From positions 1 to 58,667 of the forward strand of contig CAMBRK010000023.1 of the NCBI GenBank assembly GCA_945870185.1: a stretch of DNA of 58,667 bases, written 5' to 3'. Below the pieces are notes generated by a model that had not been told where the DNA came from, ran no database searches, and worked only from the letters and a program-made list of their open reading frames with translations. The position numbers were made by a program, and so were the translations under genes. Position 1 is the first letter of the stretch, and each line of letters begins with the position of its first letter. Source of the DNA: Aureispira sp. CCB-QB1 (GTDB lineage Bacteria > Bacteroidota > Bacteroidia > Chitinophagales > Saprospiraceae). Shown here piece after piece: positions 1 to 58,667 of this stretch.

Positions 1-14
1 GTTATTATTGTTTA

Positions 15-79
15 ATCACGCCATGTCGTGACTTCGCTTGTTTGTTATGTTGTGATTTCGGCTCCTTCGCCGCGGCGAA
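15..79. repeat. Dispersed palindromic intergenic repeat, copy 1
   Basis: The sequence holds two palindromes: CACGCCATGTCGTG at 17-30 and the perfect TTCGCCGCGGCGAA at 66-79, joined by a diverged linker. The same two palindromes in the same order recur at 45225-45312. No open frame here looks coding. Both copies lie just beyond the 3' end of a minus-strand gene whose last codons run into CCTTAACC-type sequence. This is seen directly; the function is unknown. Confidence 0.7.
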
Positions 80-170
80 TACACTTCGACGATGCTCAGT
101 TTGACACACACAATAACCAAGATTTGCTTTAAAGTTGTGCGATTTGCTAAGTTGTTGCGCATCCCTTTTC

Positions 171-206
171 TCCACCTTCTCAACAATCTCCACCTTCTCA
201 ACAATC
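171..206. repeat. Two tandem 18-bp direct repeats
   Basis: The 18-bp unit TCCACCTTCTCAACAATC occurs twice head to tail (171-188 and 189-206), touching the stop codon of the cysteine desulfurase gene. It is a short perfect duplication in non-coding DNA, likely prone to slippage. Confidence 0.8.
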
Positions 207-1333
207 TAAACCTTAACCTTCGTCATTTCCTTCAGCTTTTCGATGGTATATTGTATTTCTTCCATGGTATTCATATCAGAGAAGGAAAATCTTATCGTTT
301 TGCGATCCGGAGGATGACCTATGGCTTGTATCACATGAGAGTCTTCTTCGATACCGGCACTACACGCACTTCCTGATGAGGCTGATATGCCTGCTATATC
401 GAGATTCATGACCAAAAGATCTACTTTGGGGCCTGGCGGAAAGGAAACACTCAGTACGTGATGCAAAAACATATCATCCTGTCGGCCATTGTATTTGATA
501 TCATCAAAAAAACGATCTAATCCATCTTTGAATTCACTTCTGAGCGTCGAAACTTTTTCGCGCCATGCCATCATGTTTTCATTTGCGATCTCAAGAGCTA
601 CTGCCAATCCGGCAATACCTATTAAATTTTCTGTACCTGCGCGCATATTTCTTTCCTGGGCACCACCATGTATGAAAGGTGACAACATATTTTCATTACT
701 GATAAAGACAAAACCTACGCCTTTGGGGCCATGAAATTTGTGGGCCGATCCTGCTAAAAAATGTATTTTGGATTGTTGCACATCTATGGGATATTTACCC
801 ATGGTCTGTACCGTGTCACAATGAAAACGTGCACCATATTGATGACATAACTGGCCAATACGGTTGACGTCTGCCATCGTACCTATTTCGTTATTGCCAT
901 GCATTATCGATACCAACGTTTTTTTGTTGGAATCTTTTAATAAAGACTCCAACTGTGTGTAATCCAAGGTGCCTTCGTGATCTACAGACAACATGGCGGT
1001 ATCACAACCATGAAGATGATCCAACGTATGTAGGATACAGTGATGTTCGGTAGGCGATGAAATGATACGCTGTACACCTAAGTCTTCCACAGATTTGATT
1101 AGTATCATATTGTGAGCCTCGGTGGCACTTGAAGTAAAAAAAACTTCACCTATAGATGCGTTGATGATTTTGGCTACTGTCTTTCTGGATTGTTCGATGA
1201 TGCTTTTAGCTTTTCTTCCGTGTTGATGTATAGAAGAAGGATTACCATAAATATCTCGCATGATTTCTGTCATTTTGTGGATGACTTCTTCATGCATTGG
1301 TGTGGTAGAAGCATTGTCTAAATAAACGCGCAT
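206..1333 (-). CDS. Cysteine desulfurase (IscS/NifS family)
   Basis: This 375-aa protein is a PLP-dependent enzyme of the class V aminotransferase fold that takes sulfur from L-cysteine onto its own cysteine for Fe-S cluster or thio-cofactor synthesis in the cytoplasm. The N-terminus LDNASTTP, the PLP-binding lysine K199 in SAHKFHGPKG, the RAGTEN motif near 231-236 and the persulfide cysteine C324 in SSGSACSAG are all present, so it should be active. Length is normal for the family. It lies 4 bp downstream of the vWA-type membrane protein gene and is probably co-transcribed with it. No IscU or Suf gene is nearby, so which scaffold or tRNA-thiolation partner it serves cannot be told; the loop around C324 suggests the IscS/NifS rather than SufS group. 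Confidence 0.93.
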   Translation of the reverse strand: MRVYLDNASTTPMHEEVIHKMTEIMRDIYGNPSSIHQHGRKAKSIIEQSRKTVAKIINASIGEVFFTSSATEAHNMILIKSVEDLGVQRIISSPTEHHCILHTLDHLHGCDTAMLSVDHEGTLDYTQLESLLKDSNKKTLVSIMHGNNEIGTMADVNRIGQLCHQYGARFHCDTVQTMGKYPIDVQQSKIHFLAGSAHKFHGPKGVGFVFISNENMLSPFIHGGAQERNMRAGTENLIGIAGLAVALEIANENMMAWREKVSTLRSEFKDGLDRFFDDIKYNGRQDDMFLHHVLSVSFPPGPKVDLLVMNLDIAGISASSGSACSAGIEEDSHVIQAIGHPPDRKTIRFSFSDMNTMEEIQYTIEKLKEMTKVKV

Positions 1334-1337
1334 GACT

Positions 1338-3440
1338 TTAATAATTACCGAAATACCGTCTCAAAAACCATTCTAAGCTTAAAAGTCCTAATATGAGAAA
1401 AAATAACCATTTCAAATGGATGATCGCCTTAGTACTACTGGTCTGGTAGAGCACGGGCTTGATATTTTCGTTTTGGAGCAAGATGTCTTTAAGTGTTGAA
1501 ATATCTTTGGGATAAATCATTTTACCATTATACTGCGAACTCAAACTTTTTAATAGCCCATGTCTTGCGGTTAGGTCGTATTGTTCCAATTGGACCGCTT
1601 CGATATTGAACTTTCCAACAGCAGTCAAGGCTTTATTGTTGGAAGTAGTCGTAGCCGTATAACTATAGGAACCTTGAGCAAATAGATCAGCATTGAGCGT
1701 ATAATAATTTTGAGTTTTAGAGAAAGTGAAATTATACTCTTTGCCTGATTCATCTTTAATGACTAGTTTGACTTCGGGCTCATTGATCATTTCATAACTA
1801 TCATTGTATAGCTGTGCATCAAAATATACTTGCTCGTTGTCTTTATACAAGTTTTTTGATGTGTTGGCCCTGAATTTTCTTTTATCAGTCTTTACAGAAG
1901 TAAGCAAAATGGTTTTTCCGACGAGTTCACTGACTAAATTATAGTTTTTGTGTTGAAGAAAATCAAAAAGTCTCCATTTCCAGATACCTTCTCCACAGAA
2001 TACAGTGGTTTTGATACCGTTTTTCTCATCGAAAGCGATCAGTGGATAGTTGGTTTTAACTTTTTTGATGTTTTGAAATAAATAGACATTCCCTGTGCCA
2101 GCAGTCTTGTATTCTCCAAAAGGAGTGGTCAACGGTGGAAAGGTTTTGAGTTTAGTCTTTAAATCATCACTTGTCGTAAAAAGGCTGAATCCACCATTAA
2201 ACTCTGCCTGAATTTCTTCTTTATTCTTACTGTTTCCCACAATCTTGATCACATCTTGAGCATTATTAAACTTAGGGAGCGATGTTTGAAGTCCCACAAC
2301 GAATATTTTAGGAATATTATTCTTAGTAATCTGACTGAGGATACCTGATATATCTGCTGTCTCTGAAGGGAGATTATGGAGTATGATTAAGTTATAATTG
2401 GCAATATTTTCTTTAAAGTCATTGACGTAAGAAATTTGAGCATCATAATTTTTATTCTCTGTAATAATGTTTTTTAGTGCTCCTAAATCCGGATGTGGTG
2501 CATTGGCGAGCAATAATATTTTTTGTCTTGCATCCAAAATTTCAACAAAAAACTCTTTGACATTATTTTTGGAATTGAACTCACCGCTCACGGGACTTAA
2601 CGAGACTCTATATCTGATGACTCCACTTTGATTGGCTTCTATGATTAAATTTTTAGTAGTAAAGAAGTTGTTACTATTTACATTGATAGTCTCTTCACTG
2701 ATTCTTTTGGTTACTCCTCCACTGATCATTTCCAGCACTAGTTTGGACGTAGCACCAGCACAATTGTTGGATGAGATATCCACTTGTACGGGAAATTTGT
2801 CGCCTAGGTAAGCGATTTTATTGTAAAGAACATTCTGAAATAATAAATCCTTGCGTTGTACTGTATCTCCCAAAGCGATGGTGTACAATGGGGCATTAAT
2901 ACCATGATTGGAATATAAGGGATTACTACCTTCATTGTAAATACCATCAGTTCCTAAGATGACAGCACCCAAGTTTTGGTCACTTAAATTCTCAGAAATA
3001 TACTTAAATACATGATTAAGATTACTGCTTTTATCTGTTAAGCTATCCTTGTAGGCGGTATGTACCTCACTACCAAAAGATATTTTTTTAACTTCAAATT
3101 TTCCAGCTAGGTCTTCTGATAATTCCTGTATTTTTTGGTTATAAAGGTCTTGATTTTGTTTAGATTCGCCAGTTGCAATAGATTCTGACCTATCTGAAGC
3201 AATGACCACTAGTGGTGTTTTGATATCTTCTTTTGTCGTCTTGACAAATGGAGACAATAACAATAATGAAATCATAAATACACTCAATGCACGTAATGCG
3301 GCAAGAGAGCGTTTGAACCAAACACTATATTCAGCAAATCTTATATCTCTAAAATACATCAAAAATGCATACCCGATACCTAAAGCTAAGCAAAAAATCA
3401 AATACCACCAAGGATATGAAAAACTAAATGTACTAATCAC
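1338..3440 (-). CDS. vWA-like membrane protein
   Basis: A 700-aa protein with two N-terminal membrane segments (about 11-29 and 48-65), a von Willebrand A-like domain beginning at about residue 76 with the MIDAS-type DRSES motif at 83-87, a long beta-rich periplasmic part and a C-terminal membrane segment close to the last 25 residues. This layout is common in Bacteroidota proteins related to the BatA/BatB group, but no other aerotolerance-operon gene is present, so no specific role is claimed. It is the first gene of a two-gene minus-strand unit with the cysteine desulfurase. A near-consensus -7 box (AATCTTTG on the minus strand, 3463-3470) lies about 23 bp before the start codon. Confidence 0.75.
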   Translation of the reverse strand: MISTFSFSYPWWYLIFCLALGIGYAFLMYFRDIRFAEYSVWFKRSLAALRALSVFMISLLLLSPFVKTTKEDIKTPLVVIASDRSESIATGESKQNQDLYNQKIQELSEDLAGKFEVKKISFGSEVHTAYKDSLTDKSSNLNHVFKYISENLSDQNLGAVILGTDGIYNEGSNPLYSNHGINAPLYTIALGDTVQRKDLLFQNVLYNKIAYLGDKFPVQVDISSNNCAGATSKLVLEMISGGVTKRISEETINVNSNNFFTTKNLIIEANQSGVIRYRVSLSPVSGEFNSKNNVKEFFVEILDARQKILLLANAPHPDLGALKNIITENKNYDAQISYVNDFKENIANYNLIILHNLPSETADISGILSQITKNNIPKIFVVGLQTSLPKFNNAQDVIKIVGNSKNKEEIQAEFNGGFSLFTTSDDLKTKLKTFPPLTTPFGEYKTAGTGNVYLFQNIKKVKTNYPLIAFDEKNGIKTTVFCGEGIWKWRLFDFLQHKNYNLVSELVGKTILLTSVKTDKRKFRANTSKNLYKDNEQVYFDAQLYNDSYEMINEPEVKLVIKDESGKEYNFTFSKTQNYYTLNADLFAQGSYSYTATTTSNNKALTAVGKFNIEAVQLEQYDLTARHGLLKSLSSQYNGKMIYPKDISTLKDILLQNENIKPVLYQTSSTKAIIHLKWLFFLILGLLSLEWFLRRYFGNY

Positions 3441-3617
3441 GTGTTCTTATTAAATTATCGTGCAAAGATTAAAAAAAGGTCCGTATTTCTACAAATATTC
3501 TCAAACAATACACATTTAAATTTATTATCCTAAATGCACAAAAACTACTTAGGTTTAAAATATGTTATTCGATTGTAATGTTTTCGCCAATTTAAACGTT
3601 TTAAAATAAAAAAAGAT

Positions 3618-4895
3618 TTGATGAAGATACTTTTAAGTTTGATTTTAGCTTTGACTATGTCGTTATCATTGAGTGCTTCTTACCTTTTAGTACCCATGGA
3701 ATATGAAAAACAAGCAAATCATCTGAAGGCCTACGGAATAACCTATTGGGTGATCAATCAAGGTATAGAAGCTTATTGGCTTTTAAATTATAAAGGTGGT
3801 AGTTTTGCTTTTCCCCACACCAAAGGCTTAGAAAGCGAACTTAAAGTTAGAGGAGTAAGTTACAATGTTATTTCAAATGCTCAATGGATAAGCATCAGAA
3901 CAGATATTGCAAATCCCGAGCTCAACCAAGAAGTAATTAAGTTAGAAAAGGCACCCAAAATTGCAGTATACACTCCTGACTTTAATCCTAAAGGCAATAG
4001 AATCCAGCCTTGGGACGATGCAGTGACTCTGGTATTGACCTATGCGGAAATTCCATTTGAAAAAGTGTATGATCGGGAAGTGTTAGAAGGTAAATTGGCC
4101 CAATATGATTGGTTGCATTTGCATCATGAAGATTTTACAGGCCAATATGGTAAGTTTTATGCTAGTCAAGGTGGTACGCCATGGTATAAGCTCAATCAAC
4201 AAAAGACGGAAGAACTGTCAAAAAGTTTGGGATTTAGTAAAGTTTCACAACTAAAATTGGCTGTAGCTAAAAAAATAAAAGAATATGTCAACGCGGGTGG
4301 ATTTATGTTTGCCATGTGCTCTGCAACAGATACTTATGATATTGCTTTGGCCGCTGAAGGTTTGGATATTTGTGCAGAAATGTACGATGGCGATGGATAT
4401 GATCCAAATGCACAAAGTAAGCTAGACTTCAATAAGACTTTTGCATTCAAGGATTTTTCTATCATTCTGAATCCTGTCACATATGAACACTCGGATATAG
4501 ATAACAAGAACCGAAGTGTGACTCCAGAAGTGGACTACTTTAACCTTTTTGAATTTTCGGCAAAATGGGATCCAATACCTACTATGCTATGCCAAAACCA
4601 CACAACTACGGTAAAAGGATTTATGGGGCAATCTACCTCCTTTAAAAAATCTCTTTTAAAATCTGACGTGCTTGTTTTGGGGGATACTAAAGCGGCTTCT
4701 GAAGTGAGATATATTCATGGTACTCATGGATATGGAACATGGACCTATTATGGTGGACACGACCCGGAAGATTATCAGCATTTTGTAAATGATCCAGAAA
4801 CAGACTTAAACTTACACCCTAATAGTCCTGGATATAGGCTGATACTTAATAATATTTTATTTCCAGCAGCACAAAAGAAGAAAAGGAAAACATAA
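3618..4895 (+). CDS. Secreted protein of the family named 'asparagine synthetase B' in Bacteroidota
   Basis: A 425-aa protein with an N-terminal signal peptide (about residues 1-20, ending near SLSAS). Related Bacteroidota proteins are often labelled asparagine synthetase B, but neither the N-terminal Cys2 glutaminase nor the ATP-pyrophosphatase motif is visible. Instead the middle (about 110-260) looks like a ThuA/class I amidotransferase-type flavodoxin fold: KIAVYTPDF starts the first strand, HLHHEDF follows, and a GGFMFAMCSATDT turn carries a candidate nucleophilic cysteine. A conserved GTHGYGTWTYYGGHDPED segment follows near the C-terminus. The role is unknown; the family name is probably wrong. 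It stands alone between divergent and codirectional neighbours. Confidence 0.7.
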   Translation: MMKILLSLILALTMSLSLSASYLLVPMEYEKQANHLKAYGITYWVINQGIEAYWLLNYKGGSFAFPHTKGLESELKVRGVSYNVISNAQWISIRTDIANPELNQEVIKLEKAPKIAVYTPDFNPKGNRIQPWDDAVTLVLTYAEIPFEKVYDREVLEGKLAQYDWLHLHHEDFTGQYGKFYASQGGTPWYKLNQQKTEELSKSLGFSKVSQLKLAVAKKIKEYVNAGGFMFAMCSATDTYDIALAAEGLDICAEMYDGDGYDPNAQSKLDFNKTFAFKDFSIILNPVTYEHSDIDNKNRSVTPEVDYFNLFEFSAKWDPIPTMLCQNHTTTVKGFMGQSTSFKKSLLKSDVLVLGDTKAASEVRYIHGTHGYGTWTYYGGHDPEDYQHFVNDPETDLNLHPNSPGYRLILNNILFPAAQKKKRKT

Positions 4896-5003
4896 TCTAT
4901 ACATCTTCTTTTCAAGAACAAAAAATAGAAAACAAAAGATAACGTTTTTTGTTAATACCATTAATTTTGAATTCAATCGTTTAATATAAAATCAACTTTA
5001 AAT

Positions 5004-5417
5004 ATGTATCCTGCAGAATTAACCATTCCTATTGCAAAGGATTTAACAGATTTCGGATTTGTTGGCATGGAAAATCCCAACGCTGTTAATGAAGTTTTAG
5101 ATAAAAAAGAAGGTACCACCTTATTGGTAGTCAACTCAGTATGTGGATGTGCTGCTGCAAATGCTAGGCCAGGTGCTAAAATGGCTGTAGCTCATGGTAA
5201 AAAACCTGATCATCTAGTCACAGTCTTCGCTGGCGTTGATAAAGAGGCAGTGGATAGAGCTAGAGAGTTTTTACTTCCTTATCCTCCATCATCGCCATGT
5301 ATCGCACTATTCAAAGATGGCAAATTAGTACACATGCTGGAAAGAAGACACATAGAAGGTAACTCCGCACAAACTATAGCGCACAATCTTATACAAGCAT
5401 TTGACGTTTACTGTTAA
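5004..5417 (+). CDS. Bacilliredoxin BrxA/BrxB family protein
   Basis: A 137-aa cytosolic thioredoxin-fold protein of the YphP/YqiW family, known in Firmicutes for removing bacillithiol from oxidised proteins. The family CGC motif sits at C47-G-C49, followed by the typical AAANARPGAK stretch, and the PPSSPCIALFKDGK segment holds the cis-proline region. Length is standard. Bacillithiol use in this organism is only inferred from the family. The gene is monocistronic: a strong terminator follows within 25 bp. Confidence 0.9.
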   Translation: MYPAELTIPIAKDLTDFGFVGMENPNAVNEVLDKKEGTTLLVVNSVCGCAAANARPGAKMAVAHGKKPDHLVTVFAGVDKEAVDRAREFLLPYPPSSPCIALFKDGKLVHMLERRHIEGNSAQTIAHNLIQAFDVYC

Positions 5418-5434
5418 AATATTATTTACCAATT

Positions 5435-5474
5435 AAAAAGGGGATCAAGCCATTAGCTTTGATCCCCTTTTTTG
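5435..5474. terminator. Bidirectional intrinsic terminator
   Basis: GGGGATCAAG at 5440-5449 pairs with the complementary arm ending GATCCCC at 5467. A five-A run lies on the left and a six-T run on the right, so the hairpin can end transcription from both the plus-strand bacilliredoxin gene and the converging minus-strand thioredoxin gene. Confidence 0.9.
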
Positions 5475-5495
5475 TTTTACACCGAAAGCTTGATT

Positions 5496-6083
5496 TTATT
5501 TTTTGACTTTAATGGAGCAACCGATTGCTTTTGTGGTAGAAGGGTTTGGATCTTTTCCATTTTCCAATGCTGATATCGCGTTTTCTAAGTAAAATTCAGT
5601 TGCAGCATTGGCATCTTCTGCATTATTGTCTATAGCTCCTATATATTTTACTATCTTATCTTGATTGAGTAAAAAAACATGCGGAGTTTTTGTAGCCCCA
5701 AATTTTGGATAGATTTGCTGACCTTCATCAAATAAATACGGGAAAGTGAATGATTTTTCTTTAGTCCGAACGATCATCTTGTCATAGCTATCATCAGGCT
5801 TTACGGCAGGATCATTAGGGTTGATAGCGATCAACTGATAACCTTTGGAGGTATATTTTTTGGACAAATCATTGAGCCTGTCTTCATACATGACAGCATA
5901 AGGACAGTGGTTACAGGTAAATACAATAATATAACCTTTGGCTTTAGGAAAACTATTCATGCTGATCATTTTCCCATCTGTGGCTTTAAGGGAAAAATCA
6001 GCAGCTTTATCGCCTATTTGATATCCAGAAACAGCAGGGTTGTTACCCAAAACATTGAATAAAATGGTAAATAATAAAAACAT
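5496..6083 (-). CDS. Thioredoxin-fold peroxiredoxin/ResA-like protein
   Basis: A 195-aa thiol-disulfide protein of the AhpC/TSA-redoxin superfamily with a probable signal peptide or membrane anchor in the first 18 residues. The active site is FTCNHCPYA with C57 and C60, a CxxC variant typical of Bacteroidota 'thioredoxin family' periplasmic proteins. A cis-proline region is seen at KTPHVFLL. It follows the TlpA-like gene by 12 bp on the same strand, so the two likely form a periplasmic redox pair. Its substrate is unknown. Confidence 0.85.
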   Translation of the reverse strand: MFLLFTILFNVLGNNPAVSGYQIGDKAADFSLKATDGKMISMNSFPKAKGYIIVFTCNHCPYAVMYEDRLNDLSKKYTSKGYQLIAINPNDPAVKPDDSYDKMIVRTKEKSFTFPYLFDEGQQIYPKFGATKTPHVFLLNQDKIVKYIGAIDNNAEDANAATEFYLENAISALENGKDPNPSTTKAIGCSIKVKK

Positions 6084-6095
6084 TTGTTTGAAATT

Positions 6096-6596
6096 TTATG
6101 ATTTAATAAATGAATAGATCCATGTGCTGAGCTCATCTGCGGAGTCAAATTCTTGTTCGACAAATGCTCTTTGCTGCCCGCGGAGTAGTAGGGTAGCAGG
6201 GATAGAACCTGACCATTCCGGACTAACTTTGTTGAGCCATTGGTTATAATTTTTATCAGCCATAAAAACGACTTGTGAGGTTAGTTTTCTTTTTTCAATA
6301 AAAGGTATCAAATGTGAATCGATTTGTTTGGCAAAGTCCAGGCTTACCAAAATCACTTTTACCGCTTTATTTTTACTTTCTAAATTCAATTGTTCAAAAT
6401 AAGGTAATTCTTGGACACAGGGTTTGCACCAAGTAGCCCAAAAGTTAATCACGTAAGTAGTATCTGACTCTAAATCCAAAGAAGGCTCCAATACATCGTA
6501 ACTCTCTAGTACTTTAACTTGATGCTGACTATGAATGGTTGTCAAGTGAAAAGACAGCATTATTGGGAGTAATATAATTGTTTTTAAAGCGCTCAA
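6096..6596 (-). CDS. TlpA-family disulfide reductase
   Basis: A 166-aa periplasmic thioredoxin-like protein. An N-terminal signal peptide (about 1-23) precedes the redox motif FWATWCKPCVQELP with C57 and C60, and the cis-proline loop is SIPATLLL. The start is a TTG codon: the first ATG, twelve codons later, would remove most of the signal peptide, so TTG is preferred. It is the first gene of a two-gene unit with the downstream CNHC thioredoxin-fold gene. Members of the family reduce cytochrome c maturation or copper-site proteins; the partner here is not visible. Confidence 0.85.
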   Translation of the reverse strand: MSALKTIILLPIMLSFHLTTIHSQHQVKVLESYDVLEPSLDLESDTTYVINFWATWCKPCVQELPYFEQLNLESKNKAVKVILVSLDFAKQIDSHLIPFIEKRKLTSQVVFMADKNYNQWLNKVSPEWSGSIPATLLLRGQQRAFVEQEFDSADELSTWIYSFIKS

Positions 6597-6819
6597 TTTA
6601 AGTTTTCGATTTATTAAATAAATAAAAAGTTCTACATAGCTGAATTGAACATATTTTATTCACAAATGTTTGAAAATGCGAATTTCATTCTTAATTCTTT
6701 TATACTTAGTGGTTACCTGTAAGGATATTTTTATTTTCTGATAGTCTTTAACTGAGTATAAAGGTTTTTTGTTTAATTTCGCACCTTCAAATGATGATCA
6801 ATAAAAAATAGTTTAAATA

Positions 6820-7806
6820 ATGGGTAGAATATTGACTTTAAGAGATGCATTGGGTGAAGCCATGTCTGAAGAAATGAGAAGAGACGAAAATGTCTTTTTA
6901 ATGGGAGAAGAAGTGGCCGAATACAATGGAGCGTATAAGGTTAGCAAAGGAATGTTGGACGAATTTGGACCAAGAAGAGTTATCGATACACCTATCGCAG
7001 AGTTAGGATTCACAGGTATAGGTGTGGGTGCTGCTATGAACGGGCTACGACCTATTATAGAATTTATGACATGGAATTTTGCAGTTTTAGCTTTTGACCA
7101 AATAGTCAACAATGCGGCAAAAACATTGTCTCAATCAGCAGGACAATTTATGTGTCCTATAGTTTTCAGAGGACCATCAGGTTCTGCCGGGCAGCTAGCA
7201 CAACAGCATTCTCAGACCTTTGAAAGCTGGATGGCCAATATTCCTGGAATCAAAGTGATTTCGTGTATTGATCCAGCTGATGCTAAGGGATTGCTCAAAG
7301 CTGCTATCAGAGATAATGACCCTGTGTGTGTGATGGAGTCAGAAATGTTTTATGGATTGAAAGGCGAAGTTCCTGATGGAGACTATGTTGTACCTATCGG
7401 AAAGGCAGCGATCAGAAGGGCAGGTACTGATGTGACCATCGTATCGTACAATAAGATGATAGAAGTAGCTAAAGAAGCTGCCATCGAACTCGAAAAACAA
7501 GGGATATCGGCAGAAGTCATCGACCTCAGAACGATCAGACCATTAGATCATAATACTTTAGTAGAATCTGTAAAGAAAACCAATAGAATGGTAGTGGTTG
7601 ACGAAGCTTGGCCTTTCTCAGGTGTCAGTGCAGAGATCGCTTACGAAATACAAAAATATGCTTTTGATTATCTGGATGCTCCGGTGATCAGAGTCAACTC
7701 AGCGGATACTTCGCTCCCATACGCACCTACGTTTTTGGATGAGTATCTTCCAACACCAGCCAAAGTGATCAAGGCGGTGAAAGAAGTCATGTATGTGACT
7801 AGATAA
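6820..7806 (+). CDS. pdhB: Pyruvate dehydrogenase E1 component, beta subunit
   Basis: This 328-aa protein is the beta half of the heterotetrameric, thiamine-diphosphate-dependent E1 of the pyruvate dehydrogenase complex (pyruvate to acetyl-lipoyl-E2). Family hallmarks are the EEVAEYNGAYKVSKGM segment near residues 30-45, DTPIAELGFTGIGVGAA, the QSAGQFMCPIVFRGPSG stretch and C-terminal LDAPVIRVNSADTSLPYAP. A branched-chain or acetoin E1 beta is possible on family grounds, but the sequence reads as PdhB. The E1 alpha gene is not adjacent, which is common in Bacteroidota. A TAATTTCG box (6774-6781), one mismatch from TAnnTTTG, lies about 40 bp before the ATG. Confidence 0.92.
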   Translation: MGRILTLRDALGEAMSEEMRRDENVFLMGEEVAEYNGAYKVSKGMLDEFGPRRVIDTPIAELGFTGIGVGAAMNGLRPIIEFMTWNFAVLAFDQIVNNAAKTLSQSAGQFMCPIVFRGPSGSAGQLAQQHSQTFESWMANIPGIKVISCIDPADAKGLLKAAIRDNDPVCVMESEMFYGLKGEVPDGDYVVPIGKAAIRRAGTDVTIVSYNKMIEVAKEAAIELEKQGISAEVIDLRTIRPLDHNTLVESVKKTNRMVVVDEAWPFSGVSAEIAYEIQKYAFDYLDAPVIRVNSADTSLPYAPTFLDEYLPTPAKVIKAVKEVMYVTR

Positions 7807-7825
7807 TACGAATTGATTTTACTCG

Positions 7826-7866
7826 AAAGGCCACAGGATAACTTTTATTTTGTGGCTTTTTGTTTT
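7826..7866 (+). terminator. Intrinsic terminator after pdhB
   Basis: GCCACA (7830-7835) pairs with TGTGGC (7851-7856), with flanking A and T runs extending the stem, followed by a T-rich tract. It closes the pdhB transcript. Confidence 0.75.
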
Positions 7867-7974
7867 TGAGGGATTATCCTTCTATTTGTGGTGAGCTGTG
7901 CTGTTGACCTTTTTTGCAAAACAAATACATAAATAAATTTCACATCGATTCTACAAATCCATTGGTTTTCTTAT

Positions 7975-7982
7975 TACCTTTG
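7975..7982 (+). promoter_or_regulatory. TAnnTTTG -7 box of recN
   Basis: TACCTTTG matches the Bacteroidota sigma-A -7 consensus TAnnTTTG and ends 7 bp before the recN ATG. A start of transcription a few bases downstream would give an almost leaderless mRNA. No convincing -33 TTG was found at the usual spacing. Confidence 0.5.
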
Positions 7983-7989
7983 CCTTGTT

Positions 7990-9645
7990 ATGTTGATAAA
8001 AATAGAAATACAGAATTACGCCATTATAGAAAAGCTGGAAATCGCCTTTCCGGAAGGACTTACTATAATCACGGGCGAAACGGGTGCCGGAAAATCTATC
8101 CTTTTGGGTGCCTTGGGTCTCATTATGGGCAATAGAGCGGATACCAAAGTATTGTTTGATGCGGACAAAAAATGTTTTGTAGAAGCGACTTTTGATATTT
8201 CACACTACGGTCTTAAAACCTATTTTGACGAAGAGGGCTTGGATTATCATCATGAAATGATCATCAGAAGGGAAATTGCTCCCGGTGGTAAAAGTAGAGC
8301 CTTTGTGAATGATAGTCCCGTGACCTTGGACGTGGTACAAACCATAACAGAGCAATTAATAGATATTCACCAGCAATTTGATACGCTCGATATCCAGAAG
8401 CCGGCCTTCCAATTACAAATGATCGATGCTTTGGCAGGCAACAAGACGCTTTTGGAAGACTACGCTGTAAAGTACAAGGCATATCGCCACACCTTTAAAA
8501 ATCTTGACCAGCTTCGCGAAAAGAATAGAAATGCTCATCAGGAAATCGAATTTTTGACCTTTCAAATGAGTGAATTTCAGGCAGTCCAGCTAAAAGCAGG
8601 AGAATACGATGATCTGGAAGCTACCTTACATAAATTGACCTCGGCAGAAGACATCAAAAAAAATCATACCTTGCTGGGTGTAGTGTTGGAAGATAGCGAA
8701 AATGCGTTGATTTCCCAATTGCAAAATCTGGTCAACCAATACGCTGCTGTCAAAAACCTGGACGCAATGTACGGCGATATTTATGATAGAATGATATCGG
8801 TAAAAGAAGAATTGTCAGACATCGCCCGATCAGCATCCCATATCGCAGATGATACAGAATATGATGAAGAAGCCATTCAAAATATCAACAACCGACTGAG
8901 TCAAATCAATAGATTGCTCAAAAAGCACAATGTACTGAATACTGAAGCTCTTTTGGAAATCGAAACAGATATCCAAACCAAGTTGGATGGCTTTGGTGAT
9001 TTGACCCAAGAAATAGAAAAGCTGGAATCCAGCCTGCAACTTCAAGAAACGGAGTTGAGAGCCATTGCAGATACGTTGTCTCAGGCCAGAAAGAAAGTCG
9101 TTGCGGGTTTTGAAGGTGATGTCCATGAGCTATTGGTCACCCTGTCTATGAATCATGCCCATATCAAAGTGGAAATCAAACCCTTATCTCAATTGTCTGC
9201 TACAGGATTGGATGATGTCAATATCCTTTTTTCACCCAATAAAGGCAGTGACTTTTTACCATTGAAAGATACAGCATCCGGTGGAGAGATGTCTAGGCTT
9301 ACTTTGTGTGTCAAATCTTTGGTGGCAGGAGCGATCACCTTGCCTACGCTGATATTTGATGAAATCGATGCGGGCGTTTCAGGTGATGTAGCGCAGCGTA
9401 TGGCCAAAATTCTGGAAAATCTTTCCAAAAAGCATCAGATCATCAGTATCACCCATTCACCACAGATAGCCGCCAAGGCTCAAAGCCATTATTGGGTCTA
9501 TAAGTCAGAAAATGATCACCGAACGATCACCGCTATGCGCCAACTTAGCCTAGAAGACAGAGTCACCGAAATCGCTAAGATGTTGAGTGGCAATCCGCCA
9601 ACACAAGCAGCCATAGCCAACGCCAAAGAGCTCATAGGTATTTAG
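7990..9645 (+). CDS. recN: DNA repair protein RecN
   Basis: A 551-aa SMC-like ATPase acting in recombinational repair of double-strand breaks. Walker A GETGAGKS is at about 29-36; a long coiled-coil arm spans about 150-370; the ABC signature SGGEMSRLTL and Walker B TLIFDEIDAGVSG follow, and the D-loop/switch region ISITHSPQIAAKA closes the head domain. Length matches the family. The MFS transporter gene starts 5 bp after the stop codon, so the two are probably co-transcribed although unrelated in role. Confidence 0.97.
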   Translation: MLIKIEIQNYAIIEKLEIAFPEGLTIITGETGAGKSILLGALGLIMGNRADTKVLFDADKKCFVEATFDISHYGLKTYFDEEGLDYHHEMIIRREIAPGGKSRAFVNDSPVTLDVVQTITEQLIDIHQQFDTLDIQKPAFQLQMIDALAGNKTLLEDYAVKYKAYRHTFKNLDQLREKNRNAHQEIEFLTFQMSEFQAVQLKAGEYDDLEATLHKLTSAEDIKKNHTLLGVVLEDSENALISQLQNLVNQYAAVKNLDAMYGDIYDRMISVKEELSDIARSASHIADDTEYDEEAIQNINNRLSQINRLLKKHNVLNTEALLEIETDIQTKLDGFGDLTQEIEKLESSLQLQETELRAIADTLSQARKKVVAGFEGDVHELLVTLSMNHAHIKVEIKPLSQLSATGLDDVNILFSPNKGSDFLPLKDTASGGEMSRLTLCVKSLVAGAITLPTLIFDEIDAGVSGDVAQRMAKILENLSKKHQIISITHSPQIAAKAQSHYWVYKSENDHRTITAMRQLSLEDRVTEIAKMLSGNPPTQAAIANAKELIGI

Positions 9646-9650
9646 TTTTC

Positions 9651-10886
9651 ATGATTAAAAAAGGAATCCATATTTATAAAGATGCTTTTTCTGGTCTGTC
9701 CAAAAGTGTCTGGCTGCTCAGTTTGATTATGTTTATCAATAGAGCTGGGGCTATGGTCTTGACTTTTATGTCTCTGTACATGATCAAAGACTTAGGGTAC
9801 AGCAAAGGAGAAGCAGGGTGGGTGATGGGTGCCTACGGCTTGGGAAGTATCTTAGGTGCGTATCTCGGAGGACAACTCACAGACCGATTTGGTTTTTATT
9901 ATGTCCAGTTATGTTCTTTATTGGGAAGTATCTTATTTCTGATCATGCTGATCTTTGTTAAGGATTACTATGGCATACTCTTGACCGTATTTTTATTTTC
10001 TACCATTACAGACATGCTGCGTCCAGCCAATAGTGTCGCTATTTCATTGTATTCCAAACCCGAAAACCTGACCAGGTCATTTTCCTTGATGCGATTTGCG
10101 GTCAATCTGGGTTTTTCCGTAGGGCCGGCTGTGGGCGGTTTTGTAGCAGAATATATAGGCTACAAATGGGTATTTGGCTTGGATGCAGTGACTTGTTTCT
10201 TAGCTGCGGGTGTTTTATTCTTATTTTTGCCGTACGACCCACAGTACAAACCTGAAAAGAAGGAATCCGATGCCCCCAAAGGGTTATCTGCCTACAAAGA
10301 TATTCCGTATCTCCAGTTTATCATCATGACCTCGATATGGGGGATATTGTTTTTTCAGTTGTTTTCTAGCACACCCGTATTTTGGAGTCAGGAATTTAGT
10401 TATACAGAAAGTACCATAGGTCAGCTGTTGGCCTTAAATGGATTGATCATCGTACTGATAGAAATGCCGATCATCCGCTATCTGGAGCATATCACGAGAT
10501 ATATGTACATGGTAACTATAGGCAGCGTGATGCTGGTATTAAGCTTTGGTCTTTTGGTGATCAGTACGGCACATGTATCTTTTGCCATAGGATACATTAT
10601 TTTTATGTCTTTGGCAGAGCTTTTTGCTATGCCTTTTATGACCAACTATGCTGTGTCGAGAGCATCAGAAGATCGCAGAGGTCAGTACATGGCTTTGTAT
10701 GCCATGGCGTATGGTGTAGCTCACATTGTAGCTCCACTAGGTAGTCTGCAGTTGGCAGACCTATGGGGATTTAATGTAACGTATTGGATATGTTTGGTGA
10801 TGAGTGTTGTGGTAGCCTTGGTGTTTTTTTATATGGGGAGGATGCAAGTGGCCAAAAGTAATAGGGCAACACCCTTACAGGAATGA
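9651..10886 (+). CDS. MFS transporter
   Basis: A 411-aa major facilitator with twelve predicted membrane segments in two halves separated by a charged loop (about 195-215, rich in K, E and P). The loop 2-3 motif GGQLTDRFGF fits the MFS motif A (GxxxDRxGR-like). The MRFAVNLGFSVGPAVGGF stretch resembles motif C of drug:proton antiporters. It belongs to the general YdeE/MdtH-like drug efflux type, but no substrate can be assigned. It directly follows recN. Confidence 0.85.
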   Translation: MIKKGIHIYKDAFSGLSKSVWLLSLIMFINRAGAMVLTFMSLYMIKDLGYSKGEAGWVMGAYGLGSILGAYLGGQLTDRFGFYYVQLCSLLGSILFLIMLIFVKDYYGILLTVFLFSTITDMLRPANSVAISLYSKPENLTRSFSLMRFAVNLGFSVGPAVGGFVAEYIGYKWVFGLDAVTCFLAAGVLFLFLPYDPQYKPEKKESDAPKGLSAYKDIPYLQFIIMTSIWGILFFQLFSSTPVFWSQEFSYTESTIGQLLALNGLIIVLIEMPIIRYLEHITRYMYMVTIGSVMLVLSFGLLVISTAHVSFAIGYIIFMSLAELFAMPFMTNYAVSRASEDRRGQYMALYAMAYGVAHIVAPLGSLQLADLWGFNVTYWICLVMSVVVALVFFYMGRMQVAKSNRATPLQE

Positions 10887-11143
10887 GTTAAAAACAAAAT
10901 GCACAGTCATGCGCATTAACTTTTCGTCTGAGAATGTCTTCAACCTATCTTTAGTGCCTATCTAATGATCTATGTATGATATTATGAAGCTTTTATCATT
11001 AATATGCACATTAGTTACTAATCTTTTTATTATTACTTTTGTTTTTTTATCTTTTTATATAATGATAATAAAGTACCAATTTTGTGTAATAGTAAAAAGT
11101 CAACCAAGTAACAATGTAAGAGCTTTGTTAGACATAATTGCGC

Positions 11144-11752
11144 ATGGACGATAATGGCATGCATAAAAAGGCCCAAGAATCAATGATAGCAGCACAACTT
11201 AAAAAAATTTTCGATCCTTTTATTTGCCTTCAAATTCAAGTTTGGGAGAATTTCGAAAAATTGGGAATAGTAGAGAACTTTTTAAAAGAATCAATATTGA
11301 AAGCATCAAATACAAAAGAAAAATATTTGAACATCATATTAAAAGGAAGTGGTGGCAACTTAATTTGGAGTAAAAATAATTTTGTTTGTATTGACATTGC
11401 TTTTGCAAATGAATTTTTATGTGATTATATGTCGTTTACATTGCAGAAACCAACGCCCATTGAAGTGAGGCTCTTTGAAGATGCAACTGTTTTCCGCATT
11501 TCACACCAAAATTTTCATCATGTTTTGTTTATAGGAACTTTTGGTGAAAAAGTAGCAAGACTTGTAGCAGAAGCATCCCTAATTGATAAACAACAACATC
11601 AAATTGACTTTTTGACAAAAACAGCAAAAGAAAGGTATCTTGAATATTTGGAAAGAAGTGAAGAAATAGAAAGGATGCCCCTGAAATACTTAGCATCTTA
11701 CATTGGGATTACACCACAAAGTTTGAGCAGAATAAGAGCAGAAAAAATTTAG
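11144..11752 (+). CDS. Crp/Fnr family transcriptional regulator
   Basis: A protein of about 200 aa with a degenerate cyclic-nucleotide-binding-like beta-roll (about 30-130) and a C-terminal helix-turn-helix (about 160-200), in which MPLKYLASYIGITPQSLSRIRAE is split by the recognition turn. This matches the common Bacteroidota Crp/Fnr group typified by short proteins ending just after the HTH. No four-cysteine Fnr cluster motif is seen. The open frame extends upstream to a TTG at 11138; the ATG at 11144 is chosen, and an ATG at 11159 is also possible. The CPBP protease gene follows after about 75 bp and may be a target. Confidence 0.85.
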   Translation: MDDNGMHKKAQESMIAAQLKKIFDPFICLQIQVWENFEKLGIVENFLKESILKASNTKEKYLNIILKGSGGNLIWSKNNFVCIDIAFANEFLCDYMSFTLQKPTPIEVRLFEDATVFRISHQNFHHVLFIGTFGEKVARLVAEASLIDKQQHQIDFLTKTAKERYLEYLERSEEIERMPLKYLASYIGITPQSLSRIRAEKI

Positions 11753-11827
11753 GAATTACCAAATGATAACTACTAGTTTTGGTTTCACCTTTAACTTTGC
11801 GTCTTTTAATCATATAATACATTTCGA

Positions 11828-12532
11828 ATGATACAAAATACTGATAGCGTCAAAGCAATATCTTTATCAAAAATTCTTGTGGTGCTTATTGGCTTTCCAA
11901 TTATAGCTACGCTAATATCATTATTGCTATTAAATCGTCAGCTAATCACAAATATAGGACTTGATTTCTTCAATACCTTCTGGATAATTATAATTGGTTG
12001 GTACTTAATCCAAATATATATCGTTTCAAGAATATTGCATTCAGCAGGTTGGAAATGGGTAGATATTGGGTTTTCGTTTTCTAAGAAGAAAACATTTTTT
12101 TTCATTGGTGGCTATTTATTTTTTGCGTTTGGCTTGCTTGCATTTATTGAAATAGCATTGGCAAATTCAATAGTAGATCCGGAAAAAATGAACAATATTT
12201 CTTCATTAACGCCTAAGACAACATTAGCAAGGATAATATTTATAATCATGGGTTTAACAGCAGGGTTATCAGAAGAAATTATATATAGAGGATTTGCAAT
12301 TAGAGCAATGGTAAGTAATAAAATCAATAATTGGTTTGCTGTAATAGCTGCAACTTTCCCATTTATTTTTCAACACGGGTTAAAATCAATAGATCAATTT
12401 TGGTGGTTTTTGACCTGGGGAATTGTTTTCGGAATACTTTTTATATGGCTCAAAAACTTAACTTACAATATTATTATACATTGGCTTGTCATATTGACGG
12501 CCATGATAGCCATATTGCAAGTAATAAAATAA
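11828..12532 (+). CDS. CPBP-family intramembrane metalloprotease
   Basis: A 234-aa membrane protein with about seven hydrophobic segments. The CPBP/CAAX-type motif EEIIYRG gives E149, E150 and R154; a histidine follows at H183 (FQH) and another in NIIIHW at H218, so the expected metal-binding residues are present. In bacteria such proteins process small exported peptides or act in bacteriocin self-protection; no peptide gene is adjacent, so the substrate is unknown. The gene follows a Crp/Fnr regulator and a TAACTTTG box at 11792-11799. Confidence 0.85.
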   Translation: MIQNTDSVKAISLSKILVVLIGFPIIATLISLLLLNRQLITNIGLDFFNTFWIIIIGWYLIQIYIVSRILHSAGWKWVDIGFSFSKKKTFFFIGGYLFFAFGLLAFIEIALANSIVDPEKMNNISSLTPKTTLARIIFIIMGLTAGLSEEIIYRGFAIRAMVSNKINNWFAVIAATFPFIFQHGLKSIDQFWWFLTWGIVFGILFIWLKNLTYNIIIHWLVILTAMIAILQVIK

Positions 12533-12923
12533 TTTCGTCGTTTTGTATGATCCTTACAATAGCTTGACCAAAACAGTGTGACGATAAAAGACAGCACCAA
12601 TAGCTAATGTTCTTATAACATAGCGTGTAAGGTTTGTAGTCGCAAGTTTCAGGTTTTTTCTAGCCTGATAAACTACAATCTTCTGTTGGCGCAAGTTTGC
12701 AACTCATGCCTAAATCACCATCTGTAAATCATGTCTAATGCTATTTTAACGGGTCAATGAATAAATCAATCAACAATGCCCTCTTTCTCGATAGATAGAT
12801 GGAAGGAAAATGATGGAATCGATCTTTTACTTAGATATTCTATCATTAGTTTGGAAAAACCGTTTGGGTGTCGTAGGTTTGTTGTTTAGATAAGTAGGTT
12901 ATACCCAATTAGAAAAAATCACT
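12533..12923. other. Non-coding gap with repeat fragments
   Basis: No credible gene is seen in this 390-bp stretch. It includes GCGCAAGTTTGCAACT at 12690-12704, a degraded form of the palindrome CAAGTTTGCAACTTG found intact at 29006-29020, preceded by a second CGCAAGTTT copy near 12650. The rest is AT-rich and structureless to the eye. Confidence 0.5.
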
Positions 12924-13646
12924 TTGCAAGAAGAAATCAAAAATTCAAGAATCCAATGTTACCAATGCAAGAGACCGTCAAGCACCTGTATTTGTAAACA
13001 AATTAATCCTTTGCAAACTAATACTCATTTTATTATTCTTATGCACCCGATGGAATACAAAAAGGAAAAAAACGGAACGGGACATATGACTCAACTTCAA
13101 CTTCAAAATTCAGAAATCATAGTTGGTGTCGATTTTACCCACAATCATCGGGTAAATGAAATACTGAATAATGAAAAAAATGGTTCTTTTTTACTTTATC
13201 CAGGCAAAGATAATTTCAACTTATCCAAAAGTAAAGGTGCAGAAATAAGTTCATTTATGGGTAATCATCCATACATCTTCCTGCTCGATGGCACATGGTT
13301 CTGCGCCCGTAAAATGCTTAAGTTAAGTAAGAACTTGCAAAAACTAAAAAGAGTGAGTTTTGATAATCATATAAAATCAAAATTTATTATCAAACAGCAG
13401 CCGGAATCTCTTTGTCTTAGCACGATAGAATCAGTGTATACGGTCTTAAATTTACTTAAGGAAGGTAATATTGAGCAATGCGAGACGAAGGATTTTCTGA
13501 TTCCTTTTGAAAAAATGATTGAGTATCAACTTGAATATATCCTAAACCCCAATAGTAAAAACTATCGTTCAGCTGGGACAGGAGAGATTACTTCTAAGGA
13601 CAAATATAAGAAGAGTACAGAAAGAAATATTATTTTTGAACCATGA
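12924..13646 (+). CDS. DTW-domain tRNA-uridine aminocarboxypropyltransferase
   Basis: A 240-aa protein of the DTW family (TapT/TuaA, formerly YfiP), which adds the aminocarboxypropyl group of SAM to uridine (acp3U) in tRNA. A cysteine cluster at C12, C15, C22 and C24 suggests a zinc site. The signature appears as DGTW at 122-125 in place of D-T-W, as in many members, and LSTIESVYTVL fits the C-terminal STIE motif. The likely start is a TTG codon, since the cysteine cluster lies before any ATG. It stands alone. Confidence 0.85.
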   Translation: MQEEIKNSRIQCYQCKRPSSTCICKQINPLQTNTHFIILMHPMEYKKEKNGTGHMTQLQLQNSEIIVGVDFTHNHRVNEILNNEKNGSFLLYPGKDNFNLSKSKGAEISSFMGNHPYIFLLDGTWFCARKMLKLSKNLQKLKRVSFDNHIKSKFIIKQQPESLCLSTIESVYTVLNLLKEGNIEQCETKDFLIPFEKMIEYQLEYILNPNSKNYRSAGTGEITSKDKYKKSTERNIIFEP

Positions 13647-13807
13647 AAGATGTAACAACTTATCATATCATAAATATGGGGATACTACTGTAACCTAGTA
13701 CGGAAGATTTAAATTAACTTTACATCGTATAATGATTATTAACACTTTTAGTGCTAAACTTCTAGTTCTTCATCATAGTAAAAAAGAAAAACAATAAAAA
13801 GTAAAGC

Positions 13808-14860
13808 ATGTCATTTAATACATTAAAATCATTGATTATCATATTGCTGACCACATTGGTAGTCTCTTGCAAAGGTCAACACCATAGATATGATGTAGCA
13901 AACACGCCTTTACAATCGGTAAATGGAACGCAAAATTCCTTTATGCTACAAAAACCAAAAGAGCAGATAAGTGGCGTAATACCTGCTATATTACAAGACA
14001 GCAAGGGCAATATTTGGTTTGGAACCCAAAATGGTGTGTTTAAACAAACTGGTGATTCATTAATCCATATAGATAGCATAAAAGATGAATTAGGAAAAGG
14101 TGTCACTGTAGAAGACATTGCAGAAGATAAAGATGGAATAATTTGGTTTGCGCATCGCGATGGTATTAGTAGTATTGATGGTACATTAGTGACTAATTAT
14201 TACGAATCAGATGGCTTGATAAGCAATGATGTGTGGTGTATTGAGACGGATATCAATGGTAATGTTTGGATTGGGACTATAGCAGGGGCTTGCATATTTG
14301 ATAGACAAAGGTTCACAAAATTCGACCTACCCGAAGGACAAAAAGATACTACACTTGCTATTTCAAGTACAAAAATGGTTCATAATATTTTTGAAGATAG
14401 CAAGGGGACAATATGGTTTAGTTCTAATGCAGGTCTATTTTCATATTCAAATAAAAAATTAAAGAATATTTCTGAAGAATTAGGGATACCAACCCATTTT
14501 GTAAGCAAAATAGTTGAAGACAAAAAAGGTGAATACTATGTATCGACTTCCATAGGACTTTTTCATCTCAAAGAGCATATCCTTACTAATATTTCAGAAA
14601 AGCACTTTGATGAACGTACAGCAACAGGCAGTGTCATGGTGGATCATAAGGGTGATGTTTGGTTTAATTGCGGTCGTAGTATATACAGCTTAAGTGGTGA
14701 GAAACTCACTGAATATCGAATAGAAGAAGGAAATTATGGTCCGTTGACTTTTCAAATTTACGAAGACCAACAAAAACAACTTTGGTTTGTAGGTTTTGGT
14801 GGTGCCTTCCGATTAGAAAACGGACGATTCATTAATATTACAAAGGATGGGCCGTGGTGA
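13808..14860 (+). CDS. Lipoprotein made of a seven-repeat regulator-type beta-propeller
   Basis: This 350-aa protein has a lipoprotein signal peptide with lipobox cysteine C21 (VVSCKG). Seven repeats of the two-component-regulator propeller type follow, recognisable by cores such as GNIWFGTQNGVF, GIIWFAHRDGIS, GNVWIGTIAGAC, GTIWFSSNAGLF, GEYYVSTSIGLF, GDVWFNCGRSIY and KQLWFVGFGGAF. That is one complete seven-bladed propeller. In hybrid two-component systems this sensor domain sits before a transmembrane kinase; here there is no kinase, membrane segment or HTH, so it is a free-standing surface or periplasmic binding protein. A ligand cannot be named. Confidence 0.85.
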   Translation: MSFNTLKSLIIILLTTLVVSCKGQHHRYDVANTPLQSVNGTQNSFMLQKPKEQISGVIPAILQDSKGNIWFGTQNGVFKQTGDSLIHIDSIKDELGKGVTVEDIAEDKDGIIWFAHRDGISSIDGTLVTNYYESDGLISNDVWCIETDINGNVWIGTIAGACIFDRQRFTKFDLPEGQKDTTLAISSTKMVHNIFEDSKGTIWFSSNAGLFSYSNKKLKNISEELGIPTHFVSKIVEDKKGEYYVSTSIGLFHLKEHILTNISEKHFDERTATGSVMVDHKGDVWFNCGRSIYSLSGEKLTEYRIEEGNYGPLTFQIYEDQQKQLWFVGFGGAFRLENGRFINITKDGPW

Positions 14861-15036
14861 AAATCTGGTTTAACCGTCACATCAAACAAAATCGTAAGGC
14901 AAGAATAAGTGGAAGACTGTAACATATTTGAAATTTAGGAAGATTAAAAATTTTCATTGTATGTTTGCATAAAAAAACGTGTAGCTGATGATGAAGATGC
15001 CAAAGAGATTTTACAGGTTTTAGTTAAAAATAATAT

Positions 15037-16098
15037 ATGGAGGATGTAATCATTATCGGAGCAGGCTTAAGTGGACTGTCAACAGCTTATCAGCTCAAGA
15101 AAGCAGGAATTAGTTTTAAGATTATAGAAGCACAAGATCGTTTGGGTGGCCGTATTGAAACCATATACGGTCAAGATGATACACCCATGGAAATGGGTGC
15201 CACTTGGTTTAGTAGCGAACATGTAAACCTTTTAGGTTTATTGTCAGAACTCAATATGGGCTATTTTGAACAACATACAGAAGGCATTGCCTTATTTGAA
15301 ACGATGTCTTTTGAACCGCCACAGCAATATTACGTGCCATCCAACAGTCATTCAGCCCACAGAATTAAGGACGGCACTTACAGTATTATTGAAGCATTAA
15401 ATCGACATATCGGCAAAGAAAGAATAGTATTAAATTCCAAAATTGTAGAAATTGCAGCAGCGGATAACAAACTTAAAATCACAGATAGTTTGAATAATCA
15501 TTTTTTCTGTAAATATGTAATTGTTGCCTTACCACCCCAATTGGCGATTTATTCAATTCAATTTTCACCAGAATTACCGCAAACACTCATCCAAGTGATG
15601 CAGAAAACACAAACCTGGATGAGTGGTTCCATCAAATTTTCTGTGGAATACAAAAAAGCATTTTGGAAAGAAAAAGGGTTTTCAGGAAGTATCTACAGTC
15701 AATCAGGATTAGCTTCCGAAATATATGATCATAGCAATTTTGAAGACACAAAATTTGCACTAAAAGGATTTTTAAACGGTTCAGCTTTACATTATACTTT
15801 TGAAGAACGAAAGCAAAAAATTATGGATCAATTGAAACGCTATTTTGGCAATGATGCTACGGAATACATGAGTTATAACGATAAAATATGGAATGATACA
15901 TACATCCAATCCAACAATGATACTTTTTTGCCTCCACATTTTAATAATGGTCATGCTGTATTTGAAGAAAGTTATATGAATGACAAACTTTTCTTTACGG
16001 GAACAGAAACTGCAAAAACATCAAGCGGTTATATGGATGGGGCTATTATGGCTTCAAAGTCAATCGCAGACAAGATTTCAAAAATAATTAGACAATAA
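15037..16098 (+). CDS. Flavin monoamine oxidase-like FAD-dependent oxidoreductase
   Basis: A 353-aa protein with an N-terminal Rossmann FAD-binding motif (IIGAGLSGLSTAYQL, then E and DRLGGRIE) and the C-terminal FAD-contact region FTGTETAKTSSGYMDGAI typical of the amine oxidase/phytoene desaturase superfamily. It is shorter than eukaryotic MAO (about 500 aa) but typical of bacterial members. No signal peptide is visible. It likely oxidises a primary or secondary amine, but the substrate is unknown. The sequence just upstream (14990-15035) reads without stops as a short tail, possibly the worn end of another gene. Confidence 0.8.
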   Translation: MEDVIIIGAGLSGLSTAYQLKKAGISFKIIEAQDRLGGRIETIYGQDDTPMEMGATWFSSEHVNLLGLLSELNMGYFEQHTEGIALFETMSFEPPQQYYVPSNSHSAHRIKDGTYSIIEALNRHIGKERIVLNSKIVEIAAADNKLKITDSLNNHFFCKYVIVALPPQLAIYSIQFSPELPQTLIQVMQKTQTWMSGSIKFSVEYKKAFWKEKGFSGSIYSQSGLASEIYDHSNFEDTKFALKGFLNGSALHYTFEERKQKIMDQLKRYFGNDATEYMSYNDKIWNDTYIQSNNDTFLPPHFNNGHAVFEESYMNDKLFFTGTETAKTSSGYMDGAIMASKSIADKISKIIRQ

Positions 16099-16628
16099 TT
16101 GGCTATTTTGGCATTTTTTTTAAATAGAATATCGACACAATAAGTAGCTGATGTTTTAAGTATGATATAAATGTAATTTTGAACTAACGATTGTCCCATA
16201 TGATTAAGTTTTAGTTACGCCCTTTCAGGGCTTTATGTTAAGTAGTCTTTTTTACCGAAGGGCTAAACCCTTCGTTTAAATAATACGCCCCTGCCTGCGT
16301 TGCTTTATGGCAGGCAGGCTTTCAGGGTTGAAAAGATTATTAAAACTCTGTTTGCAACATGGTAAAGATATTATTAGTATAGCTCATTAGCCCCAACGGG
16401 GCGGCATATCTTAAAGGTGGGTGCAGCCCACCTGTGTGATAAGTAAGGGTTATGAAAGCCCTGAAGGGGCGAAATAAAAACCATATCTACAACGTGGTAA
16501 AGTATGCAGAGTGTGAATTCGGGTATTTTTTTTTGTAGGGCACTCATTTTTAAGTTTACTTGTAGAACTCACTGTATTTTGATTTTTGAGTATTGATGAT
16601 TTAAACAGCTATAACAAAATAAAACTGT
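16099..16628. repeat. Gap holding a cluster of GC-rich hairpins
   Basis: At least five short perfect or near-perfect palindromes lie in this otherwise AT-rich gap: GCCCTTTCAGGGC (16219-16231), CGAAGGG...CCCTTCG (16257-16274), GCCCCAACGGGGC (16390-16402), GGTGGGTGCAGCCCACC (16416-16432) and GCCCTGAAGGGGC (16458-16470). Similar clusters recur in Bacteroidota intergenic DNA. No gene is seen. The two flanking genes converge, so the hairpins may also end transcription. Confidence 0.7.
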
Positions 16629-18158
16629 CTATGCTTTTGATATCCGTTCTCTATATGTCTTGGAAAAAGCGACACGGCTCAAACCAAAAGCGACTATAAT
16701 CATGATAAATAAAATAGGGAAGCCTCCTAAAGTAGAAAGCATTTTTATACCATCAATCCCTGAATAACTAATCATAATAAAAGCAACAAGCCCAATGATA
16801 AGTCCCCACAGTATTTTAACAATGTTAGATCCTTCAGCATTTTCTTGGGTAATATTTTTAGAGCTAATGCTACTCAATGCAGAAGTATTTGAATCTGCTG
16901 CGGTTACAAATGAGATAAATACTATAAACAGGAAAAAGATACTTATAACACCATTCCGAGGCAGCTTGTCAAAAATAGCATAAATCACACCTTGAGCTCC
17001 TTCGTTTTGTAAGACATCTTGAAGCAAGCCAGGGAACATATTTTGGTCGAAGGTAATGGCTGTGCCACTAAAAATAATCATCCAAAGTCCACTAAATAGA
17101 GCAGGGAAGAATAAATTAAACTGAATGAATTGCCGCACGGTGTAACCCCTCGCAATTTGCCCTAGGAATAATGCAGTCACAGGTGTCCAGGCCAACCAAT
17201 TGGCCCAGTAGAATACGGTCCAACTTTGTTGCCAAGCCGTATCTATATTTGATTTGAAAGCTGTGCTTCGTTCAAAAAACCTTGCAAAATACTCGCCCAT
17301 ACCCTCGAAACCCAAAGAAAAAGATTGGGTAATGGGTCCAAAAATGAGCATAAAAATGGCAATGACAATAAATGACTTAATATTATAATCTGATAAAAGC
17401 TGGATGCCTTTTAACAAGCCCGATATGGCAGAAATGGTGAATGCAGCTACAATACATAACATGATACCAAAATTCAATCCATCAGATTGCCGAAAGTCAA
17501 ACAAGGAGTTTAAGCCTCCTGAAATCGTGAGAATGCCTGTTCCCAAGGAGGCCGCCATACCAGCCACCAAGGCGAATAAGCCGATGATATTGATACCACC
17601 AAGAACCTTGCGGTGAATGGGTTTGCCAAAGGCAGGATAAATCAATGCTCCGAGATTGAAACTTTCTTTTAGATTATAAAATGAAAACGCAAATAACAAG
17701 GAGGCTACTGTATAAATACTATAGGGAGTGAGTGTCCAATGCATAAACATCGTACTCATCGAGAACCTCGCTGCCTCTGCGCTGCCATTTTCAATGCCTA
17801 ATCCAGTGGGAACACTATGGAGGTGATAAATGGGTTCAGCCGTTCCCCAGAAAAGGATACCCGTCGCAATGGTGGTACACAAGCTAATACTAAACCAATT
17901 CCACTTACTAAGGATTGGTGTAGCATCTGGCCCACCTATTTTTATATGAGCAAATGGTGTGAAATAAATGACTATCAATAAAACAAAAAACAAAAAAGTT
18001 GCCCAAGAAAATAACCAATCGAAATGCTGAAGTATCCAAGTATTCAATTCGTTAACATAAGCTAAAAATGATGCTTCGTATACAATGCTTAAAATAGAAC
18101 TTATCAGTAGCAGTAAAAAAGGAGGTAAGAATACACGTAAGTTCAAGTATTTAAACAT
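16629..18158 (-). CDS. BCCT-family betaine/carnitine/choline transporter
   Basis: A 509-aa secondary transporter with twelve membrane segments. The BCCT signature appears as SWTVFYWANWLAWTP near residue 310, and the tryptophan-rich FWGTAEPIYHL and MHWTLTPYSIY segments are typical. Such proteins import glycine betaine, choline or carnitine as osmoprotectant or nutrient with Na+ or H+. The C-terminal tail after the last helix is short, lacking the long osmosensing extension known from BetP. The gene starts 11 bp after the acyltransferase gene, so both are probably one transcript. Confidence 0.93.
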   Translation of the reverse strand: MFKYLNLRVFLPPFLLLLISSILSIVYEASFLAYVNELNTWILQHFDWLFSWATFLFFVLLIVIYFTPFAHIKIGGPDATPILSKWNWFSISLCTTIATGILFWGTAEPIYHLHSVPTGLGIENGSAEAARFSMSTMFMHWTLTPYSIYTVASLLFAFSFYNLKESFNLGALIYPAFGKPIHRKVLGGINIIGLFALVAGMAASLGTGILTISGGLNSLFDFRQSDGLNFGIMLCIVAAFTISAISGLLKGIQLLSDYNIKSFIVIAIFMLIFGPITQSFSLGFEGMGEYFARFFERSTAFKSNIDTAWQQSWTVFYWANWLAWTPVTALFLGQIARGYTVRQFIQFNLFFPALFSGLWMIIFSGTAITFDQNMFPGLLQDVLQNEGAQGVIYAIFDKLPRNGVISIFFLFIVFISFVTAADSNTSALSSISSKNITQENAEGSNIVKILWGLIIGLVAFIMISYSGIDGIKMLSTLGGFPILFIMIIVAFGLSRVAFSKTYRERISKA

Positions 18159-18169
18159 AAAAAATGATT

Positions 18170-19015
18170 TTATTCCTTTAAATCTAAAGTTCGTTTTTGT
18201 AAATACTCAATGAGTTCTTGTCGGTCGGGAAACTGTTCCATTTCACCGTATGTAATAGGGTCTCCTATTTCGGTACGAATGGTTTTTCCTCGTTTATTCA
18301 TCACTTCGTACAAGAGTAAACCCAGACGAAGATTCATGCTGAATTTACTGACCCAATGAAACCAATTGCTATTTTCACCATGAAAATAAAGGGGCACCAC
18401 AGTACATTTTGTCTCATGAATACGGGAACAAATAAACCGCCGCCAAGGCCATTCTTCCGCTTTTCCGCTCCAAGACCACCTAGGGCGTGTGGCTACTGCA
18501 CCAGAAGGGAAAATGATGAGGGCTTCCCCATTATTGAGTCGTCGAGTAGTTTCTTCTTTTGTGTTCAAATTACACTGCAAAGCTGCTTCATTACCTCGGA
18601 AATCAACGGGCAATAAATGTCCCTTTAAAATCGGTTCCTTGGCGAGTACCTCATTGATCAACAAAAAATAATCTTTTCGTATTCTAGAAACCAAATGAAG
18701 GAATATAGCTCCGTCTACAATACCATAAGGGTGGTTGGCAACAAAAATAACAGGACCAGTTTTGGGTATTTTTTTGAGTTGTTCTTCATCAAAATCCATA
18801 GCGATATGGAGCTTATCCAAGATCTCATGCCAAACCTTGTAGGGGTCAGGATTATTATCGTGCAGCTCGTTATAGATGCGCTGTAGTTCAGGTTTCCCTG
18901 TACGATTTTCAATAGCGGTAATTATTTGGCGTTTAAACCAACTGTCTTCAGGGCTAGAGTAGCTAAAATTGTAGCCACTGTATACCCGTTCTTCTTGGTT
19001 GACTCCTGTTCTCAT
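18170..19015 (-). CDS. Lysophospholipid acyltransferase-family protein
   Basis: A 281-aa cytoplasmic-face membrane acyltransferase of the PlsC superfamily. The catalytic block is VANHPYGIVDG, an NHPxGxxDG variant used by the bacterial hemolysin-like acyltransferase group, followed by an FPSGAVATRPRW block that fits the substrate-binding motif. The frame stays open to a GTG at 19051; the ATG at 19015 is preferred. Likely role: acylation of a lysophospholipid or aminolipid. It leads a two-gene unit with the BCCT transporter. Confidence 0.8.
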   Translation of the reverse strand: MRTGVNQEERVYSGYNFSYSSPEDSWFKRQIITAIENRTGKPELQRIYNELHDNNPDPYKVWHEILDKLHIAMDFDEEQLKKIPKTGPVIFVANHPYGIVDGAIFLHLVSRIRKDYFLLINEVLAKEPILKGHLLPVDFRGNEAALQCNLNTKEETTRRLNNGEALIIFPSGAVATRPRWSWSGKAEEWPWRRFICSRIHETKCTVVPLYFHGENSNWFHWVSKFSMNLRLGLLLYEVMNKRGKTIRTEIGDPITYGEMEQFPDRQELIEYLQKRTLDLKE

Positions 19016-19173
19016 CTTGTTGTTGAAAATATTTAGGCCGCAAAATAACACATAATTAGAAAAGAAAGATAACTCTTTATGTTAAGTAAAAAAGAATGAT
19101 TGCGTAAATGCTACAATTTCCTAATAAATTAAGGTTTAGTCATAGTTAATATAAACATTCTTAGCAAAGTATT

Positions 19174-19473
19174 GTGATTGAAGGTGGTGTCGTTGAAGTG
19201 GGAGATACCATTGAAATCATTTTACCCCGAATTATAGATTTAGCTTCGGGCGGTGGATTAATTAATTTGGTAAAGGACTTAAAAAAGGACAGCCCAAATA
19301 TTAAAATCACACTTACTGATTATTATCCCATTCTCAAATCATTTGAGAAATTAGCAGTAGAAGTTCCTGATACTACGTTTTATGAAAAAGTACCTGTTGA
19401 TGCAACCCAACCTCCAAATCATTTACACTACATCAACCTAGTAAATAAGATTTTATTTAACTTTACATCTTAG
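19174..19473 (+). pseudogene. Truncated SAM-dependent methyltransferase
   Basis: The 99-codon frame carries a clear class I methyltransferase motif I (RIIDLASGGGLINLVKDL) and the following acidic strand (IKITLTDYYP), then stops about where motif III would begin. A functional enzyme needs roughly 100 further residues, which do not occur in any frame before the next gene. The start would be a GTG. It is read as a 5' fragment of a dead gene. Confidence 0.65.
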
Positions 19474-19544
19474 AATATTGTTATTACTTTTTGTTCCCAA
19501 CTTTTGGTGCATTACTTTAACATTACTAGTCATAAAAAATACAA

Positions 19545-20081
19545 ATGAGTCTATACTCTGTTTTCTTAATAAATTTATTTATTATTTTGAAATGCGATAT
19601 TCAAAACACAAATGAACTCACATATTATTATTGGGAGGACTCTAATAGTGATTTCTTGATGAGTCCTAAAAAATCAATCATAAAATTCAGAAACGATACT
19701 TTAAGGATTATTGATTTTCCTATGGATGGGGGTCCAACGCTTCAATACAATATTGGAACTTATGAAACCCATAAAATTACTAAGGAAAAGTATTGCAAAA
19801 TTGCAAAACATATTACATTTTCAATGAATATTGGACAAGTTATAGGCTACACAAAAGACTGTGAGACATTTATGAACTTATCAATTTTGGAGAATGGGCA
19901 AATAACTAGAGAGAAAAAAAGTGATACTGTTAATTTAAACGAAAATGGAAAACGGGTGTCAACTGGAAACGCAGTAATGAAATACCGTAAAGTTGAAATG
20001 AATGAAATTCCGATAAGATACGATTGGACACATGCTTTAGAAAATTATAATAATGAAGAAAAGCTTAAACCTTGTAAATGA
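19545..20081 (+). CDS. Hypothetical protein, possible lipoprotein
   Basis: This 178-aa protein is not recognised. The N-terminus is hydrophobic (about 3-16) and followed by ILKCD, which could be a lipobox with cysteine 17. The rest is polar, with many lysines, asparagines and short beta-like stretches. It sits among broken and orphan genes in the accessory stretch, and its codon use is AT-rich. Confidence 0.5.
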   Translation: MSLYSVFLINLFIILKCDIQNTNELTYYYWEDSNSDFLMSPKKSIIKFRNDTLRIIDFPMDGGPTLQYNIGTYETHKITKEKYCKIAKHITFSMNIGQVIGYTKDCETFMNLSILENGQITREKKSDTVNLNENGKRVSTGNAVMKYRKVEMNEIPIRYDWTHALENYNNEEKLKPCK

Positions 20082-20180
20082 AAGTACGACCAGTAACAAG
20101 TTATATGAGATCAGACTTGCTATCGTTGCGGCCGTTCTATATCACAAAACCGTTACTTTTTATTTTAGAAATACAACACA

Positions 20181-20516
20181 ATGAACTATAACAACAAAAT
20201 ATTCAGGCCAATTGCCAATTCCGAAAATGGTGAAACATCCAATGGTACAGTTTTTATTTACAAGCAAACTGGAAAAATTTTGACATCCGAATACGCGGGC
20301 GGTAAAATAAAAAGTGGACATCTAATTGGGCTGGTTGATCAGAATGGTAATATTGATATGCGTTACCACCAAGTGAACCATGAAGGTGAGATCATGACGG
20401 GAATTTGTAAATCAAAACCTGAAATTCTTGAAAATGGCAAAATCCGCCTACATGAAAGTTGGGAATGGACTTCGGGAGATAAATCAAAAGGTCAATCAAT
20501 CATAGAAGAACAATGA
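20181..20516 (+). CDS. Small protein of the family often called 'N-acetylglutamate synthase'
   Basis: A 111-aa single-domain protein with a MORN/variant-like pattern of short strands: the start MNYNNKIFRPIANSENGE, then FIYKQTGKILTSEYAGGKI and MRYHQVNHEGEIMTGICKS. Homologues in databases often carry the name n-acetylglutamate synthase, but no GNAT acetyl-CoA loop or kinase-like domain is present, so that activity is doubtful. Cytosolic, monocistronic, function unknown. Confidence 0.65.
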   Translation: MNYNNKIFRPIANSENGETSNGTVFIYKQTGKILTSEYAGGKIKSGHLIGLVDQNGNIDMRYHQVNHEGEIMTGICKSKPEILENGKIRLHESWEWTSGDKSKGQSIIEEQ

Positions 20517-20723
20517 AAGTGCCAGTCAATAACATTAAGCCGTATATACTATAGCCCTTCACAAAAGTCAAAGCGTTGCTGCTACAAATTCCAAAAGGGC
20601 TTGATGGTAATAGTATTAGCTGGTCAAAGGGTTGGTGCAGTAAAATCAACAATCAAACAGTGCTAGACATGACCAAGGTCAATATGGTTTGATGAATTTA
20701 TAGTTCAAGATGGTTGTATCAGC

Positions 20724-21152
20724 CTACATTTGATGCATCATTCTCAATTGGTCAAGGACGTAATCTTCCTGACATTTATTTTTAAAGTCAAACCATTCCT
20801 GCCTTTCTGTATTCAATTGATCGATTTCGTACTTAAAATGTCTAAATGGACCTTTAAGGTTTAAAGCGTGTATAAGTTTGTTTTTTACTTTTTGGGATAG
20901 GGTAGGCAATGCTGTAAATTCGGCCATAATATTGAATGCATATCTGGAACTCCATTTTTCGATTTCATAATAGTCTAGAAAATGTTCATCTAATTTTTCC
21001 AAGTGTTCTGCCCACGCATCCATATCTATGCCAGGTAAATCATCTTTATTGGGAATAAATATCATTTCATTAGTTTTCTTATGAATGAAAGCCCTAAGCC
21101 CACAATCCAATTGTTCTGCTATTTCTTTGATGGTTTCTGATGATATTAACAT
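20724..21152 (-). CDS. UPF0158 family protein
   Basis: A 142-aa acidic and aromatic-rich cytosolic protein. The start LISSETIKEIAEQLDCG and the WFDFKNKCQEDYVLDQL end resemble UPF0158 members, for which no biochemical function is established. It is monocistronic. Confidence 0.75.
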   Translation of the reverse strand: MLISSETIKEIAEQLDCGLRAFIHKKTNEMIFIPNKDDLPGIDMDAWAEHLEKLDEHFLDYYEIEKWSSRYAFNIMAEFTALPTLSQKVKNKLIHALNLKGPFRHFKYEIDQLNTERQEWFDFKNKCQEDYVLDQLRMMHQM

Positions 21153-21633
21153 GGTTATTTATGAATAAATGGTTTACTTAAGGTTTGCTTGGTGTAATAT
21201 AAATTTATAATTATCAATTTTATATATTCAAATTTTTTTGATTTCGATGCACAGGGATTTCTTCAAAGCTCCTAAATCATTTGCACTTCATTTTAACTTT
21301 TGCCTCGAGCCGGCAAGGCTTTTACTTTTTTTCCTGTCAAAAAAAGTAAACAACCCGCCTGCCTACGGAGTCGGGCAGGAAAAGACCAGTTCAAAAAAAG
21401 GCGATTGCGAAGCACCGTGCATTCCCGAATCAAAATGCTTTTTCTATCGCTTTGATTATCCTTCGTTTATATTTAATATTCTACAAAGACGATAGACGCA
21501 CTTTTGCCTCTTCATTTACTATCGCTTGTTTTTTGAACGATATCCCAGAGCAATAGCAATCATTAAATTGAGCGATTCTGACTTTTCAGCAGGTACTGCT
21601 TCCTTTTAAAAAGCAAAATTAGTATTTATTTGC
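21153..21633. other. Non-coding gap with degenerate GC-rich repeat
   Basis: No gene is supported. A GC-rich island near 21300-21420 holds the sequence CCCGCCTGCCTACGGAGTCG and a matching GGGCAGG arm, the same sort of material found near 25420-25570. The open frame over it (21238-21495) has poor composition and runs through the repeat, so it is not called. Confidence 0.45.
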
Positions 21634-21661
21634 AAAAAAAAAGCCTCACAAAGAGGCTTTT
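21634..21661 (-). terminator. Intrinsic terminator of etfBA
   Basis: AAAGCCTC (21640-21647) pairs with GAGGCTTT (21653-21660) around a 5-base loop. Read on the minus strand the hairpin is followed by a run of ten Ts, right after the etfA stop codon. Confidence 0.9.
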
Positions 21662-21690
21662 AATATAACTACTTATTTTCCATAGCGTGA

Positions 21691-22650
21691 TTAAGACGCT
21701 TTAAACTTTTTAATAGCTGCTGTCAATCTAGGCACCACATCAAATAAATCGCCCACCACACCATAATCAGCTGCCTTGAAGAATGGTGCTTCAGGATCTT
21801 TATTGATCACTACGATCACTTTACTGTTGTTTACACCAGCTAAGTGCTGAATGGCTCCTGAAATACCTGCTGCAATATATAAATTGGGCCTGATGGCCAC
21901 TCCAGTTTGTCCCACGTGCTCATGATGAGGCCTCCAATGCGTATCTGCTACCGGTCTAGAACACGCCGTGGTAGCGCCTAATGATGTGGCTAAATCTTCT
22001 ATAATGCCCCAATTTTCTGGTCCTTTCATACCACGTCCTGCGGATACTACCAATTCTGCTTCAGGCAAAGGAACGATGCCCTCAGAAGTTTTTCTTTCTA
22101 ATACTTTTAATTTTGTAGTCGGAAAGCTTACCTGAATTTGCTCAGCAGTTATATCACTTCCAGAGGCTGCAGGTTGTAAGCTGTTGCCCATTACAGAAAT
22201 TACTTTATTTGGGGTAGTGATATTATACTTGACGATGGCTTTTCCTGAATACACTGATTTGGATACCACAAAGCCGTTGCTTAGATCCGGCAAGCTATTG
22301 GCACCTGACACACTTCCTGCATTCATTCTGATGGCCAATCTACCAGTCAATCCTTTTCCATTGGCGGTATTGGAGAGTATTACTGTGGTAGCACCTTGTG
22401 CAAGGGCGATGTCGCAGATCACTTTCGTAAAAGACTGAGCATCAAATTCTATGGTGTCATTACTGTTGACATGCAAAACTTTATAGATGCCATACTGTCC
22501 TAGTTGTCCTGCATTTTGAGCATTTCCGATGACCAAAGCTATGGCCTCAGTTCCCGTAGCTTGTGCTACTTTAGAAGCATATGAAGCGACTTCAAGGCCC
22601 GTTTTTTTAAATTGTCCTTTGGGACTTTCTATATATACTAATACTGACAT
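21691..22650 (-). CDS. etfA: Electron transfer flavoprotein, alpha subunit
   Basis: A 319-aa FAD-carrying subunit of the EtfAB heterodimer, which takes electrons from acyl-CoA dehydrogenases to the quinone pool through ETF-QO. The C-terminal FAD domain is clear: RGMKGPENWGIIEDLA, then GATTACSRPVAD, HVGQTGVAIRPNLYIAAGIS and GAIQHLAG, with the conserved arginine of CSRPV. It follows etfB by 24 bp and is closed by a terminator. Confidence 0.96.
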   Translation of the reverse strand: MSVLVYIESPKGQFKKTGLEVASYASKVAQATGTEAIALVIGNAQNAGQLGQYGIYKVLHVNSNDTIEFDAQSFTKVICDIALAQGATTVILSNTANGKGLTGRLAIRMNAGSVSGANSLPDLSNGFVVSKSVYSGKAIVKYNITTPNKVISVMGNSLQPAASGSDITAEQIQVSFPTTKLKVLERKTSEGIVPLPEAELVVSAGRGMKGPENWGIIEDLATSLGATTACSRPVADTHWRPHHEHVGQTGVAIRPNLYIAAGISGAIQHLAGVNNSKVIVVINKDPEAPFFKAADYGVVGDLFDVVPRLTAAIKKFKAS

Positions 22651-22674
22651 TGTTTCTGTGATTTAAGGATTATT

Positions 22675-23415
22675 TTAAATGACTTTGGCTTCTTCGTGAA
22701 GCAATCTTACCAATTCATCCATATTTTCTGGATCTATGAGTTTGACCCCTGATTTTGCAGGTGGTAGTACAAACTGTACAGTACTGACTTTTGCAGCATC
22801 TCCAATGGGTGCGATTACTTCCAAGGGTTTGTTTTTGGCCATCATGATACCTTTCATATTGGGGATGCGTTGTTCTGCCATACCTTTGGCTGCAGATAGT
22901 ACAAATGGTCCATCTACTTGACACACTTCTACACCACCTTCAATATCTCTGGTGACAGTACTCGTGCTTCCTGATATTTCCAATGCTGATGCATAAGAGA
23001 CATAAGGTAAATCTAATAGCTCAGCTACCATGGCACCTACCTCAGATCCATTATAATCAATGGTTTCCTTACCCAAAAATATCAAATCAAAACTTTTGGT
23101 TTTTGCATAGGCTGCTATGTTGGATGCAACCGTGTAAGCGTCGGACGCTTCCGTATCTATCCTTACGGCATCACTTCCGCCTATAGCCAATGCTTTTCTG
23201 ATGATGATGTCATTGGATGCTGGACCTACGTTGAGTACCGTTACATTGCCACCGTTTTGCTCCGTAAGTTCTATCGCCCTGACTAAGGCATACCACTCGT
23301 CATAGGGATTCATAATAAAGGTTACACCATCACTATTGTATTCCGTATCGCCTGATTTAAACGATATTTTGGAAGTAGTATCCGGTGTTTTGCTAATACA
23401 CACTAAAATATTCAT
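22675..23415 (-). CDS. etfB: Electron transfer flavoprotein, beta subunit
   Basis: A 246-aa AMP-binding subunit of EtfAB. The start MNILVCISKTPDTTSKI is the usual EtfB N-terminus, so the open frame that continues 51 codons upstream to 23568 is rejected as start: it would overlap the TPR gene on the other strand. The beta signature AEQRIPNMKGIMMAK lies near the C-terminus. First gene of the etfBA unit. Confidence 0.95.
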   Translation of the reverse strand: MNILVCISKTPDTTSKISFKSGDTEYNSDGVTFIMNPYDEWYALVRAIELTEQNGGNVTVLNVGPASNDIIIRKALAIGGSDAVRIDTEASDAYTVASNIAAYAKTKSFDLIFLGKETIDYNGSEVGAMVAELLDLPYVSYASALEISGSTSTVTRDIEGGVEVCQVDGPFVLSAAKGMAEQRIPNMKGIMMAKNKPLEVIAPIGDAAKVSTVQFVLPPAKSGVKLIDPENMDELVRLLHEEAKVI

Positions 23416-23470
23416 TTGGTAAAGTTTTATATTTGAATTAACAATATTCTTGTATGCTTGTTTAAAATCA

Positions 23471-23489
23471 TACTTTTGCCACAAAGATA
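23471..23489. promoter_or_regulatory. Overlapping divergent -7 boxes for etfBA and the TPR gene
   Basis: TACTTTTG (23471-23478, plus strand) and TATCTTTG (23482-23489, minus strand) both match TAnnTTTG and are 3 bp apart, facing away from each other's genes. Transcripts started from them would overlap by a few bases at their 5' ends, so the promoters may exclude each other. Confidence 0.4.
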
Positions 23490-23527
23490 TATCATTTATT
23501 TTAAAAATTAAACTCAGAGTTAAAAAA

Positions 23528-23851
23528 ATGAAAACTGATCGATTAAATGTTTTGCTAGATATGTACAATCAAGATCCCAATGATAGTTTTGTGATTTACG
23601 CATTGGCCAAAGAATATGAAACCTGTGCGGATTTGGATCAATCTTTAAGCCATTTTATGCTATTACAGAAAAATGATCCGGATTATGTCGGCATGTACTA
23701 TCACCTAGGTAAGTTGTATGAAAAACTTGAGAAACCCAAAGAAGCTTTAGATACTTATGAAACAGGCATTCAAATTTCAAAAAAACTTAAAGATTTTCAT
23801 GCTTTGTCTGAACTCAATAATGCAAAAGTAAACCTAGAAATGGAGCTGTAA
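23528..23851 (+). CDS. Small TPR protein
   Basis: A 107-aa protein made of about three tetratricopeptide-like helix pairs: VIYALAKEYETCADLDQSLSH with the partner LLQKNDPDYVGMYYHLGKL, and LEKPKEALDTYETGI. TPRs mediate protein binding. The ATG at 23528 is chosen because the open frame upstream runs into the etfB promoter region. The photolyase gene follows after 70 bp. Confidence 0.75.
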   Translation: MKTDRLNVLLDMYNQDPNDSFVIYALAKEYETCADLDQSLSHFMLLQKNDPDYVGMYYHLGKLYEKLEKPKEALDTYETGIQISKKLKDFHALSELNNAKVNLEMEL

Positions 23852-23922
23852 CATCTTCAAAACGTAAACAATTTATAAAGGTCCTTGTTAACGGAACGTT
23901 TTTAATTCCTTCAAACTTTTTT

Positions 23923-25254
23923 ATGACTAATATTTTCTGGTTTAGAAGAGACCTTAGATTGCAAGATAATGCAGGTTTGTACCACGCCCTAAAAAGCGAA
24001 CAGCCTGTAAAATTGATATTTATTTTTGATACTGAAATCTTAAATAAGTTGGTAGACAAGGATGATGCCAGGGTTACCTTTATTTTTGATGTGCTTCAAA
24101 ATATGAAGCAGGAACTCCATGCAAAAGGAAAAGACCTGAACATTTATTACGGTAATCCTGTAGAAGTTTGGAAAGAAATTTTGGCTACTCACCAAATACA
24201 AACCGTTTTTACCAATCACGATTACGAGCGTTATGCCATACAAAGAGATGATGCCGTAGCTTCATTGCTTTCACAGCAAGGGATTCCATTTAGGACGTAT
24301 AAGGATCATGTGATTTTTGAAAAGAATGAAGTGGTCAAAGACGATGGAAAGCCTTACACTGTTTTTACACCCTACAAAAGGAAATGGCTTTCCAAACTCA
24401 CCGAAAATGGCGCATCAGTTTTGGATTCCTACTATTTTTCTTCCTATCCTTCCGAACACTTATATGAGCGCTTAGAAGATGTTTCATCGCCAAGTGTTTC
24501 GGTAACTTTAGAAGCTATGGGTTTTGAGAGAAGTTTAAAGACCATTCCTGAAAAGACCGTTTCACAAGGATTGATCGCAAAATATGATGAGAACCGAAAT
24601 TTTCCATCAATTGCAGGTACAACAAGATTGGGCATCCATTTTAGATTTGGAACCATCAGCATCAGAGAGAAGGCTCGTAAAGCTGCAAAACTAAACGATA
24701 CTTTTTTAAGTGAACTCATATGGAGAGATTTTTATGCCATGATACTTTCTCATTTTCCGCATGTGGCCCAAGGGGCATTCAGGCCCGAATATGATCAAAT
24801 ACAATGGAGAAACGATGAAAAGGACTTCGAAGCCTGGTGTCAAGGCAAAACTGGATATCCCATCGTAGATGCAGGCATGAGAGAGTTGGAGGTAACCGGA
24901 CATATGCACAATCGGGTAAGGATGATCGTCGCTTCCTTTCTGACCAAACACCTTTTGATAGATTGGCGTTGGGGAGAGTCTTGGTTTGCCAGGCATTTAT
25001 TAGATTTTGACTTGGCAAGCAATAACGGTGGTTGGCAATGGGCAGCAGGATGTGGCACGGATGCAGCACCATATTTTCGTATCTTCAGCCCTGATGCACA
25101 GACGGATAAATTTGATAAGCAAAAAGTTTATATAAAAAGATGGGTGCCTGAATTTTGCACAGCAAAGTATCCCAAGCCTATAGTGGATCATAAGGTGGCA
25201 CGGGAAAGATGTTTGGCGGTTTATAAAGAAGGATTGGGTAGAAAAGTCGATTAA
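23923..25254 (+). CDS. Deoxyribodipyrimidine photolyase / cryptochrome-family protein
   Basis: A 443-aa flavoprotein that uses blue light to split pyrimidine dimers in DNA. The N-terminal alpha/beta antenna domain starts with FWFRRDLRLQDN, and the C-terminal FAD domain has TRLGIHFRFGTIS, TGYPIVDAGMRELEVTGHMH, NRVRMIVASFLTKHL and DWRWGESWFARHLLDFD, then NNGGWQWAAGCGTDA. These include the asparagine and tryptophans expected for CPD photolyases of class I, and the length fits (about 430-480 aa). A DASH cryptochrome is less likely given the HMHNR context. Confidence 0.93.
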   Translation: MTNIFWFRRDLRLQDNAGLYHALKSEQPVKLIFIFDTEILNKLVDKDDARVTFIFDVLQNMKQELHAKGKDLNIYYGNPVEVWKEILATHQIQTVFTNHDYERYAIQRDDAVASLLSQQGIPFRTYKDHVIFEKNEVVKDDGKPYTVFTPYKRKWLSKLTENGASVLDSYYFSSYPSEHLYERLEDVSSPSVSVTLEAMGFERSLKTIPEKTVSQGLIAKYDENRNFPSIAGTTRLGIHFRFGTISIREKARKAAKLNDTFLSELIWRDFYAMILSHFPHVAQGAFRPEYDQIQWRNDEKDFEAWCQGKTGYPIVDAGMRELEVTGHMHNRVRMIVASFLTKHLLIDWRWGESWFARHLLDFDLASNNGGWQWAAGCGTDAAPYFRIFSPDAQTDKFDKQKVYIKRWVPEFCTAKYPKPIVDHKVARERCLAVYKEGLGRKVD

Positions 25255-25883
25255 ATTTGAAAAAATGAATTAATAACTAAAGTTTCGTTATTATCATTTT
25301 TAATTTGTCCTTATCAAATTTACAAACTACTGAAATTTATTGATCGGTGGTAAAATTTTACTTACTGTTCTTTTGTCCACGCTAAAGCCGTGGCAGGCTT
25401 TGACACAAAAGAACCAAAAAGTCAAGCCTGCCTGCCCTGACGGTACGGCGAGGCAGGGCTTTTTCCTTTTCTTAACGCCAAAACTTCAAAAAATAGCTAA
25501 ACATACCTGTCACGTCTTCAGCGTGAAAAAACCTGCCCGCCTATTACGTAGTGGTCAGGCGGGCTCGCCTTTGCGTTTGGCGATCCGTTTATACATTTGT
25601 GGAACTTCGTTAATTCCATCTCGCTTTAAATTTACGTTTTGGCTCATACAGTTTTCTGTTTTTAACGCTATTTTTAAAAGTTTTGACTAAAAATGAAAAG
25701 GCCGGATTGTCCGCTGCCCTGTGAATCTAGCCAAGAGCTAAATATTATAATTTTGTTTTTCATATGATAATGGTAAAAGTAGATTATTTGATTTGTAATT
25801 AATTATTAAGTATGTTTAAATATATTTCAATATATAATTATCAATTTAGCAAGAGTTTATTAACTCCGAAACTTTAGTTTATA
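25255..25883. other. Non-coding gap with degenerate GC-rich repeats
   Basis: No gene is supported. The stretch 25380-25570 carries CTAAAGCCGTGGCAGGCTTT, a GCCTGCCTGCCCTG...GGCAGGGC inverted repeat (about 25425-25462) and CCTGCCCGCC...GGTCAGGCGGGC (about 25530-25564). Similar islands lie near 21350. The 116-codon plus-strand frame across it is of repeat composition. The last 200 bp are AT-rich. Confidence 0.5.
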
Positions 25884-26519
25884 TTAAAAACTCGGCGGCT
25901 TCAAGTTTTGAAAATGTCCGTTGAGTTCGGCTCGTTTTCGTAGGTTTTCAGCTTCCCTGACCACAGGAATCAAAGCTTCCAAATGCCTGATCAGATATCC
26001 TTGTTTTTCAGACTCTTCTGAAATGATTAGTAATTCCATTTCTTGATCAATATTGAGTCCCAATTTATGTATGATCATCCATGATTTAAAATCTTTGGGA
26101 TGTGGTATCGGCACATTGGTGATTTTCATGATTTCGTACAACTCCATAATCAAGTCACAAAGAATCGTACTTCTAACTATGTCACCGTCATCTTCCCAAG
26201 GCATCTCTCGGATCGTTCCACCGGGATAGAGTTTGCCTGGAAATATTCGGTAAAAATCAATGATCTCAAACCATCCTGTAGCTTGTGCTTTGATGTCCAT
26301 TTTGCCATCATCATAGGTTTTGACGATTTCTTTGACCAAAAGTTCGGTTCCATATTTTAGACTTTTACCTTCTATATACGGCGGAATTCCAAAACTTTTA
26401 TTCTCTTGGATACAGTCGTGTACCAATTGTCTATACCTAGGCTCAAAAATGTGGAGTCTTACTTCCTCACCAGGGAAGGTTACGATACTTAGGGGGAAGA
26501 GTGGAATTTGTCTCTCCAT
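25884..26519 (-). CDS. LON substrate-binding domain protein
   Basis: A 211-aa protein consisting only of the N-terminal Lon substrate-recognition (LON/PUA-like) domain. It starts MERQIPLFPLSIVTFPGEEVRLHIFE, close to the family pattern (xxPLFPLxxVLFPG...LHIFEPRY), with RYRQLVHDCIQ following. No AAA+ or protease part is present, as in other YCII/LonN-only bacterial proteins. It begins 6 bp after peptidase T, so the two are probably co-transcribed. The role is unknown. Confidence 0.88.
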   Translation of the reverse strand: MERQIPLFPLSIVTFPGEEVRLHIFEPRYRQLVHDCIQENKSFGIPPYIEGKSLKYGTELLVKEIVKTYDDGKMDIKAQATGWFEIIDFYRIFPGKLYPGGTIREMPWEDDGDIVRSTILCDLIMELYEIMKITNVPIPHPKDFKSWMIIHKLGLNIDQEMELLIISEESEKQGYLIRHLEALIPVVREAENLRKRAELNGHFQNLKPPSF

Positions 26520-26525
26520 AGATCA

Positions 26526-27755
26526 TTACATTTCAGTGGTAAGCTTACAAATTTCCAACACAGTGTCCACTCCTTTTTGCATATCTTGAACGGATACCCA
26601 TTCGTATTTGGAGTGAATCGCTTGTTCGCCAGCAAATAGATTGGGACAAGGCAAACCCATGTGAGATAAGGCAGCACCGTCTGTTCCACCTCGGATACTT
26701 CCATAAACTGGTTTGACACCTACATTTTCCATAGCTTTTAGCGCAGTCTTGGTGACGTGTGAATGATTGTCCAATACATCTTTCATATTTCTGTATTGTA
26801 CTTTGACTTCAACATCTACAGTGGAATTGGGATAACCCAACAGAACATCGTGGGCAATATCTGTAATTAAAGAGGCGTATTCGTCCAGTTTTGCCGTTTC
26901 AAAATCCCTTAAAATAAAATCTACAGTAGCAGACTCCAAACCACCCTGAATTTTGGTAGGATGAATAAATCCTTCTTTTGCCTCGGTAGTCTCGGGTGTT
27001 AAGGTGAGTTTGGGCAGTCTTGCGACAATGTCAGATGCTATTTTGATAGCGTTTTCCATATTTCCTTTGGCATATCCCGGATGAGCGCTGACTCCGTTGA
27101 TGGTAAGTTTAAGAGCATTGGCCGAAAAATTTTCATCTTCAAAACATCCTAAGTCACCTGAATCCAAAGTGTAACCAAAATCAGCGTCCAATAAGCCCAA
27201 ATCTACTTTGGCCACTCCTTTGCCGATCTCTTCATCGGTGGTAAATAGTGCTTTGACATCTCCATGAGGTATAGTGGAATCTTGAGTAAGTTGGTATAAT
27301 GCATCCATAATGATGGCTACTCCAGATTTATCGTCACTACCCAAAAGGGTCAATCCACTAGCAGTTATGATATCATGACCTTTTTTATTCAAAAGATTTG
27401 GAAATTGTGCGGGTGTTAATACAATGCTTGGGTCATCAGGTAAAACGATATCCTCTCCTTGATAATCTCGATGCACCAAAGGCTTTACATCCGTACCACT
27501 ACAATCCGGTGCGGTATCCAAATGAGCGCAAAAAAATATTTTAGGTACCTTTCGGTCAATGTTAGCTGGAATATGAGCATATACATACCCTGCATCATTG
27601 GTAGTGAAGGCTACTCCCATTTCTTCCAATTCTTTGCAGATAATTGCAGTCAAATCTTTTTGCTTCATGGATGAAGGAAAAGTGCTGCTCATCGGGTCTG
27701 CTTGTGTATCTATTTGTACGTACTTTAAAAATCTTTCGGTAACGGTATATGGCAT
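26526..27755 (-). CDS. pepT: Peptidase T (tripeptide aminopeptidase)
   Basis: A 409-aa dinuclear-zinc M20B aminopeptidase that removes the N-terminal residue of tripeptides in the cytoplasm. Metal and catalytic motifs are all visible: AHLDTAP (H then D), LLGSDDKSGVA, FTTDEEIGKG (catalytic Glu pair), TLDSGDLGCFEDE and the C-terminal GGTDGAALSHMGLPCPN with AIHSKYEWV. Length is standard. Divergent from the hydroxyacid dehydrogenase. Confidence 0.96.
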   Translation of the reverse strand: MPYTVTERFLKYVQIDTQADPMSSTFPSSMKQKDLTAIICKELEEMGVAFTTNDAGYVYAHIPANIDRKVPKIFFCAHLDTAPDCSGTDVKPLVHRDYQGEDIVLPDDPSIVLTPAQFPNLLNKKGHDIITASGLTLLGSDDKSGVAIIMDALYQLTQDSTIPHGDVKALFTTDEEIGKGVAKVDLGLLDADFGYTLDSGDLGCFEDENFSANALKLTINGVSAHPGYAKGNMENAIKIASDIVARLPKLTLTPETTEAKEGFIHPTKIQGGLESATVDFILRDFETAKLDEYASLITDIAHDVLLGYPNSTVDVEVKVQYRNMKDVLDNHSHVTKTALKAMENVGVKPVYGSIRGGTDGAALSHMGLPCPNLFAGEQAIHSKYEWVSVQDMQKGVDTVLEICKLTTEM

Positions 27756-28001
27756 GGTCTGTTATTTATAGGTCAAAGGTAAGTATTGTGCATAATTTCT
27801 CTGAACAATCACAAGTATAAAATTTGTATAAATTTCCAAAGACGTACAATCCCATATAATTAATGCCATATTCAATTAAGGGAAACTTGACATTTTAAGA
27901 ACAGGCTTCCATTTATACGCTTCAAAACTTTGTATTCTTCGCATTGTTTAATTGAGGCAGTTATTGCTTCAAAATTTAATCTTCAACATAAATATCTTAT
28001 C

Positions 28002-28970
28002 ATGGAAGTTGCCACGAATAAAATCGTCTTTTTGGATGCTTATACCAATAATCCCGGCGATATTACTTTCGAATCCCTTTCCATTTTGGGGGATTTTGTT
28101 GCTTACGATAGGACATCCATGGACGAATTACCAGATAGGGTGAAACATGCTGATATCGTGATTGTTAACAAATTTAGGGTAGATGAAGCATCATTAGCCT
28201 GGATGGAAAATGTAAAGTATATTGTCGTTGCAGCTACAGGTTATAACAATATAGATGTAGCTGCGGTAAAAAAGAGAGGTATTCCAGTAAGTAACGTCTC
28301 CGGGTATAGCATACATTCCGTAGCACAACATGTCTTTGCATCTATTTTTGCATTGCTTAATCGTCATGAATATTATGATGCAGAAGTTAAAGCTGGCAGA
28401 TGGGCAAAATCTCCTGACTTTTGTTTTTATGACCAACCTATCTTTGAGCTGTATGGGAAAACTATGGGTATCGTAGGTTATGGAGATATAGGTCGCAGGG
28501 TAGGGGATTTGGCATTAGCTTTCGGTATGAAAGTCATCGTTCATACCCGAAACACCACAAAATCCAAACCAGACCCCATAGCTTTTGTAGATTTAGATAC
28601 TTTATGGGCTGATTCGGATTTTGTAAGCTTACATTGTCCACTTACCGAAGAAACCAATCAATTGATTAGAAAAGAAAATCTCCGAAAGATGAAACCAACA
28701 GCTATTCTGATCAATACAGGTAGAGGAGCTTTGGTTCATGAAATGGATTTGTTTTATGCTTTGGACCATGGTACCATACAGGCCGCTGCATTGGACGTGC
28801 TTATGCAAGAGCCACCCGCTTTGCATAACCCACTACTAAACCATCCTAATTGCCTGGTGACACCACATATTGCATGGGCCGGACAGGATGCACGCAAAAA
28901 ATTGATACAAGGCATTGCAGAAAATATCACTTCATATTTAAATGGAAATCTGAGAAATATAGTAGTTTAG
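28002..28970 (+). CDS. D-2-hydroxyacid dehydrogenase (hydroxypyruvate reductase-like)
   Basis: A 322-aa NAD(P)H-dependent dehydrogenase, probably reducing hydroxypyruvate or glyoxylate to the D-hydroxyacid. The Rossmann motif is GIVGYGDIGRRVGDLALAFG, and the catalytic triad residues sit in NTGRGALVH (Arg), VLMQEPPA (Glu) and TPHIAWAG (His). The start MEVATNKIVF at 28002 is chosen because the extra 24 codons upstream have no homology-like character. Serine or one-carbon metabolism is the likely context. Confidence 0.9.
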   Translation: MEVATNKIVFLDAYTNNPGDITFESLSILGDFVAYDRTSMDELPDRVKHADIVIVNKFRVDEASLAWMENVKYIVVAATGYNNIDVAAVKKRGIPVSNVSGYSIHSVAQHVFASIFALLNRHEYYDAEVKAGRWAKSPDFCFYDQPIFELYGKTMGIVGYGDIGRRVGDLALAFGMKVIVHTRNTTKSKPDPIAFVDLDTLWADSDFVSLHCPLTEETNQLIRKENLRKMKPTAILINTGRGALVHEMDLFYALDHGTIQAAALDVLMQEPPALHNPLLNHPNCLVTPHIAWAGQDARKKLIQGIAENITSYLNGNLRNIVV

Positions 28971-28998
28971 AAATAGGATCTAAAATGACTGACTCATT

Positions 28999-29025
28999 AC
29001 TAGCGCAAGTTTGCAACTTGTACCT
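28999..29025. repeat. REP-like palindrome (intact)
   Basis: CAAGTTTGCAACTTG at 29006-29020 is a perfect stem (CAAGTT / AACTTG) with a 3-base loop, inside TAGCGCAAGTTTGCAACTTG. A degraded copy lies near 12690. Such palindromes are typical small dispersed repeats; no transposase is nearby. Confidence 0.7.
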
Positions 29026-29058
29026 TTACAAAGTTCAATAGTTATAATCATAAAAACA

Positions 29059-29091
29059 AAAAAACCGACTCCCCAAAAGAAATCGGTTTTT
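29059..29091. terminator. Intrinsic terminator (both directions)
   Basis: AAAACCGA (29061-29068) pairs with TCGGTTTT (29083-29090), with A run on the left and T run on the right. It separates the converging hydroxyacid dehydrogenase and lipoprotein genes. Confidence 0.85.
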
Positions 29092-29163
29092 ATATTATGT
29101 CTAGGTGCTTTAGCTTTTTAAAGCTTATGCCATTGTAGAACATATCAATATTCTACACAAGAT

Positions 29164-29769
29164 TTAATTCGCTACCTTAGCGTAATTTTCATTTACGATT
29201 TCTGCGATCTCTTCAGCCGCATTTTTCATGTTTCTCTCACTTAGGGTAGATACATTAAATGCTAGCATAAATAAGATGTTGTTATTGGCTGTCCAGTAAA
29301 ATCTACCTTGTTGGAAAGAATAAGCGCCCGGTCTTCCATCAGCGTCAAACTCACCATATTTGATAGGGGTATCTTGTCCCATAATCATTTCTCCTTCTTT
29401 TAGTTTATTACTTACGAAAGTGGCTATATATTCAGGATATTCTTCAAAAACAGGATTAGCCAATACCTGAACCAGGATACCTGCATTAGGTGTATTGACA
29501 TCATCCCATTTAAAAAAGCATGACTTTGCTTTATCGTTATGTGGGTCTGGTGCTTCTTTTAAAGTTACTGGTGATGATGTACCTAATATTTTTTGCACTT
29601 CAGCTTCAGTGATCATAGAGCATGCACTTGGTATTTTAATGGTGCTAGGATCTACGGGCGCTGCACCGGGTACTGTATTGGGGTCGATGTTAGTTGCGTT
29701 TTTACCTTTATCATCATTTTTACATGATAGAACTCCCAAAAATACTAATGCGAAAATTAATTGTTTCAT
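29164..29769 (-). CDS. Hypothetical lipoprotein
   Basis: A 201-aa protein with a lipoprotein signal ending at C16 (GVLSCKNDD). The mature part has a region (about 50-190) of the DUF3558-like 'CSMITEAEVQKILG' type: ACSMITEAEVQKIL, then SCFFKWDD and GRFYWTANNNILFMLAF, a fold seen in secreted lipoproteins of several phyla. No specific function. It faces its neighbour across a terminator. Confidence 0.7.
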   Translation of the reverse strand: MKQLIFALVFLGVLSCKNDDKGKNATNIDPNTVPGAAPVDPSTIKIPSACSMITEAEVQKILGTSSPVTLKEAPDPHNDKAKSCFFKWDDVNTPNAGILVQVLANPVFEEYPEYIATFVSNKLKEGEMIMGQDTPIKYGEFDADGRPGAYSFQQGRFYWTANNNILFMLAFNVSTLSERNMKNAAEEIAEIVNENYAKVAN

Positions 29770-30064
29770 AAATTTTTAATTTTGAATGATTATACATTTG
29801 AAACCGCAAATATAATTATTTTTATAAATTAATAATTGCTTTAATATGTTATTTATAATCATATTGAATTTTTAGATACAAACTTAAATGAAAAGACCCA
29901 TTAAATTAGAATAAAATGGTATGTTTAAAAAATTGATTGTGTTAAAATTACCTATGATTAAAATATAGTATGTATATTTACACCCTGAAATCAGTATGTA
30001 AAATATTTTTTCACTGGTTAATTTGTTTTTGAATCCTATTTTTTTTAATATTAATTATTTATAT

Positions 30065-31342
30065 ATGGCAAAAATCCTAATCGTTGATGATGATAAGAGC
30101 ATCAGAAAAACCCTTAGGGACATACTTGAGTTTGAAAAGTATGTGATTGATGAAGCAGCTGATGGCTTGGAGTGTATTGTAAAAATCAAGCAAAGTACAT
30201 ATGATGTGATCATTTTGGATGTTAAAATGCCCAAAATGGATGGTATGGAAGCTATCGAAAAGATTCAGAATATTTCGCCTGATACACCTGTGGTCATGAT
30301 CTCCGGACATGGTAATATAGATACTGCTGTAGAAGCGGTAAAAAAAGGAGCCTTTGACTTTATCCAAAAACCACCTGATCTGAATCGGTTACTGATTACA
30401 CTCCGGAATGCTTTGGACAAATCAAATCTCATTACCGAAAAGAAAGTACTTCAGAAAAAAGTCACGGCTTCTAAGGTACAGGAGATCATAGGCAACTCTT
30501 CGGGAATTCAGCTTATCAAAGAGACCATCGAGAAAGTGGCTCCTACAGATGCTAGAGTACTAGTCACAGGTCAAAATGGAACCGGTAAGGAATTAGTAGC
30601 TAGATGGATTCACCAATTGAGCAAACGTAAAGAGTATCCTATAGTAGAAGTCAACTGTGCAGCTATCCCTTCCGAACTCATCGAAAGTGAGTTGTTTGGT
30701 CATGAAAAGGGCTCTTTTACGTCCGCCATAAAACAGCGATTGGGCAAATTTGAACAAGCGCATGGCGGTACACTTTTTCTAGATGAGATAGGCGATATGA
30801 GTATGTCAGCTCAGGCCAAAGTTTTGAGAGCATTGCAGGAACATAAAATCACTAGGGTAGGAGGCGAAAAGGATCTTACTGTAGACGTCCGTGTGGTCGC
30901 TGCTACCAACAAAGATTTAAGAGCGGAAATTGCCAAAGGAAATTTCAGAGAAGACTTGTATCATCGATTGGCGGTCATCATCGTCAAGGTACCTTCACTC
31001 AACGAGCGCTCAGATGATATTCCGGACTTGATAGAACATTTTGTGGGTTTGGTGTGTGATGAATACAATACACCACATAAAAAGGTCGAACCGGCAGCAG
31101 TCAAAATGTTACAATCTGTAAATTGGACAGGTAATATTCGCGAATTGAGAAACGTTGTAGAACGTCTAATTATATTGTCAGGTAAAACCATTACAGCTAA
31201 AGATGTAGAGAATTATGTACATAGTGCAGCCCATGCCAATACAGGCATTCAATCACTTTTCGAACAATTTGATGATTTTAATACTTTTGCTAAATACCTG
31301 AAGTCAGAGTATGAAAAATACAAAGGCGAATTGGTGATGTAG
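30065..31342 (+). CDS. Sigma-54-type response regulator lacking its HTH domain
   Basis: A 425-aa NtrC-like protein. The receiver domain (about 1-120) has the phospho-acceptor D52 in LDVKMPKMDG. The AAA+ domain (about 140-370) carries Walker A TGQNGTGKELVAR, the L1 loop as GSFTSA at 216-221 instead of GAFTGA, and Walker B GGTLFLDEIGD. It ends about residue 425 in LKSEYEKYKGELVM and stops exactly where the C-terminal Fis-type HTH of the family normally begins. An intrinsic terminator follows, so the HTH is not encoded downstream. It may act without DNA binding, or bind a partner. No histidine kinase is adjacent. Confidence 0.9.
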   Translation: MAKILIVDDDKSIRKTLRDILEFEKYVIDEAADGLECIVKIKQSTYDVIILDVKMPKMDGMEAIEKIQNISPDTPVVMISGHGNIDTAVEAVKKGAFDFIQKPPDLNRLLITLRNALDKSNLITEKKVLQKKVTASKVQEIIGNSSGIQLIKETIEKVAPTDARVLVTGQNGTGKELVARWIHQLSKRKEYPIVEVNCAAIPSELIESELFGHEKGSFTSAIKQRLGKFEQAHGGTLFLDEIGDMSMSAQAKVLRALQEHKITRVGGEKDLTVDVRVVAATNKDLRAEIAKGNFREDLYHRLAVIIVKVPSLNERSDDIPDLIEHFVGLVCDEYNTPHKKVEPAAVKMLQSVNWTGNIRELRNVVERLIILSGKTITAKDVENYVHSAAHANTGIQSLFEQFDDFNTFAKYLKSEYEKYKGELVM

Positions 31343-31364
31343 AAGCAAATAAACAAATATATCG

Positions 31365-31402
31365 AAACCTGCGTTAATCATTTTTACCGCAGGTTTTTTT
31401 TT
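31365..31402 (+). terminator. Intrinsic terminator of the response regulator
   Basis: AAACCTGCG (31365-31373) pairs perfectly with CGCAGGTTT (31388-31396), followed by a long T run to 31402. It proves that the regulator's transcript ends about 22 bp after its stop codon. Confidence 0.9.
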
Positions 31403-31425
31403 GCAATTAATTAAATACACGAAAA

Positions 31426-32163
31426 ATGAGTGAAAATGAAATCCAACATATAAATGAACATGTAGACCGTCAACTCAAGAAATGGAGTGAACTCAAGGGT
31501 GAAAATTCTTGGACGATGTTTAAAGTGATCGCTGAGTTGGTCGATGGTTTTGAAATATTGAATAAATTAGATCCTTGTGTTTCTATTTTTGGATCTGCAA
31601 GGACTAAGTCTGACCATAAATATTACAAATTAGCCACCGATATCGCTGCTAAATGTATCGAAGAAGGATTTGGGGTCATCACCGGTGGCGGACCAGGTAT
31701 CATGGAAGCTGCCAACAAAGGTGCTTATTTAAGTGGCGGACTATCTGTGGGATTAAATATAGATTTACCTTTTGAACAATTTAACAACCCATATATAGAG
31801 CCGGCAAGGATATTGCACCACAGATATTTCTTTGTTAGAAAAGTAATGTTTGTCAAGTATGCCCAAGCTTTTATCGTGTGCCCGGGAGGATTTGGCACTT
31901 TAGATGAGTTGTTTGAAGTATTGACTTTGATACAAACCAATAAAATATCTCCCGTGCCCGTAATTTTAGTGGGTTCTGAATATTGGTCAGGATTGAAGCA
32001 GTGGATCGTAGATGTGATGTTGCATCAAGCCAATAATATCTCAGAAAAGGACTTGGATATGATCCCAATAACTGACGATGCTGACGAGGTGGTTTCCATA
32101 ATCAGACAATTTTATAATGGTTCTGACAGAGCACATTCTATTAAACCCAATTATGAGTTATAA
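31426..32163 (+). CDS. LOG-family TIGR00730 Rossmann-fold protein
   Basis: A 245-aa protein of the LOG/'lysine decarboxylase-like' family, which includes cytokinin-activating phosphoribohydrolases. The nucleotide-binding motifs are GGGPGIMEAANKGAY and PGGFGTLDELFEVLTLIQT. Bacterial members often act as nucleotide 5'-monophosphate phosphoribohydrolases; the actual substrate is unknown. The queuosine-precursor transporter gene follows after 15 bp. Confidence 0.9.
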   Translation: MSENEIQHINEHVDRQLKKWSELKGENSWTMFKVIAELVDGFEILNKLDPCVSIFGSARTKSDHKYYKLATDIAAKCIEEGFGVITGGGPGIMEAANKGAYLSGGLSVGLNIDLPFEQFNNPYIEPARILHHRYFFVRKVMFVKYAQAFIVCPGGFGTLDELFEVLTLIQTNKISPVPVILVGSEYWSGLKQWIVDVMLHQANNISEKDLDMIPITDDADEVVSIIRQFYNGSDRAHSIKPNYEL

Positions 32164-32178
32164 AATATTGATGTTTTC

Positions 32179-32976
32179 ATGGCAATAAAATCTATACTTG
32201 GCAATAAGTCTGTAGTATTATTTATACTATTAGCGACATTCTTTACGGCAAACACCATTGTGGCAGAGTTTATCGGTTCCAAGATTTTTTCGTTAGAGAA
32301 GCTCTTGGGTATTCCTGCATTAAACATCCAATTATTTGGTGTACAAGGATTGGGACTCAATCTGACTGCAGGAGCTATTTTATGGCCTGTAGTATTTATC
32401 ATGACTGATATCATCAACGAATATTATGGCTCGAAAGCGGTAAAATTTTTGTCCTATACCGCAATTGGTATTGTGTTCTATGCATTTATCATGGTTTATG
32501 GGGCTATTGGATTGCCAGCAAATGATTGGTGGCAATTTCAAAGTGGACTTTCTAATGCAGATGGTCAAAACATCACAGATATGAGTTTGTCTTTCAATAA
32601 AGTCATGGGACAAGGACTTTGGATCATCATAGGGTCAATGGTTGCTTTTTTGGTGGGTCAAATACTAGATGTGGCCGTATTTCACAAAATTAAGGCTATA
32701 ACTGGCGAAAAATGGGTTTGGCTTAGAGCTACCGGAAGTACTTTAGTATCTCAATTTATAGATAGTTTTGTTGTGTTGATCATCGCTTTCTACATTGGCG
32801 CTGATTGGGATTTAACCCGAGTACTGGCTATTGGTTTGGTCAATTATTTTTATAAATTTGGAATGGCTATTTTACTCACACCTTTAATCTACTTAGGGCA
32901 TCACTGGATTGATAACTATCTGGGTGTTGAGGTTGCCCATCGAATGAAACAAGAAGCTCAAGGTTTTAACACTTGA
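32179..32976 (+). CDS. Queuosine precursor transporter (YhhQ family)
   Basis: A 265-aa membrane protein with about six hydrophobic segments. Family-type stretches are NTIVAEFIGSKIF near the start, FIMTDIINEYYG in the middle and TGSTLVSQFIDSFVVLIIAF further on. The family imports preQ0/preQ1 for queuosine in tRNA. It is in one unit with the LOG gene upstream and nearly overlaps the following macro-domain gene's extended frame. Confidence 0.9.
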   Translation: MAIKSILGNKSVVLFILLATFFTANTIVAEFIGSKIFSLEKLLGIPALNIQLFGVQGLGLNLTAGAILWPVVFIMTDIINEYYGSKAVKFLSYTAIGIVFYAFIMVYGAIGLPANDWWQFQSGLSNADGQNITDMSLSFNKVMGQGLWIIIGSMVAFLVGQILDVAVFHKIKAITGEKWVWLRATGSTLVSQFIDSFVVLIIAFYIGADWDLTRVLAIGLVNYFYKFGMAILLTPLIYLGHHWIDNYLGVEVAHRMKQEAQGFNT

Positions 32977-33062
32977 TATACATCACCATTGTAAATGATA
33001 TGGGTCAACCCAGATTAAGTACAGATATTCTTATTTTTGTATCAATCAAAAGCACATTTATA

Positions 33063-33548
33063 ATGATCAAAGAAGTAAAAGGAGATATTCTGCTTTCAGA
33101 ATCAAAAGTAATTGCACACAGTGTGGCACCTATGGACCACTTCGATAGTGGACTCGCCCTGAGCCTCAGGGAAATGTATCCAGCTATGGTCAAAGATTTT
33201 AGACATTATTGTCATGGACATCACCCCAAAACTGGAGAAATATGGACCTGGGGTGGAGTAGGAGGTGTACAAATTGTAAATCTCATGGCACAAGAACCAG
33301 CTGAATCTGCCAAAGGTGGTCATCCAGGCAAAGCATCAATCAGTAGTTTGAATAAAACACTGAAGGAACTCTCAAAATTCATCAAGAAAGAGAAACCAGA
33401 CAGTGTTGCTATACCTAAATTAGCGACTGGAGTTGGTGGTTTGGATTGGGACGATGTAAAAGATTCTATTGAGACTTATTTAGGAGATTTGGATACCAAT
33501 GTTATCGTCTACACTACTTATGTAAAAGACCATAAAGCAGAAGAATAA
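33063..33548 (+). CDS. Macro-domain ADP-ribose-binding protein
   Basis: A 161-aa macro domain. It starts MIKEVKGDILLSESKVIAHSVAP, the pattern of Appr-1''-p processing/ADP-ribose phosphatases, and has GGVGGVQIVNLMAQEP and AIPKLATGVGGLDWDDVK, the latter matching the phosphate-binding loop of the family. It probably binds or hydrolyses ADP-ribose derivatives, in the cytosol. The start at 33063 (MIKEVKG) is preferred to the frame's upstream ATA/ATG region at 32973. Confidence 0.87.
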   Translation: MIKEVKGDILLSESKVIAHSVAPMDHFDSGLALSLREMYPAMVKDFRHYCHGHHPKTGEIWTWGGVGGVQIVNLMAQEPAESAKGGHPGKASISSLNKTLKELSKFIKKEKPDSVAIPKLATGVGGLDWDDVKDSIETYLGDLDTNVIVYTTYVKDHKAEE

Positions 33549-33581
33549 GATTTAAATTATAAGACGGAATTCAAACAATAC

Positions 33582-33622
33582 GCTGACGGTCTCAAGACAT
33601 TTGATGCCGTCAGTTTTGTTTT
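33582..33622 (+). terminator. Intrinsic terminator after the macro-domain gene
   Basis: CTGACGG (33582-33588) pairs with CCGTCAG (33606-33612), followed by TTTTG and TTTTT tracts. Confidence 0.75.
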
Positions 33623-33716
33623 TATAAAGCTTGCTTAAGCGGCAAGCTAAATACAATATTTTTACATTTTCACCAGTCAAACCCACTTTTAACGGTGACA
33701 TGTATATATTTGCAGG

Positions 33717-35024
33717 ATGAAGTGGTATCATAAGATTTCATCAGATGCAGTATCAGCATATCAGTATTTCCAAGTAGTACGATATTTGATGAGTGTATTG
33801 GTTTCAGTCATCATGGTGAAATCATCATTGCCGGCCCTAGATTTGGGTTATTATGAACTCATTATTTTTGGTGTAGTAACATTTTCAGGATTTTGGTCCA
33901 GTGGTATCAAAAATGCACTTTTTAATTTTTATGCTTCAAAGGATGGTGAAGATAAAGAACAAATATTTAAATACGCTTTTTGGTGCCTTACGTTTCTTTC
34001 TGTATTGGTCATTGTGGCGATCATTGTGTTTCCTCAATTACTGTATTTGATCAGTAGTAGTGCTATTTCGCCTTTTTTGCCTTTTCTCGTTGCCTTTTTG
34101 TTTTTTTCTGTGCCTATATCTTTGGTAGAAAGTGTGTTTTACCTTAAGGATGAGAAGGAAAAATTGATACAATATACCCATTGGAGTCAAGGTGGTCTTT
34201 TGTTACTGAATATATTGGTAGCCTTGTTTAGTCCTACATTACATGCTTTTGTACTTGTCCTGATATTTTGGTCTTTTATCAGGTGGCTATATTTATTACA
34301 TGTATTGGAATATAATACGCTTTTTAGTGCGTTTAAAGGGTCAATATCCTTTTTGCTACTTACTTTGCCATTGATTCTGAATATGATACTATCACAGGCT
34401 ATGGACTTTATTGACAGTTGGCTGGTTACTCAAAATTTTAGTACTGAATTCTTTCCAGTATTTAGGTACGGCGCGAGAGAAATGCCTTTTTCAGCCCTTT
34501 TGTTCAGTTCGTTGAGTGTGGCCATGATACCCTTAATTATGAAGGACCAACAAGCCGGTTTGGAAACATTGAGACAAAAAGCTACCCAACATCTTCATTT
34601 TTTGGCACCTTTATCACTGATATTGATGGTGTTGTCACCGGTTTTGTTTCCTGTGATTTATGACCACCAATACAAAGATTCAGCATTCATTTTTAATGTT
34701 TATCTATTGATCCTGACCAGCCGCGTTTTGTTGCCCCAATCCTACACCTTGGCTCATCATAAACACGGGATTATAATTGCTTCAAGCATCCTGGAAATTA
34801 TAGCCAATATAGCTTTAAGTTTATGGTGGTTGCGTGATTTTGGGGTGTATGGTTTAGCAATGGCTACGGTAGTAGCATATTTTATACAAAAGATGATTTT
34901 AATGACCTACAACTATCGCATTTATGGCATTAAAATGGGTCAGTATATAGATATCAAATACTACCTGATGTATAATTCAGCATTGGTCATTTGTTTTTGG
35001 CTTACCTTTAAATATATGAGATGA
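33717..35024 (+). CDS. Polysaccharide flippase (MVF/Wzx-like)
   Basis: A 435-aa membrane protein with about twelve hydrophobic segments of the MATE/MVF oligosaccharide flippase superfamily; segments such as LPLILNMILSQAMDFIDSWL and the YGAREMPFSALLFSSLSVAM block fit. It probably translocates a lipid-linked sugar precursor, though the sugar is not known. It overlaps prmC by 4 bp (ATGA), so both are translationally coupled. A TATATTTG -7 box is at 33705-33712, four bases before the ATG. Confidence 0.75.
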   Translation: MKWYHKISSDAVSAYQYFQVVRYLMSVLVSVIMVKSSLPALDLGYYELIIFGVVTFSGFWSSGIKNALFNFYASKDGEDKEQIFKYAFWCLTFLSVLVIVAIIVFPQLLYLISSSAISPFLPFLVAFLFFSVPISLVESVFYLKDEKEKLIQYTHWSQGGLLLLNILVALFSPTLHAFVLVLIFWSFIRWLYLLHVLEYNTLFSAFKGSISFLLLTLPLILNMILSQAMDFIDSWLVTQNFSTEFFPVFRYGAREMPFSALLFSSLSVAMIPLIMKDQQAGLETLRQKATQHLHFLAPLSLILMVLSPVLFPVIYDHQYKDSAFIFNVYLLILTSRVLLPQSYTLAHHKHGIIIASSILEIIANIALSLWWLRDFGVYGLAMATVVAYFIQKMILMTYNYRIYGIKMGQYIDIKYYLMYNSALVICFWLTFKYMR

Positions 35025-35854
35025 CAGCACAGGAAGCATACCAGTTTTTAGATCAAAGTATGTCTGATATTTATGATGCTCGGGAGGCTTCTACCATTGC
35101 TAGGTATTTGGTAGAAGACCTATTGCAGATGCAGTTTTGGTCAGAAGATGTGCTTAACCCAGAACAGCAAGTTTTGGTATCTAAAGCTGCACAACGATTG
35201 AAAAATCACGAACCTTGGCAATACATAGGCGGATTGGCAGACTTCTATGGGTTTAAATTTAAAGTGAATCCTTCTGTTTTGATTCCCAGGCCAGAAACTG
35301 AAGAGCTGGTTTATATGGCCTTGGATTTGATCAATAATGCGGGAGTGACTTCTGTATTGGACATTGGTACGGGTTCGGGTATCATTCCTGTTACTTTGGG
35401 CTTAAAGTCAAAAGTGACTACTATATATGGCTTGGATGTGAGTCGTGATGCTTTAAAAACTGCCGAAGAAAACGCCAAATGGCACAAAACTGATATTCCG
35501 TGGATTCATCAAGATTTCTTGGATGATCAGATTTGGCATACGCTACCACAAGTGGATTTAGTGATTTCTAATCCACCTTATATCACGACATCCGAAGCAG
35601 ATGTTATGCATCCCAACGTCCTACAACATGAACCACACTTGGCCCTTTTTGTAAATCAAGATGCTATGGAGTTTTATATAGCAATAGCCAAAATGGTCAT
35701 GGCCCACCAAAAGGATGGTTGCAAAGTGATCACAGAAATCAATGAAAATTTTGGTATTCAGGTATGTCAGGTATTTACAGAAGCTGGTTTAAAGCATGTT
35801 AAATTGTTTCAGGATTTACAAGGCAAAGATAGAATAGTGATCGGGGAGAAGTGA
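35021..35854 (+). CDS. prmC: Peptide chain release factor N5-glutamine methyltransferase
   Basis: A 277-aa SAM-dependent methyltransferase that modifies the GGQ glutamine of RF1/RF2. Motif I is VLDIGTGSGIIPVTLGL, and the catalytic NPPY motif appears as ISNPPYITTSEADVM. An N-terminal helical domain (about 1-85) ends in PWQYIGGLADFYG and precedes RPETEELV, as expected for PrmC. Fused by 4-bp overlap to the flippase gene. Confidence 0.95.
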   Translation: MTAQEAYQFLDQSMSDIYDAREASTIARYLVEDLLQMQFWSEDVLNPEQQVLVSKAAQRLKNHEPWQYIGGLADFYGFKFKVNPSVLIPRPETEELVYMALDLINNAGVTSVLDIGTGSGIIPVTLGLKSKVTTIYGLDVSRDALKTAEENAKWHKTDIPWIHQDFLDDQIWHTLPQVDLVISNPPYITTSEADVMHPNVLQHEPHLALFVNQDAMEFYIAIAKMVMAHQKDGCKVITEINENFGIQVCQVFTEAGLKHVKLFQDLQGKDRIVIGEK

Positions 35855-36322
35855 TGGGCTATGATGAATTTTATTACTAAGATTATCAATATTTTATATA
35901 ATTCAAAAAAAAAATGTAAAAAATTTTAAAAAAAATGTAAAAAAATTTGGTAGTTTTAAAAAAGAAATTTTAAATTTGTTTTTACTTTGATGGTGAAGTT
36001 AACAGTGAAGTGAGATTTTTCCACAAAGTAACTTAAAAAATTGTAACCGCCTTTTGTATAAGTTTGGCAGGGAATCAAGATGAGTTTTAGTCCAACAACG
36101 AACTGTTTTTGAAGCTCTAGAAATGTATAGTATACCTTTAGGTATGTGGTACTGAAGTAATAATTTTCGTGTGTGCAGCAAGTCTGCATGTACAACGAAG
36201 ATATATTTTTGATGTGAACAAAAGTGTCCATATCATACTTACTCTTATGAGTAAGAAACTATTTTTTAACAGGCGATTTATAAGTATAACAAAATTAGTT
36301 AACCATTTAAATAAATACAACA
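35855..36322. other. AT-rich gap without genes
   Basis: No gene is supported in this region. A long A-rich run with AAAAAATG-like steps lies at 35900-35960. A small palindrome ATACCTTTAGGTAT sits at about 36134-36147. Frames on the minus strand (35956-36323) overlap each other and have shadow-like composition. It leads into the repeated upstream block. Confidence 0.4.
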
Positions 36323-36461
36323 TATGACCTAAAACAAAAAAAAACCAAGGGAAACCTATCTCAGGAGATTGGACCCAAAGAAAACATTAGTAATTATCAA
36401 TTTCTAATAAGGAACTAGTAATTACATATTTTACCCACCCAAAACCGACAAAAATAAAAAA

Positions 36462-36502
36462 GAGCCTACTTTGGCCCATTTCGCGAAAAATGGAGTAAGC
36501 TC
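36462..36502. other. Large hairpin in cassette upstream block, copy 1
   Basis: GAGCCTACT (36462-36470) pairs with AGTAAGCTC (36494-36502) with one G-T pair, and inside it CCATTT pairs with AAATGG. An A-rich run precedes it, so on the minus strand it resembles an intrinsic terminator. The matching hairpin in the second copy is at 41019-41059. Confidence 0.75.
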
Positions 36503-36554
36503 CCGACCGATCTACTCGGAGAGACAAAGGTATGTTTTTTTTTAGAATTGTATT

Positions 36555-36716
36555 AGTGCTCTGTCCAGATAATAAATTAAAATTATAATGAGAGTTATTT
36601 TTTTGAAGATCAAGGCAAAAAACACAGACGTAGCCTTTGCTACTGCGAGTATTTTTAACGCAGATATTCGGAAAAAGAACCACATTTAATTAAGTTATTC
36701 ATCTTGATAGAGCACT
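36555..36716. mobile_element. Small inverted-repeat element (MITE-like), copy 1
   Basis: A 162-bp stretch begins AGTGCTCTGTCCAGAT and ends with a sequence whose reverse complement begins AGTGCTCTATCAAGATGA, so the termini are imperfect inverted repeats of roughly 25-30 bp. An internal GTAGC-CTTT-GCTAC hairpin is present. It has no open frame. No clear target-site duplication was found. A second copy (41114-41297) and an apparently empty site near 39781-39798 support the mobile reading. Confidence 0.6.
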
Positions 36717-36812
36717 GGAAAGGGATTAGTATTTTATCGTAGCCATAGACATTACTAATGGTTTGGCAAAAAAGTAATTAATTTTTTTATCACAATTTTA
36801 ATTTTAAAAACA

Positions 36813-38099
36813 ATGAAATATTTTAAATTTTCAAACAAGCTATTTGCTTTATTATTCATGATTACTAGTATGATGTTTGTAGGATGTCAAAAGGAGGAAC
36901 AGAAGAATGACTTAGGAAATAAGTCTAATCAAAGTTTAGAAACTAGAGTTAGTTTGGATAGACCTATTCCAAATGGAGATCTTTTACAATTTAGGGATTA
37001 TTCACATTTTAAAAGTTATTTAGAAGGTTTAAACAACCTGCTTTCAGCTGAAGGCACTGAATTTGAAGAACAGGTACTCAACACATCTGATTTTCAATCT
37101 GTTTATAAGAAACTTGTAAATGATGAATTCGTTGATCCACAAAATAGATATAAACCATTTTTGACAGACCCTGCAGTTATGGCAGTATTGAATGAATATT
37201 ACGAAGTTAGAATTGGAGATGTTTTGATAACATATATCAATAATAGTCAAGTTTTAAGATCTTCATTTAATAATACTACAACAAGGAATGCTATTCGTTC
37301 AATCCCCAAAGGAAATGAGCTAGCACTTTCAGATATACCAGTTGGAGCAGCATGGGGAGAGGACACAGAAGAACAGTCCTTCCTGGGACCTTGGTGTGGG
37401 TGTGAGATTAAAATCAGGAGATTAGATTGTAATACAATCAGAATTTTTGGAAATTGTCAGGACTTTGTTTTTGGTGCTGGGGATGGAACTGTTGAAATTT
37501 TTATAAATAACAGTCAGTTTTTTCCGCCAATAGGTGCAATACCTTCAAGTACATTTAGAGTAAACGGGAATTTTACATTTGATATACCTATGTCAAATCT
37601 TTCAAATTTATTTTTACATGTTTCGGCAAGGCCTGATTGTATACGTAAAAATTTAGTAACAGCAAGTCTTCAAGGGAATGCTGGACCTCAATGTGATCCG
37701 GATGACAAAGATACTGGTTGGTTGTGGGCACAAAACGCAACTGGAACTGAAGGAATAAGCCATAGAACATCAACTTATAAAAATAGGGTATCTGCATATC
37801 AAAGAGCAGAAATATTCTCTAGAAGATGGAATGGCTCTAAATGGGTGCCAAATAACAGTAACTTAAGAGCCAATATCTTTGCAAGAAGAAAAGGATCAGC
37901 ATGTACGATTATAGATACTGAATCAGAAACTAGGTCTTGTAATAGCTGTAATAATAGAACAGCAAGTGTCAATGTTGGGTTATTTGGTAAAGATCAAATT
38001 CATCACTGTGATGGTGATGTAGTAGGTACTTTTAGAAAAACCATTGGTAACATAACCATAAATGCGATAGGAAGTCCCAACTTCGAATGTTGTGAATAA
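36813..38099 (+). CDS. Cassette lipoprotein A (unknown function)
   Basis: A 428-aa lipoprotein: signal peptide with lipobox cysteine C25 in MMFVGCQKEEQKN. The N-terminal third (about 50-165) resembles the same region of the paralogue at 41395 in layout: a DYSHFKSYLEGL helix, then a short-repeat region and IGDVLITYINNSQV. The C-terminal part is unlike the paralogue and cysteine-rich (GPWCGCEIKIRRLDC, NCQDF, CNSCNNR, HHCDGD, final ECC), suggesting disulfide-rich beta structure. It is followed by a terminator-like hairpin and a T9SS protein gene. Function unknown; surface location is likely. Confidence 0.75.
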   Translation: MKYFKFSNKLFALLFMITSMMFVGCQKEEQKNDLGNKSNQSLETRVSLDRPIPNGDLLQFRDYSHFKSYLEGLNNLLSAEGTEFEEQVLNTSDFQSVYKKLVNDEFVDPQNRYKPFLTDPAVMAVLNEYYEVRIGDVLITYINNSQVLRSSFNNTTTRNAIRSIPKGNELALSDIPVGAAWGEDTEEQSFLGPWCGCEIKIRRLDCNTIRIFGNCQDFVFGAGDGTVEIFINNSQFFPPIGAIPSSTFRVNGNFTFDIPMSNLSNLFLHVSARPDCIRKNLVTASLQGNAGPQCDPDDKDTGWLWAQNATGTEGISHRTSTYKNRVSAYQRAEIFSRRWNGSKWVPNNSNLRANIFARRKGSACTIIDTESETRSCNSCNNRTASVNVGLFGKDQIHHCDGDVVGTFRKTIGNITINAIGSPNFECCE

Positions 38100-38117
38100 C
38101 TTTATTATTAATGTAAT

Positions 38118-38149
38118 ATCAGAGAAGCAACCTATGTTGCTTTTCTGAT
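38118..38149 (+). terminator. Strong hairpin between cassette lipoprotein A and the T9SS protein
   Basis: A 14-bp stem (ATCAGAGAAGCAAC / GTTGCTTTTCTGAT, one G-T pair) with a 4-base loop lies 18 bp after the stop codon. Only a short T-containing tail follows, so it may attenuate rather than end transcription into the next gene. Confidence 0.7.
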
Positions 38150-38168
38150 TGTTTAAAATGTTTTTAAA

Positions 38169-39137
38169 ATGAGATTTATTTTTTTAGCGGTTTTTATCAT
38201 CTTAGCATTTCTAAGTGCTAAAGCTCAAGATTATAAAGTATCCGTTTTCCCTGACCCGTATATAGAGCTAGATACTTTTGATTCTGTAATTTTAGAGACT
38301 GGAGATCACCTTGGTTGGAATAAACGGTTTGAGCTCGACTTTATTTTTCCTTATTATGATACATCATTTAATTACATTAATGGAAACTATGAATCCATAT
38401 ATTCATTTGAAGATGAAATAGACTATTCGATAATCTTGATGGCATTTGGATACGAATTTGATAAACTTACTGATATTAATAAAGTCACATCTGATCTAAG
38501 GTATGCATTAAAGGTAAAGGATGGCAAAAAGGCACTTTGTTTACAATACACTAAAAATAGACTTACTTCAGATCCTTCAGTAAAACAATTTGATAGCTAT
38601 ATTAATTTTCAAATTTGGTTTTTGGAAAATGGAAATATTGAATTGAAATTTGGAGATTATATTTTAGATAATTCACCCGTTTATGTACCCAATGAAGGGT
38701 TTTATTTGCAAACTGTGAATGTAGGCCCGCTGTTGTTAGGCCCAACATTTGGGCTTAATCACCCTTTTAGTGAAAATATAAAATTTGGTATTGATGGTCC
38801 TTATGATTCTTTACAAACAATAAATGACTCGGGATACCTTACTAAATTACCACCACCAGATTGGACCATAAAATTTGAAAAACAAACCACTGGAACGCAC
38901 GAAATCCAAAATACAAATAATATATTTTTCCCCAATCCTGCAAGTCATAGCATTAGTTTTTCTGATCCAGTCTGGGAATATATCATATCTAACATGGAAG
39001 GCAAGGTAGTGATGACTCAGAGTCAATTAAATGCAGATATTAGTGAAGTGGACGTTTCGACTTTGACATCGGGCATGTATATTTTAAAAACGAGATTAAA
39101 TAATATTTTACACATAAATAAATTTATAAAATTATGA
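38169..39137 (+). CDS. Secreted protein with T9SS type A sorting domain
   Basis: A 322-aa protein with a cleavable signal peptide (about 1-19, ending AKAQ) and a C-terminal T9SS sorting domain (about 245-322): FFPNPASHSISFSD, then ISNMEGKVVMTQSQ and VDVSTLTSGMYILKT, with a conserved final KFIKL. The middle is beta-rich without a recognised domain. It is thus exported over the outer membrane and probably anchored or released at the surface. It overlaps the next gene by 4 bp. Confidence 0.88.
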   Translation: MRFIFLAVFIILAFLSAKAQDYKVSVFPDPYIELDTFDSVILETGDHLGWNKRFELDFIFPYYDTSFNYINGNYESIYSFEDEIDYSIILMAFGYEFDKLTDINKVTSDLRYALKVKDGKKALCLQYTKNRLTSDPSVKQFDSYINFQIWFLENGNIELKFGDYILDNSPVYVPNEGFYLQTVNVGPLLLGPTFGLNHPFSENIKFGIDGPYDSLQTINDSGYLTKLPPPDWTIKFEKQTTGTHEIQNTNNIFFPNPASHSISFSDPVWEYIISNMEGKVVMTQSQLNADISEVDVSTLTSGMYILKTRLNNILHINKFIKL

Positions 39138-39586
39138 GAACTGTATCATTAGTATTGTTTTGTTTTATCTATTCACAAATTCTTTTCTCACAATCGTTCA
39201 TTGGGACTAATACAACTTTTTTAGGTGCTTATGGTTTGCAGCAAGAACTAAGTGTTGGATCTCAGTTTTATAAAAAGCTACATCTTGATATTAGAGTTGG
39301 TTCAAATTTCAAAAGTTACAGTACCTATAAATTTGGATTAAGGTACGATTTGATAACACTTACCAAAGCAAAATTTCAGGTTGGAGTAGACTTAGGACAT
39401 CTAAAGTACAAACAATTTGGCTTACAAACCTACGAGCAATTTAGAACTTTTGAATTATTAGCAGGAGCAAGTTATAATTTTTACAGGCGTATAGAAGGAG
39501 TTACAGAAATAGGAGTGATGAATGGACAGTTTTCAACCGAATCAACTTCCTTACTTATGAGGTTGGGGTTGAGATATAAATTGTAG
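39134..39586 (+). CDS. Small outer-membrane beta-barrel-like protein
   Basis: A 150-aa protein with a signal peptide (about 1-20). The rest alternates hydrophobic and polar residues over about eight short strands, such as LHLDIRVGSNFKSYSTYKFG and LTKAKFQVGVDLGHL, ending in SLLMRLGLRYKL with a terminal aromatic/hydrophobic pattern typical of barrels. Translationally coupled (ATGA) to the T9SS protein gene. A PorP/OmpA-like fold is possible, but no family is recognised. Confidence 0.6.
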   Translation: MRTVSLVLFCFIYSQILFSQSFIGTNTTFLGAYGLQQELSVGSQFYKKLHLDIRVGSNFKSYSTYKFGLRYDLITLTKAKFQVGVDLGHLKYKQFGLQTYEQFRTFELLAGASYNFYRRIEGVTEIGVMNGQFSTESTSLLMRLGLRYKL

Positions 39587-39617
39587 TATCAAATAAATCA
39601 GTACTAATTAGAAATTG

Positions 39618-39723
39618 TCGGCAGCTTACAAACTAGAATGTATAGCATGATTTAGTCAGACGGCAAGATGATGCGAATTCATAAGTTTTATAAAAAAATG
39701 ATTTTTGGGGAGTATTTGTTGTT
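39618..39723 (+). pseudogene. Relic of a T9SS C-terminal sorting domain, copy 1
   Basis: The DNA GCAGCTTACAAACTAGAATG onward aligns base by base with the relic at 43439-43543 and, at the protein level, with the end of a sorting domain (L-Q-x-x-M-Y ... S-D-x-K-M-M-R-x-H-K-F-Y). In-frame stops (TAG after MIA region) and indels show it is dead. It sits 30 bp after the barrel gene and marks the end of unit A. Confidence 0.7.
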
Positions 39724-39766
39724 ACAAAAAAATGTCTTCAGCCTAGATAATGCTACGTACAAGTGG

Positions 39767-39887
39767 ATGTTTTCTTTTTTAAGATTGTACGAAAAAAGGA
39801 TTAGTATTTTAGCGTAGCCATAGTCATTACTAATGGTTTGGCAAAGAAGTAATTAATTTTTTTATCACAATATTAATTTTAAAAACA
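39767..39887 (+). repeat. Upstream block of the leader cassette, partial copy 3 (empty site)
   Basis: The sequence ATGTTTTCTTTTTTAA...TTGTA, then GAAAAAAGGATTAGTATTTT and the following 95 bp match the flanks of the inverted-repeat element in copies 1 and 2, without the element itself. It joins directly to the truncated leader gene. Confidence 0.75.
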
Positions 39888-40052
39888 ATGAAATATTTTA
39901 AATATTCAATCAGGCTATTTGCTTTATTATTAATGATTACCAATATGATGTATGTAGGATGTCAAAAGGATGAACAGAAGAATCTTAAATCTGATGATCA
40001 GTTGTGTACAGATGGGTTAGGAATCTACTCATATAAATTTATAAAACAATAA
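39888..40052 (+). CDS. Truncated lipoprotein leader (54 codons)
   Basis: This short frame starts MKYFKYSIRLFALLLMITN and has lipobox cysteine C25 in MMYVGCQKDEQKN, nearly identical to the leaders at 36813 and 41395. After residue 33 it diverges into a short tail ending IYSYKFIKQ and stops, so the body of the lipoprotein is missing. It may be a pseudogene or a real small lipoprotein. The barrel gene follows after 43 bp. Confidence 0.6.
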   Translation: MKYFKYSIRLFALLLMITNMMYVGCQKDEQKNLKSDDQLCTDGLGIYSYKFIKQ

Positions 40053-40095
40053 CTATTTTTTATCAAAATATTCATTAATCACTAATCAATTCAGT

Positions 40096-40848
40096 ATGTT
40101 TTTATCTAAGCCATTAACAACCTTTTCATGTTTTTTTATACTTCTATTGGTACCAATATTGGTAAAAAGCCAAAAGGGATTTCAGATAGGAGTAGGATTT
40201 CACAGTATGCCCTTCAATGCTAGTGAATATAGAATAGAGGTTTATAATGAATCCATTTATTCTAAGACACCCTTTGGACTTTCTTTAAATACAGATTATA
40301 CCTTTAACGATAAGTTTAGGATCAAATCTGGACTAGAATACAAATTTCAAAATATTTCGTTTAATAATATTACTGATTTTAGGGCAGAATTCTTTAGTAT
40401 TCCTGTCATTTTAAATTACAATTTTCCCAAAATAAATAAATATGGCTTGACATTAGGCTTAGACTTAGGTATCTCATTAGATAAAATCTCAAACTACTTG
40501 CAAACCCTCGATTACGAAATTATTAATGGTGACACAGAAACCAAGCTTGACATTGTAATGCAAACCAATAGTGTTGCTCCACTAAAGGCAGTTGAGTTTA
40601 ATAACATTAGTGGTCGTGCGGGTATAAATGTAAAAAAAGACATGGGAAGTCGTGGTCATCTAAATTTTTATATTCATGGCATTTTCCCAGTTGGCAAACC
40701 AGACGAATTACGACTGAATTTTGATAGACAATTTTCTATTCCACCAAATCTTTCCGTCAGAGTTATTTATGAAGAAACACTTAACATTACACCTAAGGGA
40801 TTACAATTTGGAATGTATTATACTTTCGGTACTTTGACTTTTAAGTAA
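40096..40848 (+). CDS. Outer-membrane beta-barrel protein, unit B
   Basis: A 250-aa protein with signal peptide (about 1-25, ending VKSQKG) and a beta-barrel-like body: GFQIGVGFHSMPF, TPFGLSLNTDYTFNDKFRIK, SGLEYKFQNISF, FFSIPVILNYNFP, KYGLTLGLDLGISL and the C-terminal GLQFGMYYTFGTLTFK. This matches the 'porin family / PorT-like outer membrane beta-barrel' proteins of Bacteroidota. It takes the place occupied by barrels in units A and C but is not obviously closely related to either. Confidence 0.75.
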   Translation: MFLSKPLTTFSCFFILLLVPILVKSQKGFQIGVGFHSMPFNASEYRIEVYNESIYSKTPFGLSLNTDYTFNDKFRIKSGLEYKFQNISFNNITDFRAEFFSIPVILNYNFPKINKYGLTLGLDLGISLDKISNYLQTLDYEIINGDTETKLDIVMQTNSVAPLKAVEFNNISGRAGINVKKDMGSRGHLNFYIHGIFPVGKPDELRLNFDRQFSIPPNLSVRVIYEETLNITPKGLQFGMYYTFGTLTFK

Positions 40849-40882
40849 TTCGAAAGGTTTTAACCAATAAATGACAACAATA

Positions 40883-41394
40883 TATGACCTAAAAACAAAA
40901 ACCAAGGGAAACCTATCTCAGGAGATTGGACCCAAAGAAAACATTAGTAATTATCAATTTCTAATAAGGAACTAGTAATTACATATTTTACCTTCCCAAA
41001 ACTGACAAAAATAAAAAAGAGCCTACTTTGGCCCATTTCGCGAAAAATGGAGTAAGCTCCTGACCGATCTAATCGGAGACACAAAGGTATGTTTTCTTTT
41101 TTAAAATTGTATTAGTGCACTGTCCAGATAATAAATTAAAATTATAATGAGAGTTATTTTTTTGAAGATCAAAGCGTAAAATTTTAATGCCGCTATTGCG
41201 GTACACAGATGTAGCCTAAGCTACAGCGAGTATTTTTAACGCAGATATTCGGAAAAAGAACCACATTTAATTAAGTTATTCATCTTGATAGAGCACTGAA
41301 AAGGGATTAGTATTTTAGCGTAGCCATAGACATTGCTAATGGTTTGGCAAAAAAGTAATTAATTTTTTTATCACTATTTTAAATTTTAAAAACA
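40883..41394 (+). repeat. Upstream block of the leader cassette, copy 2
   Basis: It matches 36323-36812 almost throughout, with only scattered substitutions and a 22-bp longer inner element. It includes the large hairpin (41019-41059), CCGATCTAATCGG (about 41063-41075) and the inverted-repeat element (41114-41297). Confidence 0.9.
41114..41297. mobile_element. Small inverted-repeat element (MITE-like), copy 2
   Basis: This 184-bp copy has the same ends as the first (AGTGCACTGTCCAGAT ... GATAGAGCACT), with an additional 22 bp around AATGCCGCTATTGCGG. The inner hairpin reads GTAGC-CTAA-GCTAC: stem conserved, loop changed relative to copy 1. Confidence 0.6.
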
Positions 41395-42621
41395 ATGAAA
41401 TATTTTAAATTTTCAAACATGCTATTTGCTTTATTATTCATGATTACCAGTATGATGTACATAGGATGTCAAAAGGAGGAACAGAAGAATCTTAAGTCTG
41501 ATAAAAACCTAGAAAAACGTGATAAGTCATTTACTCCTTCTATGTCCATAGCAAAAGAATCAGATTATCTTGTTTTTAATTCATTTTCTGATTTAGATCA
41601 ATTTCTTGCCGAAGCAAACACTTCGTCCCATACATCACTCAATTCTTGGGAAAATCAGAAAGGTATTACAACGCAGAGACAGGTGTTTTACAATGTTATG
41701 AATGCAGAAACAAATTTAGATTTGTCTCTTGAAAACCTTCCAGAGCAAGCTCAGCTTGTAGAGAAAGCCAAGGAACCTTATCATTCTACTGAACATAATC
41801 AAGCCTTAAATGCAGGATTGATAAGATATTATGGTCAAGCACCTAATTCTTATTGGGACTATTCGTTAGTAGAACCAATGGTTGCAAGTGCCGTTAACTT
41901 AAACGGATTGGTAAAAGTAGGTGGGCAATTGATTAAGTACTCGAATTTCAACTTCATCTACATTATTAAAGATGGCGACATTGCAAAACTGCCATTAGCA
42001 ATTTCAAAAACAGATGAGTTTGAAAATGGTGAAATCAAAGTTATCAAGACCAATCCATACAACCCAGAAGGAACAGTAGAGAATCACGAAACAGAAATCA
42101 GAAGTTTATGCTACTCTCTACCGCATGAAAATACATTTTCAAAAACAAATAGTTGGGAGCAAAATGGTCAAAAAACATTCAGAGTAAAAGTTGAAATAGA
42201 TGGACGTGCAAAAGCAAATTTTGGTTCAACATCATGTGTCTATGGCACAGGTTGTACGTTTCAAGTAAGGACACAAGCCCAGCGAAAAAACTTTTGGGGA
42301 AATTGGGTTTATTCGTCTAGTTTTGGTCCGTCATTAACAATTAGCAATGCTACATGGTCTTATGATATGTCATTAATGCCCACTTGTTCAGACTATCCTA
42401 CTGTTTATAACAATAATATTACAGGTGGCTCATACCCTAAGCCTATTTGGAGTACTTTTATACCTTGGACTAATAATGGATTTTTCCCTATGCATCCTAG
42501 CACTAGTGGTTGGTGGGTATGGAATGATAAGAAAATATGTACCACCATTAATATGCAGAATTATAATATACCTGCTACATATAATGGAAATGGACCTAGT
42601 AGATGGAATCTTGTAAAATAG
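41395..42621 (+). CDS. Cassette lipoprotein B (unknown function)
   Basis: A 408-aa lipoprotein with the same leader as the gene at 36813 (lipobox C25, MMYIGCQKEEQKN). Its N-terminal domain (about 55-205) has the shape FNSFSDLDQFLAEA, W-containing linker and GGQLIKYSNFNFIYIIKDGD, a layout shared with lipoprotein A and with other Bacteroidota lipoproteins. The C-terminal half (about 230-408) is different: tryptophan- and aromatic-rich with a few cysteines (SLCYS, SCVYGTGC, PTCSDYP). Function unknown. A perfect hairpin follows. Confidence 0.75.
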   Translation: MKYFKFSNMLFALLFMITSMMYIGCQKEEQKNLKSDKNLEKRDKSFTPSMSIAKESDYLVFNSFSDLDQFLAEANTSSHTSLNSWENQKGITTQRQVFYNVMNAETNLDLSLENLPEQAQLVEKAKEPYHSTEHNQALNAGLIRYYGQAPNSYWDYSLVEPMVASAVNLNGLVKVGGQLIKYSNFNFIYIIKDGDIAKLPLAISKTDEFENGEIKVIKTNPYNPEGTVENHETEIRSLCYSLPHENTFSKTNSWEQNGQKTFRVKVEIDGRAKANFGSTSCVYGTGCTFQVRTQAQRKNFWGNWVYSSSFGPSLTISNATWSYDMSLMPTCSDYPTVYNNNITGGSYPKPIWSTFIPWTNNGFFPMHPSTSGWWVWNDKKICTTINMQNYNIPATYNGNGPSRWNLVK

Positions 42622-42656
42622 TAAATTGCAAGACTCGTAGTTTATTTAACAACTTA

Positions 42657-42682
42657 CCTGAGTACCTTGCGTGGTACTCAGG
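42657..42682 (+). terminator. Perfect hairpin after cassette lipoprotein B
   Basis: CCTGAGTACC (42657-42666) pairs completely with GGTACTCAGG (42673-42682) around a 6-base loop. The following sequence is AT-rich but has no strong T run, so it may weaken rather than stop expression of the downstream barrel gene, which starts 20 bp later. Confidence 0.75.
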
Positions 42683-42702
42683 TTAATATAAATCTTATAA
42701 AA

Positions 42703-43386
42703 ATGAATGTAATTAAAATATCTCTATCATTTTTAATATATTTTTGTTTAATATCAAAATGCTATTTGCAAAATATTGACTATGGATTGGTTATTGAAGC
42801 AAATTTGGCAAGCCATACCAATAGTGATCCTACGAAACCTGATGATGGCCAGTTTCAATGGAATTCACTAAAGACATTTGGCGTGGGAGCTTATGCATCA
42901 AAGCAAGTTTACAATCATATTCATTTAACTTCATCATTGATGTTCAGACAGCGGGGTTATACGGAAGAAGCCCAAACAGGTCCTATACCATCCCCTACAT
43001 TTAGTTATTTAAGTTTGCAAAATAGTTTTAACTATGTTGCATTTGATGTTAAGTGCAAGTATATTAGAAATAATTCTAATAAAGTAAAAATATCTCCCTT
43101 TCTTGGTTTTAGTACAAATGCTCTTTTATCTAAGGATATCGAATCTGAACGACAAGATGACATTAATGATCTTTATCCGGTAAATCAATACCAAGACAAT
43201 TGGAAAAGAATAAATGTAAATTATGCCATTGGTTTTTCTTTTTTCCAGCTTAATAAATACAGTTTGGATTTTGAGTTTAATAGGAGCATTACTCCACTTC
43301 TAAAAGTGGAAACGCTATTAGTGAAAGATTGGGTATGGTCCATGAAATTAAATATCTCTGTCCAAAAATTGTTAAGTTCTGAGTGA
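42703..43386 (+). CDS. Outer-membrane beta-barrel protein, unit C
   Basis: A 227-aa protein with a signal peptide (about 1-22). Barrel-like strands such as YGLVIEANLASHTNSD, GVGAYASKQVYNHIHLTSSL, YVAFDVKCKYIRNN and INVNYAIGFSFFQLNKYSLD alternate as in PorT-type proteins. The ATG at 42703 is chosen because the frame's upstream TTG (42667) lies inside the hairpin loop. It is not obviously a close copy of the barrels in units A and B. Confidence 0.7.
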   Translation: MNVIKISLSFLIYFCLISKCYLQNIDYGLVIEANLASHTNSDPTKPDDGQFQWNSLKTFGVGAYASKQVYNHIHLTSSLMFRQRGYTEEAQTGPIPSPTFSYLSLQNSFNYVAFDVKCKYIRNNSNKVKISPFLGFSTNALLSKDIESERQDDINDLYPVNQYQDNWKRINVNYAIGFSFFQLNKYSLDFEFNRSITPLLKVETLLVKDWVWSMKLNISVQKLLSSE

Positions 43387-43430
43387 TATATGGTTGGAAT
43401 TATTTTTGTGCATTCTATAGATTGTGACAC

Positions 43431-43543
43431 GAAGTAGACATCAGTGGCTTACAAAATGGAATGTATATTGTGACTTGGTCAGACGACAAGATGATGCGAA
43501 GTCATAAGTTCTATAAATATTGATTTTTGGAGTGTGTTTGTTG
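43431..43543 (+). pseudogene. Relic of a T9SS C-terminal sorting domain, copy 2
   Basis: The frame reads EVDISGLQNGMYIVTW then SDDKMMRSHKFYKY and stops at 43523: a textbook end of a T9SS type A domain, but without any signal peptide or protein body, and with a stop codon just upstream. The flanking DNA continues to match copy 1 for another 20 bp past the stop. It marks the end of unit C. Confidence 0.75.
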
Positions 43544-43653
43544 CTTTTTTATTTTGGATCCATAGATAAATCATACTTTAGTAACTCATGTTACATTGAT
43601 TGAATACCAAAAACGATTACCTTTGTATTTTATTTACATCTAAATCAATACAT

Positions 43654-44079
43654 ATGAGATCCATTATTCTTTTAATTACTTTTTTTACCATCATCGGATG
43701 CAAGGAAAACAAAGCTGCTACTGCAAACGGTTCACCTGAACGTGAAAACACTGCTATCGTTAGCGAAGATCAAACCGTCAATACCAATATAGATGTCAAC
43801 GCTTGTAAGGCAAAAATGAAGGCCAACAAGGAAGTTGTTTTAATTGATGTCAGAACGGATGGAGAAGTTAATCAAGGAAAAATAGCCAACGCGCTGCATA
43901 TAGATATTAGCAAACCGGATTTTGATCAGAAGCTCAATGCTTTGGACAAAAACAAAGAGTACATCGTATATTGTGCAGTAGGTGGCCGATCGTCCAGAGC
44001 AGTCTCACAGATGCAGCAAAAAGGATTTAAAAAAGTTTTTAACATGGCCGGTGGGTATACTGCTTGGGCAAAGAACTAA
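43654..44079 (+). CDS. Rhodanese-domain lipoprotein
   Basis: A 141-aa protein with a lipoprotein signal (C16 in FTIIGCKEN) and a single rhodanese domain (about 45-140): VVLIDVRTDGEVNQGKIANALHIDI, active loop YCAVGGRSSRA with the catalytic cysteine, and KVFNMAGGYTAWAK at the end. Such proteins transfer sulfane sulfur in the periplasm. The frame's upstream 18 codons are not a signal peptide, so the ATG at 43654 is preferred. Confidence 0.9.
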   Translation: MRSIILLITFFTIIGCKENKAATANGSPERENTAIVSEDQTVNTNIDVNACKAKMKANKEVVLIDVRTDGEVNQGKIANALHIDISKPDFDQKLNALDKNKEYIVYCAVGGRSSRAVSQMQQKGFKKVFNMAGGYTAWAKN

Positions 44080-44127
44080 ACTGTTTTTAAATTTTAATGT
44101 TGCTTCCAAAATCTTAAGAGAAATCCA

Positions 44128-45150
44128 ATGAGTGATATTTTACAAACATTTTTGAATGGGTATAGTGGCTATGCTTCCTATGTATGGTATGAGATTACAC
44201 ATCCAGGATTCAAAAATTATTTTTATTGGTTATTGATAGTTTCAGCTTTCTTTTTTGGTTTGGAGATGATCAAACCGTGGCGAGAAAACCAACCTTTGTT
44301 TAGAAAGGACTTTTGGTTGGACTTTTTCTACATGTTTTTCAATTTTTTTATCTTTTCATTGATCATATATAATGCGGCATCTGATGTCATTGTATTGTTG
44401 TTCAATAATGGTATAGAATCTCTTACTGGTATAGACTTGCAATCTTTCAATCCTTTGAAGTCGTTTCCAATGTGGGCTATTCTGTTGATAGGCTTCGTCG
44501 TCAGGGATTTTGTTCAATGGTGGGTTCATAGATTATTGCATCGTGTAGAATGGCTGTGGCAATATCACAAAATTCATCATTCTGTAGAAGAAATGGGATT
44601 TGCAGCTCATCTGAGATATCATTGGATGGAAACTATCGTATATCGTACCTTGGAGTACATACCATTGGCATTATTAGGTATCGGATTATATGATTTTTTC
44701 ATCATCCATATATTTGCATTGGCAGTAGGACACTATAATCATAGCAATTTTGTAGTTAGTGGCAAAGTGACTGGTGGCATTTTGGGTGTACTCATAGGAA
44801 GTGTGGTAGTTTTTGGATTAGCTGACATTAATCTGCTCAATGATGCCGCTATTTCTTCCAAAATCATGGTGATGATCGGTTTGGTTATATTCGGTATTTT
44901 CGGTTTGGGTCCGATAATGAAATATCTTTTCAATAGTCCTGAAATGCACATTTGGCACCATGCCTATGATTTACCTGATGACAAAAAATATGGTATCAAT
45001 TTTGGACTTACTTTGGCCATTTGGGATTACCTATTTGGTACTGCTGCGATTCCACACGATGGCAAAGATATTAAATTAGGTTTTCCAGGAGTAAATATGA
45101 TTCCCCAAGACTTTATTGGCCAGTTTTTCTATGGCATCAAGAAGAGTTAA
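44128..45150 (+). CDS. Sterol desaturase / fatty acid hydroxylase family protein
   Basis: A 340-aa integral membrane protein with about six hydrophobic segments and three histidine boxes expected for a di-iron site: HRLLHR, WQYHKIHHS and WHHAYD (plus HYNHSNF between). Bacterial members hydroxylate or desaturate lipids such as carotenoids, plasmalogen-like ethers or sterols; the substrate here is unknown. Monocistronic. Confidence 0.87.
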   Translation: MSDILQTFLNGYSGYASYVWYEITHPGFKNYFYWLLIVSAFFFGLEMIKPWRENQPLFRKDFWLDFFYMFFNFFIFSLIIYNAASDVIVLLFNNGIESLTGIDLQSFNPLKSFPMWAILLIGFVVRDFVQWWVHRLLHRVEWLWQYHKIHHSVEEMGFAAHLRYHWMETIVYRTLEYIPLALLGIGLYDFFIIHIFALAVGHYNHSNFVVSGKVTGGILGVLIGSVVVFGLADINLLNDAAISSKIMVMIGLVIFGIFGLGPIMKYLFNSPEMHIWHHAYDLPDDKKYGINFGLTLAIWDYLFGTAAIPHDGKDIKLGFPGVNMIPQDFIGQFFYGIKKS

Positions 45151-45515
45151 TTTGTTGAATTGCTGAAATTGCTGAATCGCTGATTTGTTAATTTGTTGGA
45201 TTGCTGAATTGTGGAAATGCTGATCACGCCATGTCGTGACTTCGCTTCGCTTGTTTGCGGAAATGTTGAAATGTTGATTTTAAAATGATTTCGACTCCTT
45301 CGCCGCGGCGAATGCGCTCAATCAACGAGATCGACCTTAACTAAAATCCTTAATCTCAATCTTAACCTTAACCTTAACCTTAGCCTTAACCTTAACCTTA
45401 ATCTCAGTCTTAACCATAAAGTGATTTCGGCTCCACTATGTTGCGCTCAATCAACGAGCTCAACCTTAAACTAAAATCCTTAATCTCAATCTCAACCTTA
45501 GCCTTAACCTTATCC
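45151..45515. repeat. Repeat-rich gap with telomere-like TTAAGG tract
   Basis: The first 70 bp are irregular copies of a 9-bp TTGCTGAAT-like unit. The palindromes CACGCCATGTCGTG (45225-45238) and TTCGCCGCGGCGAA (45299-45312) repeat those at 17-30 and 66-79. From 45360 to 45515 CCTTAACC-type hexamers (TTAAGG on the minus strand) run in several blocks broken by TTAATCTCA and one copy of the palindrome linker. No gene is seen. Confidence 0.8.
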
Positions 45516-46106
45516 TTAATCTTCAAAAAGATCGTCCAATTTTCCTGTTTTCTTAAGTTTAATAAAGCTGCGTGTAGCTGCGATTACATCAGCCCGTGCG
45601 TTTCCAGCTGGGCCATAAGTTTGACCAAAACAAGTTCCATGGAGTTCTGGTAAAGTGGGATATTTATACCCTCCACCTTTTGATGGAATTTTACAATAAT
45701 AAGTACCTTCTTCCATCAGACAATGTCTTTTTTTAGAGAAAAAATTGATACTCTTTTTAGTTCTGACATATTCAGCACCCAAAATATTCTCATTATAGTT
45801 GAGATTATGTGCAAAGATGAATTCTGCTTTTGCAGCACTGGCACTAAATTTATCCAATACTTCTTCGAGCGGTGCCATTTTTTTCTTAATATCTTCATCA
45901 TCAATATGCGCTTTAGTCTTTGATTTGTCGTCAATCAATAGACCTGGAATCTGTGGTATACAATCAAAGTCTTCTATGGGTTTATAATCTTCACCCAATA
46001 AAATCCAACTAATATGAATAAGTCTGGGCCAAGCTTGAGTTTCTGTAAAATTGGCTTTGTAATTAGTAGGGCCTGCTATGGCAGAGCAATCGAATACAAG
46101 GTACAT
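45516..46106 (-). CDS. DEDDh exonuclease-like protein missing catalytic residues
   Basis: A 196-aa protein with the outline of a DnaQ/polymerase III epsilon exonuclease: YLVFDCSAIAG at the start, FIFAHNLNYNENILGAEYVR in the middle and PTLPELHGTCFGQTYGP, then NARADVIAATRSF near the end. In active relatives these read FDTETTG, HNxxFD and HxxxxD; here the second acidic residue is S8, the Exo II aspartate is N105 and the general-base histidine is G168. D6 and D173 are kept. A catalytically inactive role is likely. It is 11 bp downstream of the deaminase-like gene. Confidence 0.75.
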   Translation of the reverse strand: MYLVFDCSAIAGPTNYKANFTETQAWPRLIHISWILLGEDYKPIEDFDCIPQIPGLLIDDKSKTKAHIDDEDIKKKMAPLEEVLDKFSASAAKAEFIFAHNLNYNENILGAEYVRTKKSINFFSKKRHCLMEEGTYYCKIPSKGGGYKYPTLPELHGTCFGQTYGPAGNARADVIAATRSFIKLKKTGKLDDLFED

Positions 46107-46117
46107 TTATGGGTCTT

Positions 46118-46909
46118 TTAGTTAATTTGTGAATAAAATGATTCTAACACTTTTTCAGCTAAACCATGACTTGTGGTTTGTGATAGTCGGGCTTTAAGGA
46201 GTTGACCATTTACCAATCCGGATGCTAAGATATGAAATGATTGATCTGGAGCTTTGTAACAATAGACACCCAATATATTCAATTCATGAGAACGATTGAG
46301 TTTGACTACTTTCCTTTCTATATTAGTTAAAACAGCCGTTTCTGAGTGATGCGCTTTTCTGACCAGATTAATTAAGGCTGTATCCTCTTCATGCATAACA
46401 ACGGCCAAAGCACCTGATCCAGCCATGGGCATAAATTCTTTAGGGTTCAAAGCTATATTTATTTTATGATGATCTAATTCCTTGTCCGATGATATATAAG
46501 CTTCACTGTCAGTTTTTGATGACACAATTTCTAAATCTGACCTTAGACTAGAAATTTGATATTGCTGCCTTTGATCTTGGATATAAATCTTAGTATTCTT
46601 TTTTAACCTATAATCCATTTCAAAGTCAATGGCATTTGGGTCACACCATATTTGTTCATGGGTGATTTTTCTAGGGCTTAGAGCAATTATTTTGACTTTA
46701 TCTGGTAAATTTAAGGGTAAATCTGAAAGTTTTACAACTAATAAATGATATGCTTCCTTTTGAATATAAGACATTTGACTTTCTAGACTTATGTCATTAA
46801 GGGTATTCCATTCTACCGAATAGCTTGGGAGGAAGCATGTTTCAATGTGATTAAGCCAGAATTTATCTTCAGGGTCAATGATATTATATAAGGCTTTTAA
46901 ATTTGACAT
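46118..46909 (-). CDS. Porphobilinogen deaminase-like protein, probably inactive
   Basis: A 263-aa protein that aligns by eye with the second half of hydroxymethylbilane synthase (HemC): LSDLP for HSLKDLP, then QISSLRSDLEIV for the SSLRRQxQLxxLRPDLEI block, and NPKEFMPMAGSGALAVVMHEED for the PxxMLPAPGQGALAIExR block. The N-terminal domain with the R/S substrate-binding start is missing, the RGN loop is lost, and the dipyrromethane cofactor cysteine site (GGCQVPIG-like) reads NRSHELNILG with no cysteine. It is therefore a relative of HemC but almost surely not a deaminase. A paralogue may carry the real function elsewhere. Confidence 0.7.
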   Translation of the reverse strand: MSNLKALYNIIDPEDKFWLNHIETCFLPSYSVEWNTLNDISLESQMSYIQKEAYHLLVVKLSDLPLNLPDKVKIIALSPRKITHEQIWCDPNAIDFEMDYRLKKNTKIYIQDQRQQYQISSLRSDLEIVSSKTDSEAYISSDKELDHHKINIALNPKEFMPMAGSGALAVVMHEEDTALINLVRKAHHSETAVLTNIERKVVKLNRSHELNILGVYCYKAPDQSFHILASGLVNGQLLKARLSQTTSHGLAEKVLESFYSQIN

Positions 46910-47039
46910 TTATGGTGAAATTAATATTCCTATTTGGTTTTGGTCAGATAAAAACGCAAAGATATAGATAAAAAGAAGTCCTTTGTCATAAAACTTTGGA
47001 AATATTCATATAAATATGAAGCTAAAAAGAGAATTATAT

Positions 47040-47047
47040 TAACTTTG
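47040..47047 (+). promoter_or_regulatory. TAnnTTTG -7 box of the lpx operon
   Basis: TAACTTTG ends 4 bp before the lpxD ATG, so the mRNA would be leaderless or nearly so. No -33 TTG at normal spacing was found. Confidence 0.4.
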
Positions 47048-47051
47048 CGCA

Positions 47052-48092
47052 ATGCAAATTACAGCTAAAAATATTGCCCAATTGATCGATGGTGTAGTCG
47101 TAGGTGATCCTTCCGCTCCTATCTCAGGCCCTTCAAAAATAGAGGATGGTCAACCTGGTACCATTACTTTTTTGGCAAATCCTAAGTATAAAGAATATAT
47201 ATATACTACAAAGGCATCAGTTGTATTAGTTTCTTCTGATTTTACTCCTGAAAAGGAAATAAATGCAACCCTCATTAAAGTAGAAAATGTGTATGCCTGT
47301 TTGGCAATATTAATGGAAAAATTTAATTCAAGTCTGAGTATAAAATCTGAAATTGCAAGTACGGCTGTGATTGATCCAACAGCAATCATAAAAGAAAACG
47401 TGGCTATTGACGATTTTGTTATCATTAAACCTCATGTGAAAATAGGCCAAAATACCAAAATATTTGGACAAGTTTTTATTGGGGATAGAGTGGAGATTGG
47501 ACAGGATGTGATCATTTACCCTGGAGTGAAAATTTATCATAATTGTAAAATTGGAGATAGATGTATCATCCATGCAAATACTGTAATCGGAAGTGATGGT
47601 TTTGGGTTTGCAAAAGATGATCAAGGAAATTTTAAAAAAATCCCCCAAACAGGCAACGTAGTGCTAGAAAATGACGTTGAGATAGGAAGTAACACAGTTA
47701 TAGATAGAGCTTCTATGGGGTCAACCATCATTAAAGAAGGTGCTAAATTGGATAATCTCATTCAAATCGCACACAATGTCACCGTGGGAAAAAATACAGC
47801 AATAGCTGCTCAAACTGGTGTGGCTGGTAGTACTACAATTGGTAATGAATGTTTGATCGGTGGTCAAGTGGGTATGGCAGGACACATTAGTATTGCAGAT
47901 GGTGCACTTATTCAAGCTCAATCAGGTTTAGCTTCTTCCATTAAAGAAGTGAATTCAAAACTTTACGGATCTCCAGCTATCGAATATCAAACTTACTTAA
48001 AATCTTATGCCTACTTTAAAAAATTGCCTGAAATTGTTCATCAATTACGTTTGATTCAATCCCAGATAGATAACCTGAAAAGTAATCAATAA
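47052..48092 (+). CDS. lpxD: UDP-3-O-(3-hydroxyacyl)glucosamine N-acyltransferase
   Basis: A 346-aa cytoplasmic enzyme of lipid A synthesis, adding the second acyl chain to the GlcN amine. An N-terminal uridine-binding domain (about 1-100) precedes a left-handed beta-helix of hexapeptide repeats (I-G-x-x-x-x), with the catalytic histidine in [13 protein letters not shown]-terminal helix follows. First gene of the lpx unit; lpxC/fabZ follows after 24 bp. Confidence 0.96.
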
Positions 48093-48116
48093 ATCATTAA
48101 AGCTTTTATTGAAAAT

Positions 48117-49514
48117 ATGAATTTTAAAAATATTCTTAAAAATAATATTTCTTTTTCTGGTGTGGGCTTACACACTGGAAAAATTGTAAACATTACACTT
48201 AAACCAACTGATGTAGGTACAGGTATCAAGTTTGTAAGAACAGATTTAACTCCACATGTTCAGATCAATGCTGATGTTGCTAATGTGACTACAACTAATC
48301 GAGGTACTACGCTTGTTTCTGGTGCGGGATCAATTTCTACCATTGAGCACTTGTTGGCGGCATTAAACGCTCTTGAAATAGAAGATATAATTATAGAAGC
48401 AGATGGACCGGAGATACCCATTTTGGATGGCAGTTCCAAGATGTTTATAGATAAGATTTCGAATTCAGAACTTGAAAAAGTTGAAACCCATAAGGATGTT
48501 TTTATAATTTCAGAACCATTTAGTTTTATTGATGAGCATTCTGGATCTGAATATGCAGTTTTCCCAAGTGAGCATTTTGAGCTCAGCGCTATCCTAGAGT
48601 TTTCTGAAGATACTTTGGGTGATATGGTAGCGGTTATGAAATCCAGAGAAGATTTTATAAATAATTTTGCAGACAGTAGAACTTTTGTTTTTTTGACAGA
48701 AGTTGAGCCTTTATTTGATGCAGGATTGATTAAAGGTGGTGATATAGATAATGCGGTGGTGATTATAGATAAAAAGCTTTCAGATGACGATGTGGCCATC
48801 CTAAAAGTCAAACTTGGCAAGCCTAATGCATCTATTGCTGAAGGAGTTATCTGCAGTACTCCACTTAGACACAAGAATGAACCCGCTAGACATAAATTAT
48901 TAGATATTTTGGGTGATCTCACTTTGTTGGGCAGAAATGTTCAGGCAAAGATTGTCGCCACCAAACCAAGTCACACTGGAAATATAGAGCTCACCAAAGT
49001 ATTGAAAGCTAAGTATCAGGACTATAAAAAGAATTTAGGTAGACCAATATACGATGCTAATGAGGAACCCATTATGAACAGTGAGCAGATCAAGGCTTTT
49101 TTGCCCCATAGATATCCTTTTTTATTAGTGGATAAAATTATAGAAGTATCTGATAGCCATATTGTTGGAGTCAAGAATGTGACCTACAATGAAGAGTTTT
49201 TTTTAGGCCATTTTCCAGATAATCCCATTTTTCCAGGAGTATTACAAATGGAAGCATTGGCTCAAACAGGAGGCATCATGGCACTGAGGATCGTAGCAAA
49301 AGAGGATGAAAAATGGGATACATACTTCCTCAAAATGGATAATGTAAAGTTCAAAGCCAAAGTAGTTCCCGGGGATACACTAATTTTGAAAATGGAATTA
49401 ATGGAATCCATTAGAAGAGGTATTGTTCAAATGAAGGGCACAGCATACGTGGGAAATAAAATCGTTTCAGAAGGAGAGTTAACGGCTCAGATAGTAAAAA
49501 GATCAAATGATTAG
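48117..49514 (+). CDS. lpxC/fabZ: Bifunctional LpxC deacetylase / FabZ dehydratase
   Basis: A 465-aa fusion. The LpxC part (about 1-300) keeps the zinc-binding histidines in IEHLLAALNAL and HKLLDILGDLTLLG; it removes the N-acetyl group in the committed step of lipid A synthesis. The FabZ part (about 320-465) begins LPHRYPFLLVDKIIEV, with the FabZ-typical GHFPDNPIFPGVLQMEALAQTGG, and dehydrates 3-hydroxyacyl-ACP. This fusion is characteristic of Bacteroidota. It overlaps lpxA by 8 bp. Confidence 0.96.
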   Translation: MNFKNILKNNISFSGVGLHTGKIVNITLKPTDVGTGIKFVRTDLTPHVQINADVANVTTTNRGTTLVSGAGSISTIEHLLAALNALEIEDIIIEADGPEIPILDGSSKMFIDKISNSELEKVETHKDVFIISEPFSFIDEHSGSEYAVFPSEHFELSAILEFSEDTLGDMVAVMKSREDFINNFADSRTFVFLTEVEPLFDAGLIKGGDIDNAVVIIDKKLSDDDVAILKVKLGKPNASIAEGVICSTPLRHKNEPARHKLLDILGDLTLLGRNVQAKIVATKPSHTGNIELTKVLKAKYQDYKKNLGRPIYDANEEPIMNSEQIKAFLPHRYPFLLVDKIIEVSDSHIVGVKNVTYNEEFFLGHFPDNPIFPGVLQMEALAQTGGIMALRIVAKEDEKWDTYFLKMDNVKFKAKVVPGDTLILKMELMESIRRGIVQMKGTAYVGNKIVSEGELTAQIVKRSND

Positions 49515-50286
49515 TAATTTAAGTTATATTCACCCAACAGCTCAATTGGGTGACCAAGTAGTAGTTGAGCCCTTTGCGTATATAGGTGCAAATGTGGTTA
49601 TAGGTGATCACACTTGGGTGGGCCCACACGCCACCATTTTGGAAGGATCGTTTGTTGGGAAAAATTGTAAAATTTTTCCAGGAGCTGTTGTTGGTGCGAT
49701 TCCCCAAGATCTCAAGTTTAAAGGTGAAAATTCTACGCTGATCATAGAAGATAACGTAACGGTGAGAGAATGTTGCACACTCAATCGAGGTACAGAAGCC
49801 AGTATGACTACCAAAATAGGCAAAAATACTTTGTTGATGGCTTATGTTCATGTGGCGCACGACTCCTTTGTAGGCGCTAACTGTATACTGGCCAATAATG
49901 TAAATCTGGCAGGTCATATCATCATAGGTGATTTTGTGATCATAGGTGGAATGTCTGCTGTACACCAATTTGTAAAGATCGGTGATCATGCCATGATAGG
50001 TGGTGGATCATTGGTCAGAAAAGATGTACCGCCATATGTAAAAGCAGCTCGCGAACCACTATCATATGCTGGGGTAAATTCTATAGGTCTCAAAAGAAGG
50101 GGATTTTCTACAGAGCAGATAAATCATATCCAAGACATATATAGAATTCTTTTTGTAAAAAGCTACAATGTTAAAAAATCAGTAGAAGTCATAGAAGCCA
50201 CAGTAAAAGAGTCGCCTGAAAAAGAATTTATATTGGAATTTTTGGGTCAGGCAGATCGTGGTCTGATGAAAGGTTTTAAACAATAA
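49507..50286 (+). CDS. lpxA: UDP-N-acetylglucosamine acyltransferase
   Basis: A 259-aa trimeric beta-helix enzyme catalysing the first step of lipid A synthesis, transfer of a 3-hydroxyacyl chain from ACP to UDP-GlcNAc. Hexapeptide repeats run through about residue 190; the catalytic histidine lies in YVHVAHDSFVGANC, and GGGSLVRKDVPPYVKA and SIGLKRRGF fit LpxA rather than LpxD. Overlaps the ABC gene by one base (TAATG). Confidence 0.96.
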   Translation: MISNLSYIHPTAQLGDQVVVEPFAYIGANVVIGDHTWVGPHATILEGSFVGKNCKIFPGAVVGAIPQDLKFKGENSTLIIEDNVTVRECCTLNRGTEASMTTKIGKNTLLMAYVHVAHDSFVGANCILANNVNLAGHIIIGDFVIIGGMSAVHQFVKIGDHAMIGGGSLVRKDVPPYVKAAREPLSYAGVNSIGLKRRGFSTEQINHIQDIYRILFVKSYNVKKSVEVIEATVKESPEKEFILEFLGQADRGLMKGFKQ

Positions 50287-50894
50287 TGGTTGAAATACAA
50301 CTTAGTAATGTTTCTAAAAGGTATGATTTTCAGTGGATTCTGAGAGATATAAATACTTCTTTTACTGATGCACAGGTTGTGGCCATAGCTGGAAATAATG
50401 GCAGTGGTAAGTCTACTTTAGTCAAAATTTTGTCTGGATTTTTGAGTCCTTCACAAGGGACATTAGCCTACATAATTGGTGATAAGCGGATTTCAACGTC
50501 TGAAATTTTTAAGCATATAGCGCTAGCTGCTCCATATACAGACCTGATCAATGAATTTACATTGGACGAAATGCTCAGATTTCATAGTAAATTTAAACCA
50601 TTACGTCAACAAGTAAGCATTGAAGCCTTTCAAGACATCATCCAATTGAAGGTACCTCAGGACAAACAATTGTTTCAGTTTTCATCGGGTATGAAGCAAA
50701 AGATTCAATTGGCTTTAGCCATATTAAGCGATACTTCCATATTGCTTTTGGACGAACCTACTTCATTTTTGGATACCAATGCCAAAAAATGGTTTGCTGA
50801 ACTATTGCAGCAAAATACCCAAAACAGATGTGTGATTATAGCATCCAATGATAGCTTTGATTTGGATTTGTGTGAGAGAGCGTTGTATTTATGA
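50286..50894 (+). CDS. ABC transporter ATP-binding protein
   Basis: A 202-aa ABC ATPase: Walker A AGNNGSGKSTLVKIL, signature FSSGMKQKIQLALA, Walker B SILLLDEPTSFLDT, and a closing H-loop-like IIASND. It is short, with no membrane domain and no adjacent permease, and the switch histidine is replaced by asparagine at the usual position. Coupled to lpxA and to the next gene by overlapping stop and start codons. A role in envelope lipid export is inferred from context only. Confidence 0.85.
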   Translation: MVEIQLSNVSKRYDFQWILRDINTSFTDAQVVAIAGNNGSGKSTLVKILSGFLSPSQGTLAYIIGDKRISTSEIFKHIALAAPYTDLINEFTLDEMLRFHSKFKPLRQQVSIEAFQDIIQLKVPQDKQLFQFSSGMKQKIQLALAILSDTSILLLDEPTSFLDTNAKKWFAELLQQNTQNRCVIIASNDSFDLDLCERALYL

Positions 50895-51352
50895 AATTAG
50901 AGTATACTATGGATATAGAAAGATATGAAATACAAACAAGTATAAAGTCAAGATATTTTGAATTTATATCTTCTGGCATCAATGGAAACATTGTAAAGGT
51001 AATCAAGTACACTCCTTTAAAAAATGATACTAATGTCTTTAACCTTGGATTCGGAGACAAAAACACCGAAACAGGTGGTTTAGATGATGAAGTAATCACT
51101 AATAATGGGGATACAGATAAAGTATTTGCTACTGTAGCATTTACGATATATGAATTTTTTGAAGAATTCCCTGATGCCATTGTTTATTTAAGTGGTGTTA
51201 CACCAAGTAGAACAAGACTCTACCAAATTAATATTTCAAAATTCTTTGACTATATTTCTGATGATTTCGAAGTACTCGGGGAACTAGAAGAAGGATTTGA
51301 GCGTTTTAAAAAGAATATAAATTATTTAGGATTTGCAATAAAACAGAAGTAA
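50891..51352 (+). CDS. DUF6934-like protein
   Basis: A 153-aa protein (or 147 aa from the ATG at 50909) with YFEFISSGINGNIVKVIKYT at the start, then NVFNLGFGDKNTETGGLDDE and VITNNGDTDKVFATVAFTIYEF, a pattern I associate with the Bacteroidota family DUF6934. No catalytic site is evident. It follows the ABC gene with a 4-bp overlap and is followed after 2 bp by a small gene, an arrangement I recall for this family. The pair might be a toxin-antitoxin-like module, but that is conjecture. Confidence 0.6.
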   Translation: MKLEYTMDIERYEIQTSIKSRYFEFISSGINGNIVKVIKYTPLKNDTNVFNLGFGDKNTETGGLDDEVITNNGDTDKVFATVAFTIYEFFEEFPDAIVYLSGVTPSRTRLYQINISKFFDYISDDFEVLGELEEGFERFKKNINYLGFAIKQK

Positions 51353-51354
51353 AT

Positions 51355-51540
51355 ATGGCAACAAAAGTGGTAAATAAGAAATTTGACGGCAATGCTGTTT
51401 ACAATCCGGCACTTGATAAATTTGAAAATATTGATATATTTCCTGCAAAAACAGCAATGGTAGAAGAAAGGCTAAAAGGAAGAAATATCAAAGTTGAAAT
51501 AGAAGAAGCTTTGAGGAAGGAAGTAATCTCGAAGCCATAA
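51355..51540 (+). CDS. Small protein paired with DUF6934
   Basis: A 61-aa lysine- and glutamate-rich protein: MATKVVNKKFDGNAVYNP, then DIFPAKTAMVEERLKGRN and a predicted C-terminal helix KVEIEEALRKE. It starts 2 bp after the DUF6934-like stop codon and has no signal peptide or membrane part. It is probably the partner of the upstream gene; its function is unknown. Confidence 0.6.
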   Translation: MATKVVNKKFDGNAVYNPALDKFENIDIFPAKTAMVEERLKGRNIKVEIEEALRKEVISKP

Positions 51541-51652
51541 TACAGGCTGCTACATACAAGACATAATAAGAAAAGAAAGATATACTAACAACATGCCAAT
51601 AAATTCAGACATATATTCATGATAAGCATTTGACTTTGTCAGCAGTACCTAA

Positions 51653-52843
51653 CTAAATCCCCCTCCTCTTAATTTCCTTATTAATCAACGATAATTCTCT
51701 ACTCATCTCGCCGGTTACCGAAGCATTTTCTTCGGTTCTTCTGATCAAGTAAGGGATTACATCCGTTATAGGGCCATAAACCACATATTTAGCAGCGTTA
51801 AAGCCTGCTCTGGAAAGATTGAAGGTAAGATTGTCACTCATGCCATATAATTGGCAAAAGTTTAAATGTGTGTGATCATGTTCGATACCTTTTTGGTCCA
51901 TAAGCTTGACCTGTAGTAAATTACTGTCAGCATTATGTGAAGCACAGCAGGATGCTATACTCTCAAAATGCTCCACACAATAAGTGATGCCGTCATTGTA
52001 AGCTTGATCCGTGAGGGCTTTGTTAGCATGTATAGGAGACGGGTATCCCATATCTTCAGCTCTTGCACGTTCTTTATCCATATAAGCGCCTCTTACCAAC
52101 TTGGAACCAAAGAGCACATTTTTTGCCAAACATCTCTGATGGTCTCGCTTCAAGTGATCTAATTTTGTTATGTTGTATAGTTGGTAAGTGTTGTATACGC
52201 ACACTTTTTCTTTATTGTATTTTTCCATCATCTGTAGCACTAATTCATCTATCGGGTCTTGCATCCAACTTTCTTCAGCATCTACAAATACACCAATACT
52301 TAATTCATGGGCTTTTTCGCAGATTTCATCTAGTCTTTCTACAAGATGCTGGTAGTTGCGCTTTTCACCATCGGAAAGGGGTTCATTATTTTGGAGTTTT
52401 ATGAGGACATTATTATCTACTAAGCCAGTAATTTTTGTACTAACCACTGGAACTGAATTATTGGATGCTGCCATTTCTATGGCTTTAATGGTTTCTTTCA
52501 TGGCGGTATCCAAATCATCCTCATCGGATTTACCTTCTGCACCGTAATCTAAAATGGTAAAGGTATCATTCTCATAGAGCTTGTCTATTACTGGCTGACA
52601 ATCCAAAAGGGATTCACCACCACAAAATTGAGCAAAAATGGTGTTTTTTACAATGGTTTCAGTAAAAGGCAACTTGAATTTTATCGCAAAGAGACCAATT
52701 TTGGAACCTATCTTGACCAGATTTTCCATATTCATAAGCTTGAAAAGCCACTCAGTTTTTTTAAGCTCTTTGTCTGATTTATGCGAAAAAGCAATTTCTG
52801 TGTTTTCAAAATCTATCTGAGAGTAATGCTCGGGGCCTGCCAT
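51653..52843 (-). CDS. Proline dehydrogenase
   Basis: A 396-aa PRODH-domain protein, without the P5C dehydrogenase half of PutA; it oxidises proline to pyrroline-5-carboxylate and passes electrons to quinones. The family signature GSKLVRGAYMDKERARAEDMG is followed by SPIHANKALTDQAYNDG, and the FAD/substrate arginines lie in YGPITDVIPYLIRRTEENAS. Begins 6 bp after aroE's end, in a minus-strand row with aroE, the ACP phosphodiesterase and smc. Confidence 0.92.
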   Translation of the reverse strand: MAGPEHYSQIDFENTEIAFSHKSDKELKKTEWLFKLMNMENLVKIGSKIGLFAIKFKLPFTETIVKNTIFAQFCGGESLLDCQPVIDKLYENDTFTILDYGAEGKSDEDDLDTAMKETIKAIEMAASNNSVPVVSTKITGLVDNNVLIKLQNNEPLSDGEKRNYQHLVERLDEICEKAHELSIGVFVDAEESWMQDPIDELVLQMMEKYNKEKVCVYNTYQLYNITKLDHLKRDHQRCLAKNVLFGSKLVRGAYMDKERARAEDMGYPSPIHANKALTDQAYNDGITYCVEHFESIASCCASHNADSNLLQVKLMDQKGIEHDHTHLNFCQLYGMSDNLTFNLSRAGFNAAKYVVYGPITDVIPYLIRRTEENASVTGEMSRELSLINKEIKRRGI

Positions 52844-52849
52844 AAATTA

Positions 52850-53581
52850 TTATTGTTTTTGGTTCCAGATTTTCCATGCATCTTCAGCTTGATGGATGAG
52901 CATGTCATATCCGTTTTTAATTTTACTGTTTCTAATTAAACCTTCGGTCAAAAATAAAGTTTTTTCCGGATTGTATATGAGGTCATATAGAAAATATTTT
53001 TCATTTAGTAAATAATATGGCAAATCTGGACGTTTTTGGACATCTGGGTACATACCCAATGGTGTAGTATTAATAATTAATAGATGGTTTTCAAAAATTT
53101 CAGGAGTTAAATTATCATATGTCACACCACTGATATGATTCCTACTTACGATTTTGAAATTTATTTGGAGTTTATTTAAGACATAAATGACAGCCTTTGC
53201 TGCTCCACCATTTCCTAAAACGAGTGCATTTAGTTTGTGTTCAGATGGCAGCCATTTAGTTAATGACTTTTCAAAACCTGAAGCATCAGTGTTATATCCA
53301 ATCGTTCTATTATTTTTAAAGCTGATAGTATTCACAGCACCGACTTCTTGGGCTACAGGGTCGACTTCGTCCAGATAAGGAATTATGGATTCTTTGTAAG
53401 GGATCGTTACATTGATACCTTTAAAGGTCGTGTTCCGTATCAAATCACAAAACTGGTTTATATTTTCCAATGGATAAACTGCATAATGTGCATCTAGGTG
53501 TAACTCCTTAAACTTTTGATTAAAGTAGGTAGGCGAAAAACTATGCGATAGCGGATACCCGATAAGTCCGTAATGATCCAT
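52850..53581 (-). CDS. aroE: Shikimate dehydrogenase
   Basis: A 243-aa NADPH-dependent enzyme of the shikimate pathway. It starts GLIGYPLSHSFSPTYFNQKF, with the shikimate-binding SxS, and has NVTIPYKESI with the catalytic lysine, then NTDASGFEKSL and VLGNGGAAKAV for NADP binding. Somewhat shorter than the E. coli enzyme (272 aa), as is usual in Bacteroidota. Confidence 0.95.
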   Translation of the reverse strand: MDHYGLIGYPLSHSFSPTYFNQKFKELHLDAHYAVYPLENINQFCDLIRNTTFKGINVTIPYKESIIPYLDEVDPVAQEVGAVNTISFKNNRTIGYNTDASGFEKSLTKWLPSEHKLNALVLGNGGAAKAVIYVLNKLQINFKIVSRNHISGVTYDNLTPEIFENHLLIINTTPLGMYPDVQKRPDLPYYLLNEKYFLYDLIYNPEKTLFLTEGLIRNSKIKNGYDMLIHQAEDAWKIWNQKQ

Positions 53582-53633
53582 GCTTATTTCCCATTATGGT
53601 TATTGAAATAAAAATCTTGGGCAACAAAATATG

Positions 53634-54218
53634 CTACTCGCATTGGCAAAATTGATTTACTTCGGTGATCAATGCAGGAAAAAACGTATGGAAACATTGG
53701 TCCAATCGTTCATAATGGATTTGCATGTCGTCATATGCGGTATGAATCTGGTTTTGGAATTTGGCTCTTTTTGAAACATGAAATAGCGTTTTAACAAGTC
53801 GCTCTTCATTTTTACAAGACATCAAAAAATCATCAGCCACCATTTTAGGGAAAAGTGTTTTTAGCCTTGCAGGAAAGTGTTCTTCGTGTTCAGAAAGCTT
53901 ATCGTAGGTTTGATTTACAAATTCAATGATGGGAATGGAACAGTACAAAGCCCAGTTTTTGGTTAAGAAATAATCAAAGAGGATATCCACGACCACAGGC
54001 GCGTACTTGGATTGGGTAGGGTAGAAGAGCCTGGTCGTCTTCCTGACTTCATCGTTATTATCTGTAAAATGATCTATTTTTTTATGAAGTTCAATGCCTT
54101 TTTGGATCGTTTCGGGCAGTGTTTTAACCTCCTTATTGGTGATGAAATCTGCCATAAAGTTTCCTGTCATCTGATGGGAGTCGGTACAGGATAAAAGCAT
54201 GTGAGCCAGATAATTCAT
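53634..54218 (-). CDS. Acyl carrier protein phosphodiesterase-like protein
   Basis: A 194-aa protein of the AcpH family, which removes the phosphopantetheine arm of ACP. The start MNYLAHMLLSCTDSHQMTGNFMADF fits the family (NYLAHLxLA...GNxxGDF), and HKKIDHFTDNN and YAPVVVDILFDYFL carry the metal-type histidine/aspartate residues. Cytosolic. The smc gene ends 10 bp upstream of its start. Confidence 0.85.
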   Translation of the reverse strand: MNYLAHMLLSCTDSHQMTGNFMADFITNKEVKTLPETIQKGIELHKKIDHFTDNNDEVRKTTRLFYPTQSKYAPVVVDILFDYFLTKNWALYCSIPIIEFVNQTYDKLSEHEEHFPARLKTLFPKMVADDFLMSCKNEERLVKTLFHVSKRAKFQNQIHTAYDDMQIHYERLDQCFHTFFPALITEVNQFCQCE

Positions 54219-54227
54219 GGGTATGGT

Positions 54228-57200
54228 TTAGTTCAGGCTTTCTAAGATGGGTTCGTGTTTCAGAGCTCGGAAATCTACAGAACTTACTGCGGATACTCCA
54301 GGTTCTACCATATAGACACCGTAAAGTACATTGACCTCTGCCATCGTGGATTTGTTGTGTGTCACGATGATAAATTGAGATTCTTTACTGAATTTTTGAA
54401 TGATTTTATTGAATTTCTGAATATTAGCATCATCCAAAGGTGCATCCACCTCATCAAAAATACAAAATGGTGCAGGTTTCAGAAGATACAATGCAAATAG
54501 TAAGGCTGTGGCAGTTAGGGTTTTTTCACCACCGGACAATTGACTCAATGATTTAGGCTTTTTACCTTTGGGTTTGGCTATAATCTCAATATCAGACTCT
54601 AATGGATTGGATGGGTCCAGCAAGATCAAGTCACAGGTATCATCTTCTGTAAACAGACTGCGGAACACGTCTATAAAATAGGTCCTGATCTTTTCAAATG
54701 CTTCCATAAATTGTGCAGTCGCTGTGGTTTCTATTTCTTTCATAGTATCCATCAGGCTATCTTTGGCATCCAATATATCTTTTCGTTGTACTTGGATGTT
54801 GTCATACCTTTCTTTCATTTCATTATACGCCTCTACCGCAAGTGGATTGATATCACCGTAAGACTGCATTTTGGTTTTTATCTTTTCCAATTCTTCAGAG
54901 AGTTGAGCATAATCTACGTCTTTTTCTGGCTCTTTGTTGACGATATCATTGATGGCGATACCAAATTCTATTCTCAATCTTTCGCCTACCGACTGTATTT
55001 GGAATTTTTGTTCCGAGAACTGATCCTTAAGCGTTTGAATAGTTTGTTGAAGCGCGGATTGAGTCTTGGTCTGTTGTCTAATTTGGTCATCCAACTCATT
55101 GATGGCATTTCTAGCTTTGAAAAAATCCTGTTCTGCTTCACTAAGTGTAGATTGGAAATTTTTCCTCTCTTCATAATAATTGCGCAACTCGGTTTCCAAT
55201 TGGATGAGTTGATCTTCGATATCGATACGCTCGCGATCTTCTGACATCAAACGTTGCTTATCATTATTGAGTTTTAGGGTCAGTTCTGATATTTTCAGGT
55301 CCTTAAACTCCTTGTCTTTTATGAAGTTGTTGAGCAGGTTTTGTTGTCTGATTTGTGATATATTGTCATTGTTGTACTGTTCTGATGCAGCTGACATTTT
55401 TTCGCTCAGCACATCTATGTCCTGATTTTGATCACCGCCGGGTTTGTCCAGCTCGGATATCCTTTTTTTAAGCGTATTTTTTTGTTGTTCTGAGTACTCT
55501 ATTTTCTTTTGGGTATCTTTAATCTGTTCAGTCGACCCCTTGATTTTGAGATCACTCTCATCCTTGAGCTGCGTAAAAGTCTGCGTCTGATGTTGTAGCC
55601 GTATTTTGGACTGTTCGAGCGTTTGCGTCTCTTTTTTGATCTTTTCTATGAATGCAGAATGGTCATTGGACTTGAGCTGAACGAGTTCCGTTTTTATCCC
55701 ATTTAATTGTTGGATAAGCTCATTTTTAACTTTGTTGTTTTCCTCCAAAAAAGCGGCCAACTTATCGAGATTCTGTTTTCGTCCTATTTTCTTACCTTCA
55801 AAAAGACCCACAGAACCACCCGAAATCGTGTAATGTTGTTTTAAAAAAGTACCTGATGAAGAGATGACCGTAATATCATCATTTTGGGCGTTAAATTGTT
55901 CCCATTCCCCATGGAAAATATATACATCATTCAGGATGTAAGCCATCAATGGATCATACTTAGAATTACATTGGACCACATCCGTTGCCAAAGTAAGTCC
56001 GTCGATTTTTTTTCCTTTATTTTGGGTCTGTTGGATTTGGTCCAAAAGGAAAAAATTGGCTTTACCTTTTTGTGAATTTTTTAGCAGTGAAATACCTTGC
56101 ATAGCTTCTTTCACGTCAGCCACCACAAAGTAATTGAGATACTGCTCCAGATACAACTCTATGGGTGCCTTGAAGCCTTCCTGCACATCTAGGATATCAG
56201 ATAGAATGACCAAATCTTTTTTCCACTTTTCGTTCAGGAATTTGATAGACTCCGGGAAACCTTCAAAACTTTCGATCATACTTTTGAGCAAGTCGAATTC
56301 GTTTTGTTTGGAATCAATATTTCTATTGATTTGATTGAGCGATTCTTGAGATTTATCTCTTTTGGATTCTAGGTCAGCTATTTTATCTTTCCTTTGTTGT
56401 TCTGTTTGCAGAAGTTTCTGCAATTCGGTGTTTTTTATCTCAATGTCCGCATTCAGAGCTTCAAGTTGTTTCTGGATACTTTCATTTTCTTTCTTTCTAG
56501 AAGATAAAGTTTCTTGAATACGTTGAATTTCTCTTTCGTGATTTTCTATCGTGTTTTTGTATATGGCTATGGTCTTTTCACTATCGAAAACCTGTCTTTC
56601 TTGCTCTTGTTTTTCTTTTTGGCGGGTGTCAAAACTCGTTTTAGCCGTATTGTATTCCGTCTTGATGGCGTCATAAATGACTTTGGATTTGCTCAGTATA
56701 TGGATGATTTCCTGCAATGCCATATTTTCTGACGCAATCCTTGTTACCAAATGATTCACATCTTGAGTGGCACGAGCCAATTCATTTTCGTTTTCAGCGA
56801 TGTTCTTTAAAAGCTGCTCTTTATTTTGCTTTTTAAATCCGGCTTTCTGTTGCAAAAGACCTTTTTCATTTTCACGGCTACGGATCTTATAGACCAGTTC
56901 GTTGAGCTTTTTTTGATGGTCAGATAGCGCCATTTCTTTGCCCAAGTTGTCTTTTTTCTCTTTTTCCAACTTGGCTTGTTGACCCAATAGCAATACATCA
57001 TTCGCGCGGTAAGTATCCTGATCACGCAATAATTGTTCAGAGATACCTTTGTATTTTTGCTTGAGCTCATAAATAGAGTGTACGGCATGTTTGATGCTCA
57101 CCTCTTTATATTCACCTTTGAGATCGAGATATTTTTGAGTCCTTTTGGCTTGTTTTTCCAGGCTTTTGAGATTACCCTCTATTTCGAAAAGCAAGTCATC

Positions 57201-57773
57201 GATTCTATTGAGATCTTCTGTGGCACTTTTTAGCTTACTGAGGGTCTCCCTTTTTCTGATTTTATATTTTGATACTCCTGCTGCTTGCTCAAACATCCTC
57301 CTACGGGCATTTTCTTTATCAGCCAAGATATCATCTACCATACCTAAAGCGATGATGGCATAGGAATTGGACCCAATACCCGTATCCAAAAAAAGCGAAT
57401 TGATATCTTTCAGCCTGCAGACCACGTTATTGAGCTTATACTCAGACTCACCTGATCTATAGAGCGTTCGGGAAATGGTGACGGTTTGGTATTCGGTAGG
57501 TAGTAAATTTTTATTATTGTCAAAAGTCAATGCTACCGTAGCAGTAGCGGCTTCCTTTTTGGTCTTGGTACCATTAAAGATAACATCTGACATCGCTTCA
57601 AGCCTGAGTTCCTTGCTTTTTTGTTCGCCAAGTACCCATCTGATCGCATCCACAATATTGGATTTTCCAGACCCATTAGGACCCACGACCCCGATAACAT
57701 CCTCACTGAAATTGAGAATGGTATCATTAGCAAAACTTTTAAAACCCTTGATTTGAAGGCTCTTTAATCTCAT
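54228..57773 (-). CDS. smc: Chromosome segregation protein SMC
   Basis: A 1181-aa condensin ATPase. Walker A (GPNGSGKSNIVDAIRWVLGEQ minus its ends) lies at about 31-46; two long coiled coils flank a hinge at about 510-670, with HYTISGGSVGLFEG near its end; the C-terminal head has signature LSGGEKTLTATALLFALYLL and Walker B FCIFDEVDAPLDDAN. The frame opens further to a TTG at 57782, but that codon lies inside a TATCTTTG promoter box, so the ATG at 57773 (MRLKSLQIKGF) is the start. ScpA/ScpB are not in the window. Confidence 0.97.
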   Translation of the reverse strand: MRLKSLQIKGFKSFANDTILNFSEDVIGVVGPNGSGKSNIVDAIRWVLGEQKSKELRLEAMSDVIFNGTKTKKEAATATVALTFDNNKNLLPTEYQTVTISRTLYRSGESEYKLNNVVCRLKDINSLFLDTGIGSNSYAIIALGMVDDILADKENARRRMFEQAAGVSKYKIRKRETLSKLKSATEDLNRIDDLLFEIEGNLKSLEKQAKRTQKYLDLKGEYKEVSIKHAVHSIYELKQKYKGISEQLLRDQDTYRANDVLLLGQQAKLEKEKKDNLGKEMALSDHQKKLNELVYKIRSRENEKGLLQQKAGFKKQNKEQLLKNIAENENELARATQDVNHLVTRIASENMALQEIIHILSKSKVIYDAIKTEYNTAKTSFDTRQKEKQEQERQVFDSEKTIAIYKNTIENHEREIQRIQETLSSRKKENESIQKQLEALNADIEIKNTELQKLLQTEQQRKDKIADLESKRDKSQESLNQINRNIDSKQNEFDLLKSMIESFEGFPESIKFLNEKWKKDLVILSDILDVQEGFKAPIELYLEQYLNYFVVADVKEAMQGISLLKNSQKGKANFFLLDQIQQTQNKGKKIDGLTLATDVVQCNSKYDPLMAYILNDVYIFHGEWEQFNAQNDDITVISSSGTFLKQHYTISGGSVGLFEGKKIGRKQNLDKLAAFLEENNKVKNELIQQLNGIKTELVQLKSNDHSAFIEKIKKETQTLEQSKIRLQHQTQTFTQLKDESDLKIKGSTEQIKDTQKKIEYSEQQKNTLKKRISELDKPGGDQNQDIDVLSEKMSAASEQYNNDNISQIRQQNLLNNFIKDKEFKDLKISELTLKLNNDKQRLMSEDRERIDIEDQLIQLETELRNYYEERKNFQSTLSEAEQDFFKARNAINELDDQIRQQTKTQSALQQTIQTLKDQFSEQKFQIQSVGERLRIEFGIAINDIVNKEPEKDVDYAQLSEELEKIKTKMQSYGDINPLAVEAYNEMKERYDNIQVQRKDILDAKDSLMDTMKEIETTATAQFMEAFEKIRTYFIDVFRSLFTEDDTCDLILLDPSNPLESDIEIIAKPKGKKPKSLSQLSGGEKTLTATALLFALYLLKPAPFCIFDEVDAPLDDANIQKFNKIIQKFSKESQFIIVTHNKSTMAEVNVLYGVYMVEPGVSAVSSVDFRALKHEPILESLN

Positions 57774-57779
57774 AAGGGG

Positions 57780-57787
57780 CAAAGATA
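57780..57787 (-). promoter_or_regulatory. TAnnTTTG -7 box of smc
   Basis: TATCTTTG on the minus strand ends 6 bp before the smc ATG. It decides the start choice, because the alternative TTG codon would lie within the promoter. The transcript would be close to leaderless. Confidence 0.6.
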
Positions 57788-58137
57788 TTGAAAAATATAT
57801 GATAGATAGAAAATCTAAGGAATGAAATTTTTTAAACTCATATTATACATTACAACTTCGGTATGAAGTTTAGAATGCCACCCTGCCAAAAAACTACTTC
57901 GTAATCGGATAGGTAAAATAAATGATTTTGTAATGGAATCATCATTTCGGAAACCATGACTTAAGGTCACCAATACTGCCTTGGGCTGTGTGGATATTTT
58001 ATAAATTGGAGCTATAATCGCCCTATGGCAAGGAATTTTTGAAGATCAAGAAGGAGGTCAAACGTCTATAAATGTCAAAAGAAACCCATACCATCCAAGA
58101 ATTAAGCTTTCAAATCTGGAAAATAAGAAATTTCCTT
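57788..58137. other. Gap upstream of smc without clear genes
   Basis: No gene is supported. One plus-strand frame (about 58002-58137) runs open into the repeat array but has no start codon, and another begins with an ATG at 58072 and ends inside the array after about 50 codons. Neither has recognisable features. Confidence 0.4.
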
Positions 58138-58431
58138 CAAAGAGTACAAAGTATGATGTTAAAAGTACGCACTCATCTGTTAAAACTACAATGTATGTTG
58201 CTAAAACTACGCATTAATCTGTAAAAAGTAAAATGTATGTTACTAAAACTACTCATTAATCTGTAAAAACTACAATGTATGATGTTAAAAGTACACACAA
58301 ATTTGCTAAAAGTACACACTATTTTGTTAAAAGTACGCACTGTTATTTAAAAAGTACACAGTTTTATTCAAGAAGTACACAGTGTTGTGTTAAAAGTACG
58401 CAGTTTTATGCAAGATGTGCACTATTTTATA
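58138..58431. repeat. Array of fourteen 21-bp tandem repeats
   Basis: Units of exactly 21 bp begin at 58138 and every 21 bp to 58411. The core is TAAAAGTACNCA or TAAAACTACNNA followed by a T-rich part. The first seven units alternate between two types (TACAATGTATG-type and TACGCATTAATCTG-type), a 42-bp higher-order repeat; the last seven form a third type (AAAGTACACA). Plus-strand frames through the array are interrupted by TAA in several units, so it is most likely not coding. Confidence 0.9.
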
Positions 58432-58667
58432 CAAAAGGCTAGTCCTTTTATTTAATATACTAAATATCAATGGAAAATTACGAGTACAGAAAGAAAGACT
58501 TTGAGCACTCAAAGCAAGATCTACCCCAATAAGGGTATATTTTGGTTTATGATTAAAAATATATGAAAAAAGTGGCGCAAAAGTTACACACGTAAAATTT
58601 AATTCCCTTATCTTTGATTCGATATATTTTTTTATTTACCTAATTTTTAGAACGCACATGATATATT
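58432..58667. other. AT-rich end of the window
   Basis: No gene or repeat is supported in this stretch. TTATCTTTG at about 58609 resembles a plus-strand -7 box, which hints at a gene starting just past the window end, but no start codon in context is included. Confidence 0.3.

Follow-up and report, generated by a model that had tools for sequence, protein, structure and literature searches.

A dispersed secretion leader in Aureispira with a predicted divergent, probably antisense, small RNA gene ahead of non-SusC operons

The repeated blocks in this stretch of Aureispira DNA are best read, with a probability of about 0.6, as a portable expression and secretion cassette that would carry its own divergent, probably antisense, small RNA (sRNA) and stand ahead of operons other than those of SusC. 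As pictured from the sequence, the cassette of this Saprospiraceae genus would provide a 5' leader and a signal-peptide start for an operon of secreted proteins or lipoproteins; on the opposite strand, 66-130 nt upstream of the start codon (a MITE-like insertion aside), would lie a gene for an sRNA of about 70 nt, equipped with a -7 box and an intrinsic terminator of its own. Duplication and recombination would spread the cassette, with the coding sequence behind it being replaced or lost; the sRNA would most likely act in cis, as an antisense RNA against the operon's 5' leader, lowering expression of the operon, and the variable loop of its 5' hairpin may give each copy a partner of its own. 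The repeat and its dispersal, the structure and its strand, the placing ahead of secreted proteins and the change of cargo are seen in the sequence itself; transcription, an overlap with the operon's leader, repression and specificity through the loop are deduced from it.

The window, i.e. the whole 58,667-nucleotide stretch that was analysed, is contig C23 of a 4.9-Mb genome in 168 contigs. Self-comparison confirms three direct repeats, A, B and C, with leader starts at 36813, 39888 and 41395; the initial annotation, which described one upstream block and one 33-residue leader in three copies, had the repeats and the starts right, but of the block copy B keeps no more than the final ~94 nt. 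Compared with the organism's own genome, the 601-bp block at 36308-36908 aligns with copy C throughout (91%) and with copy B in its last 190 positions only (93%), and is matched in part by contigs C76, C33, C151 and C118. Between the 99-nt leaders identity is 89-92% (A/B 88/99, A/C 91/99, B/C 91/99), and the 474 bases aligned upstream of the ATG in copies A and C agree at 96.2%. The lipoproteins of A and C match over roughly their first 100 residues (45% over 102), beyond which BLASTP finds nothing, in agreement with the claim that the C-terminal parts are unrelated. Identity is thus highest in the non-coding DNA and the leader, as had been said (96.2% and 92% vs 45%), although ~163 bp of that non-coding DNA is a dispersed element and not part of the cassette, and its presence in A and C inflates the impression of conservation. 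Copies A and C prove to be composite: the gene strand has (i) a hairpin and the opposite strand (ii) a gene-like unit of ~70 nt, and to these are added (iii) a palindromic MITE-like insertion of ~163 bp and (iv) the 5' region with the lipoprotein signal. The earlier reading missed the opposite-strand unit and the insertion and did not recognize what copy B is.

The genes behind the leaders, all on the plus strand, differ between the copies. Copy A opens with a 428-aa lipoprotein (36813-38099) that has the common 33-aa leader and no Pfam family, followed by a gene for a secreted protein with a T9SS sorting domain (38169-39137; Por_Secre_tail, 4.8e-9) and by a third gene for a possible small outer-membrane barrel (39134-39586), whose Phenol_MetA_deg match is weak (0.018) and below the cut-off. 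Copy C opens with a 408-aa lipoprotein (41395-42621) with the shared leader, which in its own genome matches only copy A (first ~100 residues) and copy B (leader). A barrel-like gene had been proposed after each copy: the protein behind copy C (42667-43386; OMP_b-brl_2, 2.4e-8) passes the Pfam cut-off, but the one behind copy B (40096-40848; OMP_b-brl, 9.4e-6) falls below it, as does the third gene of copy A. The related relics of T9SS sorting domains said to end units A and C are there, at 39624-39694 and 43447-43517, and are 86% alike.

Copy B (39794-40052, plus strand) consists of the end of the block and a 54-aa ORF (39888-40052); the hairpin, the sRNA unit and the MITE-like insertion (parts i-iii) are absent from it, and the model search of the own genome found no sRNA there. 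It had been taken for a bare leader, but in its ORF the leader is joined directly to a T9SS sorting domain, of which the final ~13 residues are left; because the ORF end (...DGLGIYSYKFIKQ) matches the ends of three T9SS proteins in the relative G007, at G007:C80 (83-85% over 12-13 residues), copy B is an internal-deletion remnant. The ~163-bp palindromic element, separate from the cassette, lies between the sRNA promoter and the gene in copy A (36554-36716), and the same element lies at 41113-41297 in copy C. Read by eye, its ends are TAGTGCTCTGTC / GA(C/T)AGAGCACT, with TAGTGCTCTGTC as terminal repeats; copies are numerous in genomes of the genus, some of them matching both strands of themselves, and the core is matched in more distant genomes too. 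Sites without the element are seen by eye in copy B and C33, so that 36554-36716 shows, by eye, the terminal inverted repeats, dispersed copies and empty sites that mark a MITE; a TA target duplication is likely.

The opposite-strand unit has the layout of a small gene: a -7 box, a short 5' hairpin that varies and an intrinsic terminator that is conserved. The predicted sRNA lies on the minus strand at 36450-36520 in copy A (match to covariance model R3 at 36450-36537, 4.0e-19) and, also on the minus strand, at 41007-41077 in copy C (match at 41007-41094, 2.1e-18; -7 box at 41082-41089). In copy A the box TACCTTTG (36525-36532, minus strand), of TAnnTTTG consensus, is followed after 5 nt by the predicted start, and the terminator hairpin GAGCUUACU...AGUAGGCUC runs into a U tract; across the copies the base of the terminator is of the type GRGNCUGC/GYAGGCUC or GAGCUUACU/AGUAGGCUC, again with a U tract behind it. 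TAnnTTTG is the -7 box of Bacteroidota according to the available parts of PMC7366714 and PMC9723704, and the spacing of -12 to -5 given in the part of the latter at hand would place the start of the sRNA at the base of the 5' hairpin, which gives a length of ~70 nt. A -33 motif of the sRNA promoter is not evident by eye.

The segment 36450-36537 is present at six sites of the own genome, itself included, each with E below 1e-16. Eighteen copies in all were accepted by eye, 6 from the own genome, 11 from the same genus and 1 from another genus of the family (G197:C150, in genome G197); the same-genus copies come from five of the nine other genomes (five in G003, three in G007, one each in G004, G006 and G009). 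The covariance model was built on nine close copies and then extended to eleven, and 7 of the 12 copies outside the own genome had been found earlier with the first model or by pattern. The genus search (E up to 0.5) returned 24 rows, of which 17 were accepted (6 own, 11 others) and 7 rejected by eye and not by E-value; the accepted G007:C139 (E 0.21) scores worse than four of the rejected matches. The rejected ones (G008:C209, G004:C65, G007:C22, G005:C478, G002:C117, G008:C62 and G008:C303) are ordinary terminators, coding sequence or matches with no -7 box; own-genome matches on C12, C88 and C142 (E 0.2-0.5) were rejected too. A search of 199 genomes of the family under stricter filters gave six with a match, the own genome included; G197:C150 and G009:C18 were accepted, the latter already in the genus count, and matches in G031, G082 and G188 were rejected on reading. 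In other searches, matches in G042 and three viral contigs were taken as chance. A strict pattern scan of wider contigs gave 3 matches, all in a single Saprospiraceae MAG, a figure that is no measure of distribution, as records near the window were possibly omitted. In Rfam 15 the sRNA of the window has no match (E up to 5; two weak matches lie elsewhere), nor has that of eight further loci (E up to 1; one sub-threshold match, in L099, lies off the sRNA), and among the literature matches listed none reports by its title such an RNA in Saprospiraceae.

Whether these hairpins belong to a separate RNA at all depends on the strand on which they are read. The conserved hairpins could instead be a 5' leader on the plus strand, riboswitch-like or an attenuator, of the lipoprotein mRNA, and we had first tentatively read them so, on the strength of a possible plus-strand promoter in copy A and of a plus-strand fold as a three-way junction, which has similar energy in several copies. 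This reading also has on its side that 17 of the 18 copies stand, always in one relative orientation, just upstream of an ORF in which a signal peptide or lipobox is seen by eye (none was found near G003:C14, and at G003:C7 the long ORF is not in the frame of the signal start). It was overturned by the count of G.U and A.C pairs: in the outer terminator stems of the 18 copies, picked and read by hand, 161 of 162 cells pair on the minus strand but 128 of 162 on the plus strand, and 34 cells have G.U on the minus strand where the plus strand has A x C, with 1 the other way round. Related copies have inherited many of these 34 cells in common. Only on the minus strand does the U tract come straight after the stem, and at what would be the 3' end of a plus-strand element the variation obeys the promoter consensus: TAnnTTTG is exact in 14 of the 18 copies and one letter off in 4, and five of the nine deviations from TACCTTTG fall on its two free positions. 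RNAalifold on MAFFT alignments likewise offers a plus-strand structure little, with 4 pairs, but gives a similarly weak 5 on the minus strand; both consensus structures are near-empty because MAFFT misaligned the divergent copies, and the covariance-model alignment was therefore used instead. In that 18-copy alignment (A9), 97.4% of 230 cells are paired and 7 of 15 pairs have changed on both sides; its pairing, double-change and covariation values were reached by 0 of 500 shuffles and its further pair types by 1 of 500, four of the five measures lie beyond all 500 shuffles, and pairing drops to 21-59% when the partner is slid. A model alignment is biased towards its own structure, a bias of which the A.C/G.U asymmetry is independent. 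We judge the divergent sRNA very probably real, and an mRNA leader with no separate RNA improbable.

It is less certain that the sRNA is antisense to the operon. A further hairpin, H1 (36345-36380 in copy A, plus strand), within the presumed 5' leader of the operon, lies beyond the sRNA as seen from the gene, and its stems co-change among nine sequences (AAGG/CCTT, GGG/CCC, CAGAT/ATCTG, AAAGG/CCTTT). Read on the plus strand, the hand-chosen stems give 85 Watson-Crick pairs, 3 G.U, 0 A.C and 2 others, so that the wobbles favour plus by 3 to 0; A and its near-twin C share one row, G003:C7, C8 and C10 and the five most divergent loci are left out, and the count was made by hand because the MAFFT alignment of H1 was poor, with one row shortened. 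These wobbles, which an mRNA leader without a separate RNA would also explain, suggest an operon transcript that extends across the sRNA region. A possible operon promoter, TTTG-N21-TAnnTTTG, at 35946-35978 (plus strand), 867 nt upstream of the ATG of copy A, is suggestive only: the full motif occurs in 3 of 13 loci (A, C33 and G007:C113) against a summed chance expectation of ~0.62, and the plus-strand -7 box alone is no commoner in the 13 loci than in shuffles. The operon start could therefore lie between the sRNA and the gene, in which case the RNA would be a divergent neighbour and not antisense. The distance from box to ATG is 80-127 nt in 11 loci free of the MITE and, by a rough pattern, ~66-130 nt in four more; it is 288 nt in A and 313 nt in C because the MITE intervenes. 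Weighing these points, we consider repression by the sRNA acting in cis as antisense to have about an even chance.

The part of the sRNA that varies is its 5' hairpin loop, the most variable of eight regions among the six own copies, with a mean pairwise difference of 0.47 (partly inflated by a one-base alignment shift) vs 0.05 for the terminator. In three G003 leaders 12 of 79 columns differ within the sRNA vs 17 of 266 elsewhere (p 0.02); between A and C the sRNA is not faster-evolving (3 substitutions in 88). A private specificity of each copy would fit both the loop variability and the quicker divergence of the sRNA among the recent G003 copies. That this amounts to addressing across the genus, in which every cassette would have a private antisense RNA with a different loop on one scaffold and new cargo would at once come under individual control, with selective or one-at-a-time expression, is a doubtful extension.

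The initial annotation proposed a reusable promoter and secretion cassette with changing cargo, and the copies outside the window bear this out in large part, with related cargo at some loci as the exception. Where parts of the block recur in the own genome, on C33, C76, C151 and C118, a similar leader stands ahead of secreted proteins or lipoproteins that have no BLASTP match (E up to 1e-3) to the proteins of A or C. The cargo includes an HExxH-type secreted protein at C118 (by eye), a trypsin-like protein with a T9SS tail at G003:C8 (Pfam, 2.6e-23), Cys-rich lipoproteins (by eye) and lipoproteins without Pfam families. A duller account is that a secreted-protein operon was duplicated in tandem and drifted, its leaders staying alike only through the constraint on promoter and signal peptide. 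It would explain why A, B and C lie in tandem and why the first genes of A and C share their distant N-terminal region, and related cargo does follow the block in A, G007:C80 and G004:C55, the pattern which, had it held everywhere, the initial annotation would have counted against swapping; there the T9SS partner is 22-29% identical to that of A, and 43-46% between the other two loci. The first genes of C76, C151 and G007:C113 are also partly alike, in a leader-like manner (35-46% over 41-62 aa). Duplication and drift fit poorly, however, with copies elsewhere in the genome whose proteins are unlike those of A or C, and with the leaders of G003:C7, C8 and C10, which are 95-97% identical over ~348 nt ahead of different genes: three-way identity is 72-80% per 25 nt from about -420 and 80-100% from -316 on, and falls to background within ~30 nt past the ATG. 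They fit poorly as well with C33, where the C-terminal end of the first gene of G003:C25 survives as a remnant (81% over 42 aa); two downstream genes are 73-76% alike between these loci, and other genes now stand in front at C33. We think this account unlikely.

In the window the array lies downstream of MurJ-PrmC. MurJ-PrmC is present in 8 of 9 same-genus relatives (G008, 65% complete, has no good PrmC match), but there the ~1.5 kb that follow PrmC gave no match to the window's cargo proteins, and none of the accepted sRNAs is next to PrmC; G006 has relatives of window genes 45516 and 46118 directly after PrmC. Since cargo and sRNA are missing there, the array appears to be accessory in the genus. 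That the hairpin unit is itself a mobile REP- or MITE-like repeat landed by chance near these genes is very unlikely: it is dispersed, hairpin-forming and adjoins a MITE-like element in A and C, but it keeps its position and orientation ahead of secreted-protein starts in 17 of 18 copies, the similarity between its copies runs through the flanks into the gene start, it has a promoter box and a terminator, and the mobile-looking part is another unit, of ~163 bp, that has terminal repeats of its own.

Three known systems resemble a portable cassette with its own sRNA. The antisense RNAs that control plasmid copy number have variable loops on constant stems, and the sRNA here similarly has a constant scaffold and a 5' hairpin loop that varies between copies, but it is tied to genes for secreted proteins and not to a replication gene, and its pairing and specificity are putative. 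Bacteroides varies its surface with invertible promoters, closely flanked by near-perfect inverted repeats. Several surface proteins with a common promoter region are shared with that system, but at a minimum length of 25 nt the inverted pairs in the region 34000-46000 number four; they are 26-39 nt long, no more than 71-81% complementary and separated by 1.3-5.7 kb, and no promoter is closely flanked by any of them, and at that length we found no evidence of present-day switching. Closest are DonS and its relatives in Bacteroides, described in the available parts of PMC7366714 and PMC10994844 as antisense RNAs divergent to susC homologues of polysaccharide utilization loci (PULs). As far as those parts go, the likeness lies in a short divergent RNA at the start of a surface-protein operon, a Bacteroidota -7 promoter and many loci per genome; DonS-like RNAs are 78-128 nt long with their own promoter and terminator, and the RNA of the cassette is predicted at ~70 nt with box and terminator recognized by sequence. 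By the same accounts two differences stand out, namely that the cassette genes encode lipoproteins, T9SS-exported proteins and small barrels and not susC, and that the sRNA belongs to a leader reused ahead of different genes. Pfam found no SusC or SusD among 16 cargo proteins scanned (6 in the window, 10 elsewhere), and the sRNA may thus be DonS-like in its working at most, not a member of that group.

Divergent antisense RNAs are already known for PULs of gut Bacteroides. The 18-copy alignment is a model that can be searched for in any transcriptome; if the reading is true, RNA control would reach surface proteins beyond those of PULs through a Saprospiraceae family of structurally conserved sRNAs that moves together with a reusable secretion leader, and this would be a clear case of how new surface proteins may be put under ready-made control.

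In the same-genus relative G006, relatives of the window genes at 45516 and 46118 lie directly after PrmC (locus L074, contig G006:C79), the gene that stands upstream of the cassette array in the window; this arrangement is an empty site for the entire 35.9-45.5 kb stretch of the window. Two stretches of AACCTT-type short repeats are found at 45313-45523 of the window, after one gene has ended at 45150 and around the start of the next, at 45516.

A complete cassette unit, consisting of a lipoprotein and three T9SS-type proteins, is present on the 5195-bp contig G007:C80 (L066). The two ends of this contig share a stretch of exactly 24 nt located just behind the leader, as expected if the molecule is circular or if a tandem array has been collapsed.

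Behind one leader in G003:C7 (L057/L064), the long ORF is out of frame with the signal start across T-rich tracts, reflecting either assembly error, decay or phase variation. At 8061-10025 on contig C76 of the window's own genome (L009), the lipoprotein signal sits on an ORF of just 66 aa, behind which a 569-aa ORF runs in a different frame; this is either a break or two genes. At L101 (G003:C14), no signal-peptide ORF was found within ~0.8 kb behind the copy of the predicted sRNA, and the terminator stem of that copy is intact.

Inspection by eye of the upstream regions of C76, C151 and C118 (other leader-bearing contigs of this genome) and of loci L043 and L044 reveals an additional short hairpin ~60-80 nt before the ATG, whose arms, also compared by eye, vary yet match (types GTATC/GATAC, GTGTC/GACAC and GATATC); it may belong to the operon 5' leader. 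Another conserved non-coding stretch (~330 nt, 73%) is shared by the upstream regions of C33 and C76, where it precedes the predicted sRNA by several hundred bases.

A MITE-like palindromic element of ~163 bp, with ends TAGTGCTCTGTC, occurs in the window at 36554-36716 and 41113-41297, and further members of the family are found at L013-L016, L029 and L030. Numerous copies are present in the same-genus genomes, and the core palindrome has matches also in other genera and in one other family of the order.
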